In this document: piece after piece, positions 1 to 36,108 of the stretch
Numbering within the stretch: the stretch's first letter is position 1
Layout of the letters: each line of letters opens with the position of its first letter
Program-made: the position numbers and the translations under genes
Notes under the pieces: generated by a model
The model's input: only the letters and a program-made list of their open reading frames with translations
Databases searched by the model: none
What the model was told of the DNA's origin: nothing
Assembly (NCBI GenBank): GCA_018650165.1
Contig: JABIGM010000019.1
Coordinates: 1-36,108 of the forward strand
DNA length: 36,108 nt
Source of the DNA: Methanobacteriota archaeon
GTDB lineage: Archaea; Thermoplasmatota; Poseidoniia; Poseidoniales; Poseidoniaceae
Reading direction: 5' to 3'

Positions 1-76
1 AGAGATATTGCTCGTTAACCAGCGTCTTGCGAGCCATTGCAACAAATTGCCCAACCTCCACAGGTTCGCCCGCCAT
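1..76 (-). CDS. Possible 5' end of a divergent gene, truncated by the window edge (MAGEPVEVGQFVAMARKTLVNEQYL...)
   Basis: Minus-strand frame from ATG at 76-74 is open to the window edge. Only 25 codons are visible, and a second minus frame is also open here. Confidence 0.25.
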   Translation of the reverse strand, partial: MAGEPVEVGQFVAMARKTLVNEQYL

Positions 77-190
77 GTCACAATTTGAGCGCCCATGGTT
101 CTTGAATAATCGCTTTGGGTAAAGGAAGAGGTTTTCAATAGATGGCCGGTCGCCAACTTCGTTCCAGTCTGGGGTTGGCCCCTTCTTGGA

Positions 191-1894
191 ATGGTGATTA
201 TTGTGTCAGACAAGGATACTTCAGCAGATAAATCCGATGAAGATGACGAATGGATGTCATATGCGAATGCTGGTTTTGGTTCAACAGACTATTCACTTTG
301 GGACGAGACAGAATCTCAACCGGAAGTTAGTACAGACCCTGATTGGGAAAATAACGATTTACAACTTGATACTGGTGAAGAAGAGATTCCAGCCGCTCCA
401 CGCCCGGCAGGACTGAAGCACTTGGTAAGAATCGGTACTTGCAACCACTGTTTAGGGCGCGTAGGTGGAAAGAAAAGATTTGAGCAATCGAACTATGAGT
501 CTGGAGTTGAAATCAGAACTAATGTTGTAGAAGGCGACCAAACAATGGCGCAGGCTAGAGAAGCCGAACCGCTATGTCCGTTTTGTGAAAACCTATTCGA
601 TGAGGCACCACTTCTTGCTGAATTAATCAAAGAAACCGTGGGTGAAAGAGAATGCTCACGAATGCAATTGGGTACTAGAATACCCAAAGACCAAACCGAA
701 GCGGAAGACCATATTAGAAAGCGATTTGGAGCAGGCGGCTCTGCTGCACTGAAGGTAAGTCTAGTCGATGAGATTGCTCGACAATTGAAATCGATTGGTT
801 TCCAAATAAAGTTGGTAATCGACAAGCCAGAAATTTTGGCACTAATCGACGTACTGACTCTGACTGTAGAACTAGACATACGCTCCCACTATGTGTATGG
901 AAGATATCGTAAACTGGCACGGGGGATTCCACAAACAAAGTGGCCATGCCGTTCTTGTAAAGGAAGAGGTTGTGAGCGATGTGACCAAACTGGGATGCAG
1001 TATCAATCATCTGTTCAAGGTTTAATCGGCGACCCGTCATTGGGATTGTTTGGTAGTAAAGAACATGCATTCCATGGAATGGGCAGAGAAGATATCGATG
1101 TCAGATGCCTAGGTCGTGGCCGTCCATTCGTTATTGAGATGAAGCAACCAGTAAAGAGAGAAGTTGACTATGATGCATTGATGAAAACCATCAATGAAAC
1201 TGCATCAGGACAACTCGAGGTAAGTGATATGCGAGCCTCAAACCGTAGTGAAGTTGTACGCGTTAAGGATACTCCTGCCGAAAAGTCCTATACAATTCGT
1301 TACAAAATCGAACCGATAACTCAGAAGGAGTTAGACCAAATCACTCAGGTCATGGAAATTTCCAAGAATAATGCCGACAGAAATCGTCGTCGACGAGATC
1401 ATCACAGAGGTAAGAGGCGCGAACTCAAAACGGAACCCGAACCTGAAATCGATTATTCACAATTGAAAAAAGCAGAATTAACAGCGCTTTGTGAAGAACG
1501 TGGACTGGCTAAGAGTGGAACAAAAAATGTGCTAATTGATAGGCTAGCGAATTTCAAAGAGGAGACTTTGCCGTTACCATCACAAGATTATGTAATGGAA
1601 ATAATGGAAAAATTACAGGGATGCACCCTTGCTCAAAGAACACCAGAAAGGGTCGCTCATCGACGTGCAGACAAAATTCGGAAAAGAAAAGTGCTTGAAA
1701 CATCTAATCCTGCTATCGGATTAGATGATGATGGAAATATGTATGGAGAGTTTAGTCTAAGATGCGAATCAGGAACCTACGTCAAAGAAACAGTTCATGG
1801 TGATGGCGGGCGAACTCAACCCTCAATCGCCTCCCTTGTCAAGGCAAAATGTACAGTCGAATGGCTCGATGTCGCCGATATTCACGCGGATTAA
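191..1894 (+). CDS. pus10: tRNA pseudouridine synthase Pus10 (archaeal type) with an internal SAP-like segment
   Basis: Two CxxC pairs (CNHC...CPFC), second zinc cluster CRSCKGRGCERC, DVRCLGRGRPFVIEM motif, C-terminal GTYVKETVHGDGGRTQPSIASLV typical of Pus10. Start codon is not certain. Confidence 0.9.
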   Translation: MVIIVSDKDTSADKSDEDDEWMSYANAGFGSTDYSLWDETESQPEVSTDPDWENNDLQLDTGEEEIPAAPRPAGLKHLVRIGTCNHCLGRVGGKKRFEQSNYESGVEIRTNVVEGDQTMAQAREAEPLCPFCENLFDEAPLLAELIKETVGERECSRMQLGTRIPKDQTEAEDHIRKRFGAGGSAALKVSLVDEIARQLKSIGFQIKLVIDKPEILALIDVLTLTVELDIRSHYVYGRYRKLARGIPQTKWPCRSCKGRGCERCDQTGMQYQSSVQGLIGDPSLGLFGSKEHAFHGMGREDIDVRCLGRGRPFVIEMKQPVKREVDYDALMKTINETASGQLEVSDMRASNRSEVVRVKDTPAEKSYTIRYKIEPITQKELDQITQVMEISKNNADRNRRRRDHHRGKRRELKTEPEPEIDYSQLKKAELTALCEERGLAKSGTKNVLIDRLANFKEETLPLPSQDYVMEIMEKLQGCTLAQRTPERVAHRRADKIRKRKVLETSNPAIGLDDDGNMYGEFSLRCESGTYVKETVHGDGGRTQPSIASLVKAKCTVEWLDVADIHAD

Positions 1895-1980
1895 GGCTAT
1901 CGCGGTGCTTATATGGCCCGGGTAGGTCGGCAGGTTGCTTCCAACTGTCTTAGGACACGCGAAGCAGGGGTACGATTAAC

Positions 1981-2271
1981 ATGCAGAAATCCAAGGGCCA
2001 GCGCCAAGGCACCAGATCAATTCTACGTAAAGGACGTCACGACAAGGGACGAGTCGTCATTTCACGCATCATGCACGAGTACCAAGAAGGTGACCGCGTT
2101 GCTATCGTTTTAGACGGTGGACAACAGATGGGAATGCCTCACCGCAGATTCCAAGGGCGAACTGGATTTATCCAGAAGCGCCAAGGTAAGGCATGGGTTG
2201 TCGCTGTCAAAGACGGCAACATGCAAAAGACTGTGGTTTCACGACCAGAGCACCTACGTCCATTGGAGTGA
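1981..2271 (+). CDS. rpl21e: 50S ribosomal protein L21e
   Basis: Archaeal L21e pattern (GTRSILRK...GDRVAIVLDGGQQMGMPHRRFQGRTGFI), 96 aa, directly upstream of rpoF. Confidence 0.95.
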   Translation: MQKSKGQRQGTRSILRKGRHDKGRVVISRIMHEYQEGDRVAIVLDGGQQMGMPHRRFQGRTGFIQKRQGKAWVVAVKDGNMQKTVVSRPEHLRPLE

Positions 2272-2276
2272 TATTA

Positions 2277-2639
2277 ATGACTGACAAAGGAACTTTCACA
2301 GATTTTCAATCAGTGCGTGAAATGCTTGAAGATGCTCAAAAGCGTCGTGGCTTTTTGACATATGAACAGAAAGCTGCTCTGCAGCATGCTGAATGGGCCG
2401 CTAGCGATAATCGAAACGGTTACAAGACTGAACCAAAAGTTTTCACGGATATGTTCACTGCAATCATGGAAATTGAAATCTTCCAGAAATACCCGGAACT
2501 AGCAGCGAAGTTGGCAGAACTTATGCCAATGCATTCTGACGATGTACGTGCGGTTATTGCTAGCCGCCGTATCTCGATAGAAGCTAGCGATGTCGAAGCA
2601 GTTCTAGACATCGTACGCCAAAATGTTGGCGTTAAATGA
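2277..2639 (+). CDS. rpoF: DNA-directed RNA polymerase subunit F (Rpb4-like)
   Basis: The in-frame ATG at 2277 is preferred over the track start at 2193, which overlaps L21e. Length, helical C-terminus and position between L21e and DUF655 fit RpoF. Confidence 0.85.
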   Translation: MTDKGTFTDFQSVREMLEDAQKRRGFLTYEQKAALQHAEWAASDNRNGYKTEPKVFTDMFTAIMEIEIFQKYPELAAKLAELMPMHSDDVRAVIASRRISIEASDVEAVLDIVRQNVGVK

Positions 2640-2661
2640 AACCGACGGCCGGTGAGCAAAT

Positions 2662-3264
2662 ATGCGTAATGAGCGTCATAGTGGGCAACGTAGAAGCAGT
2701 TCTCGTACCGAAAAACCAGACCCTTTGATGAAAGTAGAATGGTGCCGAGTTATTGAACACCCCGAATCAGGTGGGGTTCTAGTGGTCATCACAGAACCAA
2801 ATTTACACGTGATTAGACTTCGTCCTAAATCCGGTTCTGGTTTGCAGATGGTAGGAGCTCGCCTATACATGGGAATAGACCATTCCAAGAGAGATGTAGT
2901 GCAAGATATTCTCGGTTTTGCACGTATCCGCGACCTTTCTAATTCAGCATCAATTGAACTTCCAGTTGTTATCCAGCAAGTTATAGAAGACTCCCCGGAG
3001 ATATTCATTCAACAATTCTTTAATCGTGCAGGAAACCTTTCTTTGAAGATGCACGCATTCGAATTATTGGCTGGCGTAGGAAACAAGAAAGCGATGGATA
3101 TGGTCACAAGGCGTGGCCGTGCAGGATGGGAAAATTTTGCGCAATTGGATGAAGACTGTGGCATTAATTCTGCAGAACTTCTTGCTAAGAGGTTTGTTTC
3201 AGAAATCGAGGATCGTAGCCTAGAGCCTCGATTAATCGATTTACTATTGCGTCAGGATGAGTGA
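2662..3264 (+). CDS. DUF655 family protein
   Basis: Conserved archaeal order L21e-RpoF-DUF655-KsgA; internal HhH-like segment (MHAFELLAGVGNKKAMDMV). Confidence 0.85.
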   Translation: MRNERHSGQRRSSSRTEKPDPLMKVEWCRVIEHPESGGVLVVITEPNLHVIRLRPKSGSGLQMVGARLYMGIDHSKRDVVQDILGFARIRDLSNSASIELPVVIQQVIEDSPEIFIQQFFNRAGNLSLKMHAFELLAGVGNKKAMDMVTRRGRAGWENFAQLDEDCGINSAELLAKRFVSEIEDRSLEPRLIDLLLRQDE

Positions 3265-4103
3265 TTACCATGGGCCACGGAGCCCGTGTTTTGATTGAAC
3301 GACTGCGAATGCGTCAGGACAATATCAAATCTTTAGGTCAACACTTTCTGAATAATGAGGAAGTATTGGACGAAACAATTTCTCTTGCAGAAATAAGTCC
3401 AGATGACCATATAATAGAAATTGGCCCAGGGCCCGGCGTCTTGACAGAGAGGCTACTGGAGACCAATTGTTCACTTACTGCAATTGAACTCGATGATGGA
3501 GCATGCGAATTCCTTAGAGATAATTTCCCAGGTCTTAATCTCATTGAAGGCGATGCACTCAAAGTCAAATGGCCTAATGCAAACAAGGTAGTTGCAAATA
3601 TTCCTTACCAAATATCATCGCCATTAATCGACATCCTCACACGCAATAATTCCATCAAGGAAGTGGTACTATTGCTGCAGGAAGAATTTGCAGAACGGCT
3701 AGTTGTGGAATGGGAAAGTGATAGAGGCAGTCTTGGCATGTGTACTATGCTGGATTGGGAATGTACATTTGAAATGCGGGTCGGACCTCATTGTTTCACT
3801 CCATCACCCCAAGTTCATTCACGTCTAGTAACGATGTCTAGAATTGATTCTCCTGAGAATTCTAAACTTGCAAAATTATTGATTCGGCAAGCATTTTCTC
3901 AAAGACGCAAAAAAATCAGAAATACTCTTTCAAAGGCTCCAAAACGAATCGCTCGCATAAGAGGATGGCATGCAAAAGTGTATGTTGAGGCCATGCAGTC
4001 TATCGATTGTGAGTTTATTGATGAAAGGCCTGAAGATTTAGAAATCGAGGATTGGCTAGAATTAGCGCGGCTTCTCGAAGATGCTCGGGCGGCGATGGGT
4101 TGA
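3261..4103 (+). CDS. ksgA: 16S rRNA dimethyladenosine transferase KsgA/Dim1
   Basis: QHFLNNEEVLDETI, IIEIGPGPGVLTERLL and VANIPYQISSPL motifs; overlaps the DUF655 stop by 4 nt. Confidence 0.95.
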   Translation: MITMGHGARVLIERLRMRQDNIKSLGQHFLNNEEVLDETISLAEISPDDHIIEIGPGPGVLTERLLETNCSLTAIELDDGACEFLRDNFPGLNLIEGDALKVKWPNANKVVANIPYQISSPLIDILTRNNSIKEVVLLLQEEFAERLVVEWESDRGSLGMCTMLDWECTFEMRVGPHCFTPSPQVHSRLVTMSRIDSPENSKLAKLLIRQAFSQRRKKIRNTLSKAPKRIARIRGWHAKVYVEAMQSIDCEFIDERPEDLEIEDWLELARLLEDARAAMG

Positions 4104-4146
4104 CATCTAACCGCCGGCTCGGCCTGTCTCGTCGGGGGGGGTACAC

Positions 4147-5235
4147 ATGGCAAAGAAGGACACATATCTGGCTCTATTACGTCGAGGAATTGACGAGACT
4201 ACAGCAATGCAATTGGCAGATGCTGGAATTAAGATTGGAGATCTCAAGAAAATTGATAAATCTCAATTGGTAGAAAATTATGGATTAAAACCCGACATTG
4301 CAGATGGTGTACTCGAAATCATCACTGCAGGTCCTCAATCTCATGGAAAGGAAAGGTTCCTTTCCAAGGTTCTAGCGCCGGAGCGCAAACCTGAAAATAA
4401 GATTGAAGAATTAAAATTCAAGCGTAAACAAAAGGACGTTTTGTCTGAATTAGCAGAACAAAAAGAACGCCTGAAGCTTGCTAAGGTAGAAGCATTCCGT
4501 GCTCAAAAGTTAGTAATGAACCGTCTTGGAAAGACAGTTGAGTTGATTGTTAAGTTAGAAAACAATCTTGATGATGAAGGTAAAGATGACCAGAAAGTCA
4601 AGATTCGTGACCAACTTGAGACCCGCGGTCTTGAAGCAGCACGTGATCATGAAATGCTCGAACTAGAAGGAACACCTCAAGATATTGTTGATTTCCGAAG
4701 AAAGATAGTTCCTGAACTAATACTTCATGCATGTCCAAATTGTAACGAAGAAATGGACCCCCGTACAAGCAGGAATCCAGATGATTCGAAAAATTGGTCA
4801 TTCATTTGCTGGGAATGTGAGACTCCATTTAATGCAGGATTATCATTGACAGTAGACACGATAATGGAAAATGGCGGAAGAATCGAAATCGACCCCGATG
4901 CACGCCCTCGTAATCCAGTACCTCCAAAGCCAGCCTCTCAGGACTTTACCACAATCAATGAATTGGTTAAGGCTGAATTAGTACAAACCGGTGTCGATGC
5001 AGATTCAATGACACAAGCAGCTGAGCAATCAGTCTTGACAAGTGGATTGATGAGTATCAATGACTGGATTGACCAGACTCTCGCTGCTAAGGGCTACATT
5101 CAGGCACAAGAAGACCGAGAAGATTTCATTCTTAGAACCGGTGCTGGAGCAACTAAGTTCAACAAGTGGATGAAGAAAGCAGGACTTTACTTCAACAAGC
5201 AAACTGGACGTTGGTCACGCTGGGAAGATCGTTGA
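4147..5235 (+). CDS. Uncharacterised protein with N-terminal HhH-like region, coiled segment, zinc ribbon and conserved C-terminal domain
   Basis: 362 aa; CPNC...CWEC zinc ribbon; helical N-terminus GIDETTAMQLADAGIKIGDLKKI. Confidence 0.7.
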   Translation: MAKKDTYLALLRRGIDETTAMQLADAGIKIGDLKKIDKSQLVENYGLKPDIADGVLEIITAGPQSHGKERFLSKVLAPERKPENKIEELKFKRKQKDVLSELAEQKERLKLAKVEAFRAQKLVMNRLGKTVELIVKLENNLDDEGKDDQKVKIRDQLETRGLEAARDHEMLELEGTPQDIVDFRRKIVPELILHACPNCNEEMDPRTSRNPDDSKNWSFICWECETPFNAGLSLTVDTIMENGGRIEIDPDARPRNPVPPKPASQDFTTINELVKAELVQTGVDADSMTQAAEQSVLTSGLMSINDWIDQTLAAKGYIQAQEDREDFILRTGAGATKFNKWMKKAGLYFNKQTGRWSRWEDR

Positions 5236-5244
5236 GGTGCTCAA

Positions 5245-5532
5245 ATGGGCCTCATCCGTTTCCTACGTGGTGCTAAATTACTAGGGCAAACAAATGAGAT
5301 ACCCGGCAAGTCTCTTGTAGAGCATGCGCATGCTGCTAATGTGGACATTCCTACTAATTGCACCAGTGGTAATTGTGGCTCTTGTATGGTTACTCTTTTG
5401 TCAGGAGACGTTAGTCTACCAGACCCCCTAACTCCAGGCCTTGATGAGGAAATTGTTTCCGAAGGTGCGAGACTGGGATGTATAGGAGTCCCATCAGGCG
5501 ATGTCGAAATCGATATTTTGCCACCAATTTGA
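5245..5532 (+). CDS. 2Fe-2S plant-type ferredoxin
   Basis: NCTSGNCGSC (CX4CX2C) plus distal LGCIG cysteine. Confidence 0.85.
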   Translation: MGLIRFLRGAKLLGQTNEIPGKSLVEHAHAANVDIPTNCTSGNCGSCMVTLLSGDVSLPDPLTPGLDEEIVSEGARLGCIGVPSGDVEIDILPPI

Positions 5533-5541
5533 GGTGAATAA

Positions 5542-5700
5542 ATGGATATTCCACCATGGGTTTGGATTTTAAATATCGTAGGAGTAATTGCCGCAGTATG
5601 GTTTTTATCATGGCGTTTGAAATCTAAATTGGCTGAAGTTGAACAACGTCATGTAATGAGTGGAATAAGACATAGAAAACGCTTGGAAGAGTCTGAATGA
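5542..5700 (+). CDS. 52-aa single-span membrane protein (MDIPPWVWILNIVGVIAAVWFLSWRLKSKLAEVEQRHVMSGIRHRKRLEESE)
   Basis: Translated by hand; absent from the supplied track because it is under 60 aa. ATG lies shortly after the ferredoxin stop with a GAGGTGA ribosome-binding site; one hydrophobic segment followed by basic residues. Confidence 0.65.
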   Translation: MDIPPWVWILNIVGVIAAVWFLSWRLKSKLAEVEQRHVMSGIRHRKRLEESE

Positions 5701-5740
5701 AGCCCCAAAACGCATATGAGTGAAATGGCGAGGCCCAAAC

Positions 5741-6727
5741 ATGGCCGAACTCCGTTTACAAACCACCGGCGCAGGCGTTGTTGCCTCGTCAGAGTTCACT
5801 TTAGATGGGCTGGAAGAGGCTATCAAGGGAAAGGGAACCGCTTGGCTTGACATTCTCAAACCCGATGATGAAGTCAAAGAATGGCTACAGAATATTGGAA
5901 TTGATGAACTAGCGATTGAGGACATTTACGGGCATGCTAGCGACACCGTTCAAAGATTCCACGGCCACCGATTTATCGTGGTACGCGCCCGTGATGCAGA
6001 CAATCGCTTAGATACAGAGCCAGTGGCAATCATTCTTCGTGGTGATATGATGATCACAGTTAGAGGAACTAGAATTCCTGCCCTTGATGTATTGGGCCGC
6101 CGTCTAAAGACTGCTGATGATGATGAAGTTGCAATCGGTGTAGATTTTCTGCTTTACGAATTACTCGACTCAATTGCAGACGATTGGACACCTATCTTGT
6201 CTGAATATTCTAATAAGTTGGACGACTTAGAATATCAGGTATTTGACCCATCGAAATCATATGAAGGACTGCTAGAGGGCCTTCACGATTTGAAGAGACT
6301 CTTGCGTGAAGCGAGCAAATCTATCGAATCCTTACAAGCAGCATGTTTGAGATTGCTAAAACCTGGGGAGAGATTGATTAACGAATCATCCTTGGCGTTC
6401 TTTACAGATTTACAACAACTATCCAACACTCTGGTAAAGCGATGTTCAGCATATTCGGCAGGTGCTACCAGCACAAGAGACACTTACCTTTCCCATGTAA
6501 GTATGAACTTAGCACTCTCGAATGCAAAGTTGACAGAAGTGATGACAACACTCACAATCATTGGTGCAATCATGTTGCCCCTAACCTTGATTGCTGGAAT
6601 ATTTGGAATGAATACCAAGTTACCAGCTCAGTTAGATGAACTTGGTGGGTTTTGGACAATCATGGCGGGGATGTCTCTCTTCAGCATAATGATGCTAAGT
6701 TGGTTCTATCGCAAAAAATGGATATGA
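5741..6727 (+). CDS. corA: CorA-like magnesium/divalent cation transporter
   Basis: C-terminal GIFGMN signature between two TM helices; start moved to the in-frame ATG at 5741 (MAELRLQTTG). Confidence 0.88.
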   Translation: MAELRLQTTGAGVVASSEFTLDGLEEAIKGKGTAWLDILKPDDEVKEWLQNIGIDELAIEDIYGHASDTVQRFHGHRFIVVRARDADNRLDTEPVAIILRGDMMITVRGTRIPALDVLGRRLKTADDDEVAIGVDFLLYELLDSIADDWTPILSEYSNKLDDLEYQVFDPSKSYEGLLEGLHDLKRLLREASKSIESLQAACLRLLKPGERLINESSLAFFTDLQQLSNTLVKRCSAYSAGATSTRDTYLSHVSMNLALSNAKLTEVMTTLTIIGAIMLPLTLIAGIFGMNTKLPAQLDELGGFWTIMAGMSLFSIMMLSWFYRKKWI

Positions 6728-9700
6728 TTACTCTTCTTGAGTTGATTTTGTTTTAGGTTCAATTATCCCTAATGCTGCAGTGGTTAGTACCATTGATGCG
6801 ATTAGCGACAAGACAATCATCATTGCAGAGAATAATCCAAAGGTATTGAATAATCCCATTGATGAAGTAGCGATAATTGAAAATCCAGCGACATCCGAAA
6901 TCGCTGAACCAACTAAAGCAAGAGCACATGCGCCACCAACTCCATGTAAGGCTTGGCGATGATTGCCACCCTTTTCTCTACCTTCGCGATATCGTTCGGT
7001 AACATGTATACAATAATCGATACCTACGCCAAGAGATATCGTGGCAATAGTTACAGTTACAATATTTAGAGAATAACCAAATGCATAAATCAATCCATAG
7101 AGCCAAACAACAACCAATAGAATCGGTGTTAGGGACACAATTGCTTGCTTAACAGAGCGGAAACCAATAGAGAGTGTGATTAGAACAAACAACGAACCAA
7201 GCAATAGAGATGATTGCATTTCAGATTGCATTTTATCACTCGCAACGAATCTTGTAATCGGTTTACCAGTAAGCATTACCCATGTCAAAGGCTTATCATC
7301 TTCCGATGCCCCCTCTTCTTCCCAAGTACCCGATGAGAGATTTAGAAGAGGCCCTAAATCACTCTTGATTTTATCTATACCAGGACCCATTGATGGAAAA
7401 TCATCGGGAGAGGTTATTCCAAATCTAATCAGCATCATATCATAAGAAATATTCTTCCCACTTTCAGATAGCCATACTCGCTCAGGATCTGGAGTTTCAC
7501 TTGGTGCAATATACAAATCAATTAGAGATGAAGGTATTTCAGTGCCTGGAACTCCATCTAGTGTCAAAACCCCATAGAAGAATACAATACAATCTCTATC
7601 ATCTAAGTTTGGAGCATTTAGGATACCGATTTGTTCACAACCGGATTCATTGAAACCATGCCCCCAAAAAGGCTCAGGATTGCTCACCATCGACGCCGAT
7701 GCATAAATTACAAATTCATCAATGGCAAGAATATCGACCTTTCCATCAGGCTGTCTGGTCATTTTATCTATACCGCCGTCTAATCCTTTGTCTGCATTTT
7801 GCCTAAAGTCATCAATTGCTCTAAATACCTCAGGGTCGGCAACATCTCCCTCAATCAAGAGCATAGCAGGCTCTCCTTCATCGGAGAACCGTTCATTGAC
7901 CATATCGACTCCAAAGGCAAAATCTGAATCTTCATCAAGGAAATCATCAACGGAAAATTCCCCTTCTAAATTCACCATGCCCCAGGCGGCAGGAATTGTC
8001 AACAGAAGGCAGATTCCTGCAATAATTATTGGTCGAGATCCTGTGCCTGATTTTATTGCAATCTTTTGTAACATGTCGGTTCGAATGATATTACGTTTGA
8101 TTTTAGGAGAAGAATTCTTTCCTCTCTTTTCCAGCCATTCATCAAATGAGATACGAAGCAATGGCGCCCATATACCGGTCAATAAGAACGCTGCTAATAT
8201 TCCAAGACCAGCCTCAAGTCCGAACGACCTCAAAGCTGCAACATCACTGAAAAGATTAGCGCCAAATGCCGCCATAGTAGTAAGGCTAGTCAATATGATT
8301 GCCCGCCCAACTCTGTTGACAGTTATGCGGCCTGCACTTTGCGGAGAATTTCCTAAATTACGTTCTTCTTTGTAACGATGTAAAGCATGTAATGAATCAT
8401 CAATTCCAAGTGCTAGTACAAGAATTGGCAAAAGATTAGAGAACTGAGAACGAGAGATTAAGTCAATCCCTAACCAGCCTAAAAGAGAGGCAGAATGGCC
8501 GATTAGTCCCTGCATCCACAATAGTGCACCACCAAGTGATAAAGACACAATTGCAACATCCGACCATCGTCTTAGTGATGCATATAATAGAAAAATAATT
8601 GCAATACCCATACCGAAAATCAAGCCTCCAGAATTTTGTAATTCACGATTGACTTCTACATTTACTGCTTGTCCAACAACTAGAGTTAACGAATTATTAT
8701 CATGGCTGCGCAGGCTTCCTTCAAGATGCATTACAGACCATTCCAATGAACACATATTGTCAAGACCCAAGCAATATTCCGAGGTATATTCGGGAGGTTG
8801 TAGGACTAATTCCATACCATCTAAGCGGTAACCTCCAATCACCAAACCATCATCTGTGAATGAGATTTCTTTTTCAGGGTGAGCATCTTTCCAAATAGTG
8901 GTCCAACCAACCTCTTCCAAAGCAGCCCGATCTAGTTGAACCAATAGCCATGAAGCCGATGCAGACCAACGACCAGGTCCCGGTTCAGCATTCCTCCAAG
9001 TACCATCTTCATTCAGAGCACCACCGATTGGCCCTCCTACAATACCGGTATTTTCCGATGCTTTGACAAATCCTCTATCCAATGACAGCCATCTCAAGAA
9101 AGCAGAACCATTTGCTGCCGCCATTCTACTTGCCGCCAAATCAATATGTGCTTGAGTCAAATCTTCATCTTCAAATGTAAGGCATTCGAGTATACCACAA
9201 TCATCCCAATTTGTTTGGGCTGGCTCTAGTCCTGCTAAGGTCATCGTGGGATGTGTTAGAATCGATTCATTGGCCATAAAGCCACGGAAAATATCTGCAA
9301 GACTCATAACACCTGAAGTTTGTAAACCGGTTACATCATTGATGAACGGTTTGGTATAGTTACCAAGGGCATGGTCGTGAACTATCTGATGCTTTGATTG
9401 AATTTCTCGTAAAATAGTAAGATTCAGAATGCCGCCATCGGTATCTGTAATTCCAACCCATTCTTCTCCTGCATCAATTGCTTCATCAGCAGGGGGGAGG
9501 CTAGACCAATCTGGTGTTCCATCTTCGAGTAGTGGTACTGGGACTGGCGTGGAACCAACTGCTGCAGGGTCTCGTACGCTTACAACAAATCCAAGGATGA
9601 TTTCAGTGGTAGCAAATTCATCATTGATTTTACGCTCTGCGGTAAGTTCTGGCGATTCCATATCATACGATTCCATATCGATTGGTTCTAGTGCCTTTAG

Positions 9701-9799
9701 AGCACCAGGAATCATCAAGATAGTGAGGATAAAAACGGCTAAGTGCACCTTATTTCGGCGTGAAACTAGGACCTTTGATAGGGCTTCGAACTCAGCCAT
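6728..9799 (-). CDS. RND superfamily / MMPL-type exporter
   Basis: 1023 aa; duplicated TM bundles and large extracytoplasmic loops; LVLALGIDDSLHALHRYKEER and ISLGVGIDYCIHVTERYREGR repeats. Confidence 0.9.
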   Translation of the reverse strand: MAEFEALSKVLVSRRNKVHLAVFILTILMIPGALKALEPIDMESYDMESPELTAERKINDEFATTEIILGFVVSVRDPAAVGSTPVPVPLLEDGTPDWSSLPPADEAIDAGEEWVGITDTDGGILNLTILREIQSKHQIVHDHALGNYTKPFINDVTGLQTSGVMSLADIFRGFMANESILTHPTMTLAGLEPAQTNWDDCGILECLTFEDEDLTQAHIDLAASRMAAANGSAFLRWLSLDRGFVKASENTGIVGGPIGGALNEDGTWRNAEPGPGRWSASASWLLVQLDRAALEEVGWTTIWKDAHPEKEISFTDDGLVIGGYRLDGMELVLQPPEYTSEYCLGLDNMCSLEWSVMHLEGSLRSHDNNSLTLVVGQAVNVEVNRELQNSGGLIFGMGIAIIFLLYASLRRWSDVAIVSLSLGGALLWMQGLIGHSASLLGWLGIDLISRSQFSNLLPILVLALGIDDSLHALHRYKEERNLGNSPQSAGRITVNRVGRAIILTSLTTMAAFGANLFSDVAALRSFGLEAGLGILAAFLLTGIWAPLLRISFDEWLEKRGKNSSPKIKRNIIRTDMLQKIAIKSGTGSRPIIIAGICLLLTIPAAWGMVNLEGEFSVDDFLDEDSDFAFGVDMVNERFSDEGEPAMLLIEGDVADPEVFRAIDDFRQNADKGLDGGIDKMTRQPDGKVDILAIDEFVIYASASMVSNPEPFWGHGFNESGCEQIGILNAPNLDDRDCIVFFYGVLTLDGVPGTEIPSSLIDLYIAPSETPDPERVWLSESGKNISYDMMLIRFGITSPDDFPSMGPGIDKIKSDLGPLLNLSSGTWEEEGASEDDKPLTWVMLTGKPITRFVASDKMQSEMQSSLLLGSLFVLITLSIGFRSVKQAIVSLTPILLVVVWLYGLIYAFGYSLNIVTVTIATISLGVGIDYCIHVTERYREGREKGGNHRQALHGVGGACALALVGSAISDVAGFSIIATSSMGLFNTFGLFSAMMIVLSLIASMVLTTAALGIIEPKTKSTQEE

Positions 9800-9868
9800 T
9801 GTTTACCCCCCTATCTTCTTGTTATTGAACAGTTGTATTCATTTGTGTGATATGTGACGCAGGTTTGG

Positions 9869-9952
9869 GCGGGGGTCGCCCAGCTTGGTCAACGGCGGTG
9901 GGTTTAGGTCCCATTTCTTATTGATTCGCAGGTTCGAATCCTGCCCCCCGCA
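9869..9952 (+). tRNA. tRNA-Leu (anticodon UAG)
   Basis: Acceptor GCGGGGG/CCCCCGC, D stem GCC/GGC, anticodon stem GTGGG/CCCAT with loop TTTAGGT, 13-nt variable arm, T arm GCAGG-TTCGAAT-CCTGC, discriminator A; CCA is not encoded. Confidence 0.92.
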
Positions 9953-10053
9953 TCTCTTTTAGCATCTCTTTCATTCTTGGTAAGTTTGTATTGTGAATAA
10001 TTTACAACTTAGTAATAGGTACATACATAGTGTAGTCCTTTCTCCCTAAATTT

Positions 10054-10590
<537 letters not shown>

Positions 10591-12669
10591 TCAAACAGGA
10601 GATAGGTCAAGAGCTCCTGACCAAATATCAAGGCCTCTAAGTCTGCAGTCAAACCGTTGACCAAGTTCTAAAACCGAACTACCATTTTCTCTCTCAACTT
10701 TCAGCCCATATTGATCGATCATCAAGCGTTCCTTACCACCCAACTGGCTCAAATGCATACGTCCTTCAAACGAACCATCATCTTCGAGATCCAAATATAT
10801 CCATGGGCTACGAAGACCTACCACTCTCGCATTCCAAGTCGAACCTTCTTCAGTATTGATTAGGTGCATGTTACAAGTACTTGCAACTAATTCCCATTCG
10901 AGTTTCTTAGCTTGCCTAGAACGGGTCGAGCAATGTTCTGAAATTTCTTCGACTTCTTCGAATGTATGGGTCCAGTCTTTACTTTCAAGCAATGATTTCA
11001 ACTGACGATGGGCCACTAGGTCTGGATACCTTCGTATAGGGGATGTGAAATGGACATAGGCATCCAAATCGAGACCAAAATGTCCAATATTTTCTTCACT
11101 GTAAATCGCCCTTTGCATTAATTGAAATAGCCCCTGATCTACAACCCGGCGCTTAATCTCAGAGAGTTCTGATGCTGCTGATTGGGCATTTCTCAAAGCC
11201 TGTAGCATTTCTGAGCGAGCCTGAGAATCAACAACACTTGAGAGATAGTTACCATCTATGACTTCAACAGTCTCTTCATTATCAAAAGATAGGCCGGCAT
11301 CAGCCCAAGCAGAAAGCAAATTCATTGTTTCAGTAGTTTCAGTCTCCCCGGTTTTTCTATGCGATGGCATTGGCAATTCAATATCCACATCTAAGCACTC
11401 TAGTTTAGCATTTAGAGATTCAACCTCGGGAGAATCCGGTGGCGAATGACATCTCCATGGTAGTGCGGATTCAGCATCTCCCAATAGATGTCCAACCGCT
11501 TCATTCGTTGCAACCATAAAAGCCTCAATCATTTCAGTAGCCTCATTTGGCCATTTCACTTCAAGAGTTATTTCATCCCCATTAATCCGAGGACGCCTTT
11601 CCGCTCCAGCGATGTCAAGACCGATTCTTTTTGCCCGCATCATTTTTGATAACTTCATCATTTCAGGGAATAGATTTCCTTCAATGACATCATCATATGA
11701 CAAATTTTGTTTTACACGGATTAGTGCTTGGTGCGCCTTGGTCGACACTACCCTTGCCTCATTAATTTTCATTTCAATAACCATTGCGTATCTATCGGCA
11801 TCATCTCTCAACGAACATAAATCATCAGCTAAACGTGGAGGCAGCATTGGAAGTACACAATGAGGAAGATATACGCTTGTAGCCCTTTCTCTGGCATATC
11901 TGTCAAGTGATGTATCGGGCTTGACATAGTGAGCAACATCTGCAATGGCGACCCATAATGTATCTTCAATAAGGCATACAGCATCATCAAAATCTCTTGC
12001 ATCAGGAGGATCAATTGTAGTGAATGGTATGTGTCGTAAATCAACTCTATTCTCTGACATCACAGGTTCGGGTAATTTCGCTGCAAATTCGATTAAATCA
12101 TCTCGATATATTCTCGGAAATGGGTTTGTCCCCATCTTTGTTCGATAAGCCAATCTAGCATCTAACATTTCTTCTGGAGTGAAACTGTCACGCATTAGCC
12201 ATGCCATAGATACCAGTGGGTCTGGGAATCGTAGTTTGGCTTCAGATTTCGCAACTTTCTCTAATTGTTTTGTCATATCAAAGCCAAGATATGTTCGCAA
12301 CACCTCCCCCTCCAATAATGAGAAATCATCAGGGAGACTCTCTCCCCTCAAAGTTGCAAGCATCGCACCTTCGTGTAATTGGTGTTGTGATGTCCTTACC
12401 GCTGCTTCAATTTCCTCTCTTTGTTGGGTCGAACGCAAAGAGAAATCATTTGTATCTCCAATAAACAATTCACCTTTTCGACAAGCATGTACAATAGTTT
12501 CTTGAATCTGAGAGTGTAATTGTTTTTCAGTTAATTTAAGATTAGATTCTTTCGATAAGATTGTACTAAGTGCCAAATCAACCGATAAGTTCCTCTCTAG
12601 ACCATGTGAAATCAATCTTCGATAAAGACGTTCATCAGGGGGACTTACCTTTCCCTTACGCCTTTTCAC
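10591..12669 (-). CDS. RNB-domain exoribonuclease (RNase II/R family)
   Basis: [14 protein letters not shown] catalytic motif, [40 protein letters not shown]. Confidence 0.92.
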
Positions 12670-13529
12670 AAACCCACGTCCTTCAATGCCTGTAAGGCAT
12701 CTATTTGTGATTTGTCAAGTTCATCAAGTTCGTCCAAAATAAATTCAATATCAATCTCTTTCACCCGTTGGCGGTCACCAACTTGCGATAATGGCGGAAT
12801 AGATATTTTCCCCTTTACACCAGAAGGAAGAGTAACAGTAACCTTCCCACCGAGAATCAATGTGGAATATGGGATTTCAACTTCTTTGATAATTCTGCCA
12901 TTATCCCAGCGGCATCCTTCGCCAGGGTCAATTCGAATATTTACGATTAAATCTCCATTAATGCCTTGAGGGTGACCATGGCCTTGGTCTTTAATGCGAA
13001 TCTCCTTGCCATGTTTTACGTTAGGATTTACTTTGACACTCAGGGTGCGACGTTTTCTATCTATACTACCGTGGCTTCCTGGAATTAATTGAGTGTATGT
13101 TAGATTGAAAGAACCACCACTGGCAGCATCTTCGGGGGAAAGGTCGAGCCATGATACAGCATTCTTCCCTCTCTCCTGAGGAGGTCGTGGAGAGTTGTGC
13201 CGTCGTTGCCCCCCGCCCATACTTTTGCCAAACATTTGACCAAGGACATCCTCCATGCCACCCATGCCACCCATGCCGCCAAAGGGGCTGCCTCTACCGC
13301 CGCCAACTCCACCAAACATCTGTTCCTGCTCATGCTTACGGCGGGCTTCAGCCGTACCGATTGAATCGTAAGCGGCTTGTACTTCTTTGAATTTCGCCTC
13401 TGCTGCGGTCGAACCATCGTTACGATCGGGGTGGAATTGCCTTGCAAGTTTGCGAAAAGACTTCTTTATTTCAGCGTCACTGGCTCCCCGTGATACACCG
13501 AGAACCTGATATGGGTCTCGCTCCGCCAT
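12666..13529 (-). CDS. DnaJ-like J-domain chaperone without zinc-finger cluster
   Basis: N-terminal J domain with HPD (QFHPDRND), Gly/Phe-Met-rich linker, DnaJ C-terminal domains; no CxxCxGxG repeats. Overlaps the RNB gene by 4 nt. Confidence 0.92.
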
Positions 13530-13640
13530 GGGTCTATCGAGACACAGGTGTGCTTTGAATCAGTCGATAGCCGGAGCCTATCCGCGCCGCTGAGGTTAAA
13601 TGAGGGCCCTAAGTCGCCATGACACCACTGAGGTGAAACC

Positions 13641-13907
13641 ATGTCAGATGACAAGAACCAGACACGCTCCTTCGAGGACAAAGTCCAGGACAAGCAAGAT
13701 GCTATTGAAGCACAATTCCGCAAGATATCTCGCGGAAGCTGGGCTCGTATCATTCGTATGGCTCGAAAGCCTACGCCTCAGGAATTCAAACAAACATCAA
13801 TTATTTGTGGGATTGGACTATTTATCCTAGGTTTTATTGGGTTTGTAATGCTCGTACTGATGGACAATTTCATACCATGGCTTATCCATGATGTATTTGG
13901 TATCTGA
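13641..13907 (+). CDS. secE: Preprotein translocase subunit SecE/Sec61-gamma
   Basis: Short protein with amphipathic RMARKPTPQEFKQTS and a single C-terminal TM; directly upstream of spt5, as is common in archaea. Confidence 0.88.
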   Translation: MSDDKNQTRSFEDKVQDKQDAIEAQFRKISRGSWARIIRMARKPTPQEFKQTSIICGIGLFILGFIGFVMLVLMDNFIPWLIHDVFGI

Positions 13908-13923
13908 TATTGGAGGGGAAATT

Positions 13924-14862
13924 ATGACTGACGCATTTATCGCATTTGTTCGCCACGAAGAGGAATTATTACTTCTTCATCGCTCTAAATCTGATTCAGA
14001 TTCACCAGGCCTTTGGGACGGTGTGTACGGAATTGGAGATACCGAAGAGGATGTACTTAACCGTGTAGCGGAATGTACCGGAATTCCTCTAGAGGATTTG
14101 GAATATGTTCGTGCAGGACCTGCACTTGGAATTGATATCGGAGGCCGTCTACAAGATATTGCTCCATGCCTAGTAGTATCTTCCAGTAAGGAAGTAACTC
14201 CAACAGGCCGTTACACTGAATCGATCTGGGTTGATCCGGGAAACATTGGTTGGGAAGACCGTGAAAATAACAGAACGAGACACCATGTATTCACAGATCT
14301 AGATATGGAAGGTAGCGAGAAATTGTTGCTGGAGATGTATGGTTCAGTTGCTACTTACCTTTACATCGTAAAGACTGCAATTGGTTCAGAGAAGCGCGTC
14401 GCTGATGAAATGAAAGCTCGTTTGATGGGCTCAGGCTCACTTTCAGCACTTAGCGATGATATATTCGGCATTCTTCATCCAACAGGCATGCGTGGATATG
14501 TAATCGTTGAATCCAGCGCTTCACACCATGTTGAGAAGTTAATCGGGCGTTCTGGTGGTCGTGATCCAAAGGCCCGCCGTGGACTAAATCAAACACCTCT
14601 AAAGAACGCAAAGACTGTTCTTCCAGGAGAGGCAGCACTCAAGGATATCCTACCGTACTTAGAGCCAAAGGCAGTTACCAGCGGCATAGAAGTAGGATGT
14701 ATCGTAGAGATTGTAACAGGAGCATTCAAAGGCGAAAAGGCACGTGTTACTAGTGTCGCAGAAACCAAAGAAGAAGTTAGTATGGAGTTGTATGAACAAC
14801 CTATCCCTATGACCCTAAAGATGCGTGGAGATCATGTCCGCGTCGTCGAGAGAGTCGAATGA
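13924..14862 (+). CDS. spt5: Spt5/NusG (NGN + KOW) with an N-terminal degenerate Nudix-like domain
   Basis: C-terminal LYIVKTAIGSEKRVADEM...MRGYVIVESS...GCIVEIVTGAFKGEKARVTSV is NGN+KOW; N-terminal about 135 aa is Nudix-like (ELLLLHRS...PGLWDGVYGIGDTEEDVLNRVAECTGI). Start moved to ATG 13924, preceded by GGAGGGG. Confidence 0.85.
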   Translation: MTDAFIAFVRHEEELLLLHRSKSDSDSPGLWDGVYGIGDTEEDVLNRVAECTGIPLEDLEYVRAGPALGIDIGGRLQDIAPCLVVSSSKEVTPTGRYTESIWVDPGNIGWEDRENNRTRHHVFTDLDMEGSEKLLLEMYGSVATYLYIVKTAIGSEKRVADEMKARLMGSGSLSALSDDIFGILHPTGMRGYVIVESSASHHVEKLIGRSGGRDPKARRGLNQTPLKNAKTVLPGEAALKDILPYLEPKAVTSGIEVGCIVEIVTGAFKGEKARVTSVAETKEEVSMELYEQPIPMTLKMRGDHVRVVERVE

Positions 14863-14940
14863 TTGCGCGCGGCGCGATTAAATAGGGGAGGCAAGTCGGC
14901 AACCTGCTCACGTCCGTGTGAGTAACAGAGGTGTACAAAC

Positions 14941-15222
14941 ATGCCAAAGCCTTGGACCAGCCATCTTATCATAAAAGCGCTAGGTGTCAAGAAATGCAAT
15001 GGTAGTCTGGATGCCGCTACTGAGGACTTGAGCCTCGAAAAAGCGATGGACGTCGCTCGCCAAAAGCACAACGACGGCCACTTGACTGGAGCAGACCTGA
15101 AAGCGCAGACCCGTGAGGTCATCGGCACATGTGTGTCAATGCGTGTTAAGATCGATGGACTCTGGGCCAAGGACGCTCTGACCACAATTGAAAAAGGAGA
15201 ATGGGACGAACGATTTGCTTGA
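14941..15222 (+). CDS. rpl11: Ribosomal protein L11, C-terminal domain only
   Basis: 93 aa; TSHLIIKALGVKK...LKAQTREVIGTCVSMRVKIDG matches the archaeal L11 C-terminal domain; the N-terminal PPxGPALG domain is absent; in-frame TAA at 14923-14925 blocks upstream extension. Confidence 0.88.
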   Translation: MPKPWTSHLIIKALGVKKCNGSLDAATEDLSLEKAMDVARQKHNDGHLTGADLKAQTREVIGTCVSMRVKIDGLWAKDALTTIEKGEWDERFA

Positions 15223-15283
15223 ACTGAATCACGGACCACGGTAGAGGGGCTTGTCCCTTCGCAGACCGAAGGGGTGAACGGAA

Positions 15284-15928
15284 ATGGAACAGAAAATACA
15301 AGAAGCAATCAAGAACGCTATCGAAGGCGCTCCAGAACGTAAATTTGTTGAATCGTTAGATATGGCATTCACAATCAAAGATGTTGATTTGAAAAACCCT
15401 AACAATCGTATTCAAGAAGAAATCCGCCTACCTGCTGGTCGTGGCAAGCAAATCAAAATTGCAATGTTTGCAGCATCAGATGCTGCAAAGAAAGCAAAAG
15501 ATGCCGGTATCCATGTTATCGATCCATCTGAGATTGAAGAACTTGGAAAGAACAAGGGTAAAGCTAAGAAAATAGCAAACTCGTTTGATTTCTTCCTTTC
15601 AGAAGTCCCTCATATGGGATTGATTGGTCGTTACCTCGGTGTAGTTCTAGGTCCTCGTGGCAAGATGCCCCGTCCAGTTCCACCAGTAGTTGACCCAGCA
15701 GCAATAGCAGCAGGTCTTCAATCCACTACTGTAGTCAAGTCTCGTGACAAGGTTACTTTCCAAACATCGTTTGGAACTCTTGCACAATCTGAAGATGAAT
15801 TATTGAAGAACGCTATGGAAGTTTACACCCGTGTAACATCTCGATTAGAGCGCGGAGTAGGAAACATTCGTTCACTTAACATCAAGACCACAATGGGTCC
15901 AGCAACTAGAGTCGAGGTGGTTAATTGA
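15284..15928 (+). CDS. rpl1: 50S ribosomal protein L1
   Basis: GRYLGVVLGPRGKMPRPVPP and other L1 motifs; located between L11 and L10. Confidence 0.95.
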   Translation: MEQKIQEAIKNAIEGAPERKFVESLDMAFTIKDVDLKNPNNRIQEEIRLPAGRGKQIKIAMFAASDAAKKAKDAGIHVIDPSEIEELGKNKGKAKKIANSFDFFLSEVPHMGLIGRYLGVVLGPRGKMPRPVPPVVDPAAIAAGLQSTTVVKSRDKVTFQTSFGTLAQSEDELLKNAMEVYTRVTSRLERGVGNIRSLNIKTTMGPATRVEVVN

Positions 15929-16938
15929 TTCCTAAGGTAGCATCCTGGAAGAAAAACACAGTCTCTGGGCTATCAGAAATGCTTGCTAAAGGTGGTACCT
16001 TTGCAGTAATCGATATTCATGGCGTGCCTGCCGATTCTATGATTGGCATGCGTGCAGGACTTCGTGACAAAGTAAACATTCAAGTTGCAAAAAAGCGTTT
16101 GATGAAGATTGCTTGGGAAGCTGCAGGAAATGATTTTGCAGACCTTGAGGAATTATACTCTTCAGCGGTTCAGCCAGCACTTGTTCAGACAGACATGAAT
16201 TCATTTGAAGTTTTCACAGAACTGAAAGCTACTGAAGCAGGCCGTGCAGCAAAGCCCGGCGACACAGCACCTTACGACATAATTGTTGACAAAATGGACA
16301 CTGGAATGCCACCAGGACCAATTGTTGGAGAATTAAACTCCGTTGGAATCCCTGCTAAAATTGTAAAGGGTAGTGTACAAATTCAAAAGAAGACAACAGT
16401 TCTAACAGAAGGTGAAGCATTCACTGGAGATCTTGGAATGATGCTCTCTAAGATTGGAATCAATCCAATCGTAACCGGTTTGCGACTTTGCGGTACTATC
16501 GAAGATGGTACTCGCTTTGAACCTGCAACTCTAGATATCGACTACGCTAAGTTTGAATCTGATCTAATCAGTTTCGGAGCAGGCGCATTCAATCTGGCTT
16601 GCAACATCCACTGGTTTACCAGTCAAACCGTACCAACACTCCTGTCCAAGGCGAGCGGCGAAGCTCTTGCACTGGCACTGGAGGCTGCAATTGTCACAAC
16701 AGACACTTTGCCGCATCTAATTGGACGTGCAAACCGTGGCGCAATGGGCGTTGCTGGTTCACTGTCTAGCGACGCACTCGATGAAGAGCTGAGCCAACTT
16801 CTTGGCGCAGCCGTTTCTGCTGCAGAATCTGCAGCAGCAGCACCGAGCTCCGATGAAGCCCCTGCCGAGGCTGAAGAGGAAGATGAAGAAGAAGAGGAAG
16901 AGGGCGGTTTCGACGGCCTTGGGTCCTTATTCGGCTGA
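15925..16938 (+). CDS. rpl10: Ribosomal stalk protein L10 (P0)
   Basis: Archaeal P0 architecture with acidic [17 protein letters not shown] tail; TTG start overlaps the L1 stop (TTGA). Confidence 0.95.
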   Translation: MIPKVASWKKNTVSGLSEMLAKGGTFAVIDIHGVPADSMIGMRAGLRDKVNIQVAKKRLMKIAWEAAGNDFADLEELYSSAVQPALVQTDMNSFEVFTELKATEAGRAAKPGDTAPYDIIVDKMDTGMPPGPIVGELNSVGIPAKIVKGSVQIQKKTTVLTEGEAFTGDLGMMLSKIGINPIVTGLRLCGTIEDGTRFEPATLDIDYAKFESDLISFGAGAFNLACNIHWFTSQTVPTLLSKASGEALALALEAAIVTTDTLPHLIGRANRGAMGVAGSLSSDALDEELSQLLGAAVSAAESAAAAPSSDEAPAEAEEEDEEEEEEGGFDGLGSLFG

Positions 16939-16957
16939 AAATTTGAGGTGAAAAAAT

Positions 16958-17257
16958 ATGGAGTACGTATACGCTGCAATGCTTCTGCATTCTGCTGAAA
17001 CTGAGATCGACGAAAAAGCTGTCACTGCTGTCCTAAAGGCTGCTGGTGTAAGTGCTGACTCTGCCCGTGTGAAGGCTCTTGTAGCCTCACTAAGCGGTGT
17101 TGACATAGCTGAAGCAATGGCTACTGCCGTTGCTGCCCCTGCTGCTGCCGCACCTGTTGCGGCTGCCGCTTCCGCTGACGCTGCACCTGCAGAAGAAGCA
17201 GAAGAGGAAGAAGAAGAAGAGGGCGGCTTCGAAGGCCTAGGTTCTCTATTCGGCTGA
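16958..17257 (+). CDS. rpl12: Ribosomal protein L12/P1
   Basis: [31 protein letters not shown] start, Ala-rich hinge, acidic tail ending EGLGSLFG. Confidence 0.95.
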
Positions 17258-17294
17258 AGTCAGACGGAATCGAAACTGATCCAATAGAACACTA

Positions 17295-17515
17295 GAGCCC
17301 ATTAGGGTTCGAGCGTAAGCAGGGTCCAGTTACGGTTACCCAAGCGGTCCACAGTCCGTGGTCAACCTCGCCCACTATTGGGCTGGGGATTGCGGGATAG
17401 ACCGTGAATGGACCATCCACAATCTCCCCTTCCTTGCGAAGGGGGGATTAGTGGCCTTACCAGCATTCGTTTGAGGAATGCACCCCCTATCTTCTTCATA
17501 CCCAACGATTTGGGT
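17295..17515. other. Strongly structured intergenic segment (candidate ncRNA or leader)
   Basis: Six hairpins by eye: 17295-17310, 17370-17383, 17385-17427, 17426-17444, 17463-17481, 17500-17515; no convincing ORF. Confidence 0.45.
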
Positions 17516-17522
17516 TTAGTTA

Positions 17523-17981
17523 ATGCTCAGTCGGAAAGAGTTAGTTCTCGAGGTTTCTACCTCCCCGATTGAGAACATCAAATCTTTTCGAAGAATCACT
17601 GAATCGAATAGTTGGGAGATAACCAGCCACCAAGGTAGCAGATTAGTCGATCGTTTTGCAATCATCATGCCAATGGCCCAAAGTGCCCAAACTCTTGGCC
17701 TGGAAGTATTGGATGGGCCTCTACAGGGATTAGAAATTCATACCTGGGCGGAAACCAAGGGCAGTGCGGGTGCAATCAATATGGCCGCTTGGACTATACC
17801 GGGTGGAGAAGGTAATGAAGAAGCAAGAGAAATTATTCGCGAGTGGACAAAAGGACTCCCCAGATGTCCTTGGAAATGGACCTTCGGTGAAAGAAGTAGA
17901 ATTGGTTATCTATTGCCGGTTTTTCGTAGATCTCGTAAGACCTTTGCAAAGTTAGGTTTGACTGAATGGAATAAGCAATGA
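17523..17981 (+). CDS. Hypothetical protein
   Basis: 152-aa ORF with plausible protein composition; no family recognised. Confidence 0.55.
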   Translation: MLSRKELVLEVSTSPIENIKSFRRITESNSWEITSHQGSRLVDRFAIIMPMAQSAQTLGLEVLDGPLQGLEIHTWAETKGSAGAINMAAWTIPGGEGNEEAREIIREWTKGLPRCPWKWTFGERSRIGYLLPVFRRSRKTFAKLGLTEWNKQ

Positions 17982-18035
17982 ACCAAAACCCTTGGAAACT
18001 ACCACATATTACCCACAGATAACGGAGGAGCGACG

Positions 18036-18725
18036 ATGTCATTCATGGACGATATTAAAACCGACACAAATCTACAGAAATTAGTTGCAGGTATGGTTTT
18101 CTTCGCACTAGTTTTCCCTCTTTATTTTGGATATGCTTCCGGACAAGCAGATACGGATTTTAGCATGAGTGGACCAGTCGGAGATTATACGGTAAATGGA
18201 ACAATATCTTTCCATGAAATCGGTTCAGGCGGTGAGTTAATCGAACACGAGAAAACAGCAATTGTTGGAGCCAATTCAGATGCCGGGGGAGTGGAAGACC
18301 TGAATATTATAGGTTTTAGAATAACTACTAGCCATACAGATACCGAAACTCCTTGCGCACCAACCGCAACCCCTCAAGATGATGAAATTTCTGTTTTAGG
18401 TGGAATAAATGACAACACTACTTCCTATACCGGTACCGAATCAAATTGGGAAGGGTCCTATTTCTTCGTATCTGACTTTTTGAATGTGACATTTGAAGAA
18501 GTCTCTTCAACAGATTTAGACGAGCTGTTAGATGGTGGAGATGCCGGCTTTGGAGAATATACCTTTGAATTAGGAGTGACAGTTAATCGTGGCCAAGCAC
18601 CGTTTGGTGCTTGTACAAATAATGACAACAACGAACAAGTAGATTGGAAGATCGAATTGATTTCTTTGGAATACACCCTCGAAACGGTCGAGGCTGAAGA
18701 AGAGGAAGAAGAATCCGAAGACTAA
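18036..18725 (+). CDS. Hypothetical membrane-anchored extracytoplasmic protein with acidic C-terminus
   Basis: ATG after GGAGGAG ribosome-binding site; N-terminal TM (LVAGMVFFALVFPLYFGYASG), acidic EEEEEESED tail. Confidence 0.7.
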   Translation: MSFMDDIKTDTNLQKLVAGMVFFALVFPLYFGYASGQADTDFSMSGPVGDYTVNGTISFHEIGSGGELIEHEKTAIVGANSDAGGVEDLNIIGFRITTSHTDTETPCAPTATPQDDEISVLGGINDNTTSYTGTESNWEGSYFFVSDFLNVTFEEVSSTDLDELLDGGDAGFGEYTFELGVTVNRGQAPFGACTNNDNNEQVDWKIELISLEYTLETVEAEEEEEESED

Positions 18726-20153
18726 TCACAGCAATTTGCTAATATTGGTTATTGGTGAAACTCTCTCATCAATCATTGCAAGTATCTCATCGAGAGTTTC
18801 TTGATCGTTCGCTTCAACTCTCATAACAAGAATCGCTTCTGTGTTCGATTTGCGAGCTAGATACCAAGCAGACTGCACTCCGTCCTTTTCGAAGCGCACC
18901 CTTACGCCGTCAATGGTCGAAGAATCATGGTCAGCAAAAGCCGCTGTGATTGCAGCAACGGTAGCCAACTTGTCCTCTTCAGCACACGGGATTTTCACTT
19001 CGCCAGTAGTTGGTAGGTTAGGCGCTAAGCGGTTTAATTCTGAACTGAAAGAAGCATCTCTGCGAGACCATAACTCTAGAATTCTAGCAGCGTTGTAAAG
19101 TGAACAATCAAAGCCATACCATCCACGGTCAGACATGAATATATGGCCACTCATTTCTCCAGCCATCAATGAATTAGGATGCTCTGCAAGAACTCTCTTC
19201 ATGAATGAATGACCGGTCTTTGCCATCATTGGTTTTCCACCAGCGGCAATAATTGCTTTTTCAACATTCATCGAACATTTGACATCATAGATTAGCAAAT
19301 CTTTTCCCTCTTCGGTTCCAACTACGTCGTCTGCCATCAAAGCAATTAATCGGTCAGGATAAACGAAGTCACCGTTTTCGTCGACAGCTCCGATTCTATC
19401 ACCATCTCCATCAGCACCCAAGCCCAATTCGCAATCATTGTCAACAACAGCCTTGGCTAAATCTATCATGTTGTATTCACGAGTTGGGTCTGCTCCATGA
19501 TTTGGTTCAGTATTATCCCAATCGCAGTACAAGTCGATATGGTCTGCACCAATCATGTCGAGAAGACGAACCATTGCTGGTCCAGGGACTGCATTGCCAC
19601 AATCGACTGCGACTTTCACAGGTCTAGCGAGTTTACCAGTTGATGCGACAATCGCTTCGAGGTATCTGTCTTCATGAGGATGATCAATATGTTCGCCATT
19701 ACCCTCTCTGAATTCTCCAGTTAGGAATACATCCTTCAATTCTTGAATTTCTTCACCGGCAAGCGGTAAAGTTCCTCTACACATCTTGAATCCATTATGC
19801 GTAGGCATTGGTAAGTGTGATGCAGTAACCATTACTCCCCCATCAACCGGTAATGTCCAACAGGCATGGTACAAGCAACCGGTCGAAACAATCCCTAAAT
19901 CTAGGACTTTAACGCCAGAGTCAACCAGTCCTTGAATTAGGTTTGATGCATAACTTGGACTCGATTCACGAATATCCCTTCCAACTGCGAAGGAAGAGCA
20001 ATCAAGGTAAGTTGCCATTGCACGGCCTAGGCGGTATGCGAATTCATCGGACAACTCTTCACCTGACAACCCACGGATATCGTAGGCTTTGAAACAGTGC
20101 GTTGGCCATGTGCCCATGTTGTAGGCCAGCGAGTCTTCTCGTATGTATTTCAT
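18726..20153 (-). CDS. Phosphomannomutase/phosphoglucomutase family protein
   Basis: KAYDIRG, TASHLPMPTHNGFKM phosphoserine loop, GADGDGDRIG metal loop, GEMSGHIF sugar loop. The start at 20153 forms an ATGA overlap with the upstream ORF. Confidence 0.9.
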   Translation of the reverse strand: MKYIREDSLAYNMGTWPTHCFKAYDIRGLSGEELSDEFAYRLGRAMATYLDCSSFAVGRDIRESSPSYASNLIQGLVDSGVKVLDLGIVSTGCLYHACWTLPVDGGVMVTASHLPMPTHNGFKMCRGTLPLAGEEIQELKDVFLTGEFREGNGEHIDHPHEDRYLEAIVASTGKLARPVKVAVDCGNAVPGPAMVRLLDMIGADHIDLYCDWDNTEPNHGADPTREYNMIDLAKAVVDNDCELGLGADGDGDRIGAVDENGDFVYPDRLIALMADDVVGTEEGKDLLIYDVKCSMNVEKAIIAAGGKPMMAKTGHSFMKRVLAEHPNSLMAGEMSGHIFMSDRGWYGFDCSLYNAARILELWSRRDASFSSELNRLAPNLPTTGEVKIPCAEEDKLATVAAITAAFADHDSSTIDGVRVRFEKDGVQSAWYLARKSNTEAILVMRVEANDQETLDEILAMIDERVSPITNISKLL

Positions 20154-20341
20154 CGCCTTGTAAGAAATGAAATTGTTAATGCGATTGTTAGAAAAATTCC
20201 CCATTCAAGCAAGATGTCATTCCACCAAGCTGCTATTGTTAAGGCAGAGATTATTGGAACACTAATTTTGAGCAATACAGGCCACGTCATTAGATCTTCA
20301 GGAGGCTCCTCTAGATATGGGGAGCCTGGCATTTTAATCAC
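20150..20341 (-). CDS. Small membrane protein (about 60 aa) between RidA and phosphomannomutase
   Basis: 63-aa ORF, 4-nt overlaps with both neighbours, two hydrophobic segments. Confidence 0.6.
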   Translation of the reverse strand: MIKMPGSPYLEEPPEDLMTWPVLLKISVPIISALTIAAWWNDILLEWGIFLTIALTISFLTRR

Positions 20342-20712
20342 TCACTAGAATCGATTGCCTGAACAACGATTTCGACCTTTGCGCCAGCAGGTAGAGCTCC
20401 TGCTTCAAATGCAGCCCGTGCAGGCTTGATTACCACATTTTCAACCCATGCGCCGTACACTTCATTCATTGCAGCGAAATCATTGATGTCATCTAAGAGA
20501 ACTTGCGCATAGCAAATCGCTTCTTTAGTGACTCCAGCCGCCTCAAGTAGAGCATCGATTTTTGCAAGTGCGCCGGATGTCTGACTTTTGATGTCATCTC
20601 CGGCCTCAACATCTATCTGTCCAGATAGCCAAATCATACTACCAGCCTTCACTCCAGGGGTATATGGTCCATACAATTTACTTCCAGCCACGCTAATCGC
20701 TTTCTTCTGCAT
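20338..20712 (-). CDS. RidA/YjgF family protein
   Basis: GPYTPGVKAGSMIWLSGQIDVEAG and C-terminal PAGAKVEIVVQAID; the internal ATG at 20712 is the natural start. Confidence 0.88.
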   Translation of the reverse strand: MQKKAISVAGSKLYGPYTPGVKAGSMIWLSGQIDVEAGDDIKSQTSGALAKIDALLEAAGVTKEAICYAQVLLDDINDFAAMNEVYGAWVENVVIKPARAAFEAGALPAGAKVEIVVQAIDSSE

Positions 20713-20767
20713 AATAGGGCGCACTACATGGTGGCACATCAAAATAGCCCGTCATTCTCGAGTAATC

Positions 20768-21694
20768 ATGGCGACTGGGTGGGTTATCGATCATCCAGCG
20801 CACGCTCGGCTATTTGCGCCGCTAATGCGTGAGTTATCTTCGACCGATGACATCATCATAGCATGCGATAGAATCGAAGTAAGGGCAATGCTCGAGAATT
20901 GCGATGGACATATGCCTCGTAGACGAATTGTATGGGTGCCACGCCCGGTTGGAAAGGGGCGTTGGCGTAAGGCATGGAAACGCAGGAAGATATCTGGCAA
21001 AGCTCTGAAGGGAGTAGACAAAGTGGTAAGCGTAGGCGCACCGATTGAATTGAGGGCAGCGCCACGTAAAGCAAAACGCATCTACATCACAGATACCGAA
21101 GTAAACCATCTTGCTCATAGATTAGCAAAACCAACAGATATCATAATCCCAACCCATTTTATCGATTCTCTATCTGGTCCACTGATGAATAAGAAAGCAA
21201 AATTTCACAGAATAGATGGCTTGCATGGGCACATTCACCTAAGGCCACAATTGCGTTCGAAAGAGGTAAGAGAACCACCCAAAGTATTGGTGAGAAGATT
21301 GCTTGGAGATGGGATTCATGATAGCGATGAGATATTATCCATTCCTGAAAACTGGTTCGAAGGATTGACAATTCACTATGCTGATGAAAATGAAGTAGAA
21401 GGTAATCCGTGGGATTTAGATCGCACAATTGCCGGCATGGATGGAGTCATTACACAATCGGTAACTATGGCTAGTGAGGCAGTATTACTAGGTTTACCAA
21501 CCCTACTAGTGACCAAAGCAGTACGAGGTTTTATCGACAGGCTAATCGAGGATGGCTATCCATTATTCGTAGTTCGCGAACATGATGAGTCCATTCTAGC
21601 TGCATGGCTCGCAGGTATGCATTTAACAGATGCCATCGAGGTTCCAGATTGGCCAGATACTAAGTCAGAAATGCTTGATTTTATCAAGCATTGA
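20768..21694 (+). CDS. DUF354-like (glycosyltransferase-like fold) protein
   Basis: MATGWVIDHPAHARLFAPLMREL start and C-terminal GVITQSVTMASEAVLLGLPTLLVTK; start moved to ATG 20768. Confidence 0.7.
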   Translation: MATGWVIDHPAHARLFAPLMRELSSTDDIIIACDRIEVRAMLENCDGHMPRRRIVWVPRPVGKGRWRKAWKRRKISGKALKGVDKVVSVGAPIELRAAPRKAKRIYITDTEVNHLAHRLAKPTDIIIPTHFIDSLSGPLMNKKAKFHRIDGLHGHIHLRPQLRSKEVREPPKVLVRRLLGDGIHDSDEILSIPENWFEGLTIHYADENEVEGNPWDLDRTIAGMDGVITQSVTMASEAVLLGLPTLLVTKAVRGFIDRLIEDGYPLFVVREHDESILAAWLAGMHLTDAIEVPDWPDTKSEMLDFIKH

Positions 21695-22087
21695 CATATG
21701 GTCTCCAGCTAAACTCTCTACTTCAGAAATCCGATACCAAGCTGCACTTGCAGCGTCATCCCCAGCAATGGGTTCTTCAAATGCAGCTACAAGATAAGCA
21801 ATTGAAACAATATGGCCCCGAGGGTCCCTTTTTGGGTCCCCCTTTACACAAAGTAATCTGACAACCTTGCCATCAATCCCGCACTCTTCTTTGAGTTCAC
21901 GAATGACAGCAACCTCAGGGTCTTCATCAGACTCGACAAAACCTCCTGGAAAAGCAAGCATTCCTTTCCAAGGCTCATTCTTTCGTCGAATTAGAAGGAC
22001 TTCATCGCCTCGGATAGCGATGGCATCTACTGCTAAAGAGGGTTGAGGCCATTGGCCACAATCATCACAAGCAGCCAAATCACTCAC
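21665..22087 (-). CDS. Nudix hydrolase (ADP-ribose pyrophosphatase-like)
   Basis: Intact Nudix box GFVESDEDPEVAVIRELKEECGI; likely GTG start at 22087 overlapping the UppS stop; N-terminal CDDCG. Confidence 0.85.
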   Translation of the reverse strand: MSDLAACDDCGQWPQPSLAVDAIAIRGDEVLLIRRKNEPWKGMLAFPGGFVESDEDPEVAVIRELKEECGIDGKVVRLLCVKGDPKRDPRGHIVSIAYLVAAFEEPIAGDDAASAAWYRISEVESLAGDHMSMLDKIKHF

Positions 22088-22859
22088 CAAACCTACGCTT
22101 GCGTGCTTGATATGTCTGAATCGCTTTGAGCAATTCTTTTTTAGAAAATGATGGCCAAAATACATCAGTAAAATATAATTCACTATATGCCATTTGCCAA
22201 AGTAAAAAGTTTGAGATGCGCTCTTCCCCTGAGGTCCGAATGACGAGATCCGGATCTGGCATTTCAGCAGTGTAAAGTCTGCGACTAACTTCTTCTTCAT
22301 CGATTGATTCGAGTGGTAGTTTTCCAGAGCAATGGTCCTCTGCAATACTTTTTATCGCTGCTAACATCTCTTCACGACTGCCATAAGCAAGACAAATTGT
22401 GAACGTATAGTCCTCGTATTCCGAGGTTTTATTTTCCGCATAATCGATTGCCTCATTTACTGAATCTGGCAATAATTCACGCCTACCAATTATCTGAACC
22501 TTAACACGATTTTCGTGAATTCGAGGGTCATCGGCAATATCTCTTAATCCCTCAATATAGAGTTTGAATAGTCCATCTAGTTCATCGATTTGGCGACTTA
22601 GATTTTCAGTTGATAACGCATAGACAGTAAAATATTTAATTTCCAATTCCATTACCCAATCAAGCACTTGTTCGAGTTTCATTTTGCCCATCTTATGGCC
22701 AATATCAGTTTCCAAAGCTTTGGACCAAGCGAATCTTCGATTGCCATCCATAATAATTGCAAGGTGGTTGACTTTTACTGGATGTTTGATTACGTTTCGC
22801 AATAATTTTGCCTCAACAGCATTACCAAGAACATCTCCGAGGCGGTTGCTAATACCCAT
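22080..22859 (-). CDS. uppS: Isoprenyl (cis-prenyl) diphosphate synthase, UppS family
   Basis: HLAIIMDGNRRFA, YFTVYALSTENLSR, DLVIRTSGEERISNFLLWQMAYSELYFTDVFWPSF; ATG at 22859 preceded by GAGGGGG. Confidence 0.95.
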   Translation of the reverse strand: MGISNRLGDVLGNAVEAKLLRNVIKHPVKVNHLAIIMDGNRRFAWSKALETDIGHKMGKMKLEQVLDWVMELEIKYFTVYALSTENLSRQIDELDGLFKLYIEGLRDIADDPRIHENRVKVQIIGRRELLPDSVNEAIDYAENKTSEYEDYTFTICLAYGSREEMLAAIKSIAEDHCSGKLPLESIDEEEVSRRLYTAEMPDPDLVIRTSGEERISNFLLWQMAYSELYFTDVFWPSFSKKELLKAIQTYQARKRRFGE

Positions 22860-22933
22860 ATTTGTCGCCCCCTCTATCCTCCCGATTATCTTCAACCGTT
22901 TGAGTTAATCCCCCTCGCCCCCTCGGCTCTTTC

Positions 22934-23968
22934 ATGGAGGAGCGACCTTGGTGGCCAAAGGGCATCTTGCAAAGTCACGATGCCTCCACAATATCCACTA
23001 CTTGGGGTACAAAGAATCTCCATAATCCAGATGTCACTATTGAATGGTGGAACTCTTTGGATAATACCTGGGGCGACTGGCCTGAAATTACAAACTATGA
23101 ATTGATTGAAGAAGATCGAAGTGGAATGTGGTTCGATATTGGTCAATTCAGGGCTCTCGTAATTCCTATCCCGACTGGCAAACATGTATCGCGATTAGTA
23201 CGAAACCCCCAACTGAAAGCAAGACTGAACACACAGTTACAATTGCCGATTGCAGGCTGCGATAAAGATGGAGACCACGTCCTCATCTATCCTAAAGAAA
23301 ATCCAAAAAAGGTGACGGCCAAATCCCTTGCAGAGTTACATAAATCTCTGATTGATGGAAATTGGACTACCCCAAATGATGAACATGGGTGGAATGCAAG
23401 ACTGAAAAAAGTAGAGGACACGCTCAAAACCAGTACCCTTTGGAGAGCGCCCCATAGTTACCTGACCATCGGAATACCTAGAATTGAATTGAATGGAATG
23501 CGGCCAATTCCAATTCCGCTTAGTGAAGCGTTAATTTGGCCAGAACACACAAATCTTCCAATGATAAGGCAAGCCATAAAGCACAATGTGTTACTAAAAT
23601 GGCGAGAATATATCCCTTCCAAACATTGGGATGAAAGTGTTCTCCGTGTGGCGACCGGGGGGGTTGCGCATATGAAATACGACTTGAATCTATTAGCCAA
23701 AGCCGAATCTGTTGCGTTTGGATATGACGTTCCCGAAGTTGATGAATATCTTGCAGGTGTAGACCGTTTTCAAACAAAATTAGGGAATATGCGTCTTATG
23801 AAAATGGGAATACCATTAGCGATATTTGGATTGATAGGCTCCTTTTGGTTAAGTCGCGCAGGAGAGTTCGCTAACCCAAATATTGGGTATATCACCTTTG
23901 GAATAATCGGGTTGATTTCAGCTTCTCTTTATTCTGTTTCCGAACCAGATTGGCGCGATCAATTGTGA
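22934..23968 (+). CDS. Hypothetical protein with two C-terminal TM helices
   Basis: 344-aa ORF; hydrophobic pair near the C-terminus; 3' end overlaps the convergent mscS by 10 nt. Confidence 0.65.
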   Translation: MEERPWWPKGILQSHDASTISTTWGTKNLHNPDVTIEWWNSLDNTWGDWPEITNYELIEEDRSGMWFDIGQFRALVIPIPTGKHVSRLVRNPQLKARLNTQLQLPIAGCDKDGDHVLIYPKENPKKVTAKSLAELHKSLIDGNWTTPNDEHGWNARLKKVEDTLKTSTLWRAPHSYLTIGIPRIELNGMRPIPIPLSEALIWPEHTNLPMIRQAIKHNVLLKWREYIPSKHWDESVLRVATGGVAHMKYDLNLLAKAESVAFGYDVPEVDEYLAGVDRFQTKLGNMRLMKMGIPLAIFGLIGSFWLSRAGEFANPNIGYITFGIIGLISASLYSVSEPDWRDQL

Positions 23969-25047
23969 CGTCTACGGTTGTCATGGAACCTGAGTCCACA
24001 TGTCTTAGCGAGTTCCATTATTTGGATTAATAATTCCTCACGGGCTTCTCTCTCAGCAGTACCACTAGCGATATCCCAGTATATGTTACAACCAATATCG
24101 ACTGCATCAGGGCCTAGTGATGAGATTCGTGCATATGATGCATCTTCTTTCATCGTCTTCTCATGCTTCACTACAAGGTCAACAACTCCACTGCAGAATT
24201 CTAACACATCGGACGGTTCTGAATTTATATCTAGTTTGAAAATTGGTTGCCAACGACGGAATCTTCGCTTGCCCCAATTTTCAACAGGAGTATTTGTCAA
24301 GTTAGCATTAGGCATCGTAATTACAGTATCAAGACTGGTTCGAATCAATGTTGTGCGAAGACCGATTTGTATGACTTCACCTTCAACAGATCCAATAATT
24401 ATCCAATCTCCAACTTGGAAAGGCCGGTCGAGTAGAACGGTTGTTGCACCAAAGATATTCGAAATAGTATCTTGAGCAGCGAGTGCTAGAGCAAGTCCTG
24501 TAATTCCTAAGCCGGCAACCATCGTAGTTAGGTCAAACCCGAGCGCATCTGCGATGAAAACCAATCCGAAAATGACAATCAAGAAACGCATAATACTCTC
24601 AGCAGCAGAAACCACAGTTTTTTGAGAACCATCTAATTCTCCATCATCATCAGTCCAAATTACAAATCCATGAACCACTCCCACAAATCTGAAAGCAGTA
24701 ATTACAATTGAGACTACCATTCCTAATTTGAGCAAGGATTCTACCATGCCTAAATCGGCTATCAGCATCAGGCTAACCCAGCAACCAGCAGCAACTCCAA
24801 GTGATTTACCTGAACCGATTAATGCTTCACTTGCAACTTCACTAACCTTGCGTAAATTACCAAAAACACGTGGTAACAATCGACCACATAGTTCTCTAAT
24901 TATGAATATCAAAGTCAGTAGTATAGCGACTGTAATAATGCTTTCAGCACTTACTCCAAAAATCTCTTTGTCGTGGCCTGGAATGGCATCAATAATTCTC
25001 TGCATAACCCTTTCGAGGAGCACTAGAGGGAAGTGGTTTTCGCTCAT
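23959..25047 (-). CDS. MscS family mechanosensitive channel
   Basis: GLGITGLALALAAQDTISNIFGATTVLLDRPFQVGDWIIIGSVEGEVIQIGLRTTLIRT is the classic MscS TM3/beta region. Confidence 0.93.
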   Translation of the reverse strand: MSENHFPLVLLERVMQRIIDAIPGHDKEIFGVSAESIITVAILLTLIFIIRELCGRLLPRVFGNLRKVSEVASEALIGSGKSLGVAAGCWVSLMLIADLGMVESLLKLGMVVSIVITAFRFVGVVHGFVIWTDDDGELDGSQKTVVSAAESIMRFLIVIFGLVFIADALGFDLTTMVAGLGITGLALALAAQDTISNIFGATTVLLDRPFQVGDWIIIGSVEGEVIQIGLRTTLIRTSLDTVITMPNANLTNTPVENWGKRRFRRWQPIFKLDINSEPSDVLEFCSGVVDLVVKHEKTMKEDASYARISSLGPDAVDIGCNIYWDIASGTAEREAREELLIQIMELAKTCGLRFHDNRRRHN

Positions 25048-25131
25048 TTTAGTTATCTGAGCCCCCTAAGGGGGGCTATTTCATGGACGCGACGCTTTGA
25101 AGAGGGGGGCGGCTCTGGCTAGAGCGATAGC

Positions 25132-27390
25132 ATGAGTTTCGAATCCCGTCAAAGTTCACTCGCAATTCTTCTATTGCCGTTTTTGCTATCTTTCCTTTCA
25201 CCTATGGTTAGTGCTAGTGTTGAACAAAGTGAAATTGCTGCAGAAGAGCAAACTGATATGGAACCATGGGACCAATGGGACCAAGATGATGAAGGGAAAT
25301 ACATTTTTTGCGAATACAATTCTGAAGGCAATGCAGAGTGTGATTATCTATTCCCTTGGGGGGGCGATGAACAGATGCAATTCAAGGAATATCATTCTTA
25401 TGAAACGATGAAAGCCCGAATGCTTCGCTTAGCAGCAGATAATTCTGAATTTATGCAATTTCATGAAGGATTAAACGGTGGAACAAACGCACGTGGAGAG
25501 CAAACAACATCCAATAATTACGAAGGTTGGTATTACGGACACGGCTCACCTTGGTTGAAGATTACTGGTAATGTAGAGGGCGGAGTTACTAACACATTTA
25601 ACGGCGATAGTGGTAACTATCCAGACCGACCTGATGTCATGATTGTTGGAAACCATCACGCTCGAGAATGGATGAGTTATGAAACACCGCTTCTTGTGAT
25701 GGAAACAATAGCTTACTACTATGGAAAGGGCCCTATCGATAATGATGGCGATGGACTCATTGACGAAGATCCATGGGGCGATGCAGATGGCGATGGTCAA
25801 ATTGATGATGATGGCGACTGTCTCTCCTTAGCCGCAGAATGGCAAGACAGTAATGGGGACGGAAAGCCCTGTAACCCGGGAGATTTCGGTGTCGATGAAG
25901 ATTTCAGTGAAGTGGAATTAACCAATCTTGTTAACAATCGAGAAATCTATCTTATTCCAATGTTAAATGTTGATGGTAACAAGTATGACCGTGAAGTTTG
26001 GGTTGGCAACAATTGTGATGGCGGAGAAGCTTGGGAGAACGGTTGTGCAACATCTGGATGGAGAAAGAACCTACGTGATAACACTGTAACCGGAGTAACT
26101 CCAATTCCTGACCCTGACGAAGCAGTAGACCCTGCTTGTGACGGAGTTGACCTAAACAGGAATTACCAATTTGAATGGGGCGCACCTCTAGGGGCAACCG
26201 GCCCATTATTCCCTGGAATGTGTTATGCAGGTGAAGCCGGTCCAAACAATGATGTTTACAACGGACCAGTTGATACAACAGACCAAGATGACGACGGCCG
26301 TCTCAATGAAGACCATGTTGATGGAAAGGATGACGATGGAGACGGACTACTCGATGAAGACTGGATGGGTGGAAACTCCGAACCGGAAACAAAGTTCATC
26401 CAAGATTTGACTGAAATGAATGATGATGATGGTGACGGTTCTTCTGATTACAAAACCACATTGACTTACCACTCCTTCTCTGAATTGGTATTGTATCCAT
26501 GGGGACACTGCACTAATTGTCAGAGTCCCGACCATGAGCAATTGATTTACCATGGTGACCAAATGGCAACTATGACCGATTACACAAATATGCAATCTTC
26601 AGATTTATATCCAACCTCTGGAGATTTCTGTGATTGGCATTATGGGGTTCACGGCTCTTACTGTTACACTATGGAAATCGGAACTGCATTCCATCAACAT
26701 CAGGATGATGTTGACCATATTGCTGTTAGAAATATTGGTGTTGCATTTTACATGGCCGAAATGGCAGATAATCCACGTGAAAGAGCCGATTTGGCATTAG
26801 CCAATGTTTGGAGAAATCAAATTCTTGAGCAACCTAGCCAACTCGTTATTCCTGCATCTGGCTCAATACCTGTCGAAATGTGCTTAGACACAGCCTTCTC
26901 TATCGATTATGCTGATTCTGCGTCCCATGTAATGTACAGGATGGTCAAACCAAGTCGTTCCCAATCCGATTATGGGCCAGGCGAATGGTTCTCTGAAGAT
27001 TGGTCATCTGTAGGATTTGAATCTGCAGATGATGATTGTGAACTTCTCAATTCAAGCGGTACAGGGTACAAGATTGTAGCATACCTTCCAATAGAAGATA
27101 CTGCGAATGGTAAGTTGCATTACAAGGCAATGATTTCCACTCTTAGTGGAACACAGAAGGTTGAGTATCCTCAAAATTCACAATATTATGAAATTAAGAT
27201 TGACTACAGAGCTCCATTCGGTTCCTTGTTTGGTTCAGTTATGTTATTCATGACAGTGGCAGTATTTGTTTGGGGTGGATTAGGTGTTTGTCTCAGAATG
27301 ATGATGGTAGACCCCGACGAGGTAAAATATCTGGATGATGTTTCTGATGCAATTCTTGATGCTGAACTTTCTGAGGAGGACTCTTCATGA
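25132..27390 (+). CDS. Secreted M14 family zinc carboxypeptidase with Asp-rich calcium-binding-like inserts and C-terminal TM anchor
   Basis: Signal peptide; GNHHAREWMSYE (HxxE), GVDLNRNYQFEWG, EIGTAFHQH; DxDGDG repeats inside the catalytic domain; C-terminal TM. Confidence 0.88.
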   Translation: MSFESRQSSLAILLLPFLLSFLSPMVSASVEQSEIAAEEQTDMEPWDQWDQDDEGKYIFCEYNSEGNAECDYLFPWGGDEQMQFKEYHSYETMKARMLRLAADNSEFMQFHEGLNGGTNARGEQTTSNNYEGWYYGHGSPWLKITGNVEGGVTNTFNGDSGNYPDRPDVMIVGNHHAREWMSYETPLLVMETIAYYYGKGPIDNDGDGLIDEDPWGDADGDGQIDDDGDCLSLAAEWQDSNGDGKPCNPGDFGVDEDFSEVELTNLVNNREIYLIPMLNVDGNKYDREVWVGNNCDGGEAWENGCATSGWRKNLRDNTVTGVTPIPDPDEAVDPACDGVDLNRNYQFEWGAPLGATGPLFPGMCYAGEAGPNNDVYNGPVDTTDQDDDGRLNEDHVDGKDDDGDGLLDEDWMGGNSEPETKFIQDLTEMNDDDGDGSSDYKTTLTYHSFSELVLYPWGHCTNCQSPDHEQLIYHGDQMATMTDYTNMQSSDLYPTSGDFCDWHYGVHGSYCYTMEIGTAFHQHQDDVDHIAVRNIGVAFYMAEMADNPRERADLALANVWRNQILEQPSQLVIPASGSIPVEMCLDTAFSIDYADSASHVMYRMVKPSRSQSDYGPGEWFSEDWSSVGFESADDDCELLNSSGTGYKIVAYLPIEDTANGKLHYKAMISTLSGTQKVEYPQNSQYYEIKIDYRAPFGSLFGSVMLFMTVAVFVWGGLGVCLRMMMVDPDEVKYLDDVSDAILDAELSEEDSS

Positions 27391-29075
27391 GTCAATCAGA
27401 CCAGTTTAGCGGTAGAATGGGTTTAATTTTCGCCTCAATTGGTGCTGCAATCGGTACTGGAAACATTTGGCGATTTCCGCGAATGGTAGGTGCTAATGAA
27501 GGAGGAACATTCCTCATTCCCTGGCTCATTTTCTTGTTTGCTTGGTCTATTCCTCTAGTAATTGCAGAGTTCGCTTTAGGAAAGCGTTCACGTACTGGTA
27601 CAATTGGAACATTCAGAATTTTCGCTGGTAAGCACTTTGCTTGGATGGGTCTTTGGACAGCTTGGATTTCGACAGCCATTGGTTTCTACTATGCAGTTGT
27701 AGCAGGATGGTGTTTGAAATATTTCCAACTTGGAGTTTCCAACGGCCTAGTCGGTGAAAATGTCGACACACAATTGGTATGGAATGAATTCTTACAATCA
27801 CCAGGTTCAGTAATTTTCTTCCAATTTTTAGTTATTGCAATTACTCTACTAGCAATTTGGAAAGGTGCAAAAGCAATTGAAAAGGTCAATGTAATTCTGA
27901 TGATTTCATTATTCGTACTACTGTTCATGTCCTTAGGATTATCATTGTGGATGGATATGGCAGACGGCTCTCTTGATGGATTCCTGTTCATGTTCACAGT
28001 GAAATGGAGTTCTTTGAGCGAGCCCTCTATTTGGATAAATGGATTATCGCAATCAGCATGGTCTTGTTCTGCTGGAATGGGTATGGCAATTACTTACTCG
28101 GTTTACATGCGCAAAGACGAGGACACTACACTCAATGCATTCACAATGGGATTAGCTAACAATTCAATTTCAATTATCGCAGGCCTAACCGTGCTTTCTG
28201 CAATCTTCGCAGTATCTGATAACCCTCTTGACACAGTAACCAATGGATCTTCAGCAATTACTTTCCTTGCTTTACCTGAAGTTTTCGCACAAGCACCTGG
28301 CGGTGGTATTGGAGCTTGGGTGATGATGAGTGGTTTCTTCTTAGCACTCTCATTCGCTGCGCTCACATCAATGATTTCTACAGTCGAATTATGTGTTCGA
28401 AATTTCGTTGACCATGGATATGAGCGTGAAAAGTCGGTTTTACTGACTTCAATAGCGATTCTGATTTTTGGCATTCCATCTGCAATGTTATGGATTACAA
28501 TTGCACCAGATGGTACTGCCTTCCCACAATTCCTTGAAGTTCAAGACCACATTTGGGGATATGGATTGATGTTTAGCGGTCTGTTTATCGCATTTACAAT
28601 CTGGAAGTATGGCTACAAAAAATGGCGTGCACATGTTGAGTCTGGAGAAGCAGCACCGGGACTATCTGGATACCTTGGTGTTGGTGTTTCAGCATTCCGT
28701 GATGATTTCATCAACACTGGTGATAACGATATCTGGATCGGCAGATGGTGGGACCTTCTGATGTATCTTGCATTCCCATTCTTGTTCACGATTCTAATCG
28801 TGTCGTATTTCGGAGATATGATCACAAATACTCCAAATGTTTGGCATCCAACAAATCCACATGGAATTACAATCATCCTTCTATTCTGGGGAGTTGTCGC
28901 AGGTGGTTTTATTTTACTCAACAAGAAATTGATACAACGCCCACTATTCAGGAATATCCCAGAAGGTGCAGATGTCGATATTTCGATGCTTCCTGGAGGC
29001 GATGATGACCTTGTTTGCGAAGTTGGAGAATATCCTGCAGGATGGGAACATCTTGCTGAAAAAACTGAAGCATGA
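27387..29075 (+). CDS. Neurotransmitter:sodium symporter (NSS/SNF) family transporter
   Basis: GLIFASIGAAIGTGNIWRFPRMVGANEGGTFLIPW; about 12 TM; ATGA overlap with the carboxypeptidase. Confidence 0.93.
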   Translation: MSQSDQFSGRMGLIFASIGAAIGTGNIWRFPRMVGANEGGTFLIPWLIFLFAWSIPLVIAEFALGKRSRTGTIGTFRIFAGKHFAWMGLWTAWISTAIGFYYAVVAGWCLKYFQLGVSNGLVGENVDTQLVWNEFLQSPGSVIFFQFLVIAITLLAIWKGAKAIEKVNVILMISLFVLLFMSLGLSLWMDMADGSLDGFLFMFTVKWSSLSEPSIWINGLSQSAWSCSAGMGMAITYSVYMRKDEDTTLNAFTMGLANNSISIIAGLTVLSAIFAVSDNPLDTVTNGSSAITFLALPEVFAQAPGGGIGAWVMMSGFFLALSFAALTSMISTVELCVRNFVDHGYEREKSVLLTSIAILIFGIPSAMLWITIAPDGTAFPQFLEVQDHIWGYGLMFSGLFIAFTIWKYGYKKWRAHVESGEAAPGLSGYLGVGVSAFRDDFINTGDNDIWIGRWWDLLMYLAFPFLFTILIVSYFGDMITNTPNVWHPTNPHGITIILLFWGVVAGGFILLNKKLIQRPLFRNIPEGADVDISMLPGGDDDLVCEVGEYPAGWEHLAEKTEA

Positions 29076-29085
29076 GGTGTGATAC

Positions 29086-29709
29086 TTGGAGTTGAGCCTT
29101 TTCCAATGGATTGGGTTAGGGCTTGGAATTGCCATTATTCTGATACCTATTGTTAGATGGTTTTGGAAACGTTTTGACATGCCTAGTAAACGGGCTGTAG
29201 AAATCATGCAACGTCAAGAAAAAGAGCAACATGAAGCCGAAATGTGGGCCGGAATCGAAGCACAAGTTGAGGCGGAGACCTCCGCAAAACGTGAATCTGA
29301 GATGAAGCAACGCGAGAAGCAAGAGCGTGGTGGAAAGACATTAGATGAGGTTGAATCAGTAGATGTTTGGAACAAACTTGGCATAGACGTACCAATTAAA
29401 CCGGTTGATAGAGAAATAGCGCCCCCTGTTACTCTTGAAAAAACACCTAGTGATGAAGAAACTGATGATGAGTCACTGGCGGAACCAGGGGACGAAGCCG
29501 AACAGGCTGAAGCACCTGATGAGCCGGACTGGGAATTAATTGACAAAATGGCAAATTTAAGTGAGCCAATGGAAGGGGTTCCAGATGCCCCCGATCTTCA
29601 AGAATTAGTTATCGAAGAACCACCTAAATCTGTCGAAATAGAGCCTCAAGTTCTCATGCAAAAAGAAGAATTCGTCAATGATGAACCGGATTGGCCAGTT
29701 AAGTGGTGA
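29086..29709 (+). CDS. Single-TM protein with long acidic/charged cytoplasmic tail
   Basis: TTG start; N-terminal TM (LFQWIGLGLGIAIILIPIVRWFWKRF); Glu-rich remainder; immediately after the NSS gene. Confidence 0.65.
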   Translation: MELSLFQWIGLGLGIAIILIPIVRWFWKRFDMPSKRAVEIMQRQEKEQHEAEMWAGIEAQVEAETSAKRESEMKQREKQERGGKTLDEVESVDVWNKLGIDVPIKPVDREIAPPVTLEKTPSDEETDDESLAEPGDEAEQAEAPDEPDWELIDKMANLSEPMEGVPDAPDLQELVIEEPPKSVEIEPQVLMQKEEFVNDEPDWPVKW

Positions 29710-29771
29710 TACTGGCTTCTTAGGCCTAAGGGCATCCGTTCATCTGAAATGGTGGATGCGCCCCCGTAGTT

Positions 29772-31094
29772 GTGATGGTACAGAGGCCACGCGGAACACG
29801 GGACTTTCTCCCGGATGTCATGAACAGGCGCCTCGCCTTTGAGAATCTTCTCGAAAACAGGGCACTGTCTCATGGTTTCAAGCGTGTTCAAACTCCAATC
29901 TTTGAGACGCTAGACCTCTTTACAGCAAAGTCCGGTCCTGGTGTTGTAAAGCAACTATATGCATTTCAAGATAAGTCGGATAGAGCATTGACTCTTCGTC
30001 CTGAATTGACAGCACCAGTAATGCGAATGGTTAGTGAAGAAATGCGCAGTTCTCCAAAGCCCCTTAGATTGTCTTACTTTGGGCAATGCTTCAGATATGA
30101 AGAATCCAAGAAAGGGCGTTATCGTGAGTTCTTCCAATATGGTGCAGAATTAATCGGTGCAAGCGGACCTCTAGCTGAAGCGGAGGTTGTCGCTCTTGCT
30201 ATCGACATGCTCGACGCTTGTGGTTTGCTGGAATATGAAGTTCGCATTGGCCATGTAGGTGTTTTACGCGATATACTAACTGGATTGGGACTTTCAGAAC
30301 AGGGTGAGCCTGAAGCTCCAGTCGCTAGTGCAATGCGCTTACTTGACAAAGGAGATTGGGACGGCCTAACTGAATTGTTTGCAGCAAATAATGTAGATTC
30401 ATCTGCAACCGGTAACCTGCGAAGATTATCTGAATTAGACGGAGGTATCGAGACCCTTGAATCCGCTAGGTCAATTCTTTCCACAATGGGAATATCTCAT
30501 GATTCACTTGATGAATTAGCAGCATTACTTACTGCATTAGAATCGTTAGCCCCAACTCCACCTTCACTCAAAGTGAATCTTTGTGTTGCGCGTGGATTGG
30601 ATTACTACACAGGTATGGTTTTCGAAGTTAATGTTGCAGAACTTGGCGGTGAAGGCCAAGTTCTTGGAGGCGGTTCTTACAAACTCCTACATTTGTTTGG
30701 ATTAGAAGACCTCGACCCTTCATGTGGATTTGGTCTAGGTTTCGACAGAGTCCTTCTTGCACTTGAAGCACAGGCTGAAAGAGCAGGTAGAAGTGAAGTT
30801 GTACCTGGCGAAACCCCTGCTCCACGCACATTGATGCTACCGTTCAAAGTCGATTCAACCGCTGTACTTGGAATTGTAAAGAGTCTGAGAGACGAAGGTC
30901 ACCATGTAGAGTTAGACCTGCGTGGTAAGAATATTGGTAAGTCCCTTGATTGGGCTTCAAAGAATGGCTTCACCAACGTAGTGATTGTAGGCCCTCAAGA
31001 TATTGAGAGTGGACAATGTAGTGTGAAGAATCTCGTTTCTGGCGACCAAAATGTGGTTAACCTAGATTCAGGATCTATCTCTGCTGTCCTCTGA
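29772..31094 (+). CDS. hisS: Histidyl-tRNA synthetase
   Basis: PRGTRDFLPD, LRPELTAPVMRM, YFGQCFRYEESKKGRYREFFQYGAELIG, ARGLDYYTGMVFEV. Start is GTG 29772 or ATG 29775. Confidence 0.96.
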   Translation: MMVQRPRGTRDFLPDVMNRRLAFENLLENRALSHGFKRVQTPIFETLDLFTAKSGPGVVKQLYAFQDKSDRALTLRPELTAPVMRMVSEEMRSSPKPLRLSYFGQCFRYEESKKGRYREFFQYGAELIGASGPLAEAEVVALAIDMLDACGLLEYEVRIGHVGVLRDILTGLGLSEQGEPEAPVASAMRLLDKGDWDGLTELFAANNVDSSATGNLRRLSELDGGIETLESARSILSTMGISHDSLDELAALLTALESLAPTPPSLKVNLCVARGLDYYTGMVFEVNVAELGGEGQVLGGGSYKLLHLFGLEDLDPSCGFGLGFDRVLLALEAQAERAGRSEVVPGETPAPRTLMLPFKVDSTAVLGIVKSLRDEGHHVELDLRGKNIGKSLDWASKNGFTNVVIVGPQDIESGQCSVKNLVSGDQNVVNLDSGSISAVL

Positions 31095-31913
31095 TTCTTT
31101 CTTGCTTGGTAAGTAAACAGCAGCCAGTGTCATTGTTGCAAGCGCTGACATGAATAGGAATCCCGGTTGCTCTTCTGCCACAGGTATGCCGTCTTCTCCA
31201 GCCTGGAAGGCTTCATCCCAAGACACAGGGTCGATTGGCAATTCAACACGGGTATCTCCTTCTGCTGAAAGTTTCATCGTGAAGTTAGCAATTTCTCCAC
31301 TGACGGTAATCGGTGAAGTCTGCTGACGGTCTCCCTTTACCTTCATCTCGATTTGTATAGATGGGTTTGCAGTCGATGCATCCCATAGAGTCTGGCCTTC
31401 AGTAATTCTATGTGTTACTGTAATCGGATTCCATCCTATTGATACCTGAGGGACATGCTGGCGGAAAATAGTGGTTGCTCCAGCCCATAATGTAATATTC
31501 AATTCTTCACAATCGTTTGTGCATGGACCATCATTATCATTATTTGTCCAGTCTCCATCGAGGTAAATATTCAGAACGATTCTAACTTCGCCATCGAGAG
31601 TCATGTTGAGCCTCTTGCTCATTTGAGGGTTCATAGAGAATCGCTGGTCGATATTTATTACACCCTGTGGCCTCTCTTGAGAATACATATTGTCTCCAGC
31701 ATTATCGGTTTCATTTGCATTGAAATGCGACCAGAAAGTAGACTGTCCATTAGACCATAGATAGAGCACGGTTTGATTTTCACAAGGCTGTTCAGGGTCT
31801 TCCATACATGGGTCGACAATCTCTTCATCCTCCATGGTTGTAGTTGTACCTCCAACTACAGGTACACTGAGCAGAATTGCCAACAAAATTGCCAATGCAC
31901 TACGGCCTCGCAT
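31068..31913 (-). CDS. Secreted/anchored hypothetical protein with PGF-like C-terminal anchor
   Basis: Signal peptide at N-terminus; C-terminal EEQPGFLFMSALATMTLAAVYLPSKK; 27-nt convergent overlap with hisS. Confidence 0.7.
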   Translation of the reverse strand: MRGRSALAILLAILLSVPVVGGTTTTMEDEEIVDPCMEDPEQPCENQTVLYLWSNGQSTFWSHFNANETDNAGDNMYSQERPQGVINIDQRFSMNPQMSKRLNMTLDGEVRIVLNIYLDGDWTNNDNDGPCTNDCEELNITLWAGATTIFRQHVPQVSIGWNPITVTHRITEGQTLWDASTANPSIQIEMKVKGDRQQTSPITVSGEIANFTMKLSAEGDTRVELPIDPVSWDEAFQAGEDGIPVAEEQPGFLFMSALATMTLAAVYLPSKKESEDSRDRS

Positions 31914-31962
31914 GGTGTATCCTTAACACCGCTATGATTTGGAACTTGCGAATCATTGCGAT

Positions 31963-33123
31963 TCAGTCAAACCGTTGAAATCCAACAGAACTACTGTTTT
32001 GAGATTTGGCCCGAGTGAGTTTGAGCATGTCTCCAAGTTGGTCAGGTTCCATGCGTGCTTTGTTCATTTCAATTCCACCTACTCCGGTAATAATTGCCAT
32101 GACTTTGATTGTATCGCCAAATCCAGGGTCCTGTCTTGCACCCCAAATTACATTGGCTTCATCACTGACATTTGCAGTCATCAAATCAACGACCTGTGAT
32201 GCGTTTTCTAGAGTCATAAATTTACCTCCAGTTACATGAATTAAAACACCGGTCGCTCCAGATACATCCACATCTAATAGTGGATGATTGAGAGCTTCGT
32301 GCACTACCTCTTCAGGTCCGCGGTCACTTTCTCCATACAGCATCATTGTGACTCCACCGTTTGCCATAATAGCGCGAACATCTGCGAAGTCGAGGTTGAT
32401 TAGAGAAGGTAATGTGATTGTTTCAACGATACCCTTCACAATTTCTGCGACCAATTGATCCATTATTGAAAATGCTTCATCCAAAGGTAGGTTTGGTACG
32501 AAATGAAGTAATCGGTTATTGTCTAGAACTAGAACTGCATCAGCAACCTGTCTCAAACTCTCAAGACCTTCCAAAGCGCGCTTCATTCTCTGTCGACGTT
32601 CTACATGGAATGGAGTTGTTACAATTCCAACAACCAATGCGCCGGCAGCTTTTGCTTCTTCAGCCACAATAGGACAAATTCCAGTACCGGAACCTCCGCC
32701 TAATCCACTAGCGATGAATACTAAATCTGCTCCTGTAACAATCCTTCGAATCATTTCCCGGCCTGCTTCTGCACAGCGCCTTCCAGTACTAGGGTCGCCT
32801 CCAGCTCCAAGCCCTCGAGTAATATGTCTACCAACTAACAATTTTTGAAGAGCGCGGGTGTGATCTAAATGCTGTTTGTCGGTATTGATTGCAACAGTAA
32901 TTGCACCTTCTACACCAAGATGAGTAATACGATTGAGTGTGTTGTTTCCTGAACCCCCGCAACCAACGATTAGAATACGCGGATTTGGAACACCGAATGA
33001 GCCCATGTCATCATCCAGCAACGCAGTAGAGCCCTTTCCAATTGCCTCTTGGGCAAGTGAAGCCACCATGTCATTCAACGATTGGTCTGCTGGTCTAGTT
33101 GTGCGTGTTGCATCGGGCCCCAT
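31963..33123 (-). CDS. ftsZ: Cell division protein FtsZ
   Basis: ILIVGCGGSGNNTLNRI, ASGLGGGSGTGICPIVAEEAK, NLDFADVRAIMANGG; GGAGG ribosome-binding site upstream of ATG. Confidence 0.95.
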   Translation of the reverse strand: MGPDATRTTRPADQSLNDMVASLAQEAIGKGSTALLDDDMGSFGVPNPRILIVGCGGSGNNTLNRITHLGVEGAITVAINTDKQHLDHTRALQKLLVGRHITRGLGAGGDPSTGRRCAEAGREMIRRIVTGADLVFIASGLGGGSGTGICPIVAEEAKAAGALVVGIVTTPFHVERRQRMKRALEGLESLRQVADAVLVLDNNRLLHFVPNLPLDEAFSIMDQLVAEIVKGIVETITLPSLINLDFADVRAIMANGGVTMMLYGESDRGPEEVVHEALNHPLLDVDVSGATGVLIHVTGGKFMTLENASQVVDLMTANVSDEANVIWGARQDPGFGDTIKVMAIITGVGGIEMNKARMEPDQLGDMLKLTRAKSQNSSSVGFQRFD

Positions 33124-33173
33124 CCCTTACGCCTCCAAGAAAAACAAGGCTGTTCATTTCACTATTAACGGTG

Positions 33174-33210
33174 ATGCTCGCGAGCATGAGTCGCGAGCCT
33201 ATTTCGCGAC
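33174..33210. promoter_or_regulatory. Tandem palindromes upstream of ftsZ
   Basis: Perfect 14-bp palindrome ATGCTCGCGAGCAT (33174-33187) followed by inverted repeat GTCGCGA-7 nt-TCGCGAC (33190-33210). Confidence 0.5.
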
Positions 33211-33241
33211 CCTAATATCAAGTCCAGTTCAGTCTGAAGAA

Positions 33242-33250
33242 TTGATATAC
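33242..33250 (+). promoter_or_regulatory. Putative TATA box for tRNA-Tyr (TTGATATAC)
   Basis: AT-rich element about 25-30 nt upstream of the tRNA 5' end. Confidence 0.4.
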
Positions 33251-33272
33251 GCGAGGTTGGTCGCACAGACTA

Positions 33273-33373
33273 CCTCGCTTAGCTCAGTTGGTAGAGCACC
33301 TGGCTGTAGTTGGAAAATTCCAAACGTCTCAGCAGACACCAGGGTGTCCCCAGTTCAAGTCTGGGAGCGGGGA
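33273..33373 (+). tRNA. tRNA-Tyr (anticodon GUA) with a 28-nt intron at 33310-33337 (position 37/38)
   Basis: Acceptor CCTCGCT/AGCGGGG with C1-G72, D stem GCTC/GAGC, anticodon stem CCTGG/CCAGG, T arm CCCAG-TTCAAGT-CTGGG, A73. Intron bounded by a 3-4-3 bulge-helix-bulge: helix CTGT/GCAG, bulges AGT and ACA. Confidence 0.93.
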
Positions 33374-33408
33374 CTCTAATTCTAGACGTTAGGTTAGTCC
33401 ACGCTAAA

Positions 33409-33463
33409 TCGAGAGGTTGAACGATGTGTGGCCAAACCTCTCTCATGAGAGCGGGGGCCACTT
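33409..33463. repeat. Copy 1 of a 55-bp non-coding element
   Basis: TCGAGAGGTTG...CCTCTCTCATGAGAGCGGGGGCCACT; the second copy has identical internal spacing. Confidence 0.8.
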
Positions 33464-33499
33464 CCGTTGGTATCAGATTCTATCTTGCTCCCCACATAG

Positions 33500-33554
33500 T
33501 CGAGAGTTTGCTCGCTTTGCTCACAGCCCTCTCTCATGAGATCGGGGACCACTA
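33500..33554. repeat. Copy 2 of a 55-bp non-coding element
   Basis: TCGAGAGTTTG...CCTCTCTCATGAGATCGGGGACCACT; 91-bp offset from copy 1. Confidence 0.8.
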
Positions 33555-33563
33555 ATCTTCGAT

Positions 33564-34247
33564 TTATTCAACGATAGCATCGAAGAATACAGCATTCCAA
33601 GAAACATTCACTTCTTCCCCACTATCTGAAACAGTTGGGAGCACAGAGCCCGGAGGATTATTTACGCTTACTTCGACATCAAGTTCGAACACTCCTTGTC
33701 CATGAGATGAATCCATCCATTCATTCACCCAGAATTGTTTATCGTTTCCGGCTACACTCAGGCTTGTTCCATTGTAATTAGGGAATACGTATAGAACAAG
33801 TGACATAGTTTCACAATCCGAATTCATGGCACTAAGTACATTGTTTTCATGACCCCATACAGCACTCACTCCAGTCGGAGTTAAGTCGACAGATACAGTA
33901 TCGCACCGGTCTTGTAATTCACCTGATGTTTCATCATAACTAATGTCTACGAAAAGTATACCAAAGCCGTTATGAGATTCAAACATCTCGTTTGGAGCAG
34001 AAAACTCTAGAGTCACTCTTTCATCATCATTAACAACTCTCGAATCTTCATAGACAAACGAATTTTCTTCAAAATCAATAGTATAATTTTCTAAATCAAA
34101 TTGAGATTGGATATCATCCTTTAAAACGAACCAGAATACCGATGCATGATAAATTACGACCGCAACTAAAAATGTCAAAAAGATAGTCATACCATTACGA
34201 GGCTCATCTTTAGAAAAAAAGTCTTTGAGAATATTATTTTCAGTCAT
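33564..34247 (-). CDS. Hypothetical membrane-anchored extracytoplasmic protein
   Basis: 227 aa; N-terminal TM (MTIFLTFLVAVVIYHASVFWFVL). Confidence 0.65.
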   Translation of the reverse strand: MTENNILKDFFSKDEPRNGMTIFLTFLVAVVIYHASVFWFVLKDDIQSQFDLENYTIDFEENSFVYEDSRVVNDDERVTLEFSAPNEMFESHNGFGILFVDISYDETSGELQDRCDTVSVDLTPTGVSAVWGHENNVLSAMNSDCETMSLVLYVFPNYNGTSLSVAGNDKQFWVNEWMDSSHGQGVFELDVEVSVNNPPGSVLPTVSDSGEEVNVSWNAVFFDAIVE

Positions 34248-35564
34248 TTAAGCACCTCTTTCGATTGCAATATTCACAAGGATATCCATTTGCCAAATAA
34301 TAAATGAAACTAGTAAAGCCACCAAACAATATATCAAGCAAGCCCAATCAATTCTGTGAATATATTTTCTTGGAATATCAATTTCTGGGAACCACTTTTT
34401 ATCGACTCCTTTACGTAAATCTGCAGGATTACTTACCAATGTGTGGAATGATTTTTCTTCCCAACCAATTCCGAAAGCGATTATAATTCCAAGTAGTGCA
34501 GCAGTAATCATTTGATTTATTGGAATAACCGATTGTATCAATTCAAGAATTGCAGATGTAGCTACAACGATCAGTATGATTGACATTATCTTCGCCATAG
34601 GCTTTGTCTTTTCATTGATGTCAAATAATCCAAATTTGAGTAAAATGTACATGGCAATGATTGGTCTGGCAATTGTGAAATGTAAATTTGTAGTGAATAT
34701 TGACCATAATTCAAGAACCTCGCCTTTGCCTTCGCCCAAAACAAATCCAGTATCGGATCCAGTGGAATATATCGAATAACCAATTAATCCTAGAGCAAAA
34801 TAAGGCGCTATAATATACAATAATTTGTTAGGATCACCTTTTATTGCCTGGTAAACCTCAATACTCACAATTGCTAATCCAGCGGCTATTCCAATCGAAT
34901 AACCTGATGTCCACATGAAATCCCATAGAGTCGAAGTAAACGATCCTCCTCCAAGGTCGATAAAGAAGAAGTATTCTGATTGTAGAATTAATCCTGGCCA
35001 CCACATCCAAACATGACCCAGAACCAAAGTTAGGAACAAACCTGCAAGAAGTGCGATATTCCTGGTAGCATCTGTTCTCTTCTCACGAGGTGCCAATCGG
35101 AATTTGATATACACTGTGCCCCACAATAATGAAGAAGAATAGTAAACGAAGCCAGGAATGTGCAAGGCTGTAAAATTTAATCCTACAACGTCTAGTATCA
35201 GTCGGAACACTATGAACCCGGCTATTATGGAGAAGCCAATTTTGACCTGTTTGATATTTCTCAAAAATGGGACAGGGTATAGTAATGCTATTGAACAAAT
35301 GCTGGCAGCAAATATGTAGTCCATAGCAAACGCGATTTCAAGCCAAAATTGCCACACGAGTCCGTCTGTTGAAAGAACCTCCTCGTTGAAATATCCAGTT
35401 GCAGCGTTTTGAATTCCTTTTGTGATGAACATCAGGCACAAAATGTGAGCGGCTATCGCTTCATTCCATGCTAAATTTTCATTGCGTCTTACGAGACGTA
35501 ATGACAATCCACCAAGAGCGATACTTAGAATTGCACCGATAAAGAGTAAATTCGTCTCTTCCAT
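34248..35564 (-). CDS. Polytopic membrane protein, function unknown
   Basis: Many hydrophobic segments; the in-frame ATG at 35564 (MEETNLLFIGAILSIALGG) is a better start than 35675, which overlaps the upstream gene. Confidence 0.7.
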   Translation of the reverse strand: MEETNLLFIGAILSIALGGLSLRLVRRNENLAWNEAIAAHILCLMFITKGIQNAATGYFNEEVLSTDGLVWQFWLEIAFAMDYIFAASICSIALLYPVPFLRNIKQVKIGFSIIAGFIVFRLILDVVGLNFTALHIPGFVYYSSSLLWGTVYIKFRLAPREKRTDATRNIALLAGLFLTLVLGHVWMWWPGLILQSEYFFFIDLGGGSFTSTLWDFMWTSGYSIGIAAGLAIVSIEVYQAIKGDPNKLLYIIAPYFALGLIGYSIYSTGSDTGFVLGEGKGEVLELWSIFTTNLHFTIARPIIAMYILLKFGLFDINEKTKPMAKIMSIILIVVATSAILELIQSVIPINQMITAALLGIIIAFGIGWEEKSFHTLVSNPADLRKGVDKKWFPEIDIPRKYIHRIDWACLIYCLVALLVSFIIWQMDILVNIAIERGA

Positions 35565-35646
35565 AATCTCGGCTAAATCAGTGTCTACAATAACTTTGGC
35601 CCGAATAGAAGTAATTTGGCTATTTTTGATCCAAGTCTGGTAATTA

Positions 35647-36108
35647 TCAAACCGGTTGGAGAGTCTGATAACCACCAGGACGCATCAATTTACCATCTCT
35701 GCATAACGCATCGACCAAATCTTCAGCAGCATCTCGTGAAATATCGCAGCGATTCGCTTCTGTCAGAACATCATTGAGAGATACAACTTGTCCTGTTTCC
35801 ACATGTATTCTTCGAACTATTTCTAGGATTGTTCTTTCTCGAATCCTATTATTTCTTGGTCGACTTTTCTCTTTCTCAATAATTTCGTCAGCTTCTTCCA
35901 TAGTAATTGGGAATTCTATATTTCTGGAATCGATATTGTGATTTCTTAATTTTTGATCTATTACACATTGAATACAATGTTCGTCAATATTTTCTCGAAG
36001 TAGTTTTTCAATAAACTGACTTCGAGAACTATACTCTCCCTCTTCACTCTTCTTCTCAATCAAGTCAATTAAATCACTACTTAGGCTCACAGATAACTGG
36101 TACTTCCT
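35647..36108 (-). CDS. Ribbon-helix-helix protein with C-terminal MCM-type winged-helix-like domain (5' end truncated by window edge)
   Basis: The frame stays open upstream of the track start: RKYQLS-VSLSSDLIDLIEKKSEEGEYSSRSQFIEKLLREN is RHH-like; C-terminal ILEIVRRIHVETGQVVSLNDVLTEANRCDISRDAAEDLVDALCRDGKLMRPGGY resembles the MCM C-terminal WH. Confidence 0.65.
   Translation of the reverse strand, partial: RKYQLSVSLSSDLIDLIEKKSEEGEYSSRSQFIEKLLRENIDEHCIQCVIDQKLRNHNIDSRNIEFPITMEEADEIIEKEKSRPRNNRIRERTILEIVRRIHVETGQVVSLNDVLTEANRCDISRDAAEDLVDALCRDGKLMRPGGYQTLQPV

Follow-up and report, generated by a model that had tools for sequence, protein, structure and literature searches.

To our knowledge, Spt5/NusG is the sole transcription elongation factor that is conserved across all domains of life. 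The protein considered here, from the archaeal order Poseidoniales, resembles other archaeal Spt5 proteins (TIGR00405) in its C-terminal 173 residues, in the gene order secE-spt5-rpl11-rpl1, in being encoded by a single-copy gene and in being accompanied by Spt4, but differs from them by an extra N-terminal pseudo-Nudix domain of approximately 130 amino acids. The Nudix-related transcriptional regulators (NrtR) likewise contain a Nudix-like domain, which in their case senses a ligand in the control of transcription; they are, however, repressors that bind DNA and not general elongation factors.

Nudix domains that have lost their activity have been described elsewhere. The inactive Nudix domain of CCAR2/DBC1, in whose box an arginine is kept, binds NAD+ and acts as a switch for a protein contact; the CCAR2/DBC1 protein itself binds Pol II and connects elongation with splicing (PMC10474295). 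The likeness to the Spt5 domain lies in the combination of a dead Nudix domain that has a box arginine with a protein acting alongside RNA polymerase in elongation, while the differences are that CCAR2/DBC1 is eukaryotic, contains S1-like, EF-hand and coiled-coil regions, and is a Pol II-associated protein outside Spt5. The two Nudix domains are likely to be of independent origin, and CCAR2/DBC1 is the best precedent for the role proposed below for the pseudo-Nudix domain in Spt5. Syndesmos (NUDT16L1), likewise an inactive Nudix protein, can bind RNA (PMC6294507). Both it and CFIm25/NUDT21 share a degenerate Nudix domain with the Poseidoniales protein, which in their case has been reused for RNA binding, yet neither is fused to an elongation factor, and the Spt5 domain, unlike theirs, is strongly acidic.

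No fusion of a Nudix domain with Spt5 or NusG is described in the openly available full-text papers that were searched. While Spt5 itself and dead Nudix domains are already known, an Spt5 with an order-wide pseudo-enzyme domain appears, on the strength of that search, to be new.

The fused spt5 gene and its surroundings

The window, by which is meant the whole stretch of 36,108 nucleotides of Poseidoniaceae DNA that was analyzed, contains on its plus strand the genes secE (13641..13907; PF00584, E 1.6e-4), spt5, rpl11 (uL11, 14941..15222) and rpl1 (uL1, 15284..15928; PF00687, E 2.8e-44), in that order, with secE directly upstream and rpl11 directly downstream of spt5. The spt5 open reading frame (13924-14862, plus strand) encodes 312 amino acids (13924-14859) and is not interrupted, as a preliminary description of this DNA had stated. 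TTGGAGGGGAAATT stands 5′ of its start codon, ATG 13924, with the ribosome-binding site GGAGGGG located at 13910..13923 on the same strand. A longer reading frame beginning at ATG 13888 overlaps secE and has no support among relatives.

Spt5 proper occupies residues 140-312 (14341..14859, plus strand) and consists of an NGN (PF03439) and a KOW (PF00467) domain. Residues 147-310 match TIGR00405 with an E-value of 1.2e-27 and 96.7 bits, against a cut-off of 69.95; the NGN domain scores above its Pfam cut-off (E 3e-9), and the KOW domain slightly below. This is the single copy of Spt5 in the genome to which the window belongs, and an Spt4 gene is present in 30 of 31 relatives. The Nudix part has a median dN/dS of 0.057 over 163 pairs, compared with 0.015 in the Spt5 part, which argues that the Nudix domain is functional and under purifying selection, albeit under weaker constraint than the part to which it is joined.

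Predicted fold and active site of the N-terminal domain

In the window's protein alone, the Nudix character of residues 1-139 (13924..14340, plus strand) is faint: residues 3-110 match Pfam NUDIX below threshold (E 0.021), and a PDB sequence search with the domain alone as query returned chance-level matches only. A profile of the domain reached NADH pyrophosphatase at an E-value of 0.011. Among 51 orthologous domains, 31 match Pfam NUDIX, with a best E-value of 2.5e-6, and no other family recurs in the Pfam scan of this set. An AlphaFold model of the domain, built from the 51 orthologues (pLDDT 84.2, pTM 0.80), has the topology strand-strand-loop-helix(41-52)-strand, and when it was compared with the PDB by Foldseek, the best 50 of 409 matches with E<0.001 were all Nudix-fold proteins, the best having an E-value of 9e-8. 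NudI, MutT, RppH, Ap4A hydrolase and IPP isomerase are among these matches. Fold prediction and sequence homology together confirm that the N-terminal ~130 amino acids belong to the Nudix superfamily, as had been proposed in the preliminary description.

The same description had read the Nudix box as degenerate, with the RE of the consensus changed to NR and the EE to EC, and had suggested that the metal site was lost; the orthologue alignment and a joint alignment with the closest Nudix family, discussed below, bear out both points. The box position, WDGVYGIGDTEEDVLNRVAECTGI (residues 31-54; 14014..14085, plus strand), shows exactly these replacements, and the loop that holds the 'GE' is also shorter. 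Position 47, the catalytic and metal-binding glutamate of active enzymes, is an arginine in 50 of the 51 orthologues, and position 51, the second glutamate of 'EE', is Cys, Ser, Ala or Val, being Cys51 in the window's protein and acidic in none of the 51. In 38 proteins of the closest family, by comparison, both positions are Glu in 38/38, and Glu96 (38/38) and His97 of that family are likewise replaced in the Spt5 domain. The first glutamate of 'EE', position 50, is retained as Glu in 35/51 orthologues and is Asp in 8/51, so that there is a small chance of a weak or altered metal site. The Spt5 domain thus lacks the Nudix-hydrolase signature GX5EX7REUXEEXGU with its metal-binding glutamates.

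Other positions have been kept. The fold residues L16, R20, W31, P81, L83 and W102 are common to the Spt5 domain and its closest family, and D32 and Y97 are invariant, and R47 near-invariant, at or near the former active site; the invariant residues of the domain may be mostly structural. Judged by these alignments, the fold is kept, and catalytic chemistry is predicted to be lost, across the order Poseidoniales. The domain is also acidic, with a net charge of -16 in the window and a median of -13 in the Poseidoniales, as against -3 in the stand-alone proteins of the closest family. The Nudix hydrolase that had been pointed out for comparison elsewhere in the window (21665-22087) is real and possesses an intact box, GGFVESDEDPEVAVIRELKEECGI (PF00293, E 1e-21), but is encoded on the minus strand.

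Distribution of the fusion

Within the family of the window, the Poseidoniaceae, the fusion was matched in 121 of 146 genomes and in all 11 genera. In the order Poseidoniales it was matched in 138/146 genomes and 21/21 sampled genera, which represent two families, and it is present in every one of the 33 genomes that are at least 90% complete. Nearly all of the Poseidoniales matches cover residues 1-312 within one frame, and the fusion also occurs in independently deposited records of Ca. Poseidoniales and Poseidoniaceae, including the MG-II chromosome CM001443.1. As it recurs across 21 genera, and in genomes that were deposited independently, an assembly chimera or a chance reading frame can be ruled out. 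Loss of the domain in some relatives was also considered and rejected, the incomplete matches being mostly short-contig fragments or split frames. Three Poseidoniales loci (L082, L111, L112) have an additional acidic stretch before the Nudix-like domain of Spt5.

Neither the sister order within the same class nor the rest of the Thermoplasmatota that were searched yielded this fusion. Spt5 from the sister order has merely a short acidic tail before the NGN domain, and in the remaining Thermoplasmatota the protein is either short or carries another N-terminal extension. The expectation that archaeal Spt5 measures about 150 amino acids needs to be qualified for this phylum, because many other Thermoplasmatota families possess a different, unrelated extension. 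This extension, of ~100-150 amino acids, occurs in many families (L123, L124, L143, L224-L234, L317, L318, L320-L324) and looks like a beta-sandwich by eye; it gave no significant match to the profiles of the Spt5 Nudix domain or of its closest Nudix family, and no clear Pfam family. A viral source of the Nudix domain was rejected as well: the BFVD matches are generic Nudix proteins, and no relative of the domain was found in viral contigs.

Relationship to a Thermoplasmatota Nudix family

Outside the Poseidoniales, the Spt5-domain profile finds a single place in each of many Thermoplasmatota genomes, with E-values down to 5e-17. These places encode a Nudix family that is here labeled DWEH, after the D-W-E-H motif which its members carry in addition to an intact Nudix box; the proteins either stand alone, at ~135 amino acids, or lie behind an AcnX swivel domain (PF01989). 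In the reciprocal search, a DWEH profile gives its own members ~150-190 bits and the Spt5 domains 31-63 bits despite their lost box, while other Nudix proteins of the window's genome receive 9-35 bits. A tree of 90 rows places the Spt5 Nudix domains as a monophyletic group (support 100) on a long stem inside the DWEH family; as the tree was built by a quick method from 132 columns, it gives this placement without an exact sister, and as the family was itself found with the Spt5-domain profile, it is supporting rather than independent evidence.

By reciprocal score and by tree, the DWEH family is therefore the nearest to the Spt5 domain, but the latter has lost both the motif and the intact box, which makes it a derived offshoot and not a functional member. 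No stand-alone DWEH copy was found in the Poseidoniales by profile searches. Read from sequence, the history was probably a single capture, fusion and inactivation of a hydrolase in the ancestor of the Poseidoniales.

The AcnX swivel domain, annotated DUF126, probably forms the small subunit of phosphomevalonate dehydratase; the DWEH Nudix domain is in this way tied to a probable dehydratase of the archaeal mevalonate pathway. DWEH domains lie in frame behind this swivel domain at L148, L149, L153, L163, L166, L169, L171-L177 and L181, where PF01989 was shown for L163 and the other fusions were assigned by the same sequence pattern. AcnX is also the commonest neighbor family of DWEH genes, albeit at only 10 of 136 neighbor genes, and with the rest of the neighborhood mixed, any substrate proposed for the family is speculative. 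In one sister-order locus (L158, 1382 onwards, plus strand), the DWEH gene adjoins what is by eye an isopentenyl phosphate kinase-like gene, a second hint of an isoprenoid link.

Possible roles of the pseudo-Nudix domain

We consider it fairly probable that a Nudix protein was captured, fused to Spt5 and disabled, and now acts as a non-catalytic binding module that tunes elongation or recruits a factor. In this account, an enzyme of a Thermoplasmatota-wide Nudix family would have been joined in front of Spt5 in the Poseidoniales ancestor and would then have lost its catalytic residues. By homology with other Spt5 proteins, the NGN domain should still dock the fused protein, together with Spt4, on the clamp of RNA polymerase, so that the pseudo-Nudix domain would be displayed on every elongation complex bearing Spt4/5. 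There it would most likely bind a phosphorylated small molecule, a partner protein or both in a remodeled pocket, in which Arg47 stands in place of the metal-binding glutamate, and such binding, without catalysis, would tune elongation or recruit a factor.

A ligand- or protein-binding module on the Spt4/5-RNA polymerase complex is the favored reading. Its narrower form, in which the pocket binds a phosphorylated metabolite of the NAD/ADP-ribose type or an isoprenoid phosphate, draws on the inheritance of that pocket from a family that is fused to the AcnX swivel in other Thermoplasmatota; we regard this metabolite-sensing elongation factor as an unlikely case. Poseidoniales include some of the commonest archaea in surface seawater, and were the idea true, global elongation in these marine organisms would directly follow their metabolic state. 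More generally, an order-wide fusion of single origin between Spt5 and a disabled metabolic enzyme would represent a novel mode of control over general transcription. Its transition from enzyme to regulator is open to stepwise dissection, for the active site is still intact in the closest relatives.

The Nudix fold could instead be purely a docking or scaffold module, offering a surface to a ribosomal, processing or chromatin factor and having no small-molecule ligand. The strong acidity of the domain, the replacement of all catalytic and DWEH-motif residues and a fourfold higher dN/dS than in the Spt5 part agree with such a role, while the conservation of D32, Y97 and R47 suggests that the pocket is still selected; on this evidence we hold a pure scaffold to be possible but rather unlikely. 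The preliminary description had suggested a sensor of a ligand or of RNA ends, and contacts of the pseudo-Nudix domain with the 5′ end or the body of the nascent RNA would be in keeping with the location of Spt5 near the RNA exit path. RppH, a 5′-RNA pyrophosphohydrolase, is among the fold matches listed, and Syndesmos provides a dead Nudix protein that binds RNA (PMC6294507). RppH matches no better than other Nudix proteins, however, the net charge speaks against a broad nucleic acid surface, and the acidic ligands for Mg-pyrophosphate are gone. The role in RNA sensing thus finds no support here and appears improbable, and a partner that is a small molecule or a protein is at least as good a fit.

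These readings concern a fused product, and the fusion would be non-obligatory if a second start at Met138 yielded an Spt5 of standard length. Met138 is conserved, lies directly before the NGN domain and is the only plausible start for such a product, and codon 138 is indeed ATG in 84 of 92 sequences. Yet a Shine-Dalgarno match precedes it in only 3/92, as against 88/92 for codon 1, which makes a separate standard-length Spt5 unlikely. Furthermore, codon 138 encodes leucine in the other 8 sequences, 7 of which (CTC, TTA, CTA) have no start codon there, and the Y139-G140 that follows is invariant. The single product assumed in the preliminary description is accordingly upheld, and two products are highly improbable.

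The adjacent uL11 gene

The rpl11 gene that follows spt5 codes for no more than the C-terminal, RNA-binding domain of uL11 (PF00298, E 4e-11), and the N-terminal domain, PF03946, is absent from it. None of 78 Poseidoniales genomes has a PF03946 match, whereas 18/21 sister-order genomes and 14/14 control genomes do. By these profile searches, a near-universal ribosomal domain is lost across the Poseidoniales. A uL11 without its N-terminal domain was also seen at L019, L089, L101, L104, L113 and L115. Two changes specific to the Poseidoniales, the Spt5 fusion and the uL11 truncation, are thereby found in adjacent genes.

Follow-up and report, generated by a model that had tools for sequence, protein, structure and literature searches.

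A half-length uL11 gene in the spt5-L11-L1-L10-L12 cluster

The window, which is the whole stretch of 36,108 nucleotides of contig JABIGM010000019.1 that was analyzed, harbors the archaeal cluster spt5-L11-L1-L10-L12, in which a short L11 gene lies among intact neighbours (Table 1). Its reading frame is translated into a product of 93 aa (MPKPWTSHLIIKALGVKKCNGSLDAATEDLSLEKAMDVARQKHNDGHLTGADLKAQTREVIGTCVSMRVKIDGLWAKDALTTIEKGEWDERFA*), which starts with MPKPWTSHLIIKALG at the linker of ordinary L11, while its far end is the normal L11 C terminus. The only Pfam match of this protein was the RNA-binding domain of ribosomal protein L11 (Ribosomal_L11, residues 3-70), and no match to the N-terminal domain with its proline-rich helix (L11_N) was obtained. 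The protein pairs with residues 71-158 of the archaeal L11 4v6u_BH, and in the solved archaeal L11 chains the alignment begins only at residue 68-71. An AlphaFold (AF2) model of the short uL11 (pLDDT 82.5) was compared with the C-terminal domain of M. jannaschii uL11 from a stalk-base crystal structure (5d8h_C) and matched it with a TM-score of 0.84 and an rmsd of 1.6 Å. This confirms that the product is the C-terminal, rRNA-binding domain (CTD) of uL11 alone, as the first-pass annotation of the sequence had claimed.

The same annotation had argued against an error in the start call, and the in-frame stop codon, the AGGTG site in front of the ATG and the gap of 78 nt to the spt5 stop codon were all found as it described them. 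The position of the gene between spt5 and L1 was likewise correct, but the gene is not directly next to L10/L12, as L1 intervenes. The uL10 protein of the window could be aligned with 4v6u_Bk from end to end.

Table 1. Genes, signals and substituted residues at the uL11 locus.
Feature	Position	Strand	Evidence or remark
SecE gene	13641..13907	+	Pfam score weak, 22.0 bits vs cut-off 22.7
spt5 (NGN + KOW), upstream neighbour	13888..14862	+	N-terminal Nudix-like extension
Extra N-terminal domain of Spt5	13888..14352	+	~145 aa
In-frame TAA stop, 5' of the start codon	14923..14925	+	sequence, translation
AGGTG, probable Shine-Dalgarno site	14929..14933	+	similar G-rich sites before most relatives' genes
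rpl11 (uL11), CTD only, 93 aa	14941..15222	+	PF00298 E 4e-11, no PF03946; AF2 fold
KCNG, residues 18-21, in place of KGSG/KGSS of the RNA-binding loop	14992..15003	+	
Glu28 in place of a near-invariant Gly	15022..15024	+	
Arg68 in place of the SMG-motif Gly, which is near-universal	15142..15144	+	
uL1 gene, downstream neighbour	15284..15928	+	PF00687 E 3e-44
uL10 (P0), full length, archaeal insertion domain kept	15925..16938	+	PF00466 + PF17777
aL12 (P1) stalk protein, intact	16958..17257	+	PF00428 E 7e-15

The SecE gene is located just 5' of spt5. The extra domain at the N terminus of Spt5 is a feature of the Poseidoniaceae and resembles a degenerate Nudix domain, although its PF00293 score (15.2 bits, E 0.022) stays under the cut-off. 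It was also seen at eight further loci, at one of which (L233) a still further upstream extension carries a zinc finger-like C-x2-C...H-x4-H motif; three Spt5 sequences of the sister family are without the extra domain.

Search for the N-terminal domain in Poseidoniales

In the search for a full-length or split L11, PF03946 matched nothing at E ≤ 10 in the genome from which the window comes (1.75 Mb, 66 contigs, 80% complete), and at the same setting it was positive in 14 of 14 control genomes. Above the cut-off, it matched none of the 116 genomes of the window's family and a single one of 324 genomes of the order, which span 22 genera. This lone case, a 60%-complete MAG of the order's second family with a listed contamination of 1%, was rejected as non-native. 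The matching contig derives from the sister order; compared with one sister-family genome, its L11 shows 93.6% and its Spt5 92.5% identity. Because of this near-identity, and since the bin also contains a native short L11, the full-length L11 was ascribed to bin contamination.

Weak PF03946 matches in order genomes, the best of them at 18.4 bits, extended over 17-40 residues in unrelated frames and were dismissed as noise. A custom profile, built on 21 N-terminal domains (NTDs) from the phylum, was run on 89 order genomes, which apart from that of the window are at least 85% complete; its best match had an E of 0.096 and covered 29 residues. In other Thermoplasmatota nearly all PF03946 scores are 77-92 bits, while PF00298 still recognizes the CTD of the order with 23-49 bits, vs mostly 65-97 bits in others; therefore, an NTD as diverged as this CTD should have been detected. 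These scores bear on a split gene, i.e. a strongly diverged small NTD protein that is encoded elsewhere and meets the CTD again on the ribosome. Whole-genome sequence searches can miss very divergent domains and the CTD of the order is itself diverged, but divergence of that degree would leave an NTD at ~30-45 bits, which exceeds by a clear margin the strongest noise of either PF03946 or the custom profile (13.6 bits). Moreover, the weak matches lay in differing open frames of 30-2885 aa, among which no family-wide candidate recurred. We therefore regard a split gene as very unlikely.

Distribution and timing of the loss

According to NCBI, the order Poseidoniales consists of the two families Poseidoniaceae and Thalassarchaeaceae, which presumably are the two families compared here. 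The CTD was found in 98 of 116 genomes of the window's family, covering all 11 genera, and in 57 of 60 genomes of the other family. Every L11 gene of the order that was read encodes 91-94 aa from a homologous start codon, is preceded by a G-rich ribosome-binding site and lies mostly 58-137 nt from spt5. The best 80 matches in the named collection came solely from Candidatus Poseidoniales/Poseidoniaceae and equivalent Euryarchaeota MAGs. Four single-cell genomes (AG-461-G23, AG-333-I22, AH-287-P07, AH-273-O19) carry the short L11 too, as does the closed MG-II chromosome CM001443.1.

The draft state of the window's genome could suggest that an assembly, binning or frameshift error deleted the N-terminal half of the gene. 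However, the same gene boundary recurs in many independent MAGs as well as in the single-cell genomes and the closed chromosome, and there is an in-frame stop upstream with an intact spt5 close by. Such an artefact, which the first-pass annotation had named as a threat to its claim, is thereby refuted, and we give it practically no weight.

Outside the order, the NTD was detected in 173 of 182 Thermoplasmatota genomes (a draw from the phylum, which we divided into order and non-order genomes ourselves). It was also detected in the sister family (20 of 23 genomes), which belongs to the same class but to another order and is probably Marine Group III, and the genes there are full length. Since this family and nearly all other Thermoplasmatota keep a full-length L11, a single ancient loss in the stem of Poseidoniales is the simplest history. 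The data thus support a domain loss that is order-wide and ancient instead of a peculiarity of one genome, which is broader than could be seen from the window alone. We hold it to be highly probable that the ancestor of Poseidoniales lost the NTD of uL11 (~70 aa) and that all of its descendants run on a CTD-only uL11.

Selection and fixed changes in the remaining domain

The short uL11 gene is under strong purifying selection, with dN/dS values of 0.055-0.105 against close relatives. Four positions of the CTD are changed and fixed across the order, three of which were formerly glycines. The KGSG loop reads KCNG in each of the 53 distinct sequences from the order, owing to C19 and N20, at which 46 of 48 other sequences have G and 34 of 48 have S, respectively. 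Similarly, Glu28 (53/53) stands where 41 of 48 others have G, and Arg68 (53/53) occupies the glycine position of the SMG motif, which is G in 44 of 48 others.

The replacement of near-invariant residues in all members of the order might be taken as a sign that the protein is a repurposed L11 fragment and no longer ribosomal. Yet the gene remains in the spt5-L11-L1-L10-L12 cluster, selection on it is strong, its RNA target and its fold are retained, and no other L11 occurs in the order genomes, which makes repurposing even less credible than a split gene.

The rRNA target and EF2

For the GTPase-associated centre (GAC), the core of 23S rRNA was compared in 25 sequences; positions carry nominal E. 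coli numbers, which were assigned by aligning the sequences to a fragment of the E. coli molecule. Both tip adenines of helices 43 and 44 (H43/H44), A1067 and A1095, are retained in the order. At position 1083, where no outgroup sequence has G, every order sequence read has G instead of U. In both Poseidoniales families, and also in the single sister-family sequence read, U-A takes the place of G-C at the 1091-1100 pair; because the sister family has the same change, it predates the loss. This pair and the change of 1056 to A, which is common to the NTD-keeping sister family as well, were therefore rejected as being tied to the loss. In one genome the 23S gene occurs twice, on separate contigs, with small differences between the copies.

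An EF2 gene is present, and its order-fixed replacements lean to domains III and V. Of the 54 eligible positions in domain III, 9 are order-fixed (P 0.02), as are 5 of 16 in a segment of domain V that was picked post hoc (P 0.006); domain V overall gives P 0.06. Co-evolution of EF2 with the loss of the NTD may be read from this pattern as a weak lead.

Both the EF2 replacements and the fixed G at 1083 would fit a loss of the NTD caused by a takeover of its job, either by an unrelated protein or by changes in EF2, the rRNA and the uL11 CTD, which is compatible with an ancestral loss. The EF2 enrichment is weak once several tests are allowed for, the NTD-keeping sister family has other changes in the rRNA core too, and no candidate for a substitute protein was found, although sequence searches may miss a very divergent or unrelated one. 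We judge such a takeover to be rather unlikely, although by far the least so of the alternatives considered. A slightly better chance, but still a tentative one, is given to the proposal that the order possesses a re-engineered, natively NTD-free GAC, in which the RNA-binding loop of uL11, position 1083 of the 23S rRNA and domains III and V of EF2 have co-adapted.

Proposed working of the NTD-free ribosome

In ordinary ribosomes the NTD of uL11 contacts the factors, its GPLG helix touching eEF2, and the CTD binds rRNA (PMC9122527). The H43/H44 tips stack straight onto domain V of eEF2, while P0 lies against the G domain (PMC4896748). Under an ancestral loss inherited by the whole order, the remaining CTD would probably still bind 23S rRNA helices 43/44 at the stalk base and maintain their fold, a placement suggested by homology. 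What would be missing is the lid, which normally swings over the H43/H44 RNA and makes contact with EF2/EF1A while packing against uL10. For the translation GTPases, the sole contacts left would presumably be those with the rRNA tips (A1067, A1095), with the sarcin-ricin loop and with the uL10/aL12 stalk, so that the RNA platform and the stalk were kept and the protein lid was dropped. As point mutations in the GPLG motif of the yeast NTD reduce poly-Phe synthesis to 9-32% (PMC9122527), loss of the NTD without compensation is expected to be costly.

The binding site of thiostrepton is a cleft that has the uL11 NTD on one side and A1067/A1095 of H43/H44 on the other (PMC5960728), and the ribosomes of Poseidoniales are predicted to be insensitive to antibiotics of this type (thiopeptides). 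If the re-engineered GAC is true, a group that ranks among the most abundant archaea of the ocean would be naturally resistant to them.

Poseidoniales (Marine Group II) are abundant ocean archaea, and uL11 is a normally universal protein of two domains. The order-wide natural loss shows that a free-living lineage can succeed without the NTD and offers a clean natural experiment on its role. The CTD-only uL11 is a synapomorphy for Poseidoniales, and it is also a warning, as automatic annotation and phylogenomic markers that rely on L11 meet a half-length protein in this order.

Comparison with known systems

No report on Poseidoniales together with L11 was found in the literature, which was covered through 5.4 million open-access papers with subscription journals largely outside, and PMC7203096, on multidomain ribosomal trees, contains nothing on an L11 loss in Poseidoniales. 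The protein is a known one in a variant form of unusual breadth and age. It shares with archaeal uL11/L11P (Methanocaldococcus jannaschii 5col/5d8h, Haloarcula 1s72) the CTD fold, PF00298, a sequence identity of 31-35%, and spt5 and L1-L10-L12 as gene neighbours. In contrast to the archaeal protein, it is without PF03946, the PP hinge and the proline helix (GPPLGPALGP), and the KGSG loop and the SMG motif are altered.

The AF2 fold of the short uL11 also matches structures of the CTD-fragment type. These engineered bacterial L11 CTD fragments (L11-C76 type; 1hc8, 1y39), which bind the 58-nt GAC RNA on their own, are laboratory products, whereas in Poseidoniales the CTD by itself is what the native gene encodes, throughout an order. 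Cells of E. coli mutants that lack L11 are able to live. Yeast without uL11 is viable as well and grows slowly (PMC9122527). Ribosomes without uL11 thus resemble those of Poseidoniales in that life is possible without the NTD; however, these mutants are slow-growing laboratory strains, while Poseidoniales have lost only part of the protein, in nature and long ago, and evidently thrive.
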